Of a stretch of 64,000 nt of DNA, positions 1 to 64,000 are shown in pieces. The stretch covers positions 1-64,000 of the forward strand of contig CANPYI010000002.1 of the NCBI GenBank assembly GCA_947588355.1, read 5' to 3'. Made by a program: the position numbers and the translations under genes. Position 1 is the first letter of the stretch. Each line of letters opens with the position of its first letter. The DNA is from an uncultured Clostridia bacterium. Its GTDB lineage: Bacteria > Bacillota > Clostridia > Christensenellales > UBA1242. The notes beneath the pieces were generated by a model. The model ran no database searches. It saw nothing but the letters and a program-made list of their open reading frames with translations, and had not been told where the DNA came from.

Positions 1-237
1 TTGTGTAAAGGTTTGTATGTAGAGATAGGCAAGTTGTACAACGTTGCAAAGTGCAGCAGTGTGGAAAGAAGTATAAGGCATGCGATAGAAAACACATGCG
101 TAAACAAGAGTTATGCGGAACTAAATAAGATGTTCAAGACCTTTCTTTATGCCGTAGATGAAAAGCCAACAGCAGGCGAACTTATTCGCTTGGTTGCGGA
201 ATACTACCTTCTTGAACTTTACAAAGAAGAAAATTAA
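1..237 (+). CDS. spo0A: Spo0A C-terminal DNA-binding domain (3' end of gene)
   Basis: The reading frame is open from the window edge and encodes the last 78 residues of a longer protein. It resembles the Spo0A effector domain: a helical run ending in SVERSIRHAIE, which is the recognition helix of that family, followed by the typical KPTAGELIRLVAEYY block near the C-terminus. Spo0A is the phosphorelay response regulator that starts sporulation by binding 0A boxes. The receiver domain must lie to the left of the window. The TTG at base 1 is probably not the real start. A clear terminator follows, so the gene ends its transcript here. Sporulation genes elsewhere in the window (yabP, yabQ) support the call. 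Confidence 0.85.
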   Translation: MCKGLYVEIGKLYNVAKCSSVERSIRHAIENTCVNKSYAELNKMFKTFLYAVDEKPTAGELIRLVAEYYLLELYKEEN

Positions 238-246
238 AACAAATTT

Positions 247-275
247 AAAAGAAGATTATGTTCTTCTTTTTTTGT
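247..275 (+). terminator. Terminator after spo0A
   Basis: A nine-base perfect stem (AAAAGAAGA / TCTTCTTTT) with a six-base loop runs into a T-tract directly after the spo0A stop. Confidence 0.75.
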
Positions 276-296
276 TAAAAATTTACGCTTTAATAA

Positions 297-785
297 TCAA
301 ACTTTTTCAATCTTTCCGCAGGCGATTTTCTCGCCAGAATTGCCGGCTGGCTGAGAGGTGAAATCGTCGGGGTTTTGGTGAATGACCAGAACACGACCTA
401 GCACATCTTCAAGGCGGAATCTGTTTGAAAAAACGGCTTGCCATGCACTTCCACCATTGGAAAACAGTGGCGGAAGGTCACCGGAGTGTTGAGGGTGAGG
501 CACATCTTTTGGATTAAAATGTCCGCCGGTTTGCGAAAAATTGTTGGAACATGTTTGCCCTTCGTGGATATGAAAAGCAAAAATATTTGTTGTTGTTTGC
601 GGCAAATTGTCCACGTCTGCAACAATCATAACTCCGATTGGCAGGGCGTAAAACTCCACACAGCCACTTATTTGCGGAAAACTGTTTCCTCCAGAAATAA
701 CAGCAACGGCATCAGGATTGTTTGAGGCAAGAAAGTTGAAAATTTGTTTGTCTATTTTATTTTCTTTTAAAAAATCTTGGCACAT
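297..785 (-). CDS. sodC: Cu/Zn superoxide dismutase-like protein, cytoplasmic
   Basis: The 162-residue protein belongs to the Cu/Zn superoxide dismutase fold, which converts superoxide to oxygen and peroxide. The metal ligands are visible in order: H72 and H74 in FHIHEG, H89 in GGHFNP, H97, H100 and D103 in HPQHSGD, and H136 in VIHQNPDD. C79 and C156 could form the conserved disulphide. The C-terminal block GNSGEKIACG is typical. Unlike most bacterial SodC it has no signal peptide, which suggests a cytoplasmic location and fits the short clostridial branch of the family. The start has a strong AAAGGAG site. It is divergent from the metal-resistance pair next door. Activity in a strict anaerobe is unproven. 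Confidence 0.85.
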   Translation of the reverse strand: MCQDFLKENKIDKQIFNFLASNNPDAVAVISGGNSFPQISGCVEFYALPIGVMIVADVDNLPQTTTNIFAFHIHEGQTCSNNFSQTGGHFNPKDVPHPQHSGDLPPLFSNGGSAWQAVFSNRFRLEDVLGRVLVIHQNPDDFTSQPAGNSGEKIACGKIEKV

Positions 786-853
786 AAAAACTCCTTTTTT
801 CCCTTATATATGAAATACGACAAAAAAAAGTTGGAAATATTTTGAAAAAACAG

Positions 854-883
854 TTGACAGTTGAATTATTATTCAACTATAAT
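854..883 (+). promoter_or_regulatory. Promoter of the cadC-cadA operon
   Basis: TTGACA, an 18-base spacer and a perfect TATAAT lie 40 bases before the regulator start. An inverted repeat fills the spacer. Confidence 0.85.
859..878. promoter_or_regulatory. Operator O1 for the CadC-type repressor
   Basis: A perfect 8-bp inverted repeat, AGTTGAAT and ATTCAACT separated by TATT, fills the spacer between the -35 and -10 elements. This is where ArsR/CadC repressors usually bind. Confidence 0.8.
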
Positions 884-888
884 AAGAT

Positions 889-908
889 AGTTGAATATGT
901 TTTCAACT
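889..908. promoter_or_regulatory. Operator O2, second copy of the repressor site
   Basis: A near-copy of O1 (AGTTGAAT and TTTCAACT around four bases, one mismatch), centred exactly 30 bp downstream and just before the ribosome site. Thirty bp is close to three helical turns, so two repressor dimers could sit on the same DNA face. Confidence 0.7.
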
Positions 909-922
909 TTAAGGAGTTTGAT

Positions 923-1303
923 ATGACAAAATGCAAATGCTCAGTTTGTGACTGCAATGTGATTCATGAGGAGCAAGTTTTCAAAGCAAAATCGGAAATG
1001 CTTAATGACAAAGTTTTAAATTTTATTTCTGAGTTTTATAAGGCTCTTTCGGATTGCACAAGGGTGAAGATAATCAATGCACTTGACAAACAGGAACTTT
1101 GTGTGTGTGACATCTGCCAACTTTTGAATATGACAAAATCGGCGGTTTCTCACCAGTTGCAAAAATTGAAAGAACTCAATCTTATCAAAAGTCGTAGGCA
1201 AGGAAAACAAGTGTTTTATGCTCTTGCTGACGAGCATGTTAAACAGGTTTTTGAAATAAGTACAAATCATGTTTTGGAGAAACTAGATGAAAAAGAAAAT
1301 TAA
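923..1303 (+). CDS. cadC: CadC/ArsR-family metal-sensing repressor
   Basis: A 126-residue winged-helix repressor of the ArsR family, expected to release its operator when it binds Cd, Pb or Zn. A cysteine-rich N-terminus (C4, C6, C9, C11) and the ELCVCDIC segment (C60, C62, C65) together match the alpha3N soft-metal site of CadC. The DNA-binding helix follows at about residues 70-85 (TKSAVSHQLQKLKELNLI). I chose the ATG that sits six bases after AAGGAG; an upstream in-frame start would lie inside the operator. The gene overlaps the pump gene by 17 bases, so sensor and pump are co-translated and autoregulated through the twin operator. The exact metal cannot be decided from sequence alone. Confidence 0.88.
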   Translation: MTKCKCSVCDCNVIHEEQVFKAKSEMLNDKVLNFISEFYKALSDCTRVKIINALDKQELCVCDICQLLNMTKSAVSHQLQKLKELNLIKSRRQGKQVFYALADEHVKQVFEISTNHVLEKLDEKEN

Positions 1304-3302
1304 AATTATTGGACTTGATTGTCCAAATTGCGCAAAAACTTTGGAAGGGCAACTCAACAAAATTGAAGGCGTGAAAAATGTTAGAATAGATTTTGTGAAA
1401 AGCAGTTTGGCTTTTGAAAGTGAAAATCCCGACAAAGCCTTGGAAGATATAAAAACTGTCACAAAACAACTTGAGCCACAAGCGCGAATCTCGGGCGGAG
1501 AGAACAAGATGTGGCTTGTTGCTGATGTTGTCACTTTGGCGCTTGGGCTTTTGCTTGGAATAATGCTGTTTTTCGTTCAACTGCCAACATGGGCATTCTG
1601 GCTTGTTTATGTTTCAAGTGCACTTTTGCTTGGTTGGAAAACTTATATAAAAGCCATAAGATTGTTGTTTAAGTGCGTCATAAACGAAAATTTGCTTATC
1701 ACAATTTCTGTTGTTGGGGCAAGTTTTGTCAGCGACCATAACGAAGGCCTGATGGTGATTGCGCTTTATTCTATAGGCAAAATATTTGAAGGTTTGGCGG
1801 TTGACCATTCCAGAAAAAGTATCGAAAAACTTGCAAGTATGCAACCGGAATTTGTCAATGTGCTTGTTGGCAAAAAAGAAATGGTGGCAAGACCGGAAGA
1901 AGTTGAAGTTGGAAGTTTGATTATTGTCAGAGCCGGTGAAAAAGTTGCTCTTGATGGTTTGGTGATAAGCGGTTCGGCCTTGGTTGACAATCAAAGTTTG
2001 ACAGGGGAAAGTTTGCCCGTAAACAAGAAAAAAGGTGATGAGATTCTTTCTGGCGGTGTGGTTTTGGACGGCGTTTTGACGATAAAAACAACAAGCGAGT
2101 ATTCCGACAGCACGATAAGCAAAATCATGAATCTTGTGGAGAACGCTTCTGAAAACAAATCAAAAACAGAAACGTTTATTTCAAAAATCACAAGATGGTA
2201 CACACTTGGTGTGGTTGTTTTGTCCGTGCTTGTTTGGGGGATAACTTGGGCGGTGACAAAACAGTTTGACACGGCAATTTATCGAGGCTTGATATTTCTT
2301 GTTGTGTCGTGTCCTTGCGCTTTTGCCATTTCTGTGCCACTTTCTTATTTTTCAGGACTTGGAAATGCTTCAAAACATGGTGTGCTGATAAAAGGCTCCA
2401 ATTTTTTGGATGCTTGTGCAAACTTGAATGTTGTTGCTTTTGACAAAACTGGAACTTTGACCACAGGCAAATTTGAAATTCAAAAAATTGATTGTTTTGA
2501 AAATCACACCAAGCAAGAAGTTTTGCTTTTGACCGCACTTGGCGAGCAATATTCCATTCATCCACTTGCAAAGGCGATTGTAAGTGCTTGCCAGCAAAAA
2601 TTGCCAAAGGCAAAAAGTGTCAAAGAGATTGCCGGCAAGGGTGTGGAATTTGAATATAAAAACAAACGCTATTTTGTTGGAAGAAAATCACAACTTTCAC
2701 AAACTGCAGTGGAATTGTATGAAAATGACATAAAAATCGGTCAAATTGAACTTTCCGATGCTGTGAAAAAAGAAGCGGTTGAAGCGTGCGAAGGCCTGAG
2801 AAAGATGGGCGTGAAAACTGTCATGCTTTCTGGCGACAACAAATCGGTTGTGCAAAGTGTGGCAAAAGTTATTGGCATCGATGATGCAATTGCACAGATG
2901 TTGCCACAAGACAAGTTTGAATATATCAGCAAACTGAAAGAAAACAAACAAAAAGTGGGATATGTTGGTGACGGAATCAACGACGCACCTTCGCTCACCG
3001 TTTCAAACGTCGGCTTTTCGATGGGCATAAACGGCAGCCCGGCCAGTGTTGAAGCAAGCGATGTGGTTATTGTTGACGACAATCCAAAAAAGATTCTGAC
3101 AGCAATCAAAATTTCAAAATACACAAGAAAAATTGTCTGGGAGAACATTCTTCTTTCTGCCATTGTCAAGGTTGTTTTTCTGACACTTGGTGCAGTTGGT
3201 GTGACAGGAATGCTTTGGGCTGTTTTTGCCGATGTTGGAGTTACGGTGCTTGCTATCTTAAACAGCCTGCGAGCCTTGAAACATAAGGTTGAGAAAAAAT
3301 AA
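1287..3302 (+). CDS. cadA: P1B-type Zn/Cd/Pb-exporting ATPase
   Basis: A 671-residue P-type ATPase that pumps soft divalent metals out of the cytoplasm. In order: an N-terminal heavy-metal domain with C12-P-N-C15; membrane helices from about residue 75; the TGES actuator loop near 240; CPC at 342-344 in the ion-binding helix; the phosphorylated D386 in DKTGTLT; the HP motif at H425-P426; and GDGINDAP. The last helix carries ADVGVTVLAILNS, the signature of the Zn/Cd/Pb group (P1B-2) rather than copper pumps. Its ATG lies inside the regulator gene with GGAGA six bases upstream, indicating translational coupling. Zn, Cd and Pb cannot be separated by sequence. Confidence 0.92.
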   Translation: MKKKIKIIGLDCPNCAKTLEGQLNKIEGVKNVRIDFVKSSLAFESENPDKALEDIKTVTKQLEPQARISGGENKMWLVADVVTLALGLLLGIMLFFVQLPTWAFWLVYVSSALLLGWKTYIKAIRLLFKCVINENLLITISVVGASFVSDHNEGLMVIALYSIGKIFEGLAVDHSRKSIEKLASMQPEFVNVLVGKKEMVARPEEVEVGSLIIVRAGEKVALDGLVISGSALVDNQSLTGESLPVNKKKGDEILSGGVVLDGVLTIKTTSEYSDSTISKIMNLVENASENKSKTETFISKITRWYTLGVVVLSVLVWGITWAVTKQFDTAIYRGLIFLVVSCPCAFAISVPLSYFSGLGNASKHGVLIKGSNFLDACANLNVVAFDKTGTLTTGKFEIQKIDCFENHTKQEVLLLTALGEQYSIHPLAKAIVSACQQKLPKAKSVKEIAGKGVEFEYKNKRYFVGRKSQLSQTAVELYENDIKIGQIELSDAVKKEAVEACEGLRKMGVKTVMLSGDNKSVVQSVAKVIGIDDAIAQMLPQDKFEYISKLKENKQKVGYVGDGINDAPSLTVSNVGFSMGINGSPASVEASDVVIVDDNPKKILTAIKISKYTRKIVWENILLSAIVKVVFLTLGAVGVTGMLWAVFADVGVTVLAILNSLRALKHKVEKK

Positions 3303-3369
3303 AAAAAGCAAATTTCATAACACTTCTTGTTTTGCATGCATATAACTTTTGTAGAGTTATGGAGGGTTT

Positions 3370-4293
3370 ATGAAATTTGGAATTTGTGGTTATGGAAATC
3401 TTGGAAAAGCAGTTGAAAAAGTTGTAAAAACAAATCAAGATCAAATAGTAGGCATTTTCTCGCGCAGAAAAGATGTAAAGAGTGAACTAGGGACACAAGT
3501 TTTTGATTATCAAGATGCAAAAAATTTTGTTGGAAAGATCGACGTTATGGTTATGTGTGGCGGCAGTCAAGAAGATTTGCTGTGGCAAAGTCCACAGATG
3601 TGCAAGTATTTTAATATAATTGACACTTTTGACACGCATGCCAGCATACAATCGCACAGGCAAGCGCTTGACAAAGTGGCAAAAGAAAGTGGGCACGTGG
3701 CAATCTATTCTTGTGGCTGGGATCCGGGACTTTTCAGTATGATTCGCGGTCTTTCAAACGGTGTGTTTAAAACTGCACCAAAGACTTTTTGGGGAAAAGG
3801 CGTAAGTCAAGGTCACAGCGAGGCGCTCCGAAACATTCCGGGTATTTTGGATGCCATACAATTCACCGTTCCAAATTCCGAGGCGATAAAAAAGTGCCAA
3901 TCGGATCCGTTGGCAGAAATTGACGGAAAAAGCATGCACGAGCGTCATTGTTTCGTGGCCCTTGACGGAACAAGAAATTTTGAAGACATACAAAAGCAAA
4001 TCAAGGAAACAGAAAACTATTTCAAGGGTCAAAAGGTGATAGTTAACGTTTGCTCACCAGAAGAAATACAAGACCTAAAGAAAAAGATGTTTCACCAAGG
4101 TGTTGTTTTTGCAGGAGACAAAGATTCTTCATTAGAGTTTTCTGTAAAAATGCAAAACAATCCACTTTTTACGGCAAAAATTTTGTATGCCTACTCCAAT
4201 GCGATAAAAAAACTTGAAAGCGGTGCTTACAATCCAACGGATATTCCGGTAAAATATCTTGAAAAAAATGACAATTTCAAAAAATTGATTTAA
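3370..4293 (+). CDS. ddh: meso-diaminopimelate D-dehydrogenase
   Basis: A 307-residue NADPH-dependent enzyme that makes meso-diaminopimelate in one step from tetrahydrodipicolinate, bypassing the succinylase/acetylase branch of lysine and peptidoglycan synthesis. The Rossmann motif GYGNLG is at residues 7-12. Family blocks seen are CGGSQEDL, the substrate-loop [10 protein letters not shown], the [10 protein letters not shown] segment and [17 protein letters not shown]. The start has GGAGGG four bases upstream. Length is close to the usual 320-330 residues. The stop codon overlaps the stop of the convergent glyA, leaving no room for a terminator between them. The product implies a meso-DAP cell wall. 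Confidence 0.92.
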
Positions 4294-5516
4294 GCATTTT
4301 TTGCAAATTTTTTCATAAGGGCAGTTGCTTCTTTTCGGACAGAAGGCACTGCCTTTTCTTTTTGTGTGACAATTTTGTATATCATATCGGCAATTTGACG
4401 CATCTCATTCTCTTTCATTCCAAGAGTGGTGACTGCAGGTGTGCCAAGTCTCAGTCCGCTTGTCACGGTCGGGCTGAGTTTTTCGTTTGGAATAGAATTT
4501 TTGTTTGCGGTTATGTTGGCGTCATGCAACAGGTCGGCAATTTCTTTTCCGGTCGCTCCAAACGGAGTGAGGTCCACAAGAATAAGATGGTTGTCTGTTC
4601 CGCCAGAAACAAGTCGGAAGCCAAGTTTTGTAAGTTGGCTTGCCAGCGCTTTGCAATTTTTGACAACCTGCTTTTGATATTTCTTAAATTCTGGCGACAT
4701 GGCTTCTTTCAACATAACTGCTTTTCCAGCAATCACATGTTCCAAAGGCCCGCCTTGAGTGCCCGGGAAAACAGCACTATCAATTTTTTTTGCAAGGGCT
4801 TCTGTGCACAAAATCATGCCACCCCGAGGGCCTCGCAAAGTTTTGTGAGTAGTGGTTGTGACCACATCAGCAAATTTGCAAGGATTTGGATGTAAGCCTG
4901 CTGCCACAAGACCGGCAATGTGCGCCATGTCCACCATAAGATATGCTCCAACACTGTCGGCGATTTGGCGAAAGCGGGCAAAGTCAATCTTCCTTGGATA
5001 AGCGCTTGCACCTGCCACAATCAGTTTTGGCTTGTGTTCTTTTGCAAGGCGCTCCACTTCGTCATAATCAATAAGTTCTGTTTTTTCATTCAGACCATAT
5101 GAAATTGCATTGAAAACTTTTCCGGAAACATTCACCTTTGTGCCGTGCGTAAGGTGTCCACCAGCAGGCAGACTCATGCCCAAAATTGTGTCACCAAGCT
5201 TTAACAGTGCCATAAAAACAGCAAAGTTTGCGTTTGCACCCGAATGAGGCTGAACATTTACATGCTGAGCATGGAAAAGTTTTTTTGCTCTTTCAATTGC
5301 CAAACTTTCGATAGTGTCAACATTTTCGCAACCGCAATAATAACGTTTTCCAGGATAGCCTTCCGCATATTTGTTGGTCAGCACACTTCCGACTGCTTGC
5401 CTGACTGCCTCGCTTACGATATTTTCACTCGCAATCAGTTCTATTGTCTCTTTTTGGCGTTGTTCTTCTTTTTTGATAGCATTGTAAATTTCTATATCAA
5501 CTGTCTTTAGATTCAT
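4290..5516 (-). CDS. glyA: Serine hydroxymethyltransferase
   Basis: A 408-residue PLP enzyme that interconverts serine and glycine and loads tetrahydrofolate with a one-carbon unit. The PLP lysine is K225 in [13 protein letters not shown]. Other family blocks are [10 protein letters not shown] near the N-terminus, [19 protein letters not shown] residues at 48-63 and VDMAHIAGL at 195-203. I chose the ATG preceded by AAGGAGG with a five-base gap; a start seven codons upstream would place the ribosome site inside the gene. It is divergent from folD, the next enzyme of the same one-carbon pathway, across about 95 bases. Its 3' end overlaps the stop codon of ddh. Confidence 0.96.
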
Positions 5517-5578
5517 CTTATCCTCCTTGCGACTCAAGAATATATTATCATATAAGTTTCAAAAATAAAAATTTTTGT

Positions 5579-5606
5579 TTGGCAAAACAAATTTTTATGC
5601 TATAAT
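5579..5606 (+). promoter_or_regulatory. folD promoter giving a leaderless mRNA
   Basis: TTGGCA, 16 bases and a perfect TATAAT, with the folD ATG beginning seven bases after the -10. Transcription should start at or next to the A of the ATG. No ribosome-binding site is present. Confidence 0.75.
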
Positions 5607-5612
5607 TTTTAC

Positions 5613-6443
5613 ATGGAAATATTAGATGGAAAAAAATTTGCAACGCAAATCAAGGAAGATGTAAAAAAATCTGTTATGGTTATGACAAAAAAGCCAATGC
5701 TGGCATGCATTATTGCTGAAGGGGACAAGGCAAGCGAAATTTATGTGGCATCAAAACAAAAAGCATGTGCCGAGTGCGGCATGCTTTCAAAAATAGTAAG
5801 ACTTGATTCAAGCGTATCTCAAACTCAACTTGAAAATGAAATTGAAACATTAAACAATGACACACAAGTCACAGCAATTCTTCTTCAGTTGCCACTGCCT
5901 AAGCATCTTGACGAGCAAAAAGCGTTAAATAAAATCAGTCCACAAAAAGATGCAGATTGTTTGACATTTTTCAATTTTGGAAAGTTGTTTGCAGGCGACA
6001 AAGACTTTGCACCTTGCACAGCATTTGGAATAATAAAACTCCTGGAAAAATACAATGTTGAAATTGAAGGAAAACATGCCGTTGTTGTTGGAAGAAGCAA
6101 CCTTGTTGGAAGGAGTGTTGCCTCACTTTTGGAGCATCATAATGCCACAGTCACACTTTGTCACAGCAAAACACAAAATCTCAAAAAACACACGCAAGAT
6201 GCGGATATTTTGGTGGTTGCTGTTGGAAAACCAAAATTTATTACTGCAGATTTTGTAAAGAAGGGTGCGGTTGTGATAGATGTCGGCATAAACAGAATTG
6301 ACGGCACAATAATCGGTGACGTGGATTTTGAAAACGTTTCAAAAAAGTGCGGCAAAATCACTCCGGTTCCGGGTGGCGTGGGCCCACTTACAGTGGCATG
6401 TCTAATGAGAAACACACTCTTTTTGGCACAACATGTCAAATAA
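5613..6443 (+). CDS. folD: Methylene-THF dehydrogenase/cyclohydrolase FolD
   Basis: A 276-residue bifunctional enzyme that oxidises 5,10-methylene-THF to methenyl-THF and hydrolyses it to 10-formyl-THF. The catalytic lysine is K48 in YVASKQKAC. The folate loop QLPLPKHL, the nucleotide-binding GRSNLVGRSVASLL and the C-terminal TPVPGGVGPLT are all present, and the length is normal. It uses the serine-derived methylene group produced by GlyA, encoded divergently. There is no Shine-Dalgarno sequence and the promoter sits directly on the ATG, so translation is probably leaderless. The 3' end faces the glycosidase-like gene across about 50 bases. Confidence 0.95.
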   Translation: MEILDGKKFATQIKEDVKKSVMVMTKKPMLACIIAEGDKASEIYVASKQKACAECGMLSKIVRLDSSVSQTQLENEIETLNNDTQVTAILLQLPLPKHLDEQKALNKISPQKDADCLTFFNFGKLFAGDKDFAPCTAFGIIKLLEKYNVEIEGKHAVVVGRSNLVGRSVASLLEHHNATVTLCHSKTQNLKKHTQDADILVVAVGKPKFITADFVKKGAVVIDVGINRIDGTIIGDVDFENVSKKCGKITPVPGGVGPLTVACLMRNTLFLAQHVK

Positions 6444-6496
6444 TCTTTTTCACAACTTTTGCTTTTGAAATTGTGTGTTTTATGTTAAAAATTTTT

Positions 6497-7867
6497 TTAT
6501 GATATCTTCACATCGCCAAAAACATACCAGTTGTTTTCTGTTTTGCCCTCACTGCCAAGCAAATATGTTGGATTTTCATCATCTTCATTTACAAACAATC
6601 CGACTGCCAATTTGTAGTTGCCTTTTTCAACATTTTCGCCAAAGTTTATTTCAACTGACTGTTTGATTTTTTGATTAGGCAGCCAAGTTTTTGAATCAAG
6701 GTCTGTCAAAACTTTTTTCACCAAATTGCCGTCATTGTCAAGCAAGCCGATAAAAACCAAACATTTTTCATAGATAGGAGCAATTCCTTCGTTGGCAAAA
6801 GTCAAATTTATTTGAGTTGATTTGTTTTGCTTGACATTTTTGTAATACTGCACTTGTTTCAGTTTAAAATAATATCCCATTTTGTTTGCAAGTTTGGCGC
6901 ACAAAGACTTGTTGTTTTTAAACCAATCTTCATCAAGTTCTATATAAGATGGCTTTGCGATCTTCATCGCCTCTTCCAATCTTTGATTGAAATATTCTTC
7001 TTGGTCAGGGATATAGTCCTTGTAGTTGCCGGCATATTCAAACACGACAGGAAGTTTTCCGTAGCATTTTTCAAGCATGTCCAAACCGTTGGTATATTTC
7101 ACTATGCCATCTCGCCTGAGACTTACGCCTTGTTCAATCAATTGTTCATAAACATCATTAAAGCCTTTTTCTCCCCATGGGTTGAACAAAAGTGTGTCAG
7201 GAAAAGCGTCCATATATGGTTTCACATAATTGTCTCTGAAAAATTCTGGAGAAATTTTTTGTTCTTCCATGTAATTTGGAACATCTTCCACGTCCAAGTG
7301 AAACAAATGCTGCTCTCCCCAGTTGCCATATGACAAAATGTCCACAAAGGCTATGTTTTGGTTGCCGTTGTATCTTTCGCCCAAAGTTTTGACAAATTTG
7401 TTTACGCATTCAAGATAAATTTTGTCCTTCCAATCCGGAACTTTTTGATAGCCGCCACTTTCAAGTTTTGCATCAAAACCTTTTGCACCTTTTTCAAACA
7501 CATATTCTGGCGTTATAAATTGTTTGCTTGAAGAAGTGTTGACACACATTATGCCAAACGCAAACTTTTTGCCGCGCTTTGCATAAGAATTTATTTTTTG
7601 GTCAATTTTTTCAAAATTGATTTCGCCTTCAGCCGGCTCGATATCCGACCAATTAAACCTGTGATATCCCACCGAAACATAATCTTCGGCACCGTTGTAT
7701 ATCATTGTGCCATAGTCCACAAAGCCTTTGCCTGGGTTAAGCAAAACATCATTCACATCTGCGATGTTTTTGGTCACGAGATTGCCGTTTAAAGTGATTA
7801 CCGGAACCAAAACAGCAACAATTACTACAATCAAAATTGCAATACAAACAAAAATTTTCTTTTTCAT
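6497..7867 (-). CDS. Membrane-anchored glycoside-hydrolase-like protein (DUF4832 type)
   Basis: A 456-residue protein with one N-terminal membrane helix (about residues 5-25) and an extracellular body. The start of the body, LLNPGKGFVDY, and the block FNWSDIEPAEGEINFEKID look like the TIM-barrel opening of beta-galactosidase-like and DUF4874/DUF4832 proteins. E185 in YGNWGEQH and E277 in PVVFEYAG sit where the acid/base and nucleophile of such barrels are expected. From about residue 330 a beta-sandwich region follows, matching the DUF4832 tail. The likely role is attack on a glycan at the cell surface; the substrate is unknown. It has a GAGGA ribosome site and its own promoter. Confidence 0.6.
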   Translation of the reverse strand: MKKKIFVCIAILIVVIVAVLVPVITLNGNLVTKNIADVNDVLLNPGKGFVDYGTMIYNGAEDYVSVGYHRFNWSDIEPAEGEINFEKIDQKINSYAKRGKKFAFGIMCVNTSSSKQFITPEYVFEKGAKGFDAKLESGGYQKVPDWKDKIYLECVNKFVKTLGERYNGNQNIAFVDILSYGNWGEQHLFHLDVEDVPNYMEEQKISPEFFRDNYVKPYMDAFPDTLLFNPWGEKGFNDVYEQLIEQGVSLRRDGIVKYTNGLDMLEKCYGKLPVVFEYAGNYKDYIPDQEEYFNQRLEEAMKIAKPSYIELDEDWFKNNKSLCAKLANKMGYYFKLKQVQYYKNVKQNKSTQINLTFANEGIAPIYEKCLVFIGLLDNDGNLVKKVLTDLDSKTWLPNQKIKQSVEINFGENVEKGNYKLAVGLFVNEDDENPTYLLGSEGKTENNWYVFGDVKIS

Positions 7868-7885
7868 TTTTTTTCCTCAGGGATT

Positions 7886-7914
7886 ATTATAATCGTTCGT
7901 CAAAACAAAATCAA
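7886..7914 (-). promoter_or_regulatory. Promoter of the glycosidase-like gene
   Basis: On the reverse strand TTGATT, 17 bases and a perfect TATAAT lie about 20 bases before the ATG. Confidence 0.7.
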
Positions 7915-7940
7915 ATTTAATATTCAAAACATCAAAAAAA

Positions 7941-7956
7941 CATCTCTCAAGAGATG
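7941..7956 (-). terminator. Terminator of the two-gene unit at 8-9 kb
   Basis: CATCTC and GAGATG pair around TCAA, with A/T tracts on both sides. On the reverse strand it follows the 87-residue gene; it could also work in the other direction. Confidence 0.75.
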
Positions 7957-7961
7957 CTTTT

Positions 7962-8225
7962 TTATAAAATAACGCCCATTTGCCTTGCTTTTTCCAAAAT
8001 TTTTTCGTCACTGACTTTTTCTATCATCACATCTTCGCCGTCAAGTTTTTCGTTCACAAGCACAAGTGGAAATTTTTCTATGTCAAAAAAGTCGTTTTTA
8101 TTGCCAACCGGAACTTGTCTAACAACAAGATAGGTGTTTTCGTCAATTTCAACTTTGTCATAAACTTGATATTCAATCTTATTTTCCAAAAAGAAGGCAT
8201 CGCCGATATTGAAAATTGTTTCCAT
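7962..8225 (-). CDS. Small acidic protein of unknown function
   Basis: An 87-residue soluble protein that I do not recognise with confidence. It is rich in short beta-type segments (IEYQVYDKVEI, TYLVVRQVP, FPLVLVNEKL) and ends in a short helix. The general look is like small DUF1292-type beta proteins, but the match is weak. It starts three bases after the stop of the upstream membrane gene with a GGGAGA ribosome site, so the two are one transcription unit and presumably act together. A terminator follows directly. Confidence 0.55.
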   Translation of the reverse strand: METIFNIGDAFFLENKIEYQVYDKVEIDENTYLVVRQVPVGNKNDFFDIEKFPLVLVNEKLDGEDVMIEKVSDEKILEKARQMGVIL

Positions 8226-8228
8226 TGT

Positions 8229-9017
8229 TCAGTTCTCCCTTTCTTTCATGCCAGGTTTTGCATTTTGTGTTTCGTTGATGTTGATTTGATTTTCCAGCGG
8301 CAGAGCCACTTTTTCATCATTTACTTCAACGGTGGCAAAATTGTCCAAGCCCAAATCTTTGAATGTGTCCTCACGAAAATCATTCATAAATTTTTTAAAT
8401 TTGCCATGAGACATCTTTTTTTGTGCCTCCATAATGACATCTTTGTTGGAGTCAATCACTTCTTTGTATTTTTCAACGGCATCAATAAACTTTTTGAGCG
8501 TTTTTTCGTAATCTCTGCCTTTTGCAGTCGAATCAGCCTTGTTGAATTTTTGTCGTTTGCCGTACTTGAAAGTTGTGATCAAAAGTGAAGCGGCGCCCAA
8601 AGCAAAGCCGGCAATTGACAACAATCCCGAGGCGGCCGTTGACAAAGCAATCAAACCAAGCCCACTGACAATCCCTGAGCCCATATTGAAAATAAGGTTT
8701 CTTCTGTCGCTCTTTTCTGTTGCAACAGCGCCGCGCCATACATTGCGTTTTTCTTTCAAAAGTTGCTTGTCTGTTGGAGCATCAACAACCGAAGTTGTTT
8801 CAAGTTCCTTAAGGTCCTGATAATATTGCTTCAATTCTGCATTTGAGTTGATGACATTTTGAAAAAGTTTTTCTTTAATTTTTTCAAATTTTTTTGCTTC
8901 TTTTTTCTCATTGCGGCTGACAAAATAGTCATGCATTCTTTGTTTGACAGGCACTTTGTCATCAGTTCCAAGAATTTCTCCCGGAATAAAACCAACCACT
9001 TTCATAGCATTTTCCAT
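8229..9017 (-). CDS. Membrane-hairpin protein of unknown function
   Basis: A 262-residue protein with a charged helical N-terminal half (residues 25-105, probably coiled coil), a glycine- and alanine-rich hydrophobic hairpin at about residues 107-150 and a lysine-rich helical C-terminal half. The layout suggests a protein inserted in the membrane by a short hairpin with both ends in the cytoplasm. No family is recognised. I chose the ATG preceded by AAAGGAGGAG; an in-frame start eight codons upstream has no ribosome site. It is the first gene of a two-gene unit with a consensus promoter and a possible operator just upstream. Confidence 0.65.
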   Translation of the reverse strand: MENAMKVVGFIPGEILGTDDKVPVKQRMHDYFVSRNEKKEAKKFEKIKEKLFQNVINSNAELKQYYQDLKELETTSVVDAPTDKQLLKEKRNVWRGAVATEKSDRRNLIFNMGSGIVSGLGLIALSTAASGLLSIAGFALGAASLLITTFKYGKRQKFNKADSTAKGRDYEKTLKKFIDAVEKYKEVIDSNKDVIMEAQKKMSHGKFKKFMNDFREDTFKDLGLDNFATVEVNDEKVALPLENQININETQNAKPGMKEREN

Positions 9018-9063
9018 AATCTCCTCCTTTAACATTTGCAAGCATCACTGTTTTTATGTGAAC

Positions 9064-9092
9064 ATTGTACCAAAAAAAAGCGATTTTGTCAA
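9064..9092 (-). promoter_or_regulatory. Promoter of the membrane-hairpin gene
   Basis: On the reverse strand TTGACA, 17 bases and TACAAT. An inverted repeat (AATACAA / TTGTATT, positions 9091-9108) touches the -35 on its upstream side and could be an operator. Confidence 0.8.
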
Positions 9093-9108
9093 TACAATAC
9101 TTTGTATT

Positions 9109-9133
9109 GCGAAAGCCTTTGCCTTTCAATTCC
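9109..9133. repeat. Repeat copy 1 of a 25-27 bp motif
   Basis: A 25-base segment beginning GCGAAAG and ending GCCTTTCAATTCC. It recurs at 9367-9393 with two extra bases and two substitutions. In both places it follows a hairpin terminator on the reverse strand. Confidence 0.6.
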
Positions 9134-9176
9134 AACACAGTGCCAATACGGGCGAAATCGGCGCAAGATAAAAAAA

Positions 9177-9207
9177 CAAACGCCAAGGCGATGCTTTTTG
9201 GCGTTTG
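9177..9207 (-). terminator. Hairpin terminator downstream of tRNA-Ser 3'-end copy
   Basis: CAAACGCCAA and TTGGCGTTTG form a perfect ten-base stem around 11 bases. On the reverse strand a run of seven T follows. It would end a reverse-strand transcript that comes through the GC-rich cassette. Confidence 0.75.
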
Positions 9208-9240
9208 CGACAAAAACGAGCAAAAATGCGGTTTTTTCTC

Positions 9241-9262
9241 ATGGCGCAGGGTTAGGGATTCG
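9241..9262 (-). repeat. Duplicate of the tRNA-Ser 3' end (possible att scar)
   Basis: Twenty-two bases identical to the 3' end of the nearby tRNA-Ser gene (CCA, acceptor 3' strand and part of the T arm), exactly 280 bases away. The rest of a tRNA is absent. A shorter third copy of 12 bases (11 matching) lies at 9432-9443. Confidence 0.75.
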
Positions 9263-9393
9263 CTTAGTCCTGACGGCAAGATTTCTTGCGGCAAGGTAGG
9301 ACGTCGACCACGCACGCTTCTTCGACTTGGTCGCAGCCCAGATCTGGGGTTCGGCAAAAGAAGTTTGCGAAAGGCTTTATGCCTTTCAATCCC
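9263..9393. other. GC-rich structured cassette without a gene
   Basis: A stretch clearly richer in G and C than its surroundings. It contains a hairpin GCAAG/CTTGC at 9277-9290, an arm pair CGACCA/TGGTCG at 9305-9310 and 9328-9333, a perfect palindrome CCCAGATCTGGG at 9337-9348, and the second copy of the 25-27 bp repeat at its right end. Frames through it have no ribosome sites and look like chance. It may encode a structured RNA or be the remnant of a small element. Confidence 0.5.
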
Positions 9394-9407
9394 TAAACAA
9401 GCAAGAA

Positions 9408-9429
9408 AAAAACACCTTTTGGTGTTTTT
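9408..9429. terminator. Bidirectional hairpin
   Basis: AAAAACACC and GGTGTTTTT pair around TTTT, flanked by A and T tracts. It lies next to the third, short copy of the tRNA 3' end. Confidence 0.65.
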
Positions 9430-9480
9430 GTTGGCGCAGAGTTTGCCACTTTACACGAACCTAAATAATCTTGTGAATAA

Positions 9481-9515
9481 AATAATACGAACTCATTTTC
9501 TGGGTTCGTATTATT
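9481..9515 (-). terminator. Terminator of tRNA-Ser
   Basis: A perfect 12-base stem (AATAATACGAAC / GTTCGTATTATT) with an 11-base loop begins seven bases after the encoded CCA and is followed by a T-rich run on the reverse strand. Confidence 0.75.
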
Positions 9516-9521
9516 CCCTAA

Positions 9522-9611
9522 TGGCGCAGGGTTAGGGATTCGAACCCCAGGAGGCTGTTACACCTCAACGGTTTTCAAGACCGCCGCTTTCGACCGCTCA
9601 GCCAACCCTGC
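9522..9611 (-). tRNA. tRNA-Ser(UGA)
   Basis: A 90-base class II tRNA. The acceptor GCAGGGTT pairs with AACCCTGC, the anticodon loop CTTGAAA gives UGA, there is a long variable arm, the T arm is GGGGTTCGAATCCC, and CCA is encoded. A perfect promoter lies upstream and a terminator downstream. Its 3' end is copied twice in the adjoining intergenic stretch. Confidence 0.95.
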
Positions 9612-9634
9612 AAAAGTTTTGTAAAAACACAAGT

Positions 9635-9663
9635 ATTATAATCAGTTTTCTGTTTTTTGTCAA
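9635..9663 (-). promoter_or_regulatory. Promoter of tRNA-Ser
   Basis: On the reverse strand TTGACA, 17 bases and TATAAT, about 23 bases before the tRNA 5' end. Confidence 0.88.
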
Positions 9664-9752
9664 TGTTTTGGCAAAAAAAACTTGCAAATCTTGTTTTTTG
9701 CACAACAAAGTTTTTCTTGAAAACAAGTTTGCAAACAAAAAAAGCAGTGTTT

Positions 9753-9782
9753 TGATTGCTTTAATTCTTTTAAAGAATAATC
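9753..9782 (+). promoter_or_regulatory. Likely promoter of the ferritin-like gene
   Basis: TTGATT, 18 bases and AATAAT, about 40 bases before the ATG. This is weaker than its neighbours. Confidence 0.5.
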
Positions 9783-9822
9783 TTGATTCTATTTGGCAAA
9801 ACTGAAAGTTGGAGGACAGTTT

Positions 9823-11082
9823 ATGAAATTTAATCCATTTTTGGAAAAACCAAAGAAGTTGGAAAGCATCATTATGAGTTGGAAGGACTTGGCACCCAAG
9901 CCATACAAAAAATTTGAAAGCAGTCCATACACTCGCGTGAGATGTATTTTGATGAACGGAACAGAATATGAGGCGGTGTGGTTTTCTCATCAGTTTCATA
10001 GGCACAGTGCTGACAACGACCTGAGACGCACTTTGGCGCTTGTTCGCAGAAGTGAGCAGCAACAACAAAAGGTGATTGCGGGGCTTAAGCCGGTTGACGA
10101 AAATTTGTTGGAGACGACGATTGGTTATGAGCAGTTGGCGGTGGACTTGACGGCGTTTTTGGCGCAACATGTCAAGGATAAACATGTGAAAGACGCACTT
10201 GACTTTGCACTTTTGGAGGACTTTGACCACCTTTATCGCTACTCCAATCTTTTGGAGAGTGACATGGGCGCAAAGGCAGAGGATTATGTTGGCAATTACA
10301 CCGAAATCACACCGGGCAGACCGACTATTTCGCATCACAGACATCCTTATGACAGCGTAAAAAAGCCTATTGACAACAGGAAGGCTGACCCGTTTACAAA
10401 GTGTGCAGTGTCAATCATCACGGCGGCAGAGCAACAGACGATGAACTACTATATGAATCTTGGCAGTTTTTACAAAAACCAAAAAGGACGCGAACTTTAC
10501 ACCGAAATTGGAATGGTGGAGGAGCAACACGTTTCTCAATATGGCAGCCTTATCGACCCGAATCCAAGTTGGTTTGAAATGTGCTTGATGCATGAATATA
10601 TAGAATGTTATTTGTACTACTCGATGATGTCTGACGAAAGTGACCCAAACGTCAAAAAGATTTGGGAACGATTTTTGGAGCAGGAAATCGCTCATCTTCA
10701 TGCTTCGCTGGAAAACTTGCGCAAGTATGAAAAAAAGGATTGGCAAGATGTCATTCCTGACGGATATTTTCCAGAACTTATTTCCTTTAAAAGCAACACC
10801 GAATATATCCGCAAAATTTTGAAAAACACTGTGGAAAACACCGCCAAACGTGAGGAGTATTGCAACATAAATGACCTGCCAGACGATGCAAACTTTTTCA
10901 AATATCAAAACAAAGTCAACGAAAAACCGGAACAAGAGGCGGGACACTTTGTAATCGAGGACCACATTTCCGAGTTTGGACAAGACTATCGTTTTGAAAC
11001 AAAGCCAAATCCGGTCAAAGAACTTCAAGACCGCAAAAAAGACAACTATTTTCTTGGCAGAGTGAAGTCAAATAAAAAATGA
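9823..11082 (+). CDS. Ferritin-like diiron-type protein, possibly tandem domain
   Basis: A 419-residue soluble helical protein carrying repeated ferritin/rubrerythrin-type iron ligand patterns. Candidate ligands are E103, E132 and H136 (LLEDFDH), then E203, E234 and H236 (VEEQH), and E258/E261 with E288 and H291 (QEIAHLH). More than one set of Glu/His pairs suggests two four-helix units or one unit with long insertions. No rubredoxin domain is visible. Such proteins usually act in oxygen or peroxide defence, but the reaction here is unknown. I chose the ATG preceded by GGAGGA, ten codons inside the longest frame. The stop codon lies inside the following terminator. Confidence 0.65.
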   Translation: MKFNPFLEKPKKLESIIMSWKDLAPKPYKKFESSPYTRVRCILMNGTEYEAVWFSHQFHRHSADNDLRRTLALVRRSEQQQQKVIAGLKPVDENLLETTIGYEQLAVDLTAFLAQHVKDKHVKDALDFALLEDFDHLYRYSNLLESDMGAKAEDYVGNYTEITPGRPTISHHRHPYDSVKKPIDNRKADPFTKCAVSIITAAEQQTMNYYMNLGSFYKNQKGRELYTEIGMVEEQHVSQYGSLIDPNPSWFEMCLMHEYIECYLYYSMMSDESDPNVKKIWERFLEQEIAHLHASLENLRKYEKKDWQDVIPDGYFPELISFKSNTEYIRKILKNTVENTAKREEYCNINDLPDDANFFKYQNKVNEKPEQEAGHFVIEDHISEFGQDYRFETKPNPVKELQDRKKDNYFLGRVKSNKK

Positions 11083-11100
11083 CCAGATTTGGTCATTTTT
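11075..11100. terminator. Bidirectional terminator between convergent genes
   Basis: ATGACCA and TGGTCAT pair around GATT, with A-tract and T-tract flanks. It serves the ferritin-like gene and the convergent oxidoreductase gene. Confidence 0.85.
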
Positions 11101-11103
11101 TTG

Positions 11104-13185
11104 TCACAATTTTTCTGCCACATCCCAGGCGCGCCAAATGACAGTTCTCAAACTGCCAACGGACAAAGCATCGCCGACAATATGCACATGTTTGCCTTCT
11201 TTTGCAACAGGTGACGGAACATATCCAACAGCAGAAATAACGCTGTCGCAAACAAGTTTTTTCTCTTTGCCGTTTTTGTCAACAACTGTCACAACCAATT
11301 CTTCTTTTTTGGTCTTTGCATTTTTGTGAGAGACAATCTCTCTGCATTTTGTTTCCAACAAAACAGGCACTTTGTTTGTTTTCATAAAGTCACGCAAGAA
11401 AGAGGAGTTTGCAAGACTCAATTTGTTTGTCACCATAAGGTCCTGCATGGTTTCCACAATTTGAGGGTGCTTGCCATGATTGAAAAGGTCCATGGCAATT
11501 TCGCAACCAGTTGAGCCACCGCCAATCACCACAACATTGTCACCAACTTCGGCACCATTCAAGTAGTCCACAGCCTCCACAGTTTTGTCAAAGCCAGAGA
11601 TGTTCAGTTTTCTTGCTTTTGCACCGGTTGCAACAACAATCTCGTCTGCGTCAAGAGTGGAGATATCTGTCACCAAAGTGTTGTACTTTACTTCGATATT
11701 CATATCTTTGATCTGTTTACGATACCAGTCCAAAAGGCGTTTGTCGGCATCTTTAAAATCGGGCGCAGAAGCAGGAATAAACACTCCGCCAAGCACGTTT
11801 GTCTTTTCATATATTGTGCATTTGTGACCGCGAAGAGTTGCCACCCTGGCAACCTCCATTCCTCCAATTCCGCCACCGATGATTGCGATACGTTTGCTTT
11901 TTTTGGCAGGTTTAAGGTCATGCTTTCCGCCGTCCATAGTTTGAGGGTTCAGGGCGCAGCGGCTCATGTGGATACTGTCCGCCATACTGCAGCCGTTTGC
12001 TATGCCGTGATAATGGCTCATGCACAAACATGCGTTGTGACAGTGTATGCACGGCATAATATCTTCACTTTTGTCGCTTAAAAGTTTGGTCACCCATTGC
12101 GGGTCAGTCAAAAACTGTCTTGCCACACCCATTGCATCAATTTTATTTGCTTTGATTGACTTTGCTGCAACTTCCGGTTGCATTTTGCCAGCGCAAACAA
12201 CAGGAATGTCAACAAACTTGCGGATATGCTCCACATCCTCCAAATTGCAGTTGTTTGGCATATATTGAGGAGGGTGAGGCCAGTACCAAGCATCATAAGT
12301 GCCGTTGTCACAGTCAAGCATGTCATAGCCGGCATCTTGCAAGTACTTTGCTGCTTTTTCACTTTCTGCCATGTTGCGACCTATCTCTTTAAAGTCTTCG
12401 CCAGGCAAAGCACCTTCGCAAAAACCTTTTGTTTTGCTGACAACAGAATATCTTAACGAAACAGGATAATCCTTTCCGCATTCCGCCTTTATTGCCTTGA
12501 CAATTTCCACTGGAAAACGGAAGCGGTTTTCAAAACTGCCGCCATATTCGTCGGCGCGGTGATTGGTGTACTGTGTTGTGAATTGGTCCAAAAGATATCC
12601 TTCGTGCACGGCATGAATTTCCACACCGTCAACTCCGGCTTCTTTGCACATTTTTGCAGTTTTTGCAAAAGCGGAAATCATCTTTTCAATTTCTTTTTTG
12701 GTGATTTGCCTGCAAGTGACTCCTTCTGCCCAGCGTGAAGGCAACTCGCTTGGACTTGCACAAAGATAGGAAATATCAAAAATAGGTTTCACAAGTTTGC
12801 CAAGAAATTTGTTTTTCAGCATTGGCACCATGTTGTTTGGAATGGAAAACGAACGGCCAAATCCTGCGGTCAGTTGCACAAAAAGTTTTGCACCGGTTTT
12901 GTGAAATTCGTCCATATATGGCTTCAGTTTTTTGAAAGCCTTTTTGGCTTTGTAAAGCCATTGTCCGCCCATAATGTTTTTGATAGGTGCAATGCCGGTT
13001 ATCAAAAGCCCGGTGTTGTTTTTTGCGATAGTCATAAAAAAGTCGGCGGCGTCTTTGTCAAAGTGATGAGGCTCCATCCAGCCAAAGATAGATGTGCCAC
13101 CCATCGGGCAAAGCACGACCCTGTTTTTTATTTCCAAATTTCCAATCTTCCAAGGTGTGAAAAGTGGTTCCAATTTTTTATCCAT
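11104..13185 (-). CDS. 2-enoate reductase / dienoyl-CoA reductase-type flavoprotein
   Basis: A 693-residue Fe-S flavoenzyme of the old-yellow-enzyme family that includes clostridial 2-enoate reductase, 2,4-dienoyl-CoA reductase and BaiH. Residues 1-375 form the FMN barrel, with HAVHEGYLLDQF at 191-202 and the block NHRADEYGGSFENR. C379, C382, C386 and C410 can hold the 4Fe-4S cluster. From 433 a FAD/NAD(P)H dinucleotide-binding unit follows, with GGGIGG and a second GGGSTG near 570. It should reduce activated C=C bonds, with an unknown substrate; a bile-acid role is possible but not shown. It has a strong AGGAGG site and is transcribed alone. Confidence 0.85.
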   Translation of the reverse strand: MDKKLEPLFTPWKIGNLEIKNRVVLCPMGGTSIFGWMEPHHFDKDAADFFMTIAKNNTGLLITGIAPIKNIMGGQWLYKAKKAFKKLKPYMDEFHKTGAKLFVQLTAGFGRSFSIPNNMVPMLKNKFLGKLVKPIFDISYLCASPSELPSRWAEGVTCRQITKKEIEKMISAFAKTAKMCKEAGVDGVEIHAVHEGYLLDQFTTQYTNHRADEYGGSFENRFRFPVEIVKAIKAECGKDYPVSLRYSVVSKTKGFCEGALPGEDFKEIGRNMAESEKAAKYLQDAGYDMLDCDNGTYDAWYWPHPPQYMPNNCNLEDVEHIRKFVDIPVVCAGKMQPEVAAKSIKANKIDAMGVARQFLTDPQWVTKLLSDKSEDIMPCIHCHNACLCMSHYHGIANGCSMADSIHMSRCALNPQTMDGGKHDLKPAKKSKRIAIIGGGIGGMEVARVATLRGHKCTIYEKTNVLGGVFIPASAPDFKDADKRLLDWYRKQIKDMNIEVKYNTLVTDISTLDADEIVVATGAKARKLNISGFDKTVEAVDYLNGAEVGDNVVVIGGGSTGCEIAMDLFNHGKHPQIVETMQDLMVTNKLSLANSSFLRDFMKTNKVPVLLETKCREIVSHKNAKTKKEELVVTVVDKNGKEKKLVCDSVISAVGYVPSPVAKEGKHVHIVGDALSVGSLRTVIWRAWDVAEKL

Positions 13186-13251
13186 AATTTCCTCCTATGA
13201 TATTTTTTATTTTAAATATAAATTCCAATTTATGTCAAACAAATTTAAGTT

Positions 13252-13803
13252 TTATTTTTTGTAGTACTCCACGCACTTGGAGTAAATTTCATCAGCAAGT
13301 TCCTCTGGCTTTTTGTGAGTGCTGTCAATCACAAGATCATAGTTGCTCTTGTCCAAGTTGTCAAATCCATAAATTTTTTTGTATCTTTGATTTTCAAGAT
13401 TAAATCTGTTGACCAAATGTTTTTTTGCCTCGTTTATGTCGTCAATCTTTTCTTTGCCTGTTCGGTCGGAGGTGGTCAGCCTTCGTGCCATTTCGTCTTC
13501 CGACACATCAACAAAAACCTTAAACGATTTTGGTGCAAAGTGCCAAGCAAGACGACTGTCAAAAATCACTTTTTGTCCAACAAGTTCTTTCCCAAGCCTT
13601 GCAGTTTCGTTGTCTATAAAAAAGTCGTAAGAGGGGTCTTTCAAGCAAAACGCATTAAATTCTTCCGCACTCATGCCTCGTTTTTCCGCTTCTGCCTTAA
13701 ACATGTCGCCAACGCCAATTCGACGATAGCCGTATTTTTCGCACAAAACTTTGCCAATAGTGCTTTTTCCGCTGCACGGTTTTCCGGTGATTGTTATTAT
13801 CAT
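13252..13803 (-). CDS. Cytidylate kinase-like P-loop kinase
   Basis: A 183-residue P-loop kinase similar to the archaeal-type cytidylate kinases. The Walker A motif GKPCSGKS is at residues 7-14, followed by a nucleotide-monophosphate region (YRRIGVGDMFK) and a lid-like segment with RRLTTSDRTGKE. It lacks the long insert of ordinary bacterial CMP kinase, so it is probably a second, related enzyme that phosphorylates a nucleoside monophosphate or a similar small substrate. Ribosome site AAAGGAG. It is divergent from the Jag-like gene. The substrate is not certain. Confidence 0.75.
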   Translation of the reverse strand: MIITITGKPCSGKSTIGKVLCEKYGYRRIGVGDMFKAEAEKRGMSAEEFNAFCLKDPSYDFFIDNETARLGKELVGQKVIFDSRLAWHFAPKSFKVFVDVSEDEMARRLTTSDRTGKEKIDDINEAKKHLVNRFNLENQRYKKIYGFDNLDKSNYDLVIDSTHKKPEELADEIYSKCVEYYKK

Positions 13804-13879
13804 AAGTTCTCCTTTTTCAGAGATTTTATCATAAAAAAGTCCTTGATCACAAAAAAATTACTGCCTTTTTCAAATTTAT

Positions 13880-13909
13880 TTGCAAAAGAGATAGAAAATA
13901 TGTTAAAAT
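13880..13909 (+). promoter_or_regulatory. Promoter of the jag-like gene
   Basis: TTGCAA, 18 bases and TAAAAT preceded by TGT (extended -10). Confidence 0.65.
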
Positions 13910-13972
13910 CAAATGAAAGACAATCAAAAGTTTGACTTGGGGTTGGGCAAAAAAGAAAAGGAGAAAGGCAAA

Positions 13973-14830
13973 ATGCGAGAAGTTGAAGCAACAGGAAAAA
14001 ACATCGAACAAGCAGTGCAAAACGCACTTTTGGAACTTAAAGCGGCACGTGAGGACTGCGACATAAGAATTTTGAATGAGGGCGGTTTTTTGAAAAAAGC
14101 AAAAGTTTTGGTGTCCATTTCGGAAGATGCTCTTGAAAAGTATGAAAAGAAAGAAAAGTTTAAAAAGCAACTTGCACAAGACGAGACAGATGAAGATTTT
14201 GCAGAAAGTTTTATGAAGAAAAAATCCGCAAAACAAGAAAATTCGTCTGAAAAAGAGGTCAAAAAGCAAGAAAAAGAAACTGAACCTAAAACGGAAAAAG
14301 CAGAAAGGAAAGTGAGAATTGTCACTGACGAAGAAATCAGTTCAAAGCCTCAAAAAGAGGAACAACCACAGCAACAAGAAAGAAAACTTATTTCTGGCGA
14401 ACAGTTTTTGAATGGCGTTTTGAAAAGTTTAAACTTGGAGGGCGAGATTGAAAAAACTGAAGAGGAAAAATTTGTCAGATACAGCCTTAAGGGTGACGGA
14501 CTGAATGACCTTATTGGGCATCACGGTGAGTGCATGTTGGCACTTTCTCAACTTATGAATTCCGTTTGTGAAAGCAATCACAAAAAGATTGTTTTGGACG
14601 TGGAAGGTTATCGTCAAAAACGGGAGGAAAGTTTGATTGCCCTTGCAAAGCGCACGGCAGATAAAGTGGCAAAAACGGGAAGATATTTCAAGTTTGAGCC
14701 AATGGATGCCAGCGAGCGCAAAATCATACACACAGCCCTTCAAGACGACGACCGCGTGACAACTCTTTCAAAAGGTGACGAGCCAAAAAGATACTTGATT
14801 GTATTTCCAAAAGAATATGACGAAAGATAA
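13973..14830 (+). CDS. khpB: Jag/KhpB RNA-binding protein (Jag-N, KH, R3H)
   Basis: A 285-residue RNA-binding protein related to Jag/KhpB, which in Gram-positive bacteria works with KhpA on small RNAs and cell elongation. Residues 1-50 are the Jag-N domain (REVEATGKNIEQAVQNALLEL), 50-150 a long lysine/glutamate-rich linker, about 150-215 a KH domain with GHHG, and the C-terminus an R3H domain with ERKIIH. I chose the ATG at the start of Jag-N, preceded by AAGGAG; a longer frame begins 20 codons upstream without a ribosome site. In most Firmicutes jag follows yidC near the origin; here it stands apart, with its own promoter and terminator. Confidence 0.9.
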   Translation: MREVEATGKNIEQAVQNALLELKAAREDCDIRILNEGGFLKKAKVLVSISEDALEKYEKKEKFKKQLAQDETDEDFAESFMKKKSAKQENSSEKEVKKQEKETEPKTEKAERKVRIVTDEEISSKPQKEEQPQQQERKLISGEQFLNGVLKSLNLEGEIEKTEEEKFVRYSLKGDGLNDLIGHHGECMLALSQLMNSVCESNHKKIVLDVEGYRQKREESLIALAKRTADKVAKTGRYFKFEPMDASERKIIHTALQDDDRVTTLSKGDEPKRYLIVFPKEYDER

Positions 14831-14862
14831 CATTCACAAAAATTAAACATAACTCATACAAA

Positions 14863-14887
14863 AATAAGGTGTAATGCCTTATTTTTT
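14863..14887 (+). terminator. Terminator after khpB, just before the next ribosome site
   Basis: AATAAGG and CCTTATT pair around seven bases, followed by six T. The next gene's AGGAG lies four bases later, so read-through from khpB is the only way to reach it unless a promoter overlaps the hairpin (TTCACA, 18 bases, TACAAA at about 14833-14862). Confidence 0.7.
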
Positions 14888-14900
14888 TAAAGGAGTTTTT

Positions 14901-15215
14901 ATGTTAGGAAAAATCAGATACATAAACAGTGGACGACAGTTTGCAAAGCGCGTGATACAAGATGTTGAATCACAGCAATTGCAAAAGCGTGCCGTCAATA
15001 TGATTTTTTGCTGCGGAGAGGAGCAACCTTTTGAGATTGAAAAACGCAATGCCGAAAACAAGTTTTTGGCTGAAACTGAAATCTTGTCAACAGAAAATGA
15101 AACGCAAACAAAGCCCCGTTTGAAATTTGTTTGCGGTGATGACGACCTTGCCGAAAATGTCAAGGCAAATTGTTGCCAAAGACAAAGATTGAAACTTAGG
15201 CCTGTGAAAGAATAA
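14901..15215 (+). CDS. Small cysteine-containing protein, unknown
   Basis: A 104-residue soluble protein of no recognised family. It has a basic N-terminus (GKIRYINSGRQFAKRV) and five cysteines in three clusters (C37-C38, C78, C91-C92), which might bind a metal or form disulphides. The C-terminus is basic (QRQRLKLRPVKE). I chose the ATG five bases after AGGAG. Transcription either reads through the terminator of khpB or starts from a weak promoter overlapping it. A shared terminator separates it from the convergent histone-like gene. Confidence 0.55.
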   Translation: MLGKIRYINSGRQFAKRVIQDVESQQLQKRAVNMIFCCGEEQPFEIEKRNAENKFLAETEILSTENETQTKPRLKFVCGDDDLAENVKANCCQRQRLKLRPVKE

Positions 15216-15226
15216 ATTTTTGCAAT

Positions 15227-15261
15227 AAAAAAACCTTAGGCGTTTTGTCTAAGGTTTTTTT
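15227..15261. terminator. Bidirectional terminator
   Basis: AAAAAACCTTAG and CTAAGGTTTTTT pair around nine bases, lying between two convergent genes. Confidence 0.85.
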
Positions 15262-15265
15262 GGCC

Positions 15266-15565
15266 TTACTTCTTTTTTGGAGCGGCTTTTTTTGCAGCAG
15301 GTTTAGCAGCAGCTTTTTTTGCAGCAGGTTTTGTTGCAGGCTTTGCAGCAACTTTCTTTGCAGCAGGTTTAGCAGCAGCCTTTGTTGCTGGTTTTGCAGC
15401 AGGTTTAGCAGCGACCTTTTTTGCTGCAGGCTTAGCAGCAGGTTTAGCAGCGACCTTTTTTGCTGCTGGTTTTGCGGCAGCCTTTGTTGCTGGTTTTGCG
15501 GCAGCCTTTGTTGCTGGTTTTGCGGCAGCCTTTGTTGCTGGTTTTGCAGTTGTTTTTGTTGCCAT
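15266..15565 (-). CDS. Histone H1-like Lys/Ala/Pro repeat protein
   Basis: A 99-residue protein made almost only of alanine, lysine and proline, in tandem units such as AAKPATKA and AAKKVAAKPA and ending in PKKK. This is the composition of the histone H1 C-terminal tail and of bacterial H1-like nucleoid proteins, which bind DNA without sequence specificity. No folded domain is present. The gene has AAAGGAGG, a consensus promoter and a terminator shared with the convergent gene. The opposite strand has a long Cys/Phe-rich frame that is only the shadow of the repeats. Repeat number is likely to vary between strains. Confidence 0.75.
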   Translation of the reverse strand: MATKTTAKPATKAAAKPATKAAAKPATKAAAKPAAKKVAAKPAAKPAAKKVAAKPAAKPATKAAAKPAAKKVAAKPATKPAAKKAAAKPAAKKAAPKKK

Positions 15566-15613
15566 CTTTTGCCTCCTTTAAAAATTGTTTTGGTTTCCCC
15601 TAAAACTATTTAT

Positions 15614-15643
15614 AGTATAAATAGCATTCAAAAAAAATGTCAA
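15614..15643 (-). promoter_or_regulatory. Promoter of the histone H1-like gene
   Basis: On the reverse strand TTGACA, 18 bases and TATACT, about 50 bases before the ATG; strong. Confidence 0.8.
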
Positions 15644-15816
15644 GCAAAATCGTGCTTATTTTTCAAAAAAAATTAAGATTTGACACATTTTTTATTTCAG
15701 TAAAAAAAACATCAAAAACAAAGCAGGCATAATTTATTTGACATTGTTTGTTTTTTTGCTACTTTCTTTTTGTAAGATTTGAAATTTTGTGATAAACTAT
15801 AAAGTGTGGAGGCAAC

Positions 15817-17685
15817 ATGAAAAAAACATTAACTCTTTTTGCTGTATGTTTTTTTACACTGTTTTGTGGAATCATTTTTTCTGCATGCGAAGAATCGGGC
15901 AACAAGTTTATTGATATTCGCTTAGACAAAAACTTTGTGCAAACTGTCGTTGAGGTTGATGGTCAATCAAAATCGGCAAACGATGACGGGCGATTTGAAG
16001 TTCCGTATGAGCATAACGTTAAAATAAAATTTTATGCCTCACAACATGGAGTGGATTTGTCAAATTTGTCTGTAAAGGCAGATGGCGTGGAAAAAGTTAT
16101 ACAAAAAAATGGCACAAATTTTGATTCTTTGCACAGCGATGGCGACCTTTACTTTGGTTACATAAATTTTCCTCTCATACAAAAAGATGTTGTCGTAGAG
16201 GTTTCTGGCGCGGACTCATATAAAAGTTATTTTACTTTTGTTGGACAGAATCTGGAAGACCAAAAAACTCTTGAAAGATTGGATATCACCAGCATAAGTT
16301 TTGACAACATCAACTTCACAAATTTCAAAGAATTTTTGACAAGCGGTCAAACAACAATTGTTTATGATTTGTTGAATGACAATGAAAATTTGGATCGCAA
16401 ATTTTATCTCAAATTTGATGGCACAAACCCATATTATTTTGCAGAAACTTCTCCTCTCAAAATTGCCAAGGACAATGAAGAGCAACAAAGCATACCTGTT
16501 CCGCAACCAACAGACGGAGTTTATGCAATTGATTTGGCAGATTTTTCAACAAAGGACACATACAAAATTTTTGTTGATTTCAAAGATTTGAGTTGTCAAC
16601 AATTTGATGTGGAATTTCCACAAGAAAATCAAACCTTTTCTTTCGACAAACAACAACTTACATTGAATTATGAATCTTCTGCCACAATTTCATTAAACAC
16701 GCTTTTGCCTGAGGACCAAGCAACATACGATGTTCAAGTTTTTTTGAATGATTTACAGTTGCAAAAAACGGAAGATGAAAACTCGCAAACATATATCATT
16801 CCCGAACATCTAACTCCGGCAAAAACAGGCAACGAATCTGGATATTTGCTTAAAGTAAAGGGCGTTGAATATGTTGGAAAAACTTCGTTTGTCGTGAAAG
16901 TTGATTCCACTGAGCACTTTCAAACTCACCGACTTGTTCAGCCAAAGATTGTTGGCATAGATGCAGACGGCCAACAAAAATCGGTGTATGGGGTCAACGA
17001 AAATAATGATGTTGTGAGTGTTGAAAATGAAAAGAACGCTATTGTTTGGCAATATCAACTTTATGACGGATATTATCGCACAGCATTTGATCTTTATGAT
17101 TACGATATCATCGCCGGCGAAACGACAATAAATTTGAAACAAGTGCTTGAAAGTTTGCAAGGACAAGAAAATCAAGATATTGTTTATGACACTGAAAAAG
17201 GCTTTGTTTTGAAAGCGAAATACAACGCCGAAACTCAAAAATATGACAGTTTTGCATTGGAATTTCAAGCAACCGAAGATGTTTCAATTTTGTTTGACAA
17301 CTTTAAAACAGCAACAAAATATGTGAATATTTCCTATTTGTTTAACGAACTGAACAACACACGAATTGAAGAAGTCAAATATGTTGTCGGCTCGCCAACA
17401 ATGTATTTGCCAAGTGCCGATTGGATTGATATGGAAGCCGGACAGACGTATGAGACGCAAGTGCAGTTTGCAGATGCAGTTTTGTTTAGACTGAAAACAA
17501 AAGAAAATATTGTCGATCACGAATTTACGCTCGAAAAGACAATTGCAAGCGAATCATATCAAAGTCCTGAAAGATATTCAATCGATGACTCCAATTATGT
17601 TGTTTTTATCTTTTTCATATCGGACGTTTATTTTGATTCTGAAATTCCTTCGGTCAAACTTGTGCCAACCGGCTCGCAAGTATAA
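15817..17685 (+). CDS. Lipoprotein of unknown function
   Basis: A 622-residue exported protein. The N-terminus is a type II signal peptide with lipobox FSAC and C24 as the lipidated residue. The rest is acidic, rich in asparagine, aspartate and tyrosine, and shows short beta-strand patterns (for example DTYKIFVDFKDLS and HEFTLEKTIAS), suggesting several immunoglobulin-like domains. No enzyme motif is seen. GGAGG precedes the ATG by five bases. It has the same style as the much larger lipoprotein further right and is probably another surface adhesin or wall-associated protein. A terminator follows directly. Confidence 0.7.
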   Translation: MKKTLTLFAVCFFTLFCGIIFSACEESGNKFIDIRLDKNFVQTVVEVDGQSKSANDDGRFEVPYEHNVKIKFYASQHGVDLSNLSVKADGVEKVIQKNGTNFDSLHSDGDLYFGYINFPLIQKDVVVEVSGADSYKSYFTFVGQNLEDQKTLERLDITSISFDNINFTNFKEFLTSGQTTIVYDLLNDNENLDRKFYLKFDGTNPYYFAETSPLKIAKDNEEQQSIPVPQPTDGVYAIDLADFSTKDTYKIFVDFKDLSCQQFDVEFPQENQTFSFDKQQLTLNYESSATISLNTLLPEDQATYDVQVFLNDLQLQKTEDENSQTYIIPEHLTPAKTGNESGYLLKVKGVEYVGKTSFVVKVDSTEHFQTHRLVQPKIVGIDADGQQKSVYGVNENNDVVSVENEKNAIVWQYQLYDGYYRTAFDLYDYDIIAGETTINLKQVLESLQGQENQDIVYDTEKGFVLKAKYNAETQKYDSFALEFQATEDVSILFDNFKTATKYVNISYLFNELNNTRIEEVKYVVGSPTMYLPSADWIDMEAGQTYETQVQFADAVLFRLKTKENIVDHEFTLEKTIASESYQSPERYSIDDSNYVVFIFFISDVYFDSEIPSVKLVPTGSQV

Positions 17686-17705
17686 AAGTTGCAACAAGGT
17701 TTTTT

Positions 17706-17740
17706 GAAAAGCAGGCAAATTCGCTTGCCTTTTCTTTTTT
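17706..17740 (+). terminator. Terminator after the lipoprotein gene
   Basis: GGCAA and TTGCC pair around six bases, extended by GAAAA/TTTTC across a three-base bulge, then a T run. Confidence 0.75.
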
Positions 17741-17779
17741 GAATGAGTTACAATGTTTGCATCAAAAGAGGAGAAAATT

Positions 17780-18379
17780 ATGAAAGGATTAAAAAAGTTT
17801 TTTGCTGACTTTAAAGCATTCATCTCACGCGGGAATATCATGGATTTGGCCATCGGCGTGATTATCGGCAGTGCATTCAGTGCGATTGTCACTGCATTCA
17901 CAAACAAAATCATTATGCCACTTGTCAACTGGGCTATCGCCGCAATCACAGGCGGAAAAGGTGTTGAGGGCGCTTACACTTTCCTCAAAAAAGTTGTGGA
18001 TCCAACCACAAATATTGTCAATCTTGACGCAAGCATTTATATTGACTGGGGTGCATTTATCACAGCAATCTTAAACTTCCTTATTATTGCAATGGTGTTG
18101 TTCCTTATTTTGAAGGCAGTTATGGCAGCACATGGATTTTCGGGAAAAATTAAGGAAGGCAAACCTACAAAAGAAGAAAGAGAGCAACTTAAAGCAGAGG
18201 GTGTAAACATGCACGACCACGAAGCAGTGAAAGTTGCCACACTTGCTTTGAGAGAGAAAAACAAACCTGCTCCAGAACCAGCAAAGCCAACTCAAGAACA
18301 ACTTTTGACAGATATTTTGCAAGAACTTAAAAAGCAAAACGAGACCAAAACTGAAAAAACAACCAAAAAAACAAAATAA
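17780..18379 (+). CDS. mscL: Large-conductance mechanosensitive channel with long C-terminal tail
   Basis: A 199-residue MscL homologue, the pentameric membrane valve that opens under hypo-osmotic shock. The N-terminal amphipathic helix ([13 protein letters not shown]) leads into the first membrane helix with [17 protein letters not shown], and the second helix follows at about residues 88-113 ([19 protein letters not shown]). The cytoplasmic tail is much longer than in E. coli and is rich in lysine, glutamate and proline. I chose the ATG seven bases after GAGGAG; an upstream in-frame ATG has no ribosome site. Two terminators in a row follow. The extended tail is the only unusual part. Confidence 0.95.
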
Positions 18380-18380
18380 C

Positions 18381-18406
18381 AAAAAGTGGAGATGACTCCA
18401 CTTTTT
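18381..18406 (+). terminator. mscL terminator 1
   Basis: An 11-base perfect stem (AAAAAGTGGAG / CTCCACTTTTT) around ATGA, with a T run. Confidence 0.88.
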
Positions 18407-18421
18407 TGTTGTTTTGCGCAT

Positions 18422-18442
18422 TCGGCGAAAGCCGATTTTTTT
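18422..18442 (+). terminator. mscL terminator 2 (GAAA tetraloop)
   Basis: TCGGC and GCCGA close a GAAA tetraloop, followed by seven T. It acts as a backup just before the tRNA promoter. Confidence 0.7.
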
Positions 18443-18470
18443 AATTATAAAAAATATTTTCAAATTTTTC

Positions 18471-18499
18471 TTGACAACAAATCTGCAATATGTTAAAAT
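18471..18499 (+). promoter_or_regulatory. Promoter of tRNA-Ala
   Basis: TTGACA, 17 bases and TAAAAT with an upstream TGT (extended -10). Confidence 0.85.
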
Positions 18500-18512
18500 G
18501 TCAAAGCAATGT

Positions 18513-18588
18513 GGGGGTTTAGCTCAGTTGGTAGAGCACTTGCCTTGCAAGCAAGGGGTCAAGAGTTCGAATCTCTTAATCTCCACCA
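18513..18588 (+). tRNA. tRNA-Ala(UGC)
   Basis: A 76-base tRNA. The acceptor GGGGGTT pairs with AATCTCC and includes the G3-U70 wobble that identifies alanine tRNAs. The anticodon loop CTTGCAA gives UGC, the T arm is AAGAGTTCGAATCTCTT and CCA is encoded. Confidence 0.96.
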
Positions 18589-18597
18589 AAACAAAAG

Positions 18598-18621
18598 CAC
18601 ACCAAAACGGTGTGTTTTTTT
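18598..18621 (+). terminator. Terminator of tRNA-Ala
   Basis: CACACC and GGTGTG pair around AAAAC, followed by a T run. Confidence 0.85.
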
Positions 18622-18677
18622 TGTTATCATTTTGAATCTTTGAGGGGATTGTGCTATTATTCTTTTAGGAGGGTGTT

Positions 18678-19154
18678 ATGTTGGAGTATGAGCATAGTTT
18701 TCAGGTGAATGATTGGCAACCAAGCATTGATTATTGTACTCAAAACGGATATAAACTTGTTGAAGACACAAAACAAACAAGAACAATTTACTGCAACTCT
18801 ACAAAAATAAATGCCAGAATAACAGTAAACGAGTGTAATGGGAAATGCACAAAGTTTTTGGACTTTAAACAAAACACATTAAACATAAAAAAATATCGAG
18901 GAAAGAAAGAGTCACTGGAACTATCGTTTGAAAATGACGAGGTGATAGACTCCATTCTTGAAATTTTGAAGTACAAAAAATCAAATGTTGTTCGCCGTCA
19001 CCGAAAAACATTTGAAAAAGCAGGGCTGAAGTTTGAAATAGACCATTATTTTGAGCCGTATGACAAGTTTGTTGTCGCGATTGAGGGAGACAAAAAACTT
19101 GTTGAAAAGATGTTTTCCAAAGTAAAAAATTTTTTAGGCTTTATTGAGGCATAA
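18678..19154 (+). CDS. CYTH-like (triphosphate tunnel) protein
   Basis: A 158-residue protein that looks like the CYTH/triphosphate tunnel metalloenzyme family, whose members cleave or cyclise triphosphates. The hints are an acidic N-terminal strand (LEYEHSF, in the place of ExExK), alternating basic strands (TKINARITV), a VVRRHRKTFEKAG block followed by FEIDHYFEPYDKFVVAIEGD, and a closing helix. The canonical ExExK is not exact, so activity is doubtful and the assignment is tentative. Ribosome site AGGAGGG. It is probably co-transcribed with the acetyltransferase that starts 20 bases after its stop. Confidence 0.5.
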   Translation: MLEYEHSFQVNDWQPSIDYCTQNGYKLVEDTKQTRTIYCNSTKINARITVNECNGKCTKFLDFKQNTLNIKKYRGKKESLELSFENDEVIDSILEILKYKKSNVVRRHRKTFEKAGLKFEIDHYFEPYDKFVVAIEGDKKLVEKMFSKVKNFLGFIEA

Positions 19155-19174
19155 AGTTTTTTTTGGAGATGAAG

Positions 19175-19699
19175 ATGGAACTAGAAACGCAAAGATTGAT
19201 TTTAAGACCTATGCAACAAACTGACCTGGAAGATTTTTATGAAATTTTTTCAAGTGACGAGGTTGGAAGGTTTGTACACAAAATGACGCATGAGAGTGTG
19301 GAAAAATATTTTGAAAAGAAAAAACATTCCGTGCAAAATCCTTTCAGTTTTGTGGCTGTGGAAAAAGAAAGTGGCAAAATGATAGGCACAATAGGGGTCA
19401 AACGCGACAGTCAAACCAATGTTGGCAGTTTGTCATATGTTTTTAATGCAAAATATTGGAACAAGGGCTTTTGCACAGAAGCATGCAAGGCTGTGATGAA
19501 TTTTTGTTTTGAAAGTGGTCAGATAGACAAAATTGAGGCAGATTGCTTTGAAGACAATCTTGCATCTGTAAAGATTTTGCAAGACAAGTTGCATATGACA
19601 GAGAATTTTCAAAAAACCAAAGCCGTTTTCAATGAAGTCACAGGAAAGATGACAAAGTTCAGATTTTTTGAAATCACAAAGCGACAATTTTTAAAATAA
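19175..19699 (+). CDS. GNAT acetyltransferase, RimJ/RimL type
   Basis: A 174-residue N-acetyltransferase of the group that modifies protein N-termini or small amines with acetyl-CoA. The family opening LETQRLILRPMQQTDLEDFYE, the central strand GTIGVKRD and the acetyl-CoA-binding helix region (WNKGFCTEACKAVMNFCFE) are clear, and the C-terminal block includes FEDNLASVKILQD. I chose the second of two close ATG codons, six bases after GGAG; the first overlaps the ribosome site. The substrate cannot be predicted. It shares a transcript with the CYTH-like gene. Confidence 0.82.
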   Translation: MELETQRLILRPMQQTDLEDFYEIFSSDEVGRFVHKMTHESVEKYFEKKKHSVQNPFSFVAVEKESGKMIGTIGVKRDSQTNVGSLSYVFNAKYWNKGFCTEACKAVMNFCFESGQIDKIEADCFEDNLASVKILQDKLHMTENFQKTKAVFNEVTGKMTKFRFFEITKRQFLK

Positions 19700-19705
19700 A
19701 AAAAG

Positions 19706-19725
19706 CCGCAATTTTGCGGTTTTTT
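19706..19725. terminator. Bidirectional terminator
   Basis: CCGCAA and TTGCGG pair around TT, with A and T tracts on both sides, between the acetyltransferase and the convergent PH-domain gene. Confidence 0.8.
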
Positions 19726-20119
19726 AGTCATGCTTATGAAATTCGGAAATACGAATATTGTTGAGTTTGCGTTGTTCTTCTGCAATTGAAGAAAACATTT
19801 CACGCACTTGATATGGATTTTTGATATTTTTCAAAAGCAATGTTGGTCTTGTTTCGTCACTGCTGTAAAGGGTGACATCTCCATAGTTGAATATTTTTCC
19901 AAGCAAAGACTGTTTCATCTGAATATCGCAAATGCGATATGCGTTCACTTCGTCAATGTTTGAAGAAAAAAGTCCAACGGTGACAAAAATTTTGACCCAT
20001 GCGCCTGCTTTTTTTACAAGACTGTATGTTGTGAAGGAAAGTGGTAAGCCAAAATATCTTTTTCTGTCTTTCCACAAAAGTTCTGCCCCTTCTCCATATT
20101 TTCTTTCAACACCTGTCAT
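19724..20119 (-). CDS. Bacterial PH-domain protein
   Basis: A 131-residue protein that resembles the bacterial PH domain found in YdbS/YdbT-type proteins. The order LPLSFTTYSLV, an EVNAYRICDI turn, then QSLLGKIFNYGDVTLYSSD and ending TLLLKNIKNPYQVREMF is the typical pattern in which the DVTL strand precedes the lipid-side loop. No membrane helix is present, so it may be a peripheral protein. Ribosome site GAGGA. Its T-rich terminator is shared with the opposite gene. Function unknown. Confidence 0.7.
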   Translation of the reverse strand: MTGVERKYGEGAELLWKDRKRYFGLPLSFTTYSLVKKAGAWVKIFVTVGLFSSNIDEVNAYRICDIQMKQSLLGKIFNYGDVTLYSSDETRPTLLLKNIKNPYQVREMFSSIAEEQRKLNNIRISEFHKHD

Positions 20120-20222
20120 ATTTGTTTCCTCACTTTACTATATTTGACTTATTTTACAATAAAAAAAGCAAAAAGTAAACAGTTTTTCAACAAATTTTTT
20201 GCCTTTATCACAACAATAAAAG

Positions 20223-20250
20223 AAAACTCTCTCAAAACTGAGAGAGTTTT
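20223..20250 (-). terminator. Terminator of the Cys/Leu repeat gene
   Basis: A 12-base stem (AAAACTCTCTCA / TGAGAGAGTTTT) around AAAC, with T-rich sequence on both strands. Confidence 0.85.
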
Positions 20251-20264
20251 TTTGAAAATTTGGC

Positions 20265-20471
20265 TTATTTGCCACAACCACAGCCGCAATTTGACAAAAT
20301 CAACAACAAAAGCAAAGTGTCGCAATCAATGTTGATACCTTTAAAGCCACCAAAACCGCAACCGCAGTTTTGTAAGAGCAAAAGCAGGAAGATAAGAGAG
20401 CAGCAGTCAAAACCGCCGTTTCCGCAGTTATCCCCTACATTGCCACAATTTGAGCCTCCAAAAAAGTTCAT
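20265..20471 (-). CDS. Small Cys/Gly/Leu protein with an internal duplication
   Basis: A 68-residue protein. After a Gly/Asn/Cys-rich start it has two similar units: FDCCSLIFLLLLLQNCGCGF and IDCDTLLLLLILSNCGCGCG. Each is a short Leu/Ile-rich hydrophobic stretch followed by NCGCG. The stretches are too short to be sure membrane helices. Small Cys-rich proteins with a hydrophobic run are common in spore-forming Clostridia and may belong to the spore surface, but that is only analogy. It has AGGAGG and a strong terminator, so it is a real gene. Unknown function. Confidence 0.65.
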   Translation of the reverse strand: MNFFGGSNCGNVGDNCGNGGFDCCSLIFLLLLLQNCGCGFGGFKGINIDCDTLLLLLILSNCGCGCGK

Positions 20472-20663
20472 TTGTGCCTCCTAAAAAAATTCTTATGTAC
20501 GACTTTTATGTGCTTAAAACCTTTGCACATTAACAATTTATTAAAAACTTACAAAAAATGTGTCACCAATTTTCTTATCACAAAAATAAATGTTATTTTT
20601 TAGCCCTTTTGTTGTTTTTGACGCAGATTGTTTTTGTTTAAATTAAAATTTTCTTCAAGTTCT
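20472..20663. other. Gene-free stretch between the Cys/Leu gene and the SPFH operon
   Basis: AT-rich sequence before the operon promoter. I see no gene, repeat or RNA motif in it beyond the divergent promoter regions. Confidence 0.5.
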
Positions 20664-20693
20664 TTGACTTTGTTAGAATTTTTTTGTTATACT
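20664..20693 (+). promoter_or_regulatory. Promoter of the ESCRT-like operon
   Basis: TTGACT, 18 bases and TATACT preceded by TGT (extended -10). The first ATG lies about 30 bases downstream with GAGGA before it. This is the only clear promoter until after 24.7 kb. Confidence 0.8.
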
Positions 20694-20723
20694 AACCATG
20701 TAAAAGTCTATCTTTGAGGAAGT

Positions 20724-21560
20724 ATGGAACAAAAGATCATAAATTTTACGGGAAACAACGACAAACTGTTTTGCAGAATTCCAATCAACACTTTGTCGCC
20801 AAAATTGACACTTATTGTGCCGGAAACGCACAACGCCATTCTTATTAAAGACGGACAAATGCTTCAAACTCTTTCTTCTGGAAAATATCTGCTTTCCAAT
20901 TTTGTGGATTTGAAAACAGAAATTGATTGCGTTTTGGAAGTTTTGTTTCTCAGCAAAACTGCAAAATTAAAATTGCTGTGGGGGACAAGTCAAAAGACAG
21001 AACTTTTTGATGACACCTTAAATGAAAGTTTTCATGCAGGACTCAGCGGAGATTTTGAAGTGCAGATTGGCGATCCAAGAAAGTGCTATCTTTATCTTGT
21101 GGGGGCCTCAGACGACCTGACAGCAGAAGAATTGCAAGAGAGATTACGCTCCAATGTTGTTTCCGTTGTGGAGTTGGTTATTTTGGACTATTTGAAAGAA
21201 AACCACGTGCCATTCAATCAAATCGCATCTCACAAAAAGGCGATGTCACAAAAAATTTTGACGGCGCTTTCACACAAACTTCAAAGTGAATATGGCATTT
21301 CGGTATTTTCTTTCAATATTGCAAACATAATAATCGACAGCGATGATTATCAGCGTTTGAGTTCATTTTCAAAGCCAGCAAAGTCTGCCTTTTGTGCAAA
21401 CTGTGGTGCCGAAATCTTGGACGGGACAAAATTCTGCTCAAATTGTGGCCACAAGATTGGCGGAGGAAAGATTTGTCAATTATGTAGTGCAGAAAATCCT
21501 GAAGATGCAAAATTTTGCCAAAATTGTGGAAACAAACTTCAAAGGAGTGACAAATGTTAG
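20724..21560 (+). CDS. SPFH-domain protein with two C-terminal zinc ribbons
   Basis: A 278-residue protein. Residues 25-215 look like the SPFH (band 7) fold of the YdjI/virion-core-protein group, beginning with LIVPETHNAILIKDGQ and a loop SSGKYLLSN. Two zinc ribbons end the protein: C224, C227, C238, C241 and C251, C254, C265, C268. SPFH proteins gather in oligomers on membranes and can recruit partners; zinc ribbons usually bind proteins. No membrane helix is seen. It is the first gene of the operon that also carries the ESCRT-III-like and Vps4-like genes, and its stop overlaps the next gene's start by seven bases. A scaffold role at the membrane is inferred. Confidence 0.72.
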   Translation: MEQKIINFTGNNDKLFCRIPINTLSPKLTLIVPETHNAILIKDGQMLQTLSSGKYLLSNFVDLKTEIDCVLEVLFLSKTAKLKLLWGTSQKTELFDDTLNESFHAGLSGDFEVQIGDPRKCYLYLVGASDDLTAEELQERLRSNVVSVVELVILDYLKENHVPFNQIASHKKAMSQKILTALSHKLQSEYGISVFSFNIANIIIDSDDYQRLSSFSKPAKSAFCANCGAEILDGTKFCSNCGHKIGGGKICQLCSAENPEDAKFCQNCGNKLQRSDKC

Positions 21561-21961
21561 CGTTTTATATAATTGTGATGATTGCCATTGTTGGATTTGC
21601 GGTGTTTTACATCGTGCGTGAGTATATCAAAAAGCCTCGTGAAGAAAAACTTGGTGGCACAAAAGGTGTTCTTAAAAACAAAAAACAAATAGAAAACATG
21701 GTGGCAAATGTTGAAAGTATCATCGTTTATGCCAACGGAAACGACACTCTTTGTCGCAGATTGGTGGAAGTGAAAGACAACATAAGATTCTTCAATCCAA
21801 CAACCGACCCAAAAGTGCTTTTGGTGGACAGCAAACTTTCCAATCGCCTTGACGACCTTAAGATAATGGTGGCAAAAGACAACACACAAGAAACATGTTT
21901 TCGGGTGCTGGAAGAAATTGAAGCATACATAGTTCAGCGTAAAAAGGACGAAAACGGATGA
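21554..21961 (+). CDS. Small single-pass membrane protein
   Basis: A 135-residue protein with one N-terminal membrane helix (about residues 2-21) and a basic stop, so the bulk should face the cytoplasm. The rest is helical and mixed in charge, with KKQIENMVANVESIIVYAN near the middle. It resembles no family I know. The ATG follows AAAGGAG inside the end of the SPFH gene, and its own stop overlaps the next start (ATGA). Tight coupling suggests it anchors the complex formed by its neighbours. Confidence 0.6.
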   Translation: MLAFYIIVMIAIVGFAVFYIVREYIKKPREEKLGGTKGVLKNKKQIENMVANVESIIVYANGNDTLCRRLVEVKDNIRFFNPTTDPKVLLVDSKLSNRLDDLKIMVAKDNTQETCFRVLEEIEAYIVQRKKDENG

Positions 21962-22317
21962 AAAGAACTTATCAAGCGTCCACAAATCTGGACAAAGAAA
22001 CAACTGAAAAAGTGCTACGAGAGTTGAAACTTGGATATTTGAATCTTGAAGATGGCTTTTTTGACGAAGCGGAAACAAATTTTCGACTTTCACTTGAATT
22101 TGACCCAAATTGTGCAGATGCGTGGTGGGGACTTAGCCTTTCAAAATTTCAAATTTCAAACGAAGACCAGTTGTTTTCAAATCCAATGCAGTACAAAAAC
22201 ATAACAATGCTTGATGAGTGCAAAAATGCTCTTGAATTTGCCGATAATTCACAAAAAAACATCTTCAAAAGTTTGCTTGAAAGCATTGACAAAATAAACG
22301 AGGGGGACAATTATTGA
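21958..22317 (+). CDS. TPR-like adaptor protein
   Basis: A 119-residue helical protein. Residues 22-75 contain a TPR-type helix pair: LKLGYLNLEDGFFDEAETNFRLSLEFDPNCADAWWGLSLSKF. The spacing of small and aromatic residues and the DPNCADAWWG turn match this repeat. The remainder is helical. It would act as an interaction module. It overlaps both neighbours by a few bases (ATGA upstream, TGATG downstream), so stoichiometric synthesis with the ESCRT-like proteins is likely. Confidence 0.65.
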   Translation: MKRTYQASTNLDKETTEKVLRELKLGYLNLEDGFFDEAETNFRLSLEFDPNCADAWWGLSLSKFQISNEDQLFSNPMQYKNITMLDECKNALEFADNSQKNIFKSLLESIDKINEGDNY

Positions 22318-22931
22318 TGTGGTGGCCATTTAAAAGAAACAAATTTAAAAACTTAAATCGAGAGGACCTTGTAAACTCCATCTGCGAGTTGGAACGTCAA
22401 GAACGCACTGTGGAAGCGGAAGTTTTGCAAAAACTGAAAGAAATCGATGCTCTTGTTGACAAGGGGAAGAAAGAAAAAAATCACGATTTGCAACTGTTTT
22501 ATGCCAAAAAGATTGCACACTTGAACGAAGAAAAACAAACTTGTATGGAACGCGGAATGTACTTGCTTTACAACATTCGCCTTATGAACAAACTGAAGGA
22601 AGCATATGACAGCAACACATTTTTCAAAACTCAAACAAAAGTTCCTCTTTCCGAACTTTTGGCCGATCAAAAACGTTTGGCAAAGTTTTTGAACAAGGCT
22701 TTGGAAACAAGAATTGCCAGCGAAGATGTGTTGACCTCTGCAGACGAACTTTTCACGGAGGTGCAGTCGGCATATGAAGTAAGTCAACCAATTTATGGAA
22801 TTGGCAAAACTGAAGACGAAATTTTGACAATGTTTGAAAAAGAAAATGCATTAAATGACGAACAAGAACTGTTGGAACAAAATGACAAAGCGCAGACAAA
22901 TAAAAAGAAAAAAATGAAAATGGAGGAATAA
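22317..22931 (+). CDS. Coiled-coil protein, possible second ESCRT-III-like subunit
   Basis: A 204-residue, almost all-helical protein. It opens with MWWPFKRNKF, a short aromatic and basic segment that could sit in a membrane surface, as the N-terminus of ESCRT-III proteins does. A long helical hairpin follows (about 16-55 and 58-98), then shorter helices (110-130, 136-160) and an acidic stretch at 165-190 before a basic tip (KKKKMKMEE). The alternation of a basic first half and acidic later half is like ESCRT-III, though weaker than in the next gene. I chose the ATG overlapping the previous stop, with a GGGGGA site. Confidence 0.55.
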   Translation: MWWPFKRNKFKNLNREDLVNSICELERQERTVEAEVLQKLKEIDALVDKGKKEKNHDLQLFYAKKIAHLNEEKQTCMERGMYLLYNIRLMNKLKEAYDSNTFFKTQTKVPLSELLADQKRLAKFLNKALETRIASEDVLTSADELFTEVQSAYEVSQPIYGIGKTEDEILTMFEKENALNDEQELLEQNDKAQTNKKKKMKMEE

Positions 22932-22935
22932 AAAA

Positions 22936-23529
22936 ATGGCACTTTTCAAATCAAAACAACAAAAAGAAATCGAAAAAAAGATGCTTATCAAACGCACAAT
23001 CAACACAATGAACAAACAGATCGATCGCTTGGAGGAACAAAAACAGGTGTTTATTGATGCTGCAAAGCGAGCAAAAATGAAAGGACTTGATGCGCAATTC
23101 AATCTTGCTCTTTCTGGATACAAAATGACAATACAACAACAAAAACGCGCTCAAGAGATGCTGTTGAATTTTGAAATTACTGCACAAATGAAAGATGTCA
23201 CAATGATGACATCAGAATTTTTACGCGGAATGAGTGACATCTCAAAAGAAATGACCAAACTTGCTGACGCCAAAGAATTTGCCAAAATCCAGGCTCAGTT
23301 TGAGGAAGCAATGCTTGCAGTTGAAACTCAAACAGACCAAATGGACAACTTTATGGAAATGAGCCAGGAAACTTTTTACAATGCCGGCAAAGACAAGAGT
23401 GGCAAAGGAATGTCTGATGAAGATTTTGAAAAGTTTATTATGGAGCAAGCAAGCCAAGATGAACTTTCTGCCGAAAATATTGACAAAGAAATGGAAGAAG
23501 TCAGAAAAAAGATTGACAGCGAAGTTTGA
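22936..23529 (+). CDS. ESCRT-III/Snf7-like membrane-remodelling protein
   Basis: A 197-residue all-helical protein with the Snf7 layout. The N-terminus MALFKSKQQK is like the MGLF start of CHMP proteins. Residues 11-48 and 49-90 form a basic helical hairpin (RLEEQKQVFIDAAKRAKMKG, then ALSGYKMTIQQQKRAQEML), corresponding in pattern to the core helices of Vps2/CHMP proteins. Residues 92-150 continue as helices with ISKEMTKLADAKEF and QTDQMDNFMEMSQETF, which match the alpha4-alpha5 pattern. The last 50 residues are acidic and end in IDKEMEEVRKKIDSEV, an amphipathic helix where MIT-interacting motifs sit. ESCRT-III proteins polymerise on membranes. The next gene encodes a Vps4-like ATPase. Homology is inferred from pattern, not from alignment. 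Confidence 0.65.
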   Translation: MALFKSKQQKEIEKKMLIKRTINTMNKQIDRLEEQKQVFIDAAKRAKMKGLDAQFNLALSGYKMTIQQQKRAQEMLLNFEITAQMKDVTMMTSEFLRGMSDISKEMTKLADAKEFAKIQAQFEEAMLAVETQTDQMDNFMEMSQETFYNAGKDKSGKGMSDEDFEKFIMEQASQDELSAENIDKEMEEVRKKIDSEV

Positions 23530-23543
23530 TTTTTTGGAGAGTT

Positions 23544-24686
23544 ATGAAAGAAGAAAAAAATATCAATGTTTTGTCAGAAACTTTTGAACTTTACATGAAA
23601 AAAGGCAAACAAGCACGCGAAAAAGGCAATTATGCACTTGCCAAGCGTAATTTTTTGCTTGCAAGCGAAACTATGATGCAAATGGCAAAACAAAGTCAAG
23701 GGAAATTGAAAGAAGTGCGCATGGAAAGAGCACGCGGACTTGTGAAGATTTCCGACAATCTTGGAAAAACTCCAGTGAGTGCCAAAAAGGACGATAAATC
23801 TGATCAGCAGGAGGACGACGACCTAAAAAAATGGCAAACGGCGGAAATTCCAAACATAACTTTTGATGATGTTGCAGGACTTGACGAAGTGAAAAAAGCA
23901 ATCACAATCAAAATGATCAATCCTGCAAAATATCCCGAAAAATACAAAATGTATGGCAAAAAAACGGGTGGAGGAGTGCTTTTGTATGGGCCTCCGGGCA
24001 CAGGAAAAACCATGATTGCCAAAGCCATAGCAAATGAAGTTGGCGCAAAGTTTTATGCCGTCAAAGGAAGTGATATTGTCAGCAAATGGGTGGGCGACAG
24101 TGAAAAAAATATCAACTCCCTTTTTGCAGAAGCCAACAAGCAAGACAAAGCAATAATTTTTATTGACGAGATGGACAGTTTAATTGGCAAACGCGGACTT
24201 GACACTCACAACGACAAACGTGTCAATGAATTTTTGCAACAGATTGATGGTTTCTCTGGAAGAAATCCAAATCTTCTGCTTTTGGGAGCGACAAATAGAC
24301 CGTGGGATATTGACAGCGCGGCAATGAGAAGCGGGCGATTTTCTCAAAAAATTTATCTTCCACTTCCAGACGCTCCAGCGCGAAAATTTATGATTGAAAA
24401 AAGCATGAAAGGTGTGCCTGTTGCAAAAGATTTTGATGTGGACAAAATTGTTTCACAAACGCAGATGTACAGCGGCGCAGACCTGGAAGAACTTTGTGAC
24501 CGCGCAAAAGACGAGCCTCTTTTGCAAGCAATTGCCACCGACAAAGTTGTGCTTGTGACTAATGCAGATTTTGACAGAGTTCTTGAAAGCATGCCTCCAA
24601 GTGTGACAGAAAAAGAACTTTTGGAATTTGAAAAATACAATGCAGAGGTGAATGGCTATATAACAAAAAAGAAAGCAAAAAAATGA
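23544..24686 (+). CDS. Vps4-like AAA+ ATPase with MIT-like N-domain
   Basis: A 380-residue AAA+ ATPase. Residues 8-72 form a three-helix region like an MIT domain (FELYMKKGKQAREKGNYALA, then SETMMQMAKQS). An acidic linker follows (82-96). The AAA cassette has GPPGTGKT (149-156), pore loop KWVGDSEK (181-188), Walker B IIFIDEMDS with D208 and E209, sensor GATN with N251, and arginine fingers R262/R265 in MRSGRF. IYLPLPDAPAR and the C-terminal VLESMPPSVTEKELLEFEKY match the Vps4 family ending, but the Vps4 beta-domain is missing. Such enzymes unfold ESCRT-III subunits through the pore. I chose the ATG preceded by GGAGAG. It lies 14 bases after the Snf7-like gene. Confidence 0.75.
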   Translation: MKEEKNINVLSETFELYMKKGKQAREKGNYALAKRNFLLASETMMQMAKQSQGKLKEVRMERARGLVKISDNLGKTPVSAKKDDKSDQQEDDDLKKWQTAEIPNITFDDVAGLDEVKKAITIKMINPAKYPEKYKMYGKKTGGGVLLYGPPGTGKTMIAKAIANEVGAKFYAVKGSDIVSKWVGDSEKNINSLFAEANKQDKAIIFIDEMDSLIGKRGLDTHNDKRVNEFLQQIDGFSGRNPNLLLLGATNRPWDIDSAAMRSGRFSQKIYLPLPDAPARKFMIEKSMKGVPVAKDFDVDKIVSQTQMYSGADLEELCDRAKDEPLLQAIATDKVVLVTNADFDRVLESMPPSVTEKELLEFEKYNAEVNGYITKKKAKK

Positions 24687-24709
24687 AAAGACGCAAACTG
24701 CGTTTTTTT
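24686..24709 (+). terminator. Weak terminator inside the cluster
   Basis: ACGCA and TGCGT pair around AAC, extended by a G-U and four A-T pairs, then seven T. It separates the ATPase gene from the large zinc-ribbon/GLUG gene 20 bases on, and may reduce expression of the latter. Confidence 0.65.
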
Positions 24710-24728
24710 GTAATTTGAAAGGTTGAAG

Positions 24729-27700
24729 ATGAGAGAAAGAATTTGTAACAATTGTGGAGGAAAAAAGTACGAAGTTGTTGGACAAAACATGGTCCGATGT
24801 ATGTTTTGCGGCACTTTGTATGTGGACGAACAATCTTCCAAAGAAGAAGAAGTTTTGGTCGTCCAAGCCAATGACCTTTCAAGAGAACAAAAGTTTGCGG
24901 AAGCCGTGGAAGAATTTGGAAGAATAATTTCCATATATCCATATTCTTTTGAGGCATATTTTGGCAGAGCACTTGCAAAAAACGAAATTGTGCTTTATTC
25001 AAATCGCAAAGGCACTTCACGGAGGCCGCGTTTTTTTGGCGACAATATTGTTTCTATTTCGGAAGACGAAGATTTTAAAAAAGCAATGCAACTTGCACCG
25101 CCAGAACGTGCCAAGACTTTTTCGGAATATGCCAAACGAATTGATCGCATAAAAAATGCTTATCAAACTTCAAAAAAACAAGTTTATGATTGCATTTTTT
25201 GCACTTTGGGTGAAGATGATTCCAAGCAAGTTGCCGATGAAATAAGAAAAATCATAAACAAAAACGAATTTTCCGCTTACGATTTGCACAATCTTTTGCA
25301 AAAAGAAAAAGAGGAAGACACTTTTCGCGCTCTTGAAACAGCAAATGTGCTTTTGTTGTTGGCTTTTTCTGACGATGGATTTGCCGAAATTAAACATATT
25401 TTTGACAGATATTTTTATCTGATGAGCAAACGCAAAAAGGCAAAAGCAAGTTTCATTTTTGCATATGACAAAAATGCAATATCTTTGTCAAACTTTCCGA
25501 AGGAACTGACAAAAGCCAAAAATTTGATTGATATAAATTCAAACTCTTTTTTGCAAGATTTTGAGTCACTGCTTAAGACTGAAATGAAAAATGCCAGCAA
25601 GGAAACAGCCAAAATAGAAACAATCAAATTGCAAAAAGTTTCACCAAAGAAAAAGGAATATGTTGATGTTGAGGCCATAACGCCTCAGGACCTTGGACAT
25701 TATGTTGTGGAAAATGTTTCTGCCGGAGAAGAAGCAAGAAAAAAATGGCTGTTTTTATCTTTGAAAAATGGCGATTTTCAAACGGCGGAAAAACAAATCC
25801 AAGAGGGGCTTGAAACAGACCCTTATGATTGTGAACTTTTGTTTGCCCAACTGCTTTTTGAGAAAAAAATAAAAACCCCAGAAGAGTTTTTTGGAGATAT
25901 TGGAAATTTTCATGACAAAGAAAAGATAGACAATATTTTGCGATATGCAAATCAAGAGTTTGCCACCAATTTTATTTCAAAGTGGTCGGACTTGGTCGTT
26001 GAAAATGATGATTTGGATATTTACAGCACTTATCTTACATATCTTGCATCTTTCAAAACTCCAAACAGAGAAAATTTGATTTACAAGGCTGAAGAAAAGG
26101 CAGTTGAAACTGAAAATCCAGAGCTTATTGAAAAAGTTGTCAAGTGCTTTGACAAAACGCAGGTTGACAGATTTGTCAATTTTTACTACAGTCTTGCGCA
26201 AAAAACCGGAAATCAAGCCTATTACAAAAAAATTTTGGAGTTGGATGCCGGCCACGAACAAAGCAACATTGCACTTTTGTTGAGGAATTTTAAAACAACA
26301 GAAGATATCCTGTCTTTTCGCGATAAGGATGTTGTGGAAAATGCCTTAAAATATTTGGACGAATCTGGACGGGTTTCTTTTGTTTGTGCGGTGATTGATA
26401 TGGTGCTTCCGGTTGCATTTTTTGATTTGCAAAAAGCTGAAAAGCAAATTGACTTTTATTTATCCTACATTCAGGAGCAAGCAAAACTTGCTCTTCTTGC
26501 AGAAAATGTTGCCGACAAATTTGCTGAAATGAGATTCTTTAAGCAAGCAGAAAAATATCTCGCAATTGCCATTTCAAAAAACAACAAGTCGGGATTGTAT
26601 TGGAAACTGATCAAGGCTTTATGTCATTGTCAAACCGATCAAGAACTTATCATTTCCAAAGCCAAACCGGCCGATCTTCCGGAATGGCAAACACTTTTGG
26701 AGGTTTGTGACGACAAAGAGGCCGAAAAATATGGAGCCATTGTCAGCAAAAACAATTTGTACAAGGGCGCGCGAGAAAGCATTCTGCCTGACACACTTGA
26801 CAAGGTGGAAGTTGAAGCAAAATTGAAGGACTTTGTTTCCAGAAACGAAAAAGTTTTGATAGAGATTGAAAAACAAGAAGGTTTGTCTGCAAAGAAGGGA
26901 ATTGATTACTTTAAAATGCAACTTAAACCTTTTGAAAAATACATTCAGTCTATCGAAAAAGCAGGAACTTTTGAAGAATTTACACAAATTTTGGAAAGAA
27001 TTTACGAGCGATTGGGAATTTTGAACCTCACATTAGATTCTTCGGTGAATGTTGTTGAACTTACAAGCCGAAATGATGCCTTGAAAAAAGTTTTGCCAGA
27101 ACAAGATGCTGAAGATAAACACTTAAAACAACTTGAAAAAATCCGTAAAAACAAATTTATACTGCGTTTTTGCTGCATTTTTTTGGAATTTTTTCCGCTT
27201 GCTTTCACAACGCTGCTTCTTCTTGTTTCAGCGATACAGCCGAAAGAAGTATATTTGTATTTTTCGCAAAAATTTTTGATTGTGACGCTTATTTATTCGG
27301 TTATTGTTGCGGGCGTCAACATTGCGTACTATGTCATAAAGAAACAAAAAATAACAAAAAAACAGATGGTCATCTACTTGTCTTTGTTTTTGCTTGGAAT
27401 CATAAATCTTTTGCTGTTTTGCACAAGTTTTTATTTTATTCCAACAAAAATAACCATAAGAAATCAATCAGAACTTCAAACACTCTTGTCAAATGCAAAT
27501 TTTTCAAGTTTCACTTTGCAAGAAGACATAACTTTTGAAGGACATTGGCAAAAGTCCAACTTTTTTGGAGTTTTTGAGGGCAACGGTCACATTATTTCGG
27601 GTCTTGACGATGCCCTTTTCAACCAAAACAGTGGCACGGTCAAAAATCTTGAGATTGACACCGATTTGAAACTGAGCAAATGCTCAAGATTTGGGGTTTT

Positions 27701-28361
27701 TGCCATAGAAAATCATGGCGAATTGGAAAACATCGTTGTCAGCGGAAATCTGACTGTTTCCGATGCAGCCACTGTTGGAGGAATTGTCGCAGAAAACGAT
27801 GGCGACATGGTTGCTTGTCAAAGCAGAATGCAAATTGTTGTTGAAAGGTCAAAGGATTGTTTTGTTGGAGGGCTTGTGGGACAAAATCACAGTTCCAAAA
27901 AACAAAACAATTTCCAGCAAAGTTTGTTTGAAGGCTCTATAACACTCACGGCAGATGATTGTGCCTTGAATGTTGGCGGATTGATTGGCTATTCGCATGG
28001 CAGATTGACAAAAATTTCCGGCAACAACTCAATAGCAAACATAATCATTTCTGGCGGAAAAAACATCTCTGCAGGTGGATTGATTGGCTATGGCGAGGGG
28101 GCAAGCGACAACAACAGTGTTGACGCGGTGATTTCCACAAACAACACTCAGTCAGGTTTTGTTGGCGGCTTGTACGGACGATATGTAAATTTGCAACATC
28201 TTGACGAGCAACTTAAGGATAGCACTTGCAAACTGCAATATCAGGGCAATCTGAAATATGGCATCTTGGTGGGCTATTTGGCAGGGCGTGTCAATGGTGA
28301 CAGTTGCACTGCGGAAGGCAAAGGTGAGTTGTTTGGCGAGCAAAATTTTCTTGGAGGCTGA
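24729..28361 (+). CDS. Large zinc-ribbon, TPR, membrane and GLUG-repeat protein
   Basis: A 1210-residue protein in four parts. A zinc ribbon opens it (C6, C9, C24, C27). Residues 40-800 are helical, with TPR-like pairs (LSREQKFAEAVEEFGRIISI; FLSLKNGDFQTAEKQIQEGL). Three membrane helices lie at about 807-905. After the last helix the chain should be outside: the C-terminal 300 residues hold GLUG-type repeats (VFEGNGHIISGL, VGGLVGQNH, NVGGLIGYSHG, AGGLIGYGEG). Thus it could link cytoplasmic partners to a surface beta-helix. The ATG follows AAAGG. It is the last gene of the ESCRT-like cluster, behind a weak terminator. Confidence 0.65.
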   Translation: MRERICNNCGGKKYEVVGQNMVRCMFCGTLYVDEQSSKEEEVLVVQANDLSREQKFAEAVEEFGRIISIYPYSFEAYFGRALAKNEIVLYSNRKGTSRRPRFFGDNIVSISEDEDFKKAMQLAPPERAKTFSEYAKRIDRIKNAYQTSKKQVYDCIFCTLGEDDSKQVADEIRKIINKNEFSAYDLHNLLQKEKEEDTFRALETANVLLLLAFSDDGFAEIKHIFDRYFYLMSKRKKAKASFIFAYDKNAISLSNFPKELTKAKNLIDINSNSFLQDFESLLKTEMKNASKETAKIETIKLQKVSPKKKEYVDVEAITPQDLGHYVVENVSAGEEARKKWLFLSLKNGDFQTAEKQIQEGLETDPYDCELLFAQLLFEKKIKTPEEFFGDIGNFHDKEKIDNILRYANQEFATNFISKWSDLVVENDDLDIYSTYLTYLASFKTPNRENLIYKAEEKAVETENPELIEKVVKCFDKTQVDRFVNFYYSLAQKTGNQAYYKKILELDAGHEQSNIALLLRNFKTTEDILSFRDKDVVENALKYLDESGRVSFVCAVIDMVLPVAFFDLQKAEKQIDFYLSYIQEQAKLALLAENVADKFAEMRFFKQAEKYLAIAISKNNKSGLYWKLIKALCHCQTDQELIISKAKPADLPEWQTLLEVCDDKEAEKYGAIVSKNNLYKGARESILPDTLDKVEVEAKLKDFVSRNEKVLIEIEKQEGLSAKKGIDYFKMQLKPFEKYIQSIEKAGTFEEFTQILERIYERLGILNLTLDSSVNVVELTSRNDALKKVLPEQDAEDKHLKQLEKIRKNKFILRFCCIFLEFFPLAFTTLLLLVSAIQPKEVYLYFSQKFLIVTLIYSVIVAGVNIAYYVIKKQKITKKQMVIYLSLFLLGIINLLLFCTSFYFIPTKITIRNQSELQTLLSNANFSSFTLQEDITFEGHWQKSNFFGVFEGNGHIISGLDDALFNQNSGTVKNLEIDTDLKLSKCSRFGVFAIENHGELENIVVSGNLTVSDAATVGGIVAENDGDMVACQSRMQIVVERSKDCFVGGLVGQNHSSKKQNNFQQSLFEGSITLTADDCALNVGGLIGYSHGRLTKISGNNSIANIIISGGKNISAGGLIGYGEGASDNNSVDAVISTNNTQSGFVGGLYGRYVNLQHLDEQLKDSTCKLQYQGNLKYGILVGYLAGRVNGDSCTAEGKGELFGEQNFLGG

Positions 28362-28366
28362 ATTGT

Positions 28367-28394
28367 GACCAAAGTTTGACTTTGGTCTTTTTTT
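28367..28394 (+). terminator. Terminator of the ESCRT-like cluster
   Basis: GACCAAAGT and ACTTTGGTC form a nine-base stem around TTG, followed by seven T. Confidence 0.88.
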
Positions 28395-28433
28395 ATGAAA
28401 CAAAACATAGGCTTTTTACATATCTAATTTTGT

Positions 28434-28463
28434 TTGCAATGAATATTTTTTTTGTTATATAAT
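28434..28463 (+). promoter_or_regulatory. Promoter of the ABC exporter operon
   Basis: TTGCAA, 18 bases and a perfect TATAAT, about 28 bases before the ATG. Confidence 0.75.
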
Positions 28464-28490
28464 AGGTTGCAAATCACAGAGGCACAAAAA

Positions 28491-30215
28491 ATGTTTAAAT
28501 TATTGAAAAATCTTCAAACAAAAGATTATCTTTTTATGATTCCGATGCTGGGACTTATTATAATGCAAGTGTGGCTGGATCTGGAACTTCCAAAATACAC
28601 CGAAACTTTGATAAACCTTATCGGAAGCGAACAAATCGACCTTAACGCCATTTTGGTGAATGGTGGCTATATGCTTGCTTGTGCAATAGGCAGTCTGGGT
28701 TGTGCGATTGCTGTTGGTTTTATTGTTGCAAACATAGCGGCAAGATTGACTTACAACATAAGAAACAGAATTTATGACAAAATTCAAAATTTTTCACTTG
28801 CTGAAATAAACAAATTTTCAACAGCAAGCCTTATCACTCGCACAACAAATGATATCATGAATATCCAATTTTTCTTTGCGATGGGCTTGCAAGCACTTTT
28901 AAGAGCACCAATCATGGCCATTTGGACAATTACAAAGATTGTCGAATCAAACTGGCAATGGACAACTGCAACTGCTTTGGCAATTGGCATCTTGGTGCTG
29001 ATGGTTGCGTTTGTTGTGATTTTGGCAATTCCAAAATTTAAAAAGATTCAATCTTTGACAGATGATGTCAACAGAATCACTCGTGAAAACCTGACCGGCA
29101 TACGTGTTATACGTGCGTGCAACGCAGAGGAATATCAAAATGTAAAATTTGAAAAAAGCAACGACCAAATCACAAAAACAATGCTTTTTGCAAACAGAGT
29201 TATGGCGATAATGAATCCGGGCATGAATCTTTTGATGAGCGGACTTTCGCTTGCGATATATTGGATTGGCGCTTACATTGGCACACCAAATGTCATAGGG
29301 CTTATGCCAAAATTTATGAGTTTTTCCATGCTTGTCATCATGGCTTTCATGATGCTGATTATGGTTTTTATACTTTTGCCACGTGCACTTGTCTCGGCAA
29401 AGCGCATAAACGAAGTTTTGGACACCAAAGACAGTATGGTTTCAGGTGATTACAAAGATGAAAAATTTGACGGCACAGCAAGTGTTGTTTTTGAAAATGT
29501 TTCATTCAAGTATCCCGATGCTGACGAATATGTTTTGCACAATATTTCTTTTTCTGTTGCAGAGGGCGAAACGGTGGCATTTATCGGCTCGACAGGAAGC
29601 GGAAAAAGCACACTGATAAATCTGATTCCAAGGCTTTATGATGCCACTGAGGGAAGGGTGCTGTTGGACGGAGTTGACGTCAAGGACTATGATTTTGAAA
29701 CACTCAACAAAAAGATAGGCTATGTTCCTCAAAGGGGTGTTTTGTTTAAGGGCACTGTTCGAAGCAATGTCAATTATGGTGACAACAATGCCAGCGACGA
29801 CACTTTGAAAGAGGCAATATCTGTGGCACAGGCATCAAATTTTGTTGGAAAAATGAACGGCGGCATTGATGCCGAAATTGCTCAAGGAGGCACAAATGTT
29901 TCCGGCGGTCAAAAACAACGTCTTTCTATTGCAAGGGCAGTGGCAAGAAAGCCAGAAATATTCATTTTTGACGACAGTTTTTCCGCACTGGATTACAAAA
30001 CAGACAAAAAATTGCGCGCAGCACTGAAAAAGCATACCGGAAAAGCAACTAAATTTATTGTTGCACAACGTATAGGAACGATTATGGACGCGGACAAAAT
30101 AATTGTGCTTGACAACGGCAATATGGTCGGCATTGGCACTCATGAACAACTTCTTAAAACTTGCCCTGTTTATCAGGAAATAGCCCTTTCGCAACTTTCA
30201 AAGGAGGAATTGTGA
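28491..30215 (+). CDS. ABC exporter half-transporter A (degenerate site)
   Basis: A 574-residue half transporter with six membrane helices (about residues 15-310) and an ATPase domain. The Walker A motif is GSTGSGKS, the signature VSGGQKQR, and Walker B reads IFIFDDSFSALD: the catalytic glutamate is replaced by aspartate. That is typical for one partner of heterodimeric exporters such as TM287/288, where only one site hydrolyses ATP. I chose the ATG nine bases after GAGG; longer frames begin with TTG codons in the promoter region. The second half follows with an overlapping TGATG, and together they should export a drug, lipid or peptide; the cargo is unknown. Confidence 0.88.
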   Translation: MFKLLKNLQTKDYLFMIPMLGLIIMQVWLDLELPKYTETLINLIGSEQIDLNAILVNGGYMLACAIGSLGCAIAVGFIVANIAARLTYNIRNRIYDKIQNFSLAEINKFSTASLITRTTNDIMNIQFFFAMGLQALLRAPIMAIWTITKIVESNWQWTTATALAIGILVLMVAFVVILAIPKFKKIQSLTDDVNRITRENLTGIRVIRACNAEEYQNVKFEKSNDQITKTMLFANRVMAIMNPGMNLLMSGLSLAIYWIGAYIGTPNVIGLMPKFMSFSMLVIMAFMMLIMVFILLPRALVSAKRINEVLDTKDSMVSGDYKDEKFDGTASVVFENVSFKYPDADEYVLHNISFSVAEGETVAFIGSTGSGKSTLINLIPRLYDATEGRVLLDGVDVKDYDFETLNKKIGYVPQRGVLFKGTVRSNVNYGDNNASDDTLKEAISVAQASNFVGKMNGGIDAEIAQGGTNVSGGQKQRLSIARAVARKPEIFIFDDSFSALDYKTDKKLRAALKKHTGKATKFIVAQRIGTIMDADKIIVLDNGNMVGIGTHEQLLKTCPVYQEIALSQLSKEEL

Positions 30216-32017
30216 TGAAAAATAGGAAAAAATTAAACACAATTTCAAACAAACGTGTGAAAGATGGCTCTTTCAAAAAGAGTATGAAAAAACTGCTTAT
30301 GTTTTGCCGCAAATATTGGGGTTGGCTTGCTTTGTCCATCATTTTGGGCGGCATTGGTGTTGCTTTTCAAATCATCGGTCCAAACAAAATTGCTGATATT
30401 ACGGTTTTGATTGCAACGGGTCTAAGATCGGGTGGCATTGATTTGAAAGCCGTTTCAGAAATAGGTATATTTTTGGTGATAATTTATTCTTTGGGTGCAA
30501 TTTTGTCCTATTTTGAGCATTTCATTTTGACAACTGTCACTCAAAAAGTTTCCAAAAAATTTAGGCACGATATTTCACACAAAATCAACAAACTTCCACT
30601 CAATTATTATGACACGCATATGTTTGGCGACATTCTCAGCAGAGTTACAAACGATGTTGACCGCGTTGGGCAGAGTTTGAATGAAAGCATAGGTAATTTT
30701 TTCCATAATGTCATTTTGTTTTTGGGCGTGCTTGTGATTATGCTTGTCAAAGATTGGGTATTGGCACTGACTGTGATTGGTGCAACCATAATTGGCTTTG
30801 CGTTGTCGTTCACGTTTATGACTCGTGCACAAAAATATTTCAATCAAAATCAGAAACATCTTGGGCAACTCAATGCGCATATTGAAGAGGTATATACTGG
30901 TCACAATGTCGTGCAACTTTTCAATGCAAAAGAAGACACAAAAAAGCAATTTGCAAGCACAAACAAAAAACTTTTGTCAACAGGGTGGAAGTCGCAATTC
31001 ATTTCGGGCGTCATGGGGCCAATAATGGGCTTTGTCGGCAATTTTGGCTATGTTGCGGTGATTATTGTAGGTGCAATTATGGCACTTAATAAAGATGTAA
31101 CTTACATCGGCCGAATAACTGAGTTTATGATATATGTACGACTGTTTGCCAATCCACTTTCGCAAATTGCACAAAGTTTGACAAGTTTGCAAGCAACTTC
31201 TGCAGCAGCAAATCGTGTGTTTGACTTTTTGGAAGAAAAAGAACTGCCCGATGAAAGTGGTATTACACAAAAACTTGAAAACGTTAAGGGCAATGTAAAG
31301 TTTGACAAAGTCGTGTTTGGCTACAATGAAGGCAAGATTGTGATAAAAGGTTTTTCTGCAGATGTAAAGGCAGGGCAAAAAATTGCCATTGTTGGTCCAA
31401 CCGGTGCGGGCAAAACTACGCTTGTGAATTTGCTTATGAAATTTTATGAAGTCAATTCTGGGGACATAATAATTGATGGCGTTTCAACAAAAGATATCAC
31501 GCGAGAAAACGTCCATCAACTTTTTGGAATGGTTTTGCAAGACACATGGCTGTTTGAGGGCACTATCAAGGAAAATCTTAGATACAACACAAAAAATGTC
31601 TCTGACCAAGATATCGTTGAAGTATGCAAAAAAGTTGGAATTGACCATTTTATTCAAACACTTTCTCATGGCTATGACACAGTGATTGATGATTCGGTCA
31701 ATCTTTCGGCAGGGCAAAAACAACTTCTGACAATTGCCCGCACAATGATTGAAAACAAGCCGATGATGATTTTAGACGAGGCGACAAGTTCTGTGGACAC
31801 ACGTACCGAAGTTTTGCTCCAAAATGCTATGGATAAAGTTATGGAGGGTCGCACATCTTTCATAATTGCACATCGTCTTTCAACAATCAAAAATGCCGAT
31901 CTGATTTTGGTGCTTAAAGATGGCGACATAGTGGAAAAGGGAGATCACAAAACGCTGCTTGAAAAGGGCGGATTTTATGCCGATATATACAATAGCCAGT
32001 TTTCCGAATCAAATTAA
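30215..32017 (+). CDS. ABC exporter half-transporter B (active site)
   Basis: A 600-residue half transporter, partner of the preceding gene. A basic N-terminal tail of about 40 residues leads into six membrane helices. The ATPase domain has Walker A GPTGAGKTT, signature LSAGQKQLL and a normal Walker B MMILDEATSSVD with the catalytic glutamate. The start codon overlaps the stop of the partner (TGATG) and follows AAGGAGG. The MdlB/YheH-type heterodimer is the closest common family. Nothing in the neighbourhood identifies the cargo. Confidence 0.88.
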   Translation: MKNRKKLNTISNKRVKDGSFKKSMKKLLMFCRKYWGWLALSIILGGIGVAFQIIGPNKIADITVLIATGLRSGGIDLKAVSEIGIFLVIIYSLGAILSYFEHFILTTVTQKVSKKFRHDISHKINKLPLNYYDTHMFGDILSRVTNDVDRVGQSLNESIGNFFHNVILFLGVLVIMLVKDWVLALTVIGATIIGFALSFTFMTRAQKYFNQNQKHLGQLNAHIEEVYTGHNVVQLFNAKEDTKKQFASTNKKLLSTGWKSQFISGVMGPIMGFVGNFGYVAVIIVGAIMALNKDVTYIGRITEFMIYVRLFANPLSQIAQSLTSLQATSAAANRVFDFLEEKELPDESGITQKLENVKGNVKFDKVVFGYNEGKIVIKGFSADVKAGQKIAIVGPTGAGKTTLVNLLMKFYEVNSGDIIIDGVSTKDITRENVHQLFGMVLQDTWLFEGTIKENLRYNTKNVSDQDIVEVCKKVGIDHFIQTLSHGYDTVIDDSVNLSAGQKQLLTIARTMIENKPMMILDEATSSVDTRTEVLLQNAMDKVMEGRTSFIIAHRLSTIKNADLILVLKDGDIVEKGDHKTLLEKGGFYADIYNSQFSESN

Positions 32018-32025
32018 AAAATTTT

Positions 32026-32055
32026 TTGAATTAAACGAAGCAGAATTCACATAAT
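32026..32055 (+). promoter_or_regulatory. Promoter of the small secreted protein gene
   Basis: TTGAAT, 18 bases and CATAAT, about 18 bases before the ATG. Confidence 0.6.
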
Positions 32056-32073
32056 ATTCGCAAAGGAGAAAGT

Positions 32074-32577
32074 ATGAGATTTTTGTTTCTGATTTTTGGA
32101 GTGCCAATGATGATTATGTCTTTTTTTCAAGTTTCAGATGTTTTGCCTTTTGCTGAAAATGTGCAACTGCTCCAAGATGGCAAACAAATAGTATTGTCGC
32201 AAGAAAATCAAGTTGAGTTGCGCTCACAAGTTGAAGCGCTGTTTAATGATTCTCGCACAATGCCAGCACTATCGGTTGTTTTTGGTGATGAGTTTAACGA
32301 AATTCTGCAAAATGGAACTTTTGTTTCGGTGAAATTTGACAAAACTTTTCAAATAAATGACCTTCCTTTTGACGAACTTATTTTTCAAGTGACGCCAGAA
32401 AGTTATGGCTTTAATGTTTTTCGAAGCAACTCGGATATTGTCCAAGGACGATGCATATATGTTGACCTAAACGGCAAAACGACCAAACAGTTTTACAATT
32501 TTGTGTCAACATTGATTGAGGGCAACATGGCAGAAGAGTCACTTTCTGAAACTTCGCCAATCAATCCTATTGTGTAA
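32074..32577 (+). CDS. Small secreted or membrane-anchored protein, unknown
   Basis: A 167-residue protein with a hydrophobic N-terminus (FLFLIFGVPMMIMSFFQV) that is a signal peptide or anchor without a lipobox. The rest is a mixed alpha/beta domain (for example MPALSVVFGDEFNEIL and GRCIYVDLNGKTTKQFYNF) of no known family. AAAGGAG precedes the ATG. It stands between the ABC operon and pflB with its own promoter; a hairpin overlapping the pflB promoter probably ends its transcript. No link to either neighbour is evident. Confidence 0.6.
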   Translation: MRFLFLIFGVPMMIMSFFQVSDVLPFAENVQLLQDGKQIVLSQENQVELRSQVEALFNDSRTMPALSVVFGDEFNEILQNGTFVSVKFDKTFQINDLPFDELIFQVTPESYGFNVFRSNSDIVQGRCIYVDLNGKTTKQFYNFVSTLIEGNMAEESLSETSPINPIV

Positions 32578-32583
32578 AATTGT

Positions 32584-32612
32584 TTGACTTGTCTTGCCAT
32601 TTTTAATACAAT
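32584..32612 (+). promoter_or_regulatory. Promoter of pflB-pflA
   Basis: TTGACT, 17 bases and TACAAT, 55 bases before the pflB ATG. Confidence 0.8.
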
Positions 32613-32650
32613 ATAGCACAAGCATAGCAAGTGAAATATTGTATTTTTTA
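32605..32650 (+). terminator. Hairpin overlapping the pflB promoter
   Basis: AATACAATAT and ATATTGTATT pair around 21 bases, then TTTTTATT. The left arm contains the -10 of pflB, so only incoming transcripts can form the hairpin; the pflB mRNA starts beyond it. Confidence 0.5.
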
Positions 32651-32667
32651 TTAAGTTGAGGTGAAAA

Positions 32668-34893
32668 ATGGAAACAGCATGGAAAGGATTTAAAGGAAAT
32701 AAATGGAAAAAGGAAATAGACGTTTCTGACTTTATTTTGCAAAATTACAAAGAATATCGCGGTGACGACAGTTTTTTGGAAGAGGCTACTGCCAAAACAA
32801 AAAAAGTGTGGAAGATTTGCGAGCAACTTATTCAAGAGGAAGCAAAAACGGGGCTTTTGGACGTGGAACTGAAAGCGATTTCCGGCATAAACACTTTCAA
32901 GCCTGGCTACATAGACAAGAAAAATGAAGTTATTTTTGGCCTGCAAACAGATGCACCATTAAAACGCATTGTCAATCTTTATGGCGGCACACGTATGGCA
33001 GAAAAGGCTCTTGCAGCCTATGGCAAGCAGTTGGACGTAGATATAAAACGTCACTTTTTTGAATATAGAAAAACGCACAACGACGGGGTTTTTGATGCCT
33101 ACACTCCTCAAATTCGTCAAGCAAGGTCGGCGGGACTTATCACTGGCCTTCCAGATGCATATGGCAGAGGAAGAATAATTGGTGACTATCGCCGCGTTGC
33201 GTTGTACGGGGTTGATTTTTTGATTGAGCAAAAGCAAAAAGACAAATTGACGATAGGTGTTTGCTCAGAAGAAGACATAAGACTTCGCGAGGAAGTTTCA
33301 GAGCAAATAAAAGCGCTTGAAGAACTCAAAAAAATGGCTTTGTCTTACGGCTTTGATATTTCAAAACCAGCAAAAAATGCACGTGAAGCAGTGCAATGGC
33401 TTTATTTTGCTTATTTGGCAAGTGTCAAAGAAAACAACGGTGCGGCAATGAGTCTGGGACGTACATCAACATTTTTGGATATTTTTATTGAGCGCGATTT
33501 GAAAAACGGCACTTTAACCGAAAAAGAGGCACAAGAACTAGTTGACCAGTTTGTCATAAAACTCAGGCTTGTGCGTCATTTAAGAACGCCAGACTATGAC
33601 GAAGTATTTGGCGGTGATCCAACATGGGTGACCGAAAGCATTGCCGGAATGGTTGATGAAAACAAAAGTTTGGTGACAAAAAATTCTTTCAGATATTTGC
33701 ATACCCTTATCAATTTGAAGCCAAGTCCGGAGCCAAATTTGACTGTGCTTTGGTCGGATAAATTGCCAAGTAATTTCAAAAAGTTTTGCGCAAAAATGTC
33801 GATTTTGACCGATGCAATTCAGTACGAAGGCGATGAGGTTATGAGGCCTATATATGGCAACGACTATGCCATTGCATGTTGTGTTTCTGCGATGAAAGTT
33901 GGCAAGCAGATGCAATTTTTTGGTGCAAGATGCAACCTTGCAAAAGCACTTTTGTACTCTTTGAACGGCGGCATTGACGAAGTAAGCGGAAATTTGGTTG
34001 TCGAAGGTCTAGAAAAATGCCAAGACAAAATCTTAAATTATAGCAAAGTGCTGAAAAACTACAAAAAAGCACTTGAAAAGGTTGCAAAAACATACGTTGA
34101 TGCACTGAATATCATTCATTACATGCACGACAAATATGCATATGAACGAGAACAAATGGCATTACATGACACGCATGTTGAGCGTCTTATGGCTTTTGGT
34201 GCTGCAGGTTTTTCTGTTGTTGTGGACAGTTTGTCAGCAATAAAGTATGCAAAAGTTGAGCCTATTCGCAATGAAAAAGGTGTTATTGTGGATTTTAAAA
34301 CAACGGGTGATTTTCCAAAATATGGAAATGACGACGACCGAGTTGACAAGATTGGATTGGAAGTTGTGCAATATTTCTTTAACTGTTTGAAAAAACATCA
34401 TTTATATCGAGATGCCAAGCACACACTTTCTCTGCTGACAATCACATCAAATGTCATGTACGGCAAAAAAACCGGCTCAACTCCTGACGGCAGGAAAGCG
34501 GGAGAGCCTTTTGCTCCAGGAGCAAATCCAATGCACAATCGTGACTGCTCTGGCGCGCTTGCAAGTCTGAACTCTGTCGCAAAAATTCCTTATGCCGATT
34601 GTTGTCAAGACGGCATATCCAACACATTCTCCATCGTGCCAGATGCTTTAGGCTACGAGGAAAAATCTCGAATAAACAACCTCGTCAACATTTTGGATGG
34701 TTATTTTGTGCAGAATGCTCAACATCTCAATGTCAATGTGCTTAATCGTGAACTTTTGATTGACGCGATGAACAACCCTTGGAAATATCCAACCTTGACT
34801 ATTCGTGTTTCGGGATATGCTGTCAATTTCAATCGGCTTTCTCGTGCACATCAGGAAGAAGTGATTGCAAGGACTTTCCACGAAAAAAGATGA
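32668..34893 (+). CDS. pflB: Pyruvate formate-lyase
   Basis: A 741-residue glycyl-radical enzyme that splits pyruvate with CoA into acetyl-CoA and formate, the main anaerobic route of pyruvate use. The catalytic pair is C404-C405 in [10 protein letters not shown], and the radical glycine is G716 in RVSGYAVNF. Length and the blocks [11 protein letters not shown] and [17 protein letters not shown] are as expected. The ATG follows GAGGTG. The activating enzyme gene overlaps its stop. The glycyl radical is destroyed by oxygen, so the host must be anaerobic or facultative. Confidence 0.96.
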
Positions 34894-35600
34894 AAACAAT
34901 AAAAGGCAATATTGCAAGTTTTGAAAGCATGGGGCTTGTGGACGGACCGGGAGTGAGGTTTGTTGTTTTTTTGCAAGGCTGTCCATTGCGGTGCGCTTAC
35001 TGTCACAATCCCGAAATGTGGAACAAGTCTGAAAAGAAAATTGAAATGACGCCACAACAACTTGTTGAAAAAGTGAAAAGATATCTTCCATATTTTAAGG
35101 GTGAAGGCGGTTTGACCATTTCTGGCGGAGAGCCACTTTTGCAAGCGGAATTTGTGACTGAAGTTTTCAAACTTTGTAAAAAAGCAAAGATTCACACTTG
35201 TTTGGACACTTCAGGTTATGGCGAAGCATGTGACGAACTTTTGGACAACACCGACCTTGTAATTTTGGACATAAAAGAACTTGATAAAGAAAAATATTAT
35301 GGTCTTGTTGGTCAAAAAATGGACAAATTTTGCGATTTTTTGCGAAAATGTCAACAAAAAGGAAAAAAGTTGTGGCTGAGGCAGGTTATTGTGCCAGGCT
35401 TTAATGACACCGAAGACAGTGTTCTGAAATTGAAGGAATTTGCAAAAACATTAAAAAACGTTGAGAAAATAGAACTTTTGCCTTATCATGACATGGCAAA
35501 AAAGAAATACAAGACACTTGGGATACCTTACAAACTTGAAGACGTTCCAAACATGGATAAACAAAAATGCGAAAAATTGCAAAAACTGCTTGAAAGTTAG
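34890..35600 (+). CDS. pflA: Pyruvate formate-lyase activating enzyme
   Basis: A 236-residue radical SAM enzyme that places the glycyl radical on PflB. The cluster cysteines are C31, C35 and C38 in [20 protein letters not shown] is the SAM-binding turn, and the C-terminal [19 protein letters not shown] is typical for PflA. I chose the ATG that overlaps the pflB stop (ATGA); a much longer frame runs back inside pflB and is not real. There is no ribosome site of its own, so it depends on translational coupling. Length is that of the short, single-domain activators. Confidence 0.95.
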
Positions 35601-35643
35601 TTTTTGATGATTATACACAACAAAAGACGGGAAAAATGTTGGC

Positions 35644-36309
35644 ATGGACTTTGTTCTTTTAGGTATTTGTGCTTTATACTTTGTCAGAGGTTGTTGGAAG
35701 GGCTTTTTGTCCATGCTTTTTTCGTTGGCTGGGATTTTTGTTGTAGGCTTTTTGGCATATGAATTGACTCAGGTTTTGACACCGCTTGTCAACAACTTTG
35801 CCAAAGACACGGTTTGTGAAAGCATTTCAAACATTGCCAACGGCATTTGGCCAGGAACTTTTTCAAATATGGAGGATTTTCAAGCGGCTGTTTCGGCAAG
35901 CAAATTTGGAGTGTTGTTTTCTGTGCTTTTTTCAAAAATTATTCCAAACATAACATTTGACGGAGGTTTGACCGCCGGTCAAATTTTGGCTCCTACACTT
36001 TGTGTTGTTCTTTTGAAAGTTTTGACTTTTGTTGCGCTGTTTATTTTGCTTGAAATTGTGCTTAAGTTGTTGCGTTTTTTGCTTAATAAACTAATAAAAA
36101 AATGCGGACTTTCGGTTGGAAATCGCATTCTGGGTGGCTTGCTTGGACTTGTCAAGGGGCTTGCTGTTTTTGCCATAATTTATTTTGTTTTGACAGTTTC
36201 GGCGAATGTGTTTTTGAATGAAGGCTTTTTGCAGTTTGTGCAAAGCGGGCAAATCTCAAATTTTATCTATCAAAATGTCATTGTCAAAATTATTGAAACA
36301 ATTTATTGA
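35644..36309 (+). CDS. CvpA-family membrane protein
   Basis: A 221-residue membrane protein with about four hydrophobic helices and the CvpA (colicin V production) pattern: an N-terminal helix followed by WKGFLSMLFSLAGIFVVGFLAY, a central helix (LLKVLTFVALFILLEIVL) and RILGGLLGLVKGLAVFAIIYFVL near the end. CvpA proteins of Gram-positives help cell-envelope maintenance. The ribosome site is weak (GGGA). A promoter-like TTGAAA-16-TATACA lies in the end of pflA. The last 54 bases overlap the convergent divIC-like gene. Confidence 0.75.
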   Translation: MDFVLLGICALYFVRGCWKGFLSMLFSLAGIFVVGFLAYELTQVLTPLVNNFAKDTVCESISNIANGIWPGTFSNMEDFQAAVSASKFGVLFSVLFSKIIPNITFDGGLTAGQILAPTLCVVLLKVLTFVALFILLEIVLKLLRFLLNKLIKKCGLSVGNRILGGLLGLVKGLAVFAIIYFVLTVSANVFLNEGFLQFVQSGQISNFIYQNVIVKIIETIY

Positions 36310-36546
36310 AATGCTGTAACTGCCTTCTGTTGAGGGAATTTTGTCATTTTTGTTTTTCAAATTGTTTGTTTCTGATTGTAGCCAAATCAAAATTCCTATC
36401 TGAACAACTATCGCAACAGCAAACAAAACAATCAAAACAACGGAAACGATCTTGAAAATTGATCTTTCTTTTTTGCCTTCTGGTTGCAAATCTTGTTGAT
36501 TTGTTTCATTGATCATTTGTGTTTGTTTTGGATCGTTTTCGTTCAT
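36256..36546 (-). CDS. DivIC/FtsB-like small septum protein (tentative)
   Basis: A 96-residue bitopic protein. A polar cytoplasmic N-terminus (NENDPKQTQMIN) leads to one membrane helix (about 30-56) and a short outside segment starting QSETNNLKNKND. This is the layout of DivIC/FtsB, and in many spore formers divIC follows yabP-yabQ exactly as here. The coiled coil is very short, so the call rests mainly on gene order. I chose the ATG preceded by AAAGGAAAG. It overlaps yabQ by 41 bases and the convergent cvpA-like gene by 54 bases. Confidence 0.5.
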   Translation of the reverse strand: MNENDPKQTQMINETNQQDLQPEGKKERSIFKIVSVVLIVLFAVAIVVQIGILIWLQSETNNLKNKNDKIPSTEGSYSISINCFNNFDNDILIDKI

Positions 36547-36871
36547 CGCTCTTTCCTTTGAGGATATTGTAGCATTTTGATATCGGTTTTGCAAGAAAAT
36601 TTTGTGAGAAAAAGCGCTCTATCCAAAATGAAAGTAAAAAGGCAAAGATTGAAAAAAAACGAATTTCGCCATAATTTGATTTTAAATTTAAATAAAAGCA
36701 TGTGAAAAGTGTCAAAAAAGTGGCAAAAAACAGCAAAATTTGATTTAATATTTTCTTTTTCTTAAAAAATGAGAGAGTAATGTTTTTTATATCAAACAAA
36801 ATTCCAGACAAAAATCCGGCACATGCCATACACACAAAAACAGTTGGTTGAGACAAAACTTGATATAACAT
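36506..36871 (-). CDS. yabQ: Spore cortex biosynthesis protein YabQ
   Basis: A 121-residue membrane protein related to YabQ, which in Bacillus is needed to make the spore cortex and lies in the membranes around the forespore. Three hydrophobic segments are seen (VFVCMACAGFLSGILF, ILLFFATFLTLFTCFYL, FFSIFAFLLSFWIERFF) followed by a basic tail. The ATG overlaps the yabP stop by one base, as usual for this pair. The gene order yabP-yabQ-divIC supports the assignment. Expression should depend on sporulation sigma factors. Confidence 0.75.
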   Translation of the reverse strand: MLYQVLSQPTVFVCMACAGFLSGILFDIKNITLSFFKKKKILNQILLFFATFLTLFTCFYLNLKSNYGEIRFFSIFAFLLSFWIERFFSQNFLAKPISKCYNILKGKSDERKRSKTNTNDQ

Positions 36872-37119
36872 TACTTGAACAACCTTTTATATAAAGGCGT
36901 TTTGTCGGCTTTTTGAGTGTATTTCAAACCATTTATATTTCCCGAAAAGCAAACTTCTTTGTTGTCAAGGTCAAGTTTTGTCACTTCTATGTTTGACCCT
37001 GTGACCACAACATTTGTTCCTCCAATTTCAACGACCGCTTGGCTATCCGTTGAGGAAATCACTTTTGTTGCACCTTTGATTGTCAATTTTTTTCTATCTT
37101 CAATGCAAATTGTTTCCAT
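36871..37119 (-). CDS. yabP: Sporulation protein YabP
   Basis: An 82-residue protein of the YabP/YqfC family, beta-rich and made in the mother cell during sporulation. The pattern RKKLTIKGATKVISSTDSQ, then VVEIGGTNVVVTGSNIEVTKL, then DNKEVCFSGNINGLKY, ending LYKRLFK, follows Bacillus YabP (LEITGV, ... LDVDKGIVSIKGKI ... FFSKLFK). AAGGAG precedes the ATG. It heads the yabP-yabQ-divIC-like group and is divergent from the rluA-like gene. I could not identify a sigma-E promoter with confidence. Confidence 0.82.
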   Translation of the reverse strand: METICIEDRKKLTIKGATKVISSTDSQAVVEIGGTNVVVTGSNIEVTKLDLDNKEVCFSGNINGLKYTQKADKTPLYKRLFK

Positions 37120-37133
37120 TTTATCTCCTTTTG

Positions 37134-37162
37134 TTGCAAAAAGAATAAGAAAGTTTTATAAT
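37134..37162 (+). promoter_or_regulatory. rluA-like gene promoter giving a leaderless mRNA
   Basis: TTGCAA, 17 bases and a perfect TATAAT, with the ATG eight bases after the last base of the -10 and no ribosome site between. Confidence 0.72.
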
Positions 37163-37169
37163 CAAATAT

Positions 37170-37979
37170 ATGAACAAAAAAGAGATTTTAGTCAACAAAG
37201 ATAGAAAATTGGCGTCAATTTTGCAAGATTTTGGCTTTTCTTTTTCAGATGTCAACAAAATGTTCAGAAACAAAGACGTCAAAGTTGATGGAATAGCAAC
37301 AAAACAAAACGTAATGGTATGCAAGGGGCAGACACTGACGTTTTTTTATTCCGAGCGAATGCTTGAAAAAAAATATGAAAAAATTTTTGAAAGCGAAGAT
37401 GCTGTGATTGTTTACAAATTTCCTGGCATAGAAACAGATGGCGAAAACGGGCTTGAAAAAGTATTGTCTGCAATCGCAGTTCATAGGCTAGACCGAAATA
37501 CAGAGGGGTTGCTTGTGTTTGCAAAAAACGAAAATGCAGCAAATTTGCTTAAAAAAGCTATAAAAAATCACAAAATTCACAAATTTTACTTAACGGAAGT
37601 TGTTGGAGAGTTTAAAGTCGACAAAACTTTTAATGCATATCTAAAAAAAGATAGCAAAAAAGCAGAAGTGACAGTTTCCAATGTCAAGGGAAAAGATTTC
37701 TTGCCTATTTCCACAAAAATAAAAAGCATAAAAACAACTCCGCAGAGCAGTGTTTTGGAGATCGAACTTTTGACCGGACGCACGCACCAAATTCGAGCAC
37801 ACCTTGCATTTCTTGGACACCCAATAATCGGCGATGGGAAATATGGAAAAAACGAGACAAACAAAAAATTTCATCAAAGTCATCAAAAACTTGCTTGCTT
37901 CAGGCTTGTTTTTGACAACATCGGACTGGATAGTTTAAATTTAAAAACTTTTGAAAAACTTCCAAAATGGTTTGTATAA
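37170..37979 (+). CDS. RluA-family pseudouridine synthase
   Basis: A 269-residue RNA-modifying enzyme. Residues 10-60 form an S4-type RNA-binding domain. The catalytic aspartate is D108 in VHRLDRNTEGLLVFAK, and the C-terminal GRTHQIRAHLAFLGHPIIGD is the family signature. It converts uridine to pseudouridine in rRNA or tRNA; the target position cannot be told from sequence. Its promoter is so close to the ATG that the mRNA should be leaderless. It is shorter than average because the linker between the domains is compact. Confidence 0.88.
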   Translation: MNKKEILVNKDRKLASILQDFGFSFSDVNKMFRNKDVKVDGIATKQNVMVCKGQTLTFFYSERMLEKKYEKIFESEDAVIVYKFPGIETDGENGLEKVLSAIAVHRLDRNTEGLLVFAKNENAANLLKKAIKNHKIHKFYLTEVVGEFKVDKTFNAYLKKDSKKAEVTVSNVKGKDFLPISTKIKSIKTTPQSSVLEIELLTGRTHQIRAHLAFLGHPIIGDGKYGKNETNKKFHQSHQKLACFRLVFDNIGLDSLNLKTFEKLPKWFV

Positions 37980-38010
37980 CAAAATCTTCACCAAACACAT
38001 ATAAAGTGAT

Positions 38011-38475
38011 GTGAAGAAAAAATTTAAATCAAATTCGTACTATGAAGGACTTATTCAAAATTTATATGCTGGGGCAAATGGTTGCTTTTTGTGTTTTATG
38101 CAATTTTTCTATCAACACACACAAAGTTTTGCATCAAAATACAACTGTTTTGAAAAAATGTATCAAAAAGAGTTGGAAAACTGCCAAATACTAAGCACTC
38201 TGCTTCAACAACTCGGCGGTGACAACAAGTTTTATTCCTCCTCTAAAAAATTTTTGTCCGCACACAGTCTCAATTACAGCAAAGACATAAAAAGAGTGTT
38301 TTTGAACGATATAGAACTGCTTGAAATCAATATTATTGACGTGAAAAGCATTCTCTCAAAAATTGAAAATCCTGCAGTCAAGGATAATTTGAAAATAATT
38401 TTAGAAAATAAAAAACAAAATTTAAAACTTTTAAAAGAAAATTTTTTTAAAAATAACTTAATTTTACAAAATTAA
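38011..38475 (+). CDS. Ferritin-like fold protein with lost metal ligands
   Basis: A 154-residue helical protein similar in layout to small ferritin-like proteins of Firmicutes (YAGxxSELTAIxQYxYH..., EMHHxxxLGxxIxxLGGDP). Here the same places read YAGANGCFLCFMQFFYQH, YQKELENCQILSTLLQQLGGDN and LENKKQNLKLLKEN. The usual ligands of helix 1, the EMHH pair and the final DE..H are mostly gone, so iron binding is unlikely. It begins with GTG behind a poor AAAGTGA site. The gene may be decaying or has a structural role. It ends just before an extremely T-rich stretch. Confidence 0.55.
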   Translation: MKKKFKSNSYYEGLIQNLYAGANGCFLCFMQFFYQHTQSFASKYNCFEKMYQKELENCQILSTLLQQLGGDNKFYSSSKKFLSAHSLNYSKDIKRVFLNDIELLEINIIDVKSILSKIENPAVKDNLKIILENKKQNLKLLKENFFKNNLILQN

Positions 38476-38550
38476 ATATTTTTTTATTTTCTGCATGTGA
38501 TTACGAACGATAAAATATTTTCAAATTTATTTTTTTATTATTTTTTATTC

Positions 38551-38610
38551 TTTTTTTTATTTATTTTTATTTTATTTTTGATTTTTTTATTTATTTTTAT
38601 TTTATTTTTG
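38551..38610. repeat. Two tandem copies of a 30-bp T-rich unit
   Basis: The second 30 bases repeat the first with one mismatch, within a tract of nearly pure A and T (about 38480-38680). A 60-residue Phe-rich frame across it is not a gene. Confidence 0.8.
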
Positions 38611-38686
38611 ATTTTTTATTATTTTTATGCCACAAATTTTCCGCCTTTATTTTTTATATATTTATTTAATTTCTTTTAGAAATTAT

Positions 38687-38716
38687 TTGATAAATTGATT
38701 TGAAAAGTGTTAAAAT
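38687..38716 (+). promoter_or_regulatory. Promoter of the giant lipoprotein gene
   Basis: TTGATA, 18 bases and TAAAAT preceded by TGT. The ATG is 50 bases on. Confidence 0.7.
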
Positions 38717-38765
38717 ATCTCTAGAAGATTTTCAAGACCTGCCTTTTTGCTTTTGAGAGGTGTTT

Positions 38766-41700
38766 ATGAAAAAATTTTACATAGTTTTGTTGACGGTGTT
38801 GTCACTCGTTTTTTCGGGTGTGCTTGTGGCATGCAATTTCAAAAAGGTTGAAGCAAGTTTTTCTGAAAGCGAAGTTGTTTTTTCGGCAAATGAAACTGTT
38901 GACCTTGCAGATTATTTTCAAGTCAAAAACACTGCTGCCGAAAATATAGAGTTTTATTTTTCAAATCCCGCTTTGTTTGGACTTGAACAAACTACTGTCA
39001 AAGCAAAAAAATCCGAAGGTGGCAAGGGCGTTGTGTATGCCATGTTTGAGGGAAACAGTTTGGCTTCTATGCAACTTGTTGTTCGAAAACCTTTCAGCAC
39101 ACCAGAACTTTCTTGGGATGATCGGGGATTTGTGACATGGGATTCTTCCTCTGCGGCGTTTGATGGCGATGCCACAGTCACGGTGGCAACTTCTTATCAT
39201 GTTGTTGGAGAAAGAATTTTGAAAACTGACAACAAAGTTGAGCAGACAGAAATCGATCAACAAATCAAAACAAATATGTTTAAACTTAACGAAGATCTTC
39301 CAGGAGAATATCATCTTTCTGTTTATGCAGAGCAACAGGGTTATTTTGACCGAAGTTTGACCTCTGAGGAAAGGGTGTTTTATGTTGGATACATGCCAAA
39401 ACTAGATGAAAATGATTTCCGCCTTGAAAACGGAAAACTGATTTGGAGTGAGATTGCTGGTGCAAGATATCAGGTAAGATTTCAAAATCAGTTGCTTGCC
39501 ATTCAAAGTGAAAACAGCATTGAAGTTGAGCCATTGATCAAAAACCTTGATTCCGAGAATAATACATACACATTCAGCGTGCTTGTTTCCGATATATCGC
39601 AAAGTTCGCAAAACAAAAAACTCACTCAAGAAAGTGTGAGTGTGTACGTTACAAAATTGGAAAAGCCAACTGCAGCCTACAATTTTGATTCTCAAGGCGG
39701 AAAAATAAAGATTGAATCAGCGAAAATTGCCGACAATTTTAATGTGATTGCTCAAGGACAAGATTCTGAAATTTTGAAATCTTTCTCTTTTGCAGACAAC
39801 GGTCAAATTTTGACCGATCTTCCAGAACTTGAACAAGGGCTTTACTCAGTCAAGGTTGTTGCGACAAAACAAAGCACTGAAAGTGGAAAGTTTTTCCTTG
39901 ACAGCGATGCTTTTGAATTTGACAAACAATTTTTGAAACTTGAAGATGTTGTCGTTGAAAGAGGGGAACACAATCAGCCAAATGCAGACACATATCATGC
40001 AAAATCAACTTTGCAAAGTGCGTCAATAGTTGACACAAAAATTGTTATTTCCTCACAAGAGTCGCTTCAAGAAGTTGATGGATTTTCAAAAGAATCAACC
40101 ACTGCAAATTTTGATATTCAAGTGTCGCAAATCGGAATTTTTGAGTTTTCTATCAAACAAATTCCAAACTCACAAGATGCTTTGGATATGTATATTTTAA
40201 ATTCTCAGCAAACATCTCAAAAAATTGTCAAACTTGCTCAGATTGGAGAATTGACTCATCAATATGTTGATGGTGTGTCGCAAATTTCTTTTGACAAAAC
40301 TGATGTCAACGCAACTGCTTACACCCTCAAACTTTACAACAGCGAATCTGCCGACACTTTCACAACTTTAAGCACCGACTTTCAAGAACAAAATGGCAAA
40401 ATCGTCTTTAAACTTGACAAAAAACTCGATGAATATGCCTCTTTTGGCGGAAAATATCTTTTGGATGTTGAAGCCAATGCACAATCAACAGAACTTACAA
40501 TAAGTGCAACTTGCACATCGCAGAAAGAAATAAAAGAACTTCCAGCACCACAAACAATCAAAAATGGCGAGATTGGAAATGGAGTCTATCGTTGGCAAGA
40601 GGTGGAAGGTGCGGACAAATACAGATTGGAAATCTACAAGATTGATGCTCAAGCCTACAACACACACAATCAACAAGTTGCTGGATTTAATCCCGAGCAA
40701 AATGGCTTTGAAAAAGAAGAAACAGTTTCAACTGAAACATCTTACACTTTGTCCGAAGAGGGATATTATTTTGTGAGAGTGTTTGCTGTTTCTGAAGATG
40801 AAAATGTTGCAATTTCCTCAAAAAACAGTCTTGACGAAATGGTGTATGTCACCAAACTTTTGTCAATAGGCGAGATAGATTTTGGATATGACGCAAAGCA
40901 GCAGCCAAAAGGCACAGGCTATTTTGTTAAAGTGCAAGATAACGGCGATAAAAATGTTTCAAAATATGTTGTCACTGTCAAAGACGAACAGCAGATGCAA
41001 ACAATTGAAACATTACAGTTTGACAAAACTGAATCAAACATCTATTTGTTTGAAACAAGCACGTTCGAAAGTGGCACATTTGTGATTGAAGTTGTTGCTC
41101 ACGGCAAAGACGACACAATTTACAACACCGTTTCAAATCAAATCAAAGTAAGCAGATTGGCTCCTGTGGATTTTGATTCTCTTGAATTTGACCATGCGGC
41201 AACAAAAATTGTTTTAAAAGCAACGGAAGGTGTGAAGAAAATTGTTGTCAAAGATGCCAACTTGCCAGATAAACCACAAGAATTTGAAGGAGATGCCACA
41301 TTTGATATTTCGACAGAACAGAACATAACTTTGCAATTTCAACTTTTTGCATCGCAAAGCATCGAGCAAAACATCTTGCCAAAGATTTCTGATGTAGTTT
41401 ATTTGGACAGCATTGTTTCAACAGTTGTCCTCAAAAGATTGGCTTCTCCAACTGCACTTGCTTATCACGACGGCAAACTTTCTTTTGACCATAGCAGCAT
41501 GGCGGACACAAGCAACTATGTTTTGGAACTTTCGTTTGATATCGAAGAAACTGAACACACAATGAGTGTTCAGATTGAAAAGCAAGGAAACAAAGCAACT
41601 GTTTCATACAACAACAAAACACTACCTCTGACTCCAGCAGAAGGGGCTTCGCTTTTTGAATCTGTTGACAAAAAGTCTGTCAACGTGAAAGAGTTGTTCA

Positions 41701-44700
41701 AACTTTTTGAAGATTATTCTGACCTTTCAAACACATATAATTTGGCAAAAAGTGTAACATTCTCGCTTTGGGCTTCGCAGCACAGATACCGTGAAAGCGA
41801 AAAATATGGTGAAATATCTTCAAAAGTTTCCGAAAGTGTGAGTGTAGACAAAATTGAAAGCACACATCTAAGTTTTTCCTATTCGAACACACAGTTCACT
41901 TTAAGTTGGGACACTGCAAATGTCACCGATTTGGCTATGCAGTCTGAAACAGAGTACGAAGTTGTTTGGCAAGAAGAAGGAAAAGAGCAACAAGTTTTAA
42001 GTACTGAAAACTACAACGCTACATCTTTCTCTTTTGCAAGTGAAACATACAGTTCTTCTGTTTTTCATAAATTTGTTGTCAAAATCACAAATCCAAACTT
42101 TTTGGATAGTGCAAACTCCAATGAGGTGCGAGTTTACAAACTTACAAGGTTGGAAAAGGTTTTCTTGACGCAAAATGCGGAACTGACTTTCAGCGTAAAT
42201 AGTGCTGACGAAAATTATGCAAAAGAAATTCAACTGACAGTGACAAAACAAGGCGAAGAAGGAAAGATGTCTACTATCACTGACGGCAAAGTAGACTTGA
42301 CGGCTGCCGAACTTGACGATAAAAAATCTTGGACATATGCTTTTAGGGTGATAGGAAAAGATCAAGAGGGTGACACCTATTTTGTTTCCAGCGATCTTTC
42401 AACATGGAACGTTGCAACACTTGACACACTTGTCCAAGAAAAAGAATTGACAGCAACTTTTGCCAAAAATGTCATTTCTTGGGACACATTTGCGGAAAAT
42501 TTGACAGGCCTTGAATATGTGTTGTTGTTTAAAGATAGCAAAAATGCAACAGTGACATTCACTACAACACAAACTCAAATAAATTTGCAAGATGATCAAC
42601 TGCTTGTGGACAGAATTACAGGACAAACATTCAAAAGCATTCTTTCCGGCCTTGCAGAAGGAAACATTGAAGTACAAGTTGCTGCACATATAACACCTCA
42701 TGACATTTTTGTTGACGCAGAAGAGCCAATTTATTTTTCAGATGAGATAGAACTTCTGACGGGCAACGAAAAAAATTATTATTTGTATCACGGTGGCTCG
42801 TCTTACAGCCTTACAAAACTTGAGCAACCTCAAATCACCAATGTGGAATATGTTGAGTCCGAGACTTTAAGTTTGTCTGATGATTATGAAAAACTTCACA
42901 CTCCAGATATAAAAATCACATTTGCAGGTGAATATGGCGAAAGTGGTGACTTTATGGTTTATTTAAATGACCTCACGACACCTGTTGAAGATTTGAAATT
43001 CACAAAAGATGAATCAGGTTCATACAGTTTTGTGCTTAAGCACAGCGTGTATGGTGCAAGTGTTGCCGTTGGACAAACACTCAAGGTCAGAATTTTTGCC
43101 ATAGGCAACGGGCAAAATGTTTGCACAATTCCTTCCACAGAACAAATTGTTGAATTCCAACTCGCAAGTGTTGTGGATTCAGTTGAATTTATTCCTGCCG
43201 ACAGAGGCTACTCAAAGCAATTGCAGATAAATTTTGACGAAGATGTGGCAAATCAATTCGTTGGCGGAGTTGTTTTGAAAATTGTTTACAATACATCTGA
43301 TTTGGAAACAACAACCTATTTGAAGACAAAAGGCAATATTGAAGAAGGCAAAATTGTTTATGACCTTAAAATTGACAATGAAAACTTTATTGACAAAAAT
43401 CTTGCAAATGGTGGCACAATACAAATTTATGCTTATGCAGACAACTACTCAAAAGGAAACACACATATTCTTGCTTGTCCAAGCATGACCGAAAGCGAAA
43501 CTTATCAAGTTTTGAAAGCGGTGGACAAAGTCACCAAAGTTGGCGAAGGATTTGAGATTGAAAACACTTTAAACAATGCAAAAACTGTGTACGTGGTTGT
43601 GTATGATGGCAAATCTTACGAAGTTTCAGCCAACGAAGAGGGCAGGTTTGTCTTCACTGCGCCACAAGATTGGACAGAAGAACAAGATTATTCCCTTTTT
43701 GTGTATGCAACACAAGAAACAACAGATGGGCAAAAATATATAGCATCAAAACAAAACTCAGTTGAGTTTAATTTGAAAAGGTTGCCAAGAATTGCAGAAA
43801 GCAGCATAAAAACTGTGCATGATGAAAGCACATTGCAGCAAAGCCTTGTCTGGAGCAAGATAGAAAATGCCGACCATTACACAATAAATGTTTTCTTGCC
43901 AGAAAAAGAAACAAAAAGATTTCTTTACAGTGTCAGGGTTGAAAATGCGGAAGTTGCTGAAGAAGTGAAGGCTTCGGTTGAATTACTTTTTGGGGAAAAC
44001 TATCAAAAGTTGCGTGATTGTGACATCAGTGACGAGCAATTTAAGACTGACCTTGCGCTCAATTTTGAGATTATCGCATGCGGAAGCGGTGATTATAACG
44101 ACTCACTCACGACATCGTTTAATTCCTATATAAAAGGCAACCCGCTTTCAGATGATTCAATCACCGTGGACAAAGGCCTTGTGTATGTTGGCACTGACAA
44201 AGACCAGTTGGCACAATATCCAAACCTTAAATATCACTTTGTAGGCACTTCAACCAATTCTTCATCAGATTGGACAAAAATTGAGGCAAAGTCTTCGTTG
44301 ACCCTGCTTGACACAAAAAATCTGAAAGTTGATGCAAACAATTTGTTTGAACTTGAGTTGATTGTCCTTGCAGAAGACACAACTTCAAACGCGCATAATT
44401 TTGCCTTTGATTCAGTTGTTTACACCACTTCAAACAGTGACCTTGTGTTCCACAAAATGGAAAACATTGTCAAAGTTGAGTTTAATCCGCAAATTTCAAG
44501 CAACCTTTCTTTCACACTTGTTGGAAATGGAAGTGACACACGACAAATTTATGTTGGCGTTACTGATGACGGCTTGCCACAAGCGGCTTTGCTTGAACTT
44601 TCAAACGCAAGAGATGGCGAACAAATAAACCAATATATATTTGATATCTCTTTCATGCAAATTTTGGACAAATTGGCAGAAAGCAAAGTGGATATCAGCA

Positions 44701-47700
44701 ATCTTTCAAACCTTTATTTCTGGTCATGTGCCGAAAGTACTGAAACTGAAAAATTTGTGGCATCTGATTGTTTTGCGTTTGACTTTGGCGTTGTGGACAT
44801 AAATTTTATAGGCTTTGAAAAATCCAAGCAAGTTGAGGGCGAAACAGAAAATCTTACAACGTACGCACTGTTTGAGGATACTGATGAGTCGGATTCTTTG
44901 ACGACACTTGGATTTAATGTTTGGATTTCTTACACAGACCAGGAAGGAAACAAATATATTTTCAATACTTTTGTTGACAAGAACAAACTTTCAAACAAAA
45001 ACTATCCAAGCAACTTTGTTGTTGACCTTTTGTCTATTTTTGAAAGTGATATAAAAGATGGCACAAACACTGTGACACTCAACACCTTGTCAGGTGATTT
45101 TGAAATCAAATTTTCAAAGGTTTGCCAAAATGACGGAATATACACCGTTTCTGAATGGCTGAGTGAATATGACTTTGAAAACAAGGGTGTTACGAAATTT
45201 GTCTTTCACAGGTTGGTGCCTGCAACATATGTTGGCCTTAACAATGGAAATTTGTCCTGGAACCTCACTGATCAGAAAACAGAAAAATATTATATCTACT
45301 TTTTGACTGATTTGAATGATAAAGATCCAAAGTCTTATCTTTTAAGGCAAACAGATGCTTTGCTGTATGACGCTTCAGTTGATATGCCTGTGGAAGGTGT
45401 GACGTATTATATCGCTGTGCGAGGAATAAGCAGTGATAAGTTTGTTCTTTCGTCCTCGTTGTGCTATAAGACTGAGAATTCAGAAGGGACGGGTGACATT
45501 CAGCCAATATTCAAAAACAGAATCAGTGATTTAAATGGTCTGAAACTACAAGACGGCAATTTGCAGATAAATTGGCAAAAAAACAGTGACTCACATGAAC
45601 AAAACTTTTTCACTGAATTCAGTGCGGGTGGTGATCTTGAAACAATAGCAAACACTTTGGCAACAAAACTTTTCACCCTGCCTTTCACTTTCTATTTGTC
45701 CGACCTTTTGGATCAGACAAATCCGCTTTCTTTCAGATTGCAATTCACCGGTATGGATTCAAAGGCTGTTGGCATTGTGCGTACGTTCACAATTCCGGCA
45801 ATACAACTTTTGCAAAACTTGATCGAATTTGGCAAACTAAACGAGTTTGATCAAGTTTCAAAACGACTGGAAGATCTTGTTTCAAATTCCACCGGTCCAA
45901 TTGTGCCTGCCCTTATGAGCAGACTTAAATCAACAATTGAAGATGGCACATATGGAATCGGCAACAAAAAAACATTTTTTGATGACATTCTTGAAAGTTT
46001 GCAAGCAGGTCAATATTCCTTGAGATATTGTTTGCTTGGAAATCATCGTACATTGACATCAAATTGGCACGACTTTTCAAAGGACAACAACAATTTAATT
46101 TGTGTAAATGAAGAGCCTGACATTCAAATAGTCAAAGAAAAAATTTCAGACATTTCAAACACATACAAAGTGATTCTAAAGAAGAGTCAAGTGTACAAAC
46201 AAGGTCCAGAAGGGGTGTCACAAGAAGACGCCGGTATTTACTATGTGAGGATTGGAAATCGTCATTATCAAATCTCAGTTTCTTCGCACCAACTGACAAG
46301 TTTGGACACTGAAATTCAAGACAAAAAAGTTACAGTCTACGAATGTGACAGCATGGGGGCAATTGTTGACGATGATGCAGGCGGCACTCATTTGATGTTT
46401 TATCTTAATATAAACAACTATAAGAAAGAACTTGAAGAGACAAACACTGCAGACAGCATTTTGGGAGTGTTTGGAACAGATATCACAAAACAAACACATG
46501 ATATGGAAGTTTGTGCAAAAGGAAATGGGATTGCTTTCTCAAGTAAGTCCGAGCGTTATCAAGTGACTTTCTTGGGATTTGCAAAATTCAGCACCGTTGA
46601 TGACAGAGAGACGACTTTCTTGATGGACAATGGTCAATTTACATGGGCATCACAGCAAGCAAAAGATGCTATAAACACCACTGTGCTAATCAAAAAGAAA
46701 GACATAAGCGAAGAAGTTGTCAAAATCGTTGACGGCAGCCGTGCAACTTCGGTGTTTACACTTGACACCTACACCGACCAAGAGGGCAAAGAACAAAAAT
46801 TTGGCGATGGCTTGTACGAATATTTGAAGTTTGTTATGCTGGGTGACACTCCAGGTGGAAACGTTGTTTATGTTGACAGTGAAATCTATGTTTTGAACAA
46901 TGTTTACAAATTGAGTGCGCCGACACTTTCCAACACTTTGGGTTATTTGGGCATTCTCACAGGTCAAGCCAATATCACTGCTTTGCAAGGTGTTTATTCA
47001 GACGAAAATCCATTCACATACTCCATCTACAACAATGTTTCAACTTCAAGTTCTCAAACTCGAATTACGGACTCTCGCGCAAGCAAATCCTCCGAACTGT
47101 TGTATGAGGTTGGCGTGACTGGATTGGTCAGAGCAGAAGATGAAGCATATTACACCTTCAAAAGCACCGAAAGACTTGCCGAAACATTCAATGTCACCGC
47201 CTTGGGCACAACAGCAATATTGACTGCAAAAGTTGATGAGGAAAATCAGAATTTCAACGTTGTCACTTTGCAAAGTGTTGACAAAAATACAAACTTGCCA
47301 ACAGACAGCAAATTTGTTGCACGCAGTGACACAAAATCAATCAATGCCGCCATGCTGGACACCGTTCAAGGTGTCACCGTTTCGAACAGTGTTATAACGT
47401 GGAATGCAGTGATCGGCAGAACGCAAGAAACTTTAAATAAAGAAAACACTGTTGTGTATCGCATCAGTGTTGAAAGGTACAAAACAGATAATGCCGTTGA
47501 AACAAATATTGGCTCAACTGAAACATATTACACCACCGATACAAAATTTGATTTCAATCAAATGAGTGAAACGCAAGATGACACAGCGGAAATATTTTAT
47601 CGTGCAACAGTCCGAGCAATAGTTTTGGATGTTCAAGACACGCCACCATCACAAGGAACGTATGTCACACTGACAGACGGAAGATATGCCAGCGGAAATT

Positions 47701-50165
47701 GTCAATATGGCTCTGGCAAATATGTCCTTATGAGCGATGGAGGGCAAGTGAGCGGATTAAAGCGATTGAATCCAATAGAACAAAACTCAATCAATGTTTC
47801 AAACGGGCATTTGACATGGAAGTACAAGGCTGCCAGCAATGTCAACGAGGGCAACTTCAAACAAAAAATTTCGTTTACTGTCTTGGACGATGATGGCAAT
47901 GAGATTTTTGGAAATTTTGAAGTTTCTGTTGAAGATGGCGAACAAAACATATACAATATCTTGTTCACAGAAGACCAAGGTGCTATGAAAGCAGGTGAAT
48001 ACAACATTTCTGTTGTCACGATTTGTGGAACAAATCCAAATCAAACAACATTGAAGTCTTTTGCCCGTCAAAGTGAAAACAAAATAATCAAACTTGCAAC
48101 AATCGTTGCAGATGATTATGAAATAAGTGCGGACAACACAAACAGCACTGAAACACTCAGTTTGGAAAAATATTTCCAAAAAGATGGCAATGAGCAAAAC
48201 ACTGTCACAGGAGTGTTTACTGTTGGCGAACAAACTTATACAGTCGTCTTTTCAGAAACAAGTTACAAAATTTACATTTTGCGAGATGAAAACACTCAAA
48301 TCACTTACACAGATGGCGACGGATATGTCCATATCCAAAGTGGCAGCCGAATTGTCATTGCGGACGACTCTCACGCTTCTGTTCATTTCACAGTGACAAT
48401 GCAAAGCGCTGTGACAAGTGACCAAAGTCAAGATTTTGTTTTACAACGTTCATCTTGGGGAGAAGATGCAAAGATTCATTGGGACAGCAAAAAAGGTGAA
48501 TTTACTTGGAATTTTGAACTTCGGTCTTTAAACAGTCCAGCCTCGGCAACCGAGATCAAATATGTCACAGCATCATCAGTTGAACTTTATGAAGATTCTG
48601 AATTAAACAGCAATACGGAAATATTTATACAAGAAAATACCGAAATAAAAATTTTGCAAATTTTGCAAAAATCAGTGCAGATAGAATATGAAGACGCGCA
48701 ATATTACGTTTCTCGTGAGCAAATCAATTGCACAGAAAAAACAGACGAAAATGGCGACAATATTGTCAAAGTTGTGCAGCCTACAGACCTATTTAAGATT
48801 TTTGATGAGAAAAACGGTGAAAAAATAATTTTGCTCGATGAAAAATTCTATAAACTTTCCGCTGAAACTTCCGGAAAAATTGTTTCAGCAGAGTTTGTTG
48901 TTGAGGTGACATACGGCACAGGCGAAAGTGCCGTCACAAGAATTTACACAACGGACAAACAATCTTTCACTCCAACCATCATTGGTCGCGTCAGCATTTC
49001 AATACGCATAAAACTCAATAGCAGTAGTTTGCAATCGGTTCAACTCTCTGATCTTGAGGGCGACGGAGTGCAGACTGATGACGAGGGACAGTATGTGGAC
49101 TTCAACCTTTTTGCAAGTGGCAGAGGAACACAACAAAGTCCTTATGGAATTTCCAACGAAACACAATTTTTGAACATTGCTTACAGACAAACGAAAGATA
49201 AAAGTTTAAATTCGTTTACTGAGCAAGGCAAAGAGGGCGAACAAGAAGATGAAAAATATTACTTTAAAATAAGCAGCAATCTGGAACTTCGTGAATTTTC
49301 TGGAATTCTGTTTGGTGGTGAATTTTCGGGTGAAATTGATGCAAGTAATGGTGAAAATGGAAACTTTTGCATCACTTACACATCTTCAGGTGTTTGCAGA
49401 CCAGGGGACATTGCCGAAGTGACAGTTCTGCCTCGAGATTCTGCAGTGACGGTCGGCAACAATGCTTCTAATATAGTTTACACAACGGGATCAGCGTTGT
49501 TTGAAAAACTTACTTCAAGTGCCGAAATCAAAAATTTGGACCTTGATGTAAGATACAAAGACGGCATTGTTGCTACAAACTCCATTTTGGCAGGATTGGC
49601 AGTCACAAACAACGGCAAAATTTCCGATGTCAACTTGACAGGATTTTCAACCAGTTTAAGAGCGCAAAATGTTGAAATGGACACAAAGGTTGTTTTGGCT
49701 TACAGCGGACTTGTTGGAATCAACTCCGGCAGTGCAACGATTTCAAATTGCAATGTGAAAACGTCGATGGAATTTGCAGACAATGCCATCTCGCATATGA
49801 TTTTTGTAGGAGGAATTGCATACACAAATCATGCAACTATCGCGTCTTGTGTTTGCGGGGAGCAAAATGCCGAGCAACAACAAATAAGTATCATCTCCAC
49901 AGCAACTTTATCCAAATTTCAAGTTGCAGGAATCACCGTCACAAACAAAGGCACAACGCAAAATTGCACAAATTACAGCAATATTTCAGTGGAAGGACCA
50001 AAATCCAACTTGTCAGAATGCTTTGTCGCAGGCATTATGTGTTTGAATGTTGACTCTCAGACAAACGGCAACATCAACTATGGAACACTTTCAGTTACAA
50101 ACATAGACAGTACAACAAAAACAGACGAAGGCATTTGGGCAACCACAAAAGCAGCATCAGTATAG
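38766..50165 (+). CDS. Giant modular lipoprotein (Fn3-like modules, GLUG-like end)
   Basis: A 3799-residue exported protein. The signal peptide ends in lipobox LVAC with C23 lipidated. Most of the chain is a long string of fibronectin/immunoglobulin-like modules of about 90-130 residues, each with a G-x-(I/L)-x-W start and an ADxYxxxV strand (for example VYRWQEVEGADKYRLEIY, LVWSKIENADHYTINVF, FTWASQQAKDA). From about residue 3450 it changes to GLUG-like beta-helix repeats opening with GTQQSPYGISNETQFLNIA. No cysteine-linked or catalytic motif stands out. It probably forms a long surface fibre or adhesin. I chose the ATG five bases after GAGAGG. One lipoprotein gene follows 36 bases later. Confidence 0.85.
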   Translation: MKKFYIVLLTVLSLVFSGVLVACNFKKVEASFSESEVVFSANETVDLADYFQVKNTAAENIEFYFSNPALFGLEQTTVKAKKSEGGKGVVYAMFEGNSLASMQLVVRKPFSTPELSWDDRGFVTWDSSSAAFDGDATVTVATSYHVVGERILKTDNKVEQTEIDQQIKTNMFKLNEDLPGEYHLSVYAEQQGYFDRSLTSEERVFYVGYMPKLDENDFRLENGKLIWSEIAGARYQVRFQNQLLAIQSENSIEVEPLIKNLDSENNTYTFSVLVSDISQSSQNKKLTQESVSVYVTKLEKPTAAYNFDSQGGKIKIESAKIADNFNVIAQGQDSEILKSFSFADNGQILTDLPELEQGLYSVKVVATKQSTESGKFFLDSDAFEFDKQFLKLEDVVVERGEHNQPNADTYHAKSTLQSASIVDTKIVISSQESLQEVDGFSKESTTANFDIQVSQIGIFEFSIKQIPNSQDALDMYILNSQQTSQKIVKLAQIGELTHQYVDGVSQISFDKTDVNATAYTLKLYNSESADTFTTLSTDFQEQNGKIVFKLDKKLDEYASFGGKYLLDVEANAQSTELTISATCTSQKEIKELPAPQTIKNGEIGNGVYRWQEVEGADKYRLEIYKIDAQAYNTHNQQVAGFNPEQNGFEKEETVSTETSYTLSEEGYYFVRVFAVSEDENVAISSKNSLDEMVYVTKLLSIGEIDFGYDAKQQPKGTGYFVKVQDNGDKNVSKYVVTVKDEQQMQTIETLQFDKTESNIYLFETSTFESGTFVIEVVAHGKDDTIYNTVSNQIKVSRLAPVDFDSLEFDHAATKIVLKATEGVKKIVVKDANLPDKPQEFEGDATFDISTEQNITLQFQLFASQSIEQNILPKISDVVYLDSIVSTVVLKRLASPTALAYHDGKLSFDHSSMADTSNYVLELSFDIEETEHTMSVQIEKQGNKATVSYNNKTLPLTPAEGASLFESVDKKSVNVKELFKLFEDYSDLSNTYNLAKSVTFSLWASQHRYRESEKYGEISSKVSESVSVDKIESTHLSFSYSNTQFTLSWDTANVTDLAMQSETEYEVVWQEEGKEQQVLSTENYNATSFSFASETYSSSVFHKFVVKITNPNFLDSANSNEVRVYKLTRLEKVFLTQNAELTFSVNSADENYAKEIQLTVTKQGEEGKMSTITDGKVDLTAAELDDKKSWTYAFRVIGKDQEGDTYFVSSDLSTWNVATLDTLVQEKELTATFAKNVISWDTFAENLTGLEYVLLFKDSKNATVTFTTTQTQINLQDDQLLVDRITGQTFKSILSGLAEGNIEVQVAAHITPHDIFVDAEEPIYFSDEIELLTGNEKNYYLYHGGSSYSLTKLEQPQITNVEYVESETLSLSDDYEKLHTPDIKITFAGEYGESGDFMVYLNDLTTPVEDLKFTKDESGSYSFVLKHSVYGASVAVGQTLKVRIFAIGNGQNVCTIPSTEQIVEFQLASVVDSVEFIPADRGYSKQLQINFDEDVANQFVGGVVLKIVYNTSDLETTTYLKTKGNIEEGKIVYDLKIDNENFIDKNLANGGTIQIYAYADNYSKGNTHILACPSMTESETYQVLKAVDKVTKVGEGFEIENTLNNAKTVYVVVYDGKSYEVSANEEGRFVFTAPQDWTEEQDYSLFVYATQETTDGQKYIASKQNSVEFNLKRLPRIAESSIKTVHDESTLQQSLVWSKIENADHYTINVFLPEKETKRFLYSVRVENAEVAEEVKASVELLFGENYQKLRDCDISDEQFKTDLALNFEIIACGSGDYNDSLTTSFNSYIKGNPLSDDSITVDKGLVYVGTDKDQLAQYPNLKYHFVGTSTNSSSDWTKIEAKSSLTLLDTKNLKVDANNLFELELIVLAEDTTSNAHNFAFDSVVYTTSNSDLVFHKMENIVKVEFNPQISSNLSFTLVGNGSDTRQIYVGVTDDGLPQAALLELSNARDGEQINQYIFDISFMQILDKLAESKVDISNLSNLYFWSCAESTETEKFVASDCFAFDFGVVDINFIGFEKSKQVEGETENLTTYALFEDTDESDSLTTLGFNVWISYTDQEGNKYIFNTFVDKNKLSNKNYPSNFVVDLLSIFESDIKDGTNTVTLNTLSGDFEIKFSKVCQNDGIYTVSEWLSEYDFENKGVTKFVFHRLVPATYVGLNNGNLSWNLTDQKTEKYYIYFLTDLNDKDPKSYLLRQTDALLYDASVDMPVEGVTYYIAVRGISSDKFVLSSSLCYKTENSEGTGDIQPIFKNRISDLNGLKLQDGNLQINWQKNSDSHEQNFFTEFSAGGDLETIANTLATKLFTLPFTFYLSDLLDQTNPLSFRLQFTGMDSKAVGIVRTFTIPAIQLLQNLIEFGKLNEFDQVSKRLEDLVSNSTGPIVPALMSRLKSTIEDGTYGIGNKKTFFDDILESLQAGQYSLRYCLLGNHRTLTSNWHDFSKDNNNLICVNEEPDIQIVKEKISDISNTYKVILKKSQVYKQGPEGVSQEDAGIYYVRIGNRHYQISVSSHQLTSLDTEIQDKKVTVYECDSMGAIVDDDAGGTHLMFYLNINNYKKELEETNTADSILGVFGTDITKQTHDMEVCAKGNGIAFSSKSERYQVTFLGFAKFSTVDDRETTFLMDNGQFTWASQQAKDAINTTVLIKKKDISEEVVKIVDGSRATSVFTLDTYTDQEGKEQKFGDGLYEYLKFVMLGDTPGGNVVYVDSEIYVLNNVYKLSAPTLSNTLGYLGILTGQANITALQGVYSDENPFTYSIYNNVSTSSSQTRITDSRASKSSELLYEVGVTGLVRAEDEAYYTFKSTERLAETFNVTALGTTAILTAKVDEENQNFNVVTLQSVDKNTNLPTDSKFVARSDTKSINAAMLDTVQGVTVSNSVITWNAVIGRTQETLNKENTVVYRISVERYKTDNAVETNIGSTETYYTTDTKFDFNQMSETQDDTAEIFYRATVRAIVLDVQDTPPSQGTYVTLTDGRYASGNCQYGSGKYVLMSDGGQVSGLKRLNPIEQNSINVSNGHLTWKYKAASNVNEGNFKQKISFTVLDDDGNEIFGNFEVSVEDGEQNIYNILFTEDQGAMKAGEYNISVVTICGTNPNQTTLKSFARQSENKIIKLATIVADDYEISADNTNSTETLSLEKYFQKDGNEQNTVTGVFTVGEQTYTVVFSETSYKIYILRDENTQITYTDGDGYVHIQSGSRIVIADDSHASVHFTVTMQSAVTSDQSQDFVLQRSSWGEDAKIHWDSKKGEFTWNFELRSLNSPASATEIKYVTASSVELYEDSELNSNTEIFIQENTEIKILQILQKSVQIEYEDAQYYVSREQINCTEKTDENGDNIVKVVQPTDLFKIFDEKNGEKIILLDEKFYKLSAETSGKIVSAEFVVEVTYGTGESAVTRIYTTDKQSFTPTIIGRVSISIRIKLNSSSLQSVQLSDLEGDGVQTDDEGQYVDFNLFASGRGTQQSPYGISNETQFLNIAYRQTKDKSLNSFTEQGKEGEQEDEKYYFKISSNLELREFSGILFGGEFSGEIDASNGENGNFCITYTSSGVCRPGDIAEVTVLPRDSAVTVGNNASNIVYTTGSALFEKLTSSAEIKNLDLDVRYKDGIVATNSILAGLAVTNNGKISDVNLTGFSTSLRAQNVEMDTKVVLAYSGLVGINSGSATISNCNVKTSMEFADNAISHMIFVGGIAYTNHATIASCVCGEQNAEQQQISIISTATLSKFQVAGITVTNKGTTQNCTNYSNISVEGPKSNLSECFVAGIMCLNVDSQTNGNINYGTLSVTNIDSTTKTDEGIWATTKAASV

Positions 50166-50201
50166 TGAATATTCAAAAACTAAAAGGAGTATAAATATGT
50201 T

Positions 50202-51083
50202 ATGAAAAAAACAATTTATACTCTTTTTTTGTGTTTTTTGTGCATATTTTGTTCATTTTTTATGTTTGGCTGTGACTCAAAGAGCGTGGACATGGCTGAG
50301 GTTTATCAAACAAATGCTTTTCGCATTTTAAGGCAAGCAAATTCAGACGAGTCAATAAATCTGGCATACATTTTTCCGGTCAACACACAAGACTTTAAAG
50401 AAAAAGGACTTTCTGACGGACAAATTCGGTCATTAAGATTTTATTTGACACTTTATGTCAACGCTCTTGCAGAGCAAAACCGCATTCGTGCAGAGGAGGG
50501 TGTTGAAGTTGGCAGTGCAACATATTTTGAAGATGTTGATGGGATTGGATTTACGATAAAATTCGACAATCTTGATGCGCAGAAAAAGTTTTTTGGCGTT
50601 GAAGATGAAAGTGACGACCAAAAGGAAAGCAGCCAAAAAATAAGTGGATTTTTTATAAAAAGATTGCAACTTGACACCACATTTCCGATTTCCAACATTG
50701 AAACTGCCAACAACTTGAAGCAAGTTTGTCAGTTGGCGCTCAGTTCTTGGGCGGCACTCAACGAAGACATTCAATTGGAAGAATTGATGAAAATTTATGA
50801 CCAGAGTAATTTTATTTATCACTTTTCTTCCTCTCAAAGCGGATTAAAGTCAAATTTATGTTTTCAACAAGGCGGATTTGTGCACAATGTGTTTATAAAA
50901 AGCATGCAAGATATTTCTGAAGAAAAAACACAAATTTCGTTTTATGCCACTTATCCAAACACATCGGTTTGGTACGCAAGCGCACTTTTGACTGTGATTT
51001 TGGCGGTGATGGTGGCAATTTTGATTACAAAATACCGTTCAACAGAAAAAACAGCAACAAAAAATAAAAACAAAGGCTCGTAG
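50202..51083 (+). CDS. Lipoprotein with a C-terminal membrane helix
   Basis: A 293-residue exported protein with lipobox MFGC (C24) and, at about residues 255-277, a second hydrophobic helix (SALLTVILAVMVAILITKY) followed by a basic tail. It would be held in the membrane at both ends, with the middle 230 residues outside. The middle has a mixed alpha/beta look (FRILRQANSDESINLAYIFP, DVDGIGFTIKFDN) and no known family. AAGGAG lies 12 bases before the ATG. It is the last gene of the giant lipoprotein unit and may help its placement at the surface. Its stop lies in the loop of the terminator. Confidence 0.75.
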   Translation: MKKTIYTLFLCFLCIFCSFFMFGCDSKSVDMAEVYQTNAFRILRQANSDESINLAYIFPVNTQDFKEKGLSDGQIRSLRFYLTLYVNALAEQNRIRAEEGVEVGSATYFEDVDGIGFTIKFDNLDAQKKFFGVEDESDDQKESSQKISGFFIKRLQLDTTFPISNIETANNLKQVCQLALSSWAALNEDIQLEELMKIYDQSNFIYHFSSSQSGLKSNLCFQQGGFVHNVFIKSMQDISEEKTQISFYATYPNTSVWYASALLTVILAVMVAILITKYRSTEKTATKNKNKGS

Positions 51084-51099
51084 CCCTTGTTTTTTTTAT
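51069..51099 (+). terminator. Terminator of the giant lipoprotein unit
   Basis: AACAAAGGCT and AGCCCTTGTT pair (one mismatch) around CGT, followed by a long T run. The -35 of typA lies in the right arm. Confidence 0.8.
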
Positions 51100-51115
51100 T
51101 TTTTTTTGTTATAAT
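51087..51115 (+). promoter_or_regulatory. Promoter of typA, overlapping the terminator
   Basis: TTGTTT, 17 bases of T-rich spacer and a perfect TATAAT. Confidence 0.65.
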
Positions 51116-51181
51116 AAGCAAGTTTTATATTTGAAACTTTTTGTTGTTTCAAAATTCGTCATACAAAAGGACTTTACAAAA

Positions 51182-53014
51182 ATGGAAAATAAGGAGATCA
51201 GAAATGTCGCAATTATTGCCCACGTTGACCATGGCAAAACTTCACTTGTCAACGAACTTCTTAAGCAAGGCAATGTTTTTCGCGATAATCAAGTTGTGGA
51301 AGATAGAGTTATGGACAGCAATGCACTTGAGCGTGAGCGTGGCATCACTATTTTGTCCAAAAACACTTCTTGCTTTTACAACGGAGTGAAAATCAATGTT
51401 GTGGACACCCCGGGACACGCCGATTTTGGTGGTGAAGTTGAAAGAGTACTCAAAATGGTTGACGGTGTTTTGCTTGTTGTTGACGCTTTTGAAGGGCCAA
51501 TGCCTCAAACTCGTTTTGTGCTTGAAAAAGCACTTGCACTTGGCTTGAAAGTTGTGGTTGTTGTCAACAAGATTGACAGACCAGATGCACGCGTGAAAGA
51601 AGTTGTTGACGAAGTGCTGGAACTTTTCCTGGAACTTGATGCAGATGAAGAACAACTCAATTCTCCGTTTGTTTTTGCTTCGGCAAGACAAGGAATCGCT
51701 TCCACAGATATGAATGAAAAAGGCACTGACATGAAGCCTTTGTTTGAAACTATTCTTGCACATATTCCTGCGCCAAAGGGTGACGAAAATGGTCCACTCA
51801 AAATGTTGGTGTCTGCTGCCGAGCACAATGAATATGTTGGAAAACTCGCGGTTGGAAAAGTGGAACGTGGAGTGATAAAAGTTGGGCAAAATGTAGTTGT
51901 TTGCAATTATCACGAAGAAAACAAAAAAGTTCGTTCAAAAATTGTCAGCCTGTTTGTCTATGAAGGGCTTAAGCGTGTGCCTGTTGAAAGTGCCAAGGTT
52001 GGCGAAATTGTTTGCGTCGCCGGACTTGAAGATGTTTCTATCGGCGACACGATTTGCGATGAAAACACTGTCGAACCTGTGGAATTTGTCAAAATTGCCG
52101 AACCTAGTGTTGAGATGACTTTTATGGTCAATGACAGCCCGTTTGCAGGTCGTGAAGGAAAATTTGTCACATCAAGACATTTGCGTGACAGATTGTATAA
52201 AGAGGCAGTCAAGGACCTTTCGTTGAGGGTTGAAGATGGGGACACAGCCGAAAAATTTAAAGTTCGCGGACGCGGTGAAATGCACCTTTCAATTTTGATT
52301 GAAAACATGCGTCGTGATGGCTATGAATTTCAAGTCAGCCAACCAAAAGTTTTGATAAAAACCATAAATGGTGTAAAATGCGAGCCAATCGACAGGTTGT
52401 ACCTTGATGTTCCGGAGGACTGCGTTGGTGTTGTCATGAACAAAATGGGCGTCAGAAAGGGGGAACTTCAAGGAATGACCCCTCATGGAAATCGTATGAG
52501 AATGGAGTTTTTGATTCCATCACGTGGACTATTTGGTTTTAAGAGTGAATATCTTACTGACACTCGTGGTGAAGGAATAATAAATTCTGTCTTCTATGAC
52601 TACGAGCCTTACAAAGGGGAGATAAACCGTCGAGATTTTGGCTCACTTATTGCACATGAAGAAGGAAAAGCCATTGTGTATGGCCTTTACAATGCCCAGG
52701 AGCGCGGTGAGTTGTTTATCGGTGCCGGCACAGAGGTTTATGGCGGCATGGTTGTGGGAAGCAATCCAAAGGGCGGAGATATTGTTGTGAATGTTTGCAA
52801 AATGAAACATCTTTCCAACATGCGTGCCAGCGGAAGCGATGATGCTTTGCGTCTTACTCCACCTCGCAACATGAGCCTTGAAGATTGTATTGAATTTTTG
52901 GGTGACGACGAATATTTGGAGGTTACACCAAAATCAATCCGTATTCGCAAAATCATTCTTGACCACAATATGCGTCTTCGTGAGCGTGGAAAAATGCTTA
53001 GAGGTGAAATTTAA
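51182..53014 (+). CDS. typA: Translational GTPase TypA/BipA
   Basis: A 610-residue translational GTPase that helps assemble the 50S subunit, mostly under stress and in the cold. The G1 loop AHVDHGKT is at residues 13-20, followed by [21 protein letters not shown] (G3) and NKIDRPDAR (G4). The C-terminal part has the BipA-specific [23 protein letters not shown] block ([17 protein letters not shown]). I chose the ATG before [10 protein letters not shown], behind AAAGGA; an earlier in-frame start lies in the promoter-proximal leader. It is a single gene, with its own promoter and terminator. Confidence 0.96.
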
Positions 53015-53046
53015 AATAAAGCCAATCAACAGGCTTTATTTTTTTT
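53015..53046 (+). terminator. Terminator of typA
   Basis: AATAAAGCC and GGCTTTATT pair around eight bases, followed by a T run. Confidence 0.88.
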
Positions 53047-53061
53047 CTTTTTAGGAAAAAT

Positions 53062-53090
53062 TTGACAAAACGGTTGTTTGTTGATATACT
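53062..53090 (+). promoter_or_regulatory. Promoter giving a leaderless mRNA for the small membrane gene
   Basis: TTGACA, 17 bases and TATACT. The ATG begins seven bases after the -10 and there is no ribosome site. Confidence 0.8.
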
Positions 53091-53096
53091 AAGTGC

Positions 53097-53351
53097 ATGA
53101 AAAACACCGAAAAACAAGAATTAAAGAAAAAACTTTCAAGACTTGGTCTTTTTTTGCTGATAGTTTTTTTGCCTGTTCTTGTTGTTTCGATTCTGCTGAC
53201 GTATGTTGCGGGTGTTCCGCAGTGGCTCAACATTCTGGTGCTTGTGCTTATGATGTTTGTGTTGTTTTTCTTTTACACTTGGATTTGCAGCAAACTTGAC
53301 AACAGAAAAGCAGAAAGATTGAAAAAGAAAAAAGACCCGTTTTCAGATTGA
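53097..53351 (+). CDS. Small two-helix membrane protein
   Basis: An 84-residue protein with two membrane helices (about 16-37 and 42-63), a basic N-terminus and a basic C-terminal tail (NRKAERLKKKKDPF), so both ends should be inside. No family is recognised. The predicted transcript starts at the ATG. dnaB follows 30 bases after the stop with its own GGAGG and no separate promoter seen, so this gene may lead the dnaB transcript. Confidence 0.65.
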   Translation: MKNTEKQELKKKLSRLGLFLLIVFLPVLVVSILLTYVAGVPQWLNILVLVLMMFVLFFFYTWICSKLDNRKAERLKKKKDPFSD

Positions 53352-53381
53352 CTACCCTCGTGCGGTTTTTGGAGGTAAAAC

Positions 53382-54761
53382 ATGCCAGATTACAAAATAT
53401 TGCCAAACAGTTTGGAGGCCGAGCAAGCACTTTTGGGTTGCATTTTGCTTGACAACGAAATTCAAAGAGATATTCTGTCCGAAATTCAACCTGACGATTT
53501 TTATTCGGAAGCACATCGCAGTATCTTTGCAAGTATGCAAACAATTTTTATGAAATCCATTCCCGTGGATTTTGTCACTTTGACAAATCAGTTGGAAGTT
53601 GAAAAAAAATTGGAAACAGTGGGCGGAATCGATTATATTTCTTTCTTGACCAACAGCGTGCCATCTGCGGCAAACTTTCAGCACTATTTGGAGATTGTCA
53701 AAGATGCCTCTGCAAGAAGGCACTTGATTTCCACTTCGCAAAAAATAATCAACAACACTTTTGAAAGCACGAATGGTGACGATGCCATGCGCTACGCAGA
53801 AAAAGAGATTTTCAATCTTTCGCAAAAAGATATGAAAACTGATTTGGAAGCGGTCGGAAAGCCCGGTGGTGCGATGACAAATTTGCTTAAAACCATGTCC
53901 GAACTTGCTGAAAATAAAGGAAAATTGCGTGGAATTGCAACAGGCTATAAAGAATTTGATGAAATCACAAACGGTTTGCAAAACAGCGATCTTATTATTT
54001 TGGCGGCACGTCCGGGTGTCGGAAAAACTTCTTTTGCCATGAACGTTGCCGTGCATGCAGCAACCGAACTCAACAAAAAAGTGGCAGTGTTTTCTTTGGA
54101 AATGGCGAGAGAACAACTTATGGCACGTTCACTTTCTTCAGTTTCTAAGGTTGAACTTAAGAAGATTTTGACGGGAGATATTTCAAACGACGAATGGAAG
54201 CGTGTTTGGACAGCGGAGAAGAAATTGTCAAATTCCGGGATTTATATCGATCCAACTGCCGGCATTTCGCCTTTTGAAGTACGCTCAAAATGTCAAAAAC
54301 TGAAATTGACGGAAGGGCTTGACATGGTTGTGATAGATTATTTGACCTTGATGAACCTCAACAGTGCCAACGACAAAAAAGAGAGTTACAGACAGGAAAA
54401 CCGCAACCAAGAAGTCACTCAGATCACAAAAACGTTAAAGCAAATGGCAAAGGAACTTAATGTGCCCGTTTTGTTGCTTGCACAACTCAACCGTGGGCCA
54501 GACTTAAGACCAGACCACAGACCAATTTTGGCCGATCTTCGTGAATCGGGGTCAATCGAGCAAGATGCAGATATTGTTATGTTTTTGTACAATCCGGCAA
54601 AATACAACGACACAAACATTGAAGATGAGCCCGGAACTGTGTATTTGAACATTGCAAAACATCGTAACGGCAGTACGGGTGAAATCAAACTTAAATGGGT
54701 GGGCGAATATACAACATATCTCAATCCAAACGACAAAATAAAAGCGGAAATTACAAATTAA
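53382..54761 (+). CDS. dnaB: Replicative DNA helicase DnaB
   Basis: A 459-residue hexameric helicase that unwinds DNA at the replication fork. The N-terminal domain (LPNSLEAEQALLGCILLD) and the C-terminal RecA-like domain are complete. Walker A ARPGVGKT is at residues 209-216, followed by FSLEMAREQLMAR and the Walker B region MVVIDYLTLMN. The block LLLAQLNRG with DLRESGSIEQDAD is the family's switch region. The ATG follows GGAGG. The next two genes are envelope proteins. No intein or unusual insertion is present. Confidence 0.96.
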   Translation: MPDYKILPNSLEAEQALLGCILLDNEIQRDILSEIQPDDFYSEAHRSIFASMQTIFMKSIPVDFVTLTNQLEVEKKLETVGGIDYISFLTNSVPSAANFQHYLEIVKDASARRHLISTSQKIINNTFESTNGDDAMRYAEKEIFNLSQKDMKTDLEAVGKPGGAMTNLLKTMSELAENKGKLRGIATGYKEFDEITNGLQNSDLIILAARPGVGKTSFAMNVAVHAATELNKKVAVFSLEMAREQLMARSLSSVSKVELKKILTGDISNDEWKRVWTAEKKLSNSGIYIDPTAGISPFEVRSKCQKLKLTEGLDMVVIDYLTLMNLNSANDKKESYRQENRNQEVTQITKTLKQMAKELNVPVLLLAQLNRGPDLRPDHRPILADLRESGSIEQDADIVMFLYNPAKYNDTNIEDEPGTVYLNIAKHRNGSTGEIKLKWVGEYTTYLNPNDKIKAEITN

Positions 54762-54783
54762 AACGCAATAAAAGAGGGGAAAA

Positions 54784-55614
54784 ATGAAAAAGAAGTGGTT
54801 TTTTGTGATATTGGCACTAGTTGTGATTGGTATTGTTTTGGCAATTGTTTTTATCAATTTGTTTAAGCCTCGCGACACAAAAGAGTTGGCTCTTAAAGTG
54901 CATGAAGTGTCACAGAGCGGCTATTTGAATAGTGAAGATGAAAAAAATCAAAAGATAGACCAATATCTAAAACTTTTGAAGGATAATTCAGAATTGTCAG
55001 ATGCAGAAAAAAACACAGTCAACAATTATTTGAGTGCTTATGGCGCTTTTGAAATTGCTATAAAATTTTTTGATAGACATGTTGTTTTTGCACAAGCAAC
55101 AGACACATATCAAAACAAACTTAAAAACACCGAGCGAGAATTTGACAAGGCTCAAAATTGTGTCGACAAACTTGACACTTATTTGAAAAACAACCTAACT
55201 TCCACCGGTGAAAGTCAATATTGGCAATCTTCAACTTGGACGGATTGCCAACAATATATGCAAGAATTTGTGACAAGCACCGCAAATGCTTTTGACAATC
55301 TGGCCGACATATACATGGCATCAATGCCAAAAGTTGAGGGTTTTGGAGTTTGGAACAATGACTTTTCAGATATTGTTATGCTTGGAATGAAAACTTTGAA
55401 TGCTCAAATAAAGGAAAATGCAAAAGAGAATCCATCTTTTGGCTTTTCTCTTTTGACATTTGTGGACAAATATCTTTCGGAAAGCGGTGAAAAACTTATG
55501 TTGAGATATCAAAGCAGTTCAGATGATATAAGAAACATAGTTACTGACATTAAAACAAATGGTGACAAGTCCAATAGTTACGAACAATTTATGTCTGGTC
55601 GACTTTCTTTTTAA
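54784..55614 (+). CDS. Membrane-anchored helical protein, unknown
   Basis: A 276-residue protein with one N-terminal membrane helix (about 5-27) and no lipobox. The remaining 250 residues are helical and polar (for example TDTYQNKLKNTEREFDKAQN), probably an outside domain of coiled-coil type. No family is recognised. A GAGGGG site precedes the ATG. The next gene, a lipoprotein with a similar helical body, starts nine bases after its stop, so the two very likely form a pair at the cell surface. Confidence 0.6.
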   Translation: MKKKWFFVILALVVIGIVLAIVFINLFKPRDTKELALKVHEVSQSGYLNSEDEKNQKIDQYLKLLKDNSELSDAEKNTVNNYLSAYGAFEIAIKFFDRHVVFAQATDTYQNKLKNTEREFDKAQNCVDKLDTYLKNNLTSTGESQYWQSSTWTDCQQYMQEFVTSTANAFDNLADIYMASMPKVEGFGVWNNDFSDIVMLGMKTLNAQIKENAKENPSFGFSLLTFVDKYLSESGEKLMLRYQSSSDDIRNIVTDIKTNGDKSNSYEQFMSGRLSF

Positions 55615-55623
55615 GGAGGATTT

Positions 55624-56724
55624 ATGAAAAAAACATTTTTAGCCTTGATTTTGTGTTGCATATCAATTTTTTCGGTGTTCGGCTTGGCGGGTTGCGGTGA
55701 TGTTTCTCTCAAAACCTTGAATGAAAATTTCAACGCGCTTGATCAAGAATATGCAACCTATGCACAGGTTTTTGAGCAAGAAAGTACAAAAGTTGGGCAA
55801 ATTGACACCAAATACAAAGTAAACTTGGGCAGTGTCATTGAGGGAAAAATTCAACAAAAAGCGGAAGGTTTTACAGAACTTGCCAGTTTGTATGCTTCTG
55901 CGCTTGCAGTTTCCAACAATTATATCGAAAAAAACAGGACATATATAACAGAAAATATCAAAGAAAATGAACTTACAAAATCGGCCCACAAAGCAATAAA
56001 CGCTTTGAACGACAGTTTGAAAAAATTTACTAAAGAAATAAAAAACTTTGTGTTGAAAAGAAATGAATTTGTGGACTATTTTGAGGGCTTTGGTGCAAGC
56101 GTGCCAGACGAAAAAGCGCAAAAAGAAAAACTGCAACGTTTCAAAAGTTCTTATGGCTTGTTTATTGAAAAAAATATAGACTTTTCAACAAAACTTGCTG
56201 AGGCTGTGGAGTCAACAGGCATTTTTAATCTTTTGCAAGAAATTGATTTGAAGCCTTCGGACACGCGAATAGTAAAAGAATTTATTCGCGCCAAAGTTTT
56301 GCCAGTATTCACAAAATTTCAAATAGATGAAATTGCCAACAAATTGAATTGGGACGAAGTGGGCAATTTGGACGGAAAAACAAAAGTTGAAATTTCGGAC
56401 ATATTAAGCAAATTGAGAGTGCAATTTACAAGTTTTGTGAATGATTTTGTTGTCAAGGATACCGGTTACAAACAACTCTCGACAGAAGAAATGAAATCGC
56501 TATTTTCCAAAACTGAGGAATTTTTGTTGCAAACAGATGGTTATTTTAAATCAATTGAACAACTTGAAATAGAAAAACTTGCTCTCACTTACGACAACGA
56601 CATGAACGAATATAAACAAACAAACAAATTGGCGGAAGTTTATTTGCAAAACATCAAAACTTTTGTTAATGAGATTTTGCCTAACTTCCTTAGTGACATA
56701 AAGAGCGATATTTACGAAATTTAA
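55624..56724 (+). CDS. Helical lipoprotein, unknown
   Basis: A 366-residue lipoprotein with lipobox LAGC (C24). The mature part is nearly all helical (LNENFNALDQEYATYAQVFEQ; LNDSLKKFTKEIKNFVLKR) with no catalytic pattern. AAGGAGG lies five bases before the ATG. It follows the anchored helical protein with a nine-base gap and precedes gltX with 18 bases, so the stretch from dnaB to gltX looks like one transcription unit of unrelated functions. Function unknown. Confidence 0.7.
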   Translation: MKKTFLALILCCISIFSVFGLAGCGDVSLKTLNENFNALDQEYATYAQVFEQESTKVGQIDTKYKVNLGSVIEGKIQQKAEGFTELASLYASALAVSNNYIEKNRTYITENIKENELTKSAHKAINALNDSLKKFTKEIKNFVLKRNEFVDYFEGFGASVPDEKAQKEKLQRFKSSYGLFIEKNIDFSTKLAEAVESTGIFNLLQEIDLKPSDTRIVKEFIRAKVLPVFTKFQIDEIANKLNWDEVGNLDGKTKVEISDILSKLRVQFTSFVNDFVVKDTGYKQLSTEEMKSLFSKTEEFLLQTDGYFKSIEQLEIEKLALTYDNDMNEYKQTNKLAEVYLQNIKTFVNEILPNFLSDIKSDIYEI

Positions 56725-56742
56725 ATTTAAATCGGAGTGAAT

Positions 56743-58374
56743 ATGGATTACAAAAAATTGGCAGAATTGTTGTTTCCAAACAACAAACTCACAGTTGAGG
56801 AAATCGAAAAAAAATATCCTAAAAGAAATCTTAAGCAAGGTGCACAAGTCACAAGATTTGCACCTAGTCCAACCGGATATATGCATCTGGGAGGTTTTTT
56901 CCAAGCACTTATTGACTGGAATATTGCCAAACGCTCAAACGGAGTTTTTTATCTTAGGATAGAAGATACAGACAAAAAACGCGAGGTTTCGGGTGCAAGC
57001 GCAATCGTTTTGGATGTTTTGGGAAGCTATGGACTTACACCTGATGAATATGAGATGAAAGGTGGGGTCACTGTTGGCGAGTATGGGCCTTATTATCAAA
57101 GCGAGCGTGCTGAAATTTATCGTGCCTATGCAAAAAAACTCGTGAGCGAAGGAAAGGCTTTCCCTTGCTTTTGTCGAAAAACTGAAGGACTGAATGATGT
57201 CCAAGAAAAGCGCGAGAAAAATTTTGCGGCAGGAAAGATTGAGGAAAAAGACCCTTGCCGAAATTTGACAATAGAGCAGATTGAAGAAAACTTAAAATCG
57301 GGCAAAAAATTTGCAATTCGTTTGAAAAGTGCTGGTGATGGCACAAAAAAAATCAAATTTAAAGATGGGACAAAGGGTGAAATTGAAATTCAACAAAACA
57401 GTGCTGACGCAATTTTGCTTAAGGACGATTTGACACCAACTTACAACTTTGCACATCCAATAGATGACACTCTTATGGGCACAACCGTTGTTGTGAGGGG
57501 TGAAGAATGGCTGCCCTCATATCCGCTTCATGCCGAAATTTTTGAGGCGTTGGGATTCAAGCAGCCAAAATATATCCACACACCTCTTATTTACAAATTG
57601 AATGAAAAAGGCAACAAAAACAAGATTTCAAAACGAAAACATCCCGAAGCGGATATGCGTTTCTTTGACAAAGAAGGATATGACAAAGAAGCAGTGATAG
57701 AATATTTGATAAATCTGATAAATTCCAATTTTGAAATTTGGCGAAAACAAAATCCAACAAGCGATATTATGGAATTTCCGTTTGATGGCTTTAAGATCAC
57801 TGCAAACACGCCAATTTTTGACTTTGTGAAGTTGAATGATATTTCAAAAGAGATTGTTTCTCATTATTCTGCTGAAAAATGCTACGAAAACTTGTTGTTT
57901 TGGGCAAAAAACTATTCACTCGAAAATGTTCAATATCTGAAAAACGAACGTGAGTATGTCACAAAAATACTCAATATAGACCGCGAAAAGCCAAAACCAA
58001 GAAAGGATATATACAAATGGAGCATGTTTTTTGATTTGTACGATTATATGTTTGGTGCACCAAAGAAATTTGAAATTGAAGATTCAGAGCGCAACAATTT
58101 TGAAACTGTGTTGAAAGCCTACAAAAAATATTTGACTCTTTCTTCAAAAGATGCATGGTTTGAAAATGTGAAAAAGATGGCAGGTGAACTTGGATATGCG
58201 ACCGACAATTCTGAATACAAGAAAAATCCTGAAAAATATCTTGGAAATGTTGCCAAGGTTTGCGAATATATTCGCGTGGCAATCACAGGCAGAAAAAATT
58301 CGCCGGATTTGTTTGAAATAATGAATTTACTTGGAGAAAAGGAAGTTTTAAAAAGAATTTCTTTAATTGTTTAA
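56743..58374 (+). CDS. gltX: Glutamyl-tRNA synthetase
   Basis: A 543-residue class I synthetase that charges tRNA with glutamate. The HIGH region is PSPTGYMHLGG (41-51) and the KMSKS loop is KISKR at 294-298. The block RIEDTDKKREV and the active-site RGEEWLPSYPLH are complete. The N-terminal 35 residues before the HIGH region form a short extra helix segment. The C-terminal anticodon part differs from the usual bacterial enzyme and is rich in lysine, so it is a divergent GltX. The ATG was chosen because GGAG lies upstream; a GTG two codons earlier is less likely. Confidence 0.92.
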   Translation: MDYKKLAELLFPNNKLTVEEIEKKYPKRNLKQGAQVTRFAPSPTGYMHLGGFFQALIDWNIAKRSNGVFYLRIEDTDKKREVSGASAIVLDVLGSYGLTPDEYEMKGGVTVGEYGPYYQSERAEIYRAYAKKLVSEGKAFPCFCRKTEGLNDVQEKREKNFAAGKIEEKDPCRNLTIEQIEENLKSGKKFAIRLKSAGDGTKKIKFKDGTKGEIEIQQNSADAILLKDDLTPTYNFAHPIDDTLMGTTVVVRGEEWLPSYPLHAEIFEALGFKQPKYIHTPLIYKLNEKGNKNKISKRKHPEADMRFFDKEGYDKEAVIEYLINLINSNFEIWRKQNPTSDIMEFPFDGFKITANTPIFDFVKLNDISKEIVSHYSAEKCYENLLFWAKNYSLENVQYLKNEREYVTKILNIDREKPKPRKDIYKWSMFFDLYDYMFGAPKKFEIEDSERNNFETVLKAYKKYLTLSSKDAWFENVKKMAGELGYATDNSEYKKNPEKYLGNVAKVCEYIRVAITGRKNSPDLFEIMNLLGEKEVLKRISLIV

Positions 58375-58564
58375 AAATAAAAAATAAATTAAAATTATTT
58401 TTAAAAATATTTTTTGACATATTTTTAGAATAAAAATAAAATAAATTCAAAGAAAATCTACGCTCCGCTAAATTAAAGGCGAAAAAACACTTTAAAAAAA
58501 TATAAAAAACATTTTTTTAATATTTTTTGAAGTTTTTTTAAAATAAAAAATATTGGAGAAAATT
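58375..58564 (+). promoter_or_regulatory. trpS promoter and AT-rich leader
   Basis: TTGACA, 17 bases and TAAAAT lie at 58414-58442. The leader of about 115 bases is very A/T rich and can form a long A/T hairpin around 58494-58530. No T-box specifier loop or TGGN motif is seen, and no gene. Confidence 0.65.
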
Positions 58565-59635
58565 ATGAAAAATTCTCAAAAAATTATTTTGACAGGAGAC
58601 AGGCCAACGGGCAATTTGCATATTGGACATTATGTCGGCTCAATCGCAAACAGACTTGCGTTGCAACAAAAAGGAGATTTTGAAAAGTTTTACATTTTGA
58701 TTGCCGATACGCAAGCGCTTACTGACAATGCTGAAAATGTTGACAAAGTGAAAAACAATGTTATACAGGTTGCAATAGACTATCTTGCCGCTGGCATCGA
58801 CCCTGACAAAGTGGATATTATTCTGCAATCACAAATTCCCGAACTTGCCGAAATGACGATGTATTTTATGAATCTTGTGACAGTTGCACGATTAAACAGA
58901 AACCCAACAGTGAAGGAAGAAATAAAGCAACGAGGGTTCAGTACTTCAATGCCAGCCGGATTTTTGTGCTATCCCGTAAGTCAAGCATCTGACATTTTGG
59001 CTTTTGGAAGCACAGTTGTGCCGGTTGGGGAAGATCAACTTCCGATGTTGGAACAAACTCGAGAGATTGTCCGCAGTTTTCACAACACATACAACTGCGA
59101 TATTTTTCCGATGCCAACCGCACTTTTGCCGGAAAACAAAGCGTGTCACAGACTTGTTGGCATTGATGGAAATGCAAAAATGAGCAAAAGCCTTGGCAAT
59201 TGCATCTATTTGAAGGACGAACCAGATATTGTCAAGCAAAAAATAATGAATGCGTACACAGATCCAACACACGTGAAAGTTTCTGACCCCGGTCATGTGG
59301 AAGGCAATGTGGTTTTTGCCTATCTTGACGCATTTTGCAAAGATGAGCATTTCAAAAAGTTTTTGCCAGAATACACCAATTTGGACGAACTTAAGGCACA
59401 TTACAGTCGCGGTGGACTTGGAGATGTGAAGATAAAGTTGTTTTTAAACAATATTTTGCAAGAACTTTTGACTCCAATCCGCGCAAAACGTGCAGAACTC
59501 GAAAAAGATGTTGACAAAATTTATGAAATGCTTTTAAACAATTCCAAAAAAGCAAGCAAAGTTGCAGGTGAAACTTTGAGGAAAATGAAGCATGCCATGG
59601 GCTTGGATTATGAAAAATTTCTAAAAAATAAATAA
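58565..59635 (+). CDS. trpS: Tryptophanyl-tRNA synthetase
   Basis: A 356-residue class I synthetase for tryptophan. The HIGH motif is LHIGH (H19-I20-G21-H22) and the KMSKS loop is K205-M206-S207-K208-S209. DRPTGNLHIG, the QVSQASDILAF-like block (YPVSQASDILAF) and VPVGEDQLPMLE are all typical of the bacterial enzyme. I chose the ATG seven bases after GGAG; a TTG start four codons earlier would overlap the ribosome site. It is transcribed alone and ends at a clear terminator. Confidence 0.96.
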   Translation: MKNSQKIILTGDRPTGNLHIGHYVGSIANRLALQQKGDFEKFYILIADTQALTDNAENVDKVKNNVIQVAIDYLAAGIDPDKVDIILQSQIPELAEMTMYFMNLVTVARLNRNPTVKEEIKQRGFSTSMPAGFLCYPVSQASDILAFGSTVVPVGEDQLPMLEQTREIVRSFHNTYNCDIFPMPTALLPENKACHRLVGIDGNAKMSKSLGNCIYLKDEPDIVKQKIMNAYTDPTHVKVSDPGHVEGNVVFAYLDAFCKDEHFKKFLPEYTNLDELKAHYSRGGLGDVKIKLFLNNILQELLTPIRAKRAELEKDVDKIYEMLLNNSKKASKVAGETLRKMKHAMGLDYEKFLKNK

Positions 59636-59664
59636 AAAACACGCAAAAAACGCGTGTTTTTTTT
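59636..59664 (+). terminator. Terminator of trpS
   Basis: AAAACACGC and GCGTGTTTT pair around seven bases, followed by a T run. Confidence 0.88.
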
Positions 59665-59782
59665 ATTTTTATAAATTTTATTATGCATGGCACATTTGGT
59701 GTCATTGAAACAAAACAGGTTTTGCAGGGCGATTGTCGGTTAAAAAAAGTTTTTATATATATAATATTTTTATATATTTCGT

Positions 59783-59812
59783 TTGCATTTTTTTGCGGAG
59801 AAATGTTAAAAT
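59783..59812 (+). promoter_or_regulatory. Promoter of the GLUG-repeat surface gene
   Basis: TTGCAT, 18 bases and TAAAAT with an upstream TGT; the ATG is 49 bases on. This is the same -10 form as for the giant lipoprotein. Confidence 0.65.
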
Positions 59813-59860
59813 TTGTCTGTAAGTGACAGAAAATTGTCGAGCATACTGTGGAAAGGTAGT

Positions 59861-62800
59861 ATGAAAAACAAAATCGTATTCATCTTAATCGTTTTTGTGT
59901 TTGGACTTTGTGGGGTGTTTGGCGTTTGCGGACTCCCATCTTTTCAAGTGAATGCAAGCAGTGCACAGTCAGATATTTGGAATGGTGAATATGTTGGCTC
60001 TGATGATATCGGCGAATCGGACTGGTTTTTTGACCAAAGCACAAACAGTTTTCATATTCGCAGTGCAAAAGGGCTTTCTTTTTTTGCAAGTCAATTAAAT
60101 TCGATGGGCGGCAGTGCCGCATATGACGGGAAAACTGTCTTTCTTGACACAGATATAGATTTGGCAGGACATTCATGGACTCCGATCAGTGTTGATGTTG
60201 GCAATGCGTTTAATGGAACTTTTGATGCGCAAGGCCATTTTGTATTCAATTTAAACATTTCGGCTGGCAGCAATTATGCTGGCTTTTTTGGTGTGTTGGG
60301 TGCAAATGCAGCAATCAAAAATTTAAATTTAAGAAATGTCAAAATTTCTTCTGATTCGGCAACTCGTGTTGGCGGGCTTGTGGGCTTTCAAAATTCCGGT
60401 TCGCTTGTTATTGACAACTGCTCGGTCAAAGGAGTGTTTGGACAACTTAATGCTTCAGCAAATACCGGCGGCTTTGTTGGACAAGCAGACAGTGTCACAA
60501 TTTCAAACAGCATGGCTGATATTTCTGTCAGTGACACCACGAATGGTGCTGTTGGTGGGCTTGTTGGTCTTGCAAAAGACGTCAAAATAAATTATTCCTA
60601 TTTTGCAGGAAAGATTGAAACAACTTCCGCGCATATCGGCGGACTTGTTGGTGAAATTTCAAATTCCACACAATCAAGCATAGAAAATTCATACACGATT
60701 GGCACTTTGACTGCAAATGGAGGTGCTCAACTTGGCGGACTTGCGGGACATGTTGCCGGAAGTTTGACAATTGACCATGTTTACAACGGCGGGAAAATCA
60801 AATACACACTCAAAGAGGGCAGTTACATCGGAGGGCTTGTCGGTCTTGCAGTTTTTGGACAAACAAAAATTTCAAACTCGCTTATGTTGGGGCAAATGAT
60901 TGGCGAAGAAGCAGGTGCAGGAAAATATTCGCCTTTATATTGCAGCGAAACTCAAACAATTCAACTTGACAAAGTTTATTTTGAAAACACACTAAAACAT
61001 CAGCAAGAAGAGTCAGAATATGCGCTTGAAGACTTGACTTTCTTGGCAAAAACAAAGGATTTTTATGTCAACAGTCAATATTTTGACTCAATCTGGGATT
61101 TTGACAAAGGTTGGAAGATTGTTTCGGGCGATTTTCCTGTTTTTGTCGCTGGACATCAGACATTTAATAACGACAGTGAACTTTCAAGCGGAACAACGTT
61201 GCTGCTTGGACAAGGCACATCTGAATCTCCATATTTGATTGAAACAGCAGGTGATTTGGCACTTGTTTCAAAAATTTATGGAGTTGGAGTTGATGGCATC
61301 TCTTCAGATGAACACTATTTTACTTTGCAGAACGATATCAACTTGATCGGAAAAACTTGGATTCCAATCGGCACAACATCATCTTTTGTTGGAGTGTTTG
61401 ACGGCAATGGTCACACAATTTCTGGGCTGACATGTTCGTTGCACGACCAATTTGAATATCATGGTCTGTTTGCTCAGACGGGTGATGCAGTGATCAAAAA
61501 TCTGACGATTGACAATGTTGATTTTGTAAATGAAGGGGCAAAAGCAAAGTCATCGCTTATTGGCAACGTCGCTGGAAATACATATTTGATCAATTGCGTT
61601 GACAAAACTGATCTTTCAACAATCGCAAATGTGGAAAATGGAAATTTGTATGTTGCTTATGGCAAAAACAATCTTTCTGAAAATGTTGTTGATGAAAATT
61701 CGCTCAATCTTAAAAATATTGAAATTACAAAACTTTACGATGTTACAATAGCGGGCAATGGTGGAAATTTTTATACAGAAAATGTTGCCGAAAAAACTAA
61801 CGATGAAAATAATACAAAAAAGATAAAAACAAACGAGTCTAAAACAGGACTTAATGCAAATTATATCTACAATGGCGAATATCACGTTTTGCTTGACGAA
61901 GACGGCAACGCAGTGAGACAAGAAATTGACAGCACTTTTGGAAAAAATCTTCCAAAACTTTCAAAAGATGTTGGAGAGGCGGATATTCTTGTTCAACGCG
62001 GATTCAAATTGCAAGGCTATGCCTATGGCGATGATATAGAGCAAATTGCTTACTCTTCAGAGACTGAAGAATGGACAAATTTCCAGCCTTCAAAAGCGGT
62101 GAATGGTTTAAGCGCAAATTGGCAAGAGGCCACAACAACAATCAAAGTTGTTTACAACAAATATGAACAAGAAAACTTTGATGTTGAAAGCAACACTGAA
62201 AATTCTTATATTGGCAAAACTCTTGTGGACAAAGACGAACAAGAAATTTCAACTGTCACAAAAGATCAACAAAAAGTGGAAATTATGTCAGACGGCAGTG
62301 ATCTTTATGCCGAATTTGTTGTGCCATATGATTCATTTTTGGAAAATTGGGAGTATATTTTTGAGACTCCAAAATACAAAACTGAGCAAAGTTCAGCAAA
62401 ACTTCGTGGGGAAAACTTTGAAATTGAGGGGATTTTTGAAAATTTTGAAAACGGTGAATTTTCAAAACAATTGCTTGCCAAACCGACATCTTTTGCAAAT
62501 CGTGATCTGACAGTTTACACAAAATGGAAAGGACAAGAAAAAAACAACACAATTACATTTGAATTTACTGCAGACGATCAAGATATTGATTTAAGACAAG
62601 TTTTTGCGGAACAAAACTTTTCTCTTTTTGGATATAACGAGCAAAATTTAAACAAACCTCAATCATACGCTTCCAGCATTGTGGAACAAACCAATCGTTC
62701 TTACAAGATTTCTTTCAGATACGATTCACTTTTCAGTGATAGATTGGACAATTATTTGCAATTTGCACTTTCATTCAGTCAAGGTTACAGATTAAACTTG

Positions 62801-64000
62801 GGTGGGGCAACGGGCAATTCCGAACAAATTTTAAGAAATCTGATTACCGCAAACGACATCGATTCAAATTTTGGAAGATTGAAATTTGATGTTTATTCCT
62901 TTTCAAACATCGAAGATTTTAATAGTGTCAAATTCTACAATTTGTACGGAGATGTGACATTCAAATTTAATGTTGCAAAAGAATCATATATTGACAATCT
63001 TACAATTTCAAGCGGAGTTTATTTTGGAATTGGACCGAGAGAAATCTTTAAGGTGCAAAAAGATGAATCGGGCTCTATCACTTCCAATGTGCAAATCAAC
63101 AACAGGTCCGTTTGGAGTGATATTTTGACAATTATTCAAAGTGAACAACTTAAGGAAGATCTTGCTTCGCAGCAAGAACTGTATCTTGCAGTTGACTTGG
63201 TCAACAAAAAACTGATGTTTTCGATGGCAAGCAATCAGGTTGTTGACGAAATTGACATTTCAGAACTTATTGACCAAAATAATTCATTTTCGCTTCAGTA
63301 TCGTGCTGATTTTACAAGCAACATCACTTACACTATCACTTATACAGATGTGGATATCAAAACTTTGAAACTTGAAAGAGGTGACAAAACTCTTGTAAGC
63401 GTTTATTTTGACCAAATCGACCAAGAGTCTGCCACAATCGAATATCAAGCAACAAACGACTTTGTGTTTATCTTTTCAGCACAAGACAATTCTTCTTTTT
63501 CAACTTATGGCTATGACAATGTTGATGGTGTAAAATTTCCTAACGTCAAGGTTTTGGAATACTCTGCAGAAGAACTTGAAAGTCCACCGACAAAATTTAT
63601 GGTTGATTTTGATGATGTGGTAAGACAAGCAAAACAAAACGGCGAAGTTTTGAAAGGCGAGTTGCGTGCTGTCACAAGGTACACCAATGCAACATTTAAG
63701 TTTGATTTCAGGCATGAGGCGGAACTTGAGCAAGTTTCACAAACTGCCTCGCAAATGGGCGCCAATGCACCAAAAATAATCAACATAAGTGGAGGCGGAA
63801 AATATTCCGTTGGCACAAATGGCACAGCAACAGTGTATATTGAAAATTCTGACTATTTCAGATTTTTTGCAGACAGAAATGGCAGCGAAACGGCAAGCCT
63901 TTACAGTGACGGCAATATGGGCGAGTATCCAAAGAATGAACATTTCAATGTCAGGGTGGTTGTTTCAAATGTCGGAACCGAATCTCAAGAATTTGTTACA
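59861..64000 (+). CDS. Secreted GLUG/InlB-repeat surface protein (5' part, open at window edge)
   Basis: The frame is open for 1380 codons and runs off the window. A signal peptide (hydrophobic segment from about residue 5 to 30, cleavage likely after VNASSA) has no lipobox. Two blocks of GLUG beta-helix repeats follow, with TRVGGLVGFQN, AHIGGLVGEIS and AQLGGLAGHV, then GTSESPYLIETAGDLALVS, the same opening as in the giant lipoprotein. From about residue 700 there are InlB B-repeat/Flg_new-like pieces (RGFKLQGYAYGDD, LTVYTKW). It is probably a large adhesin, like the other surface proteins here. AAAGG lies shortly before the ATG. The C-terminal anchor is outside the window. Confidence 0.82.
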   Translation, partial: MKNKIVFILIVFVFGLCGVFGVCGLPSFQVNASSAQSDIWNGEYVGSDDIGESDWFFDQSTNSFHIRSAKGLSFFASQLNSMGGSAAYDGKTVFLDTDIDLAGHSWTPISVDVGNAFNGTFDAQGHFVFNLNISAGSNYAGFFGVLGANAAIKNLNLRNVKISSDSATRVGGLVGFQNSGSLVIDNCSVKGVFGQLNASANTGGFVGQADSVTISNSMADISVSDTTNGAVGGLVGLAKDVKINYSYFAGKIETTSAHIGGLVGEISNSTQSSIENSYTIGTLTANGGAQLGGLAGHVAGSLTIDHVYNGGKIKYTLKEGSYIGGLVGLAVFGQTKISNSLMLGQMIGEEAGAGKYSPLYCSETQTIQLDKVYFENTLKHQQEESEYALEDLTFLAKTKDFYVNSQYFDSIWDFDKGWKIVSGDFPVFVAGHQTFNNDSELSSGTTLLLGQGTSESPYLIETAGDLALVSKIYGVGVDGISSDEHYFTLQNDINLIGKTWIPIGTTSSFVGVFDGNGHTISGLTCSLHDQFEYHGLFAQTGDAVIKNLTIDNVDFVNEGAKAKSSLIGNVAGNTYLINCVDKTDLSTIANVENGNLYVAYGKNNLSENVVDENSLNLKNIEITKLYDVTIAGNGGNFYTENVAEKTNDENNTKKIKTNESKTGLNANYIYNGEYHVLLDEDGNAVRQEIDSTFGKNLPKLSKDVGEADILVQRGFKLQGYAYGDDIEQIAYSSETEEWTNFQPSKAVNGLSANWQEATTTIKVVYNKYEQENFDVESNTENSYIGKTLVDKDEQEISTVTKDQQKVEIMSDGSDLYAEFVVPYDSFLENWEYIFETPKYKTEQSSAKLRGENFEIEGIFENFENGEFSKQLLAKPTSFANRDLTVYTKWKGQEKNNTITFEFTADDQDIDLRQVFAEQNFSLFGYNEQNLNKPQSYASSIVEQTNRSYKISFRYDSLFSDRLDNYLQFALSFSQGYRLNLGGATGNSEQILRNLITANDIDSNFGRLKFDVYSFSNIEDFNSVKFYNLYGDVTFKFNVAKESYIDNLTISSGVYFGIGPREIFKVQKDESGSITSNVQINNRSVWSDILTIIQSEQLKEDLASQQELYLAVDLVNKKLMFSMASNQVVDEIDISELIDQNNSFSLQYRADFTSNITYTITYTDVDIKTLKLERGDKTLVSVYFDQIDQESATIEYQATNDFVFIFSAQDNSSFSTYGYDNVDGVKFPNVKVLEYSAEELESPPTKFMVDFDDVVRQAKQNGEVLKGELRAVTRYTNATFKFDFRHEAELEQVSQTASQMGANAPKIINISGGGKYSVGTNGTATVYIENSDYFRFFADRNGSETASLYSDGNMGEYPKNEHFNVRVVVSNVGTESQEFVT

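What the first reader, a model, noticed from the sequence alone, without database searches (positions are those of the whole stretch)
20664..24709. A bacterial operon with an ESCRT-III-like protein and a Vps4-like AAA+ ATPase
Seen: one promoter, then six tightly spaced genes (overlaps or gaps under 15 bases) encoding SPFH+zinc-ribbon, membrane, TPR-like, two coiled-coil proteins and an AAA+ ATPase. The fifth protein has the Snf7 layout (MALF start, basic hairpin, acidic tail, amphipathic last helix). The ATPase has an MIT-like N-domain, acidic linker, the KWVGDSEK pore loop, GATN sensor, SAAMRSGRF arginine fingers, IYLPLPD and the Vps4-type C-terminal helix, but no beta-domain. Known: eukaryotes and archaea pair ESCRT-III polymers with a Vps4 remodeller; bacteria have the distant relatives PspA and Vipp1, not known to work with an MIT-bearing Vps4. 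Inference: this locus is a complete membrane-remodelling machine acquired or evolved in a Clostridia lineage.
Basis: partly seen in the sequence, partly recalled or inferred. Interest (0 to 1): 0.95.

Follow-up and report, generated by a model that had tools for sequence, protein, structure and literature searches.

The report
A bacterial ESCRT membrane-remodelling operon
This Clostridia operon encodes two coiled-coil proteins and an ATPase that are related in sequence to parts of archaeal ESCRT-III/Vps4 membrane-cutting systems, and it is predicted to build and take apart a membrane-reshaping polymer, likely for membrane repair or phage defence, in bacteria, where a 2024 survey says such paired systems do not occur.

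Summary
Window 20724-24686 is a tight six-gene operon: SPFH+zinc ribbon, small membrane protein, TPR-like, two coiled-coil proteins (g4, g5), AAA+ ATPase (g6); a seventh gene (Zn ribbon-TPR-degenerate TIR) follows. g5 finds, by tblastn, one plasmid protein: a gene of an archaeal ESCRT-type locus (Thermococcus, E 5e-8); a g5 ortholog passes Pfam's Snf7 cut-off (34.0 vs 27.3 bits). g4 matches other coiled-coil proteins of such loci (hhalign E 2.9e-6). The ATPase N-domain is predicted (AF2, pLDDT 89.7) as three helices whose best PDB match is the Sulfolobus Vps4 MIT domain, and it matches archaeal-type Vps4 N-domains (hhalign E 3e-9). The AAA cassettes split from Cdc48/PAN/FtsH (98/92, unrooted). 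g5 ends in a MIM1-like helix (24 of 31 relatives). The system occurs in 44 of 347 sampled genomes of the order, often with TIR-type, trypsin-like or BrxL genes. Against: window g4/g5 match no Pfam model, fold matches of g5 are not significant. Membrane remodelling is inferred from homology; repair or defence from context only.

The parts
20664..20693 (+). promoter-like site (TTGACT-18-TATACT, TG before second hexamer)
   Evidence: such sites not above chance frequency in the region
20724..21560 (+). g1: SPFH/Band_7_1 domain plus two zinc ribbons, likely membrane-associated scaffold
   Evidence: Pfam Band_7_1 53.7 bits, Zn_Ribbon_1 58.9, DZR 47.7
21554..21961 (+). g2: small protein with an N-terminal hydrophobic stretch here and in close relatives (L034, L036), not in L029 or L031
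   Evidence: sequence; g2-type gene in 12 of 27 relative loci
21958..22317 (+). g3: TPR-like protein, among the 27 loci seen only in genus loci
   Evidence: weak TPR matches
22317..22931 (+). g4: likely second ESCRT-III-like coiled-coil protein
   Evidence: profile matches Chx_1 (6.8e-7) and TK_7613 (8.4e-5) in an 18-sequence set; hhalign 88%, E 2.9e-6 to eight proteins of archaeal-type ESCRT loci; no Pfam or PDB support
22936..23529 (+). g5: ESCRT-III (Snf7/CdvB-like) protein
   Evidence: tblastn to Thermococcus ESCRT-type locus E 5e-8; ortholog L099 over Pfam Snf7 cut-off; AF2 helix layout
23479..23508 (+). MIM1-like C-terminal helix of g5 (IDKEMEEVRK)
   Evidence: pattern I[DE]xx[LIM]xx[LIV] in 24 of 31 relatives, mean 0.47 of 31 in shuffled tails; pattern chosen after seeing the tails
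23544..24686 (+). g6: Vps4-type AAA+ ATPase
23562..23756 (+). predicted MIT domain of g6 (residues 7-71, three helices)
23976..24365 (+). AAA cassette of g6 (GPPGTGKT, IIFIDEMD, MRSGRF)
   Evidence: Pfam AAA 145.8 bits; sequence
24691..24709 (+). hairpin plus T-run, possible terminator or attenuator before g7
   Evidence: sequence
24729..28361 (+). g7: zinc ribbon-TPR-degenerate TIR-TPR-membrane segments-repeats; probable accessory protein
   Evidence: directly after g6 in genus loci L032-L036, L117; TIR Glu lost
28367..28387 (+). terminator-like hairpin after g7

Best explanation
This operon is, by homology, a bacterial ESCRT system, in which g4 and g5 would polymerise as ESCRT-III filaments on the inner face of the membrane and the ATPase g6 would grip the C-terminal MIM1-like helix of g5 with its predicted MIT domain and pull subunits out, so that the polymer likely changes shape and bends, seals or cuts the membrane. 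Shown here: sequence homology of g5 and g6 (N-domain and AAA), and more weakly of g4, to the parts of archaeal-type ESCRT loci; conserved gene order; a conserved MIM1-like tail. Inferred: polymerisation, MIM-MIT binding, extraction, membrane action. Inferred from context only: the SPFH protein g1 anchors the polymer to the membrane, as the SPFH protein YdjI does for PspA (PMC10936438, passage), and the variable TIR-type, trypsin-like and BrxL genes of relatives tie the machine to membrane damage or phage attack.
For: g5 alone, against 72,556 plasmid records, finds one protein, in a Thermococcus peptonophilus locus with a Vps4, a kinase and a phosphatase gene; in a 14-sequence set of that locus the g5 profile hits it at 2e-19 and the g6 profile hits its Vps4 at 4e-72 over profile positions 9-368. 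Pfam Snf7: ortholog L099 34.0 bits, over the cut-off of 27.3, while CdvB-type matches in four archaeal genomes score 20.9-27.9; 9 of 31 g5 relatives match Snf7 at E up to 1, the highest number, shared with one other family. g4 vs eight proteins of archaeal-type ESCRT loci: E 2.9e-6; mismatched-pair controls 0.2% probability each. MIT. AAA: Cdc48/PAN/FtsH split off with 98/92, 20 bacterial rows on one side of a 100/100 branch. MIM1-like tail 24 of 31. Own genome has FtsZ but no PspA match.
Confidence: 0.82

Rival explanations
1. It is a PspA-like envelope-stress operon in which the ESCRT-III proteins do the job of PspA and the ATPase only recycles them; no fission and no defence.
For: SPFH neighbour as in the PspA-YdjI operon (PMC10936438 passage; PMC8581546 listing); own genome has no PspA_IM30 match although 9 of 14 control genomes do.
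Against: The Pfam match of the ortholog is Snf7, with no PspA_IM30 listed; MIT-bearing Vps4 partner; TIR-type, BrxL and trypsin-like genes beside many relatives.
Confidence: 0.3
2. It is an anti-phage defence system: ESCRT-III/Vps4 seals or isolates membrane damage, and TIR, trypsin-like protease or BrxL act as effectors.
For: Among 27 relative loci, TIR-TPR-type proteins in 15, trypsin-like in 11, BrxL-type in 6 (by similarity to a few references); TIR_2, Trypsin_2 and BrxL confirmed by Pfam/PADLOC in the ones scanned (TIR_2 in L026, L106, L114; Trypsin_2 in L025, L118; BrxL in L106); patchy presence, 15 of 37 genomes of the genus; accessory genes differ between loci.
Against: In the window, L034 and L036 the operon shares its flanking genes, so it looks settled, not mobile, in close relatives; the conserved TIR Glu is lost in the window and 6 close relatives; PADLOC finds in the six core genes only AAA-type matches of g6 (IetA, TRIP13 and weaker ones); no phage hit for g5.
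Confidence: 0.35
3. It is a division apparatus like archaeal Cdv.
For: A gene that reads as FtsZ (by eye) lies directly upstream of the operon in L115 and a few genes upstream in L106; one relative fuses an ESCRT-III-like domain to an FtsK motor.
Against: Own genome has FtsZ, on another contig; no g5 match in 303 of 347 genomes of the order, so it is not generally needed for division.
Confidence: 0.1
4. g6 is an ordinary AAA+ chaperone with a TPR-like adaptor and g4/g5 are unrelated coiled coils.
For: N-domain sequence profile matches TPR repeats best; g4/g5 have no Pfam match in the window.
Confidence: 0.06

Closest known systems
Euryarchaeal 'Main'-type ESCRT system (Vps4 + ESCRT-III + kinase/phosphatase; clade described in PMC10936438; Thermococcus peptonophilus plasmid locus L120, assigned to it here by gene content)
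   Same: g5, g4 and g6 each have a homolog there
   Different: no kinase, phosphatase or winged-helix gene in the window operon; SPFH here, and TIR-type, trypsin-like and BrxL genes in relatives; bacterial host
Crenarchaeal Cdv (CdvA, CdvB, CdvC)
   Same: ESCRT-III + MIT-Vps4 pair; the Sulfolobus Vps4 MIT domain is the top structural match of g6's N-domain
   Different: no CdvA seen; organism has FtsZ; direct g5-CdvB profile comparison not significant
Methanobacteriales Meth_adaptin ESCRT loci (PMC10936438)
   Same: SPFH protein with coiled coil and zinc ribbon in the locus (paper text)
   Different: adaptin/GOLD proteins not seen here; sequences not compared
Bacillus PspA-YdjI operon
   Same: SPFH + ESCRT-III superfamily protein (passage)
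   Different: PspA class; no Vps4 mentioned in the passage
Bacterial VPS4-like ATPases and bacterial Snf7/PspA-AAA+ operons of PMC11237479
   Same: the passages report Vps4-like ATPases in bacteria thought transferred from archaea, some bacterial Snf7 homologs, and operons joining PspA or TM-bearing Snf7 homologs with AAA+ ATPases
   Different: in its archaeal-transfer cases Snf7 is displaced by a TPR-6TM protein; here two ESCRT-III-like genes sit beside an MIT-bearing Vps4. Its sequences (ACB74714.1, OGG56892.1) were not compared here

Membership tests
ESCRT-III (Snf7/CdvB) | significant sequence homology to known ESCRT-III | tested here: met
   through its family: ortholog L099 over Pfam Snf7 cut-off; g5 itself to a protein of a Thermococcus ESCRT-type locus E 5e-8. 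The window protein alone is under all Pfam thresholds and not significant against five CdvB
ESCRT-III (Snf7/CdvB) | long helix 1-helix 2 hairpin, further helices and a C-terminal helix | tested here: inconclusive
   AF2 helices 7-48, 52-107, 112-150, 161-174, 180-196 fit the layout, but pLDDT 72.7 and fold matches not significant
ESCRT-III (Snf7/CdvB) | C-terminal MIM for MIT binding | tested here: inconclusive
   MIM1-like pattern in 24 of 31; binding untested; consensus recalled
ESCRT-III (Snf7/CdvB) | membrane-bound polymer | not testable with these tools
   -
Vps4 | N-terminal MIT domain | tested here: met
   prediction and profile; Pfam MIT matches only 1 of 12 relatives, E 0.026
Vps4 | AAA cassette grouping apart from Cdc48/PAN/FtsH | tested here: met
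   split 98/92, unrooted; katanin and eukaryotic Vps4 not included
Vps4 | Vps4_C C-terminal helix | tested here: inconclusive
   20.7 vs cut-off 21.3 in the window; 24.6 in relative L029
Vps4 | beta domain | not tested
   reader reports none; not checked
Vps4 | NCBIfam CdvC cut-off | tested here: not met
   197 vs 650 bits; the best matches of four archaeal genomes also miss it, 437-587, so g6 is not called a CdvC
PspA/Vipp1 | PspA_IM30 match | tested here: not met
   no match in the own genome
Anti-phage defence system | protection from phage | not testable with these tools
   -

The most novel reading that the evidence does not exclude
Bacteria have a true ESCRT-III/Vps4 machine, with two ESCRT-III classes and MIT-MIM coupling, recruited into a modular membrane-defence system whose TIR, trypsin-like, BrxL, FtsK and RuvB-like partners are swapped between lineages; it is ESCRT acting in bacterial immunity.
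Probability: 0.35. Interest if true: 0.97.

Novelty: new variant of a known kind. Interest (0 to 1): 0.92.

Why it matters
[quoted passage not shown] A second 2024 paper (PMC11237479, passages) reports Vps4-like ATPases in bacteria where Snf7 is displaced, and some bacterial operons of PspA or TM-bearing Snf7 homologs with AAA+ ATPases. An MIT-bearing Vps4 beside two ESCRT-III-like genes, found in 24 of 137 genera sampled from one order of Clostridia (g5 search), plus a similar locus in a Chloroflexota plasmid, would change the phyletic picture of ESCRT and give a bacterial setting in which the pair can be studied. The TIR-type/BrxL/protease partners raise the question whether membrane repair has been joined to immunity in bacteria.

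Tried and rejected

hhalign of g5 and g4 against five crenarchaeal CdvB gave nothing; the euryarchaeal loci were the useful comparison. g4 against g5 is weak. VIA-align on the g5 model does not discriminate. PDB searches with g4 profiles found no ESCRT-III, nor did the Thermococcus protein alone or the combined g5 alignment A12.

Empty-site test: the 131-aa upstream gene was found in all 24 genus genomes of the sample. In 7 non-carrier stretches fetched it sits beside other genes (translation genes in 6, by eye; others in L167), so no empty site could be read. First AAA tree (44 rows) had long first-AAA-domain rows; 4 rows (three such domains and L118) were dropped for (40 rows).

Counts come from a greedy ORF pick and cut contigs, so absences are overstated (L109 lacks its ATPase and L113 its g5 only because a longer opposite-strand frame was picked; L075 and L093 show them). 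Beyond the order: 5 of 391 class genomes matched, the only one outside the order at E 9.9e-4 in a 1221-codon frame with a stop; 2 of 398 phylum genomes, the second at 8.8e-4 in a 67-codon frame; neither is taken as real. No match of g5 in phages; none of g4 in plasmids.
Full report
WHAT IS THERE. The window lies in a 928-kb, 95% complete genome; named relatives of g5 and g6 are Candidatus Caccovivens and other Clostridia records. Six genes run 20724-24686 with overlaps of 1-7 bases or gaps of 4 and 14 bases. Over Pfam cut-offs: SPFH and zinc ribbons in g1, AAA and AAA_lid_3 in g6; g4 and g5 have none. A seventh gene, g7 (1210 aa, zinc ribbon-TPR-TIR-like-membrane segments-repeats), follows a hairpin and is conserved in place in genus loci.

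THE SYSTEM IS CONSERVED. g5 is found in 15 of 37 genomes of the genus and, with a profile, in 44 of 347 genomes of the order, 24 of 137 genera. Samples of the class (391 genomes) and phylum (398) gave no convincing match outside the order. In 27 fetched loci, chosen because they hold g5 or g6 relatives, a greedy annotation finds g5-type genes in 25, Vps4-type in 25, SPFH in 21, g4-type in 17, TIR-TPR-type in 15, trypsin-like in 11, BrxL-type in 6 (absences overstated; types by similarity to a few references). Family scans confirm TIR_2 in L026, L106 and L114, Trypsin_2 in L025 and L118 and a full-length BrxL in L106 (PADLOC 667 bits). In some relatives (L029, L107, L111) the ATPase is longer: the N-domain, an extra AAA module (AAA_lid_6 in L029; I call it CbbX-like from recall), then the Vps4-like AAA.

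G5 IS ESCRT-III. Searched alone against 72,556 plasmid records, the window protein finds one place: an archaeal plasmid of Thermococcus peptonophilus, 26% identity over 96%, E 5e-8. Nearby genes are a serine/threonine kinase, an ATPase 30% identical to g6 over 392 columns, a PP2C phosphatase and two further coiled-coil genes. This content fits the 'Main' archaeal ESCRT clade of PMC10936438 (section 5, read); the assignment is mine, and which of its small genes the paper counts as ESCRT-III was not checked. The g5 ortholog L099, from a different family of the order, scores 34.0 bits against Pfam Snf7, cut-off 27.3, more than the matches in four archaeal genomes fetched as controls (20.9-27.9). 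The AF2 model has a fitting helix layout, but its fold matches, led by CdvB with CHMP chains among the first 20, are not significant. Further results against are listed in the Against line.

G4 IS LIKELY A SECOND ESCRT-III-LIKE PROTEIN. Its profile picks out two proteins that sit in archaeal-type ESCRT loci, Chx_1 and TK_7613, among 18 sequences; hhalign against eight such proteins (six archaeal, two from Chlorohelix) gives 88%, E 2.9e-6, over the N-terminal 89 columns, while mismatched controls give 0.2% probability. No Pfam or PDB match supports it, and g4 and g5 are only weakly alike, so this is weaker than for g5.

COUPLING. g5 proteins end in I[DE]xx[LIM]xx[LIV], mostly followed by Lys/Arg, in 24 of 31 sequences, against a mean of 0.47 in shuffled tails (pattern chosen afterwards). 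This fits the recalled MIM1 consensus except that its Arg is replaced, mostly by Glu.

PARTNERS. One relative fuses the ESCRT-III-like domain to FtsK alpha and motor domains and another to a RuvB-like AAA. In the TIR alignment W-x-x-N-E is kept in 8 of 8 proteins that are not close relatives (seven from other genera, and L029 from a divergent member of the genus); the window and 6 of 6 close genus relatives have lost the Glu, so g7's TIR is likely not an enzyme. That this Glu is catalytic is recalled, not tested. The own genome has FtsZ on another contig and no PspA match.

A SECOND BACTERIAL LOCUS. The plasmid of Candidatus Chlorohelix allophototropha (Chloroflexota) carries two small coiled-coil genes, an ATPase 37.9% identical to the Thermococcus Vps4 over 98%, and a kinase.

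LITERATURE. Makarova et al. 2024 (PMC10936438; [quoted passage not shown] PMC11237479 (passages only) reports Vps4-like transfers to bacteria where Snf7 is displaced, some bacterial Snf7 homologs, and operons joining PspA or TM-bearing Snf7 homologs with AAA+ ATPases; these were not compared in sequence here and are the nearest prior art. My searches for a bacterial ESCRT-III+Vps4 operon showed no other report (open-licence papers only; titles and beginnings of abstracts seen).

VERDICT. A bacterial ESCRT-III/Vps4 operon is well supported by homology; its membrane action is inferred; repair versus defence is open.

Noticed in passing
L118:8509-10419: ESCRT-III-like domain (residues 4-181) fused to FtsK alpha and FtsK/SpoIIIE motor domains
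   Followed up: partly
L119:3969-5633: ESCRT-III-like domain (Snf7 24.5 bits, under the cut-off of 27.3) fused to a RuvB-like AAA protein
   Followed up: partly
L121:1-4655: Candidatus Chlorohelix allophototropha (Chloroflexota) plasmid with two small coiled-coil genes, a Vps4-like ATPase and a kinase: a second bacterial ESCRT-type locus
   Followed up: partly
L106:811-2115 and L115:3322-4605: a gene that reads as FtsZ (by eye) a few genes, or directly, upstream of the ESCRT operon in two relatives
   Followed up: no
window 24729-28361: g7's TIR region lacks the Glu of the WxxNE motif kept in 8 less close relatives
   Followed up: partly
L036:8012-8482: a deaminase-like gene (by eye) sits between the g5 and g6 orthologs in one genus relative
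   Followed up: no
L029:8859-10874, L107:4290-6377, L111:4815-6950: ATPases with the N-domain, an extra AAA module and a Vps4-like AAA in one chain
   Followed up: partly
L032: G026 carries a contig-edge piece of the ATPase plus g7, so carriers in the genus are undercounted
   Followed up: no
window 28452-32014: two transporter-like genes (ABC type by eye) follow the operon in the window, L034 and L036
   Followed up: no
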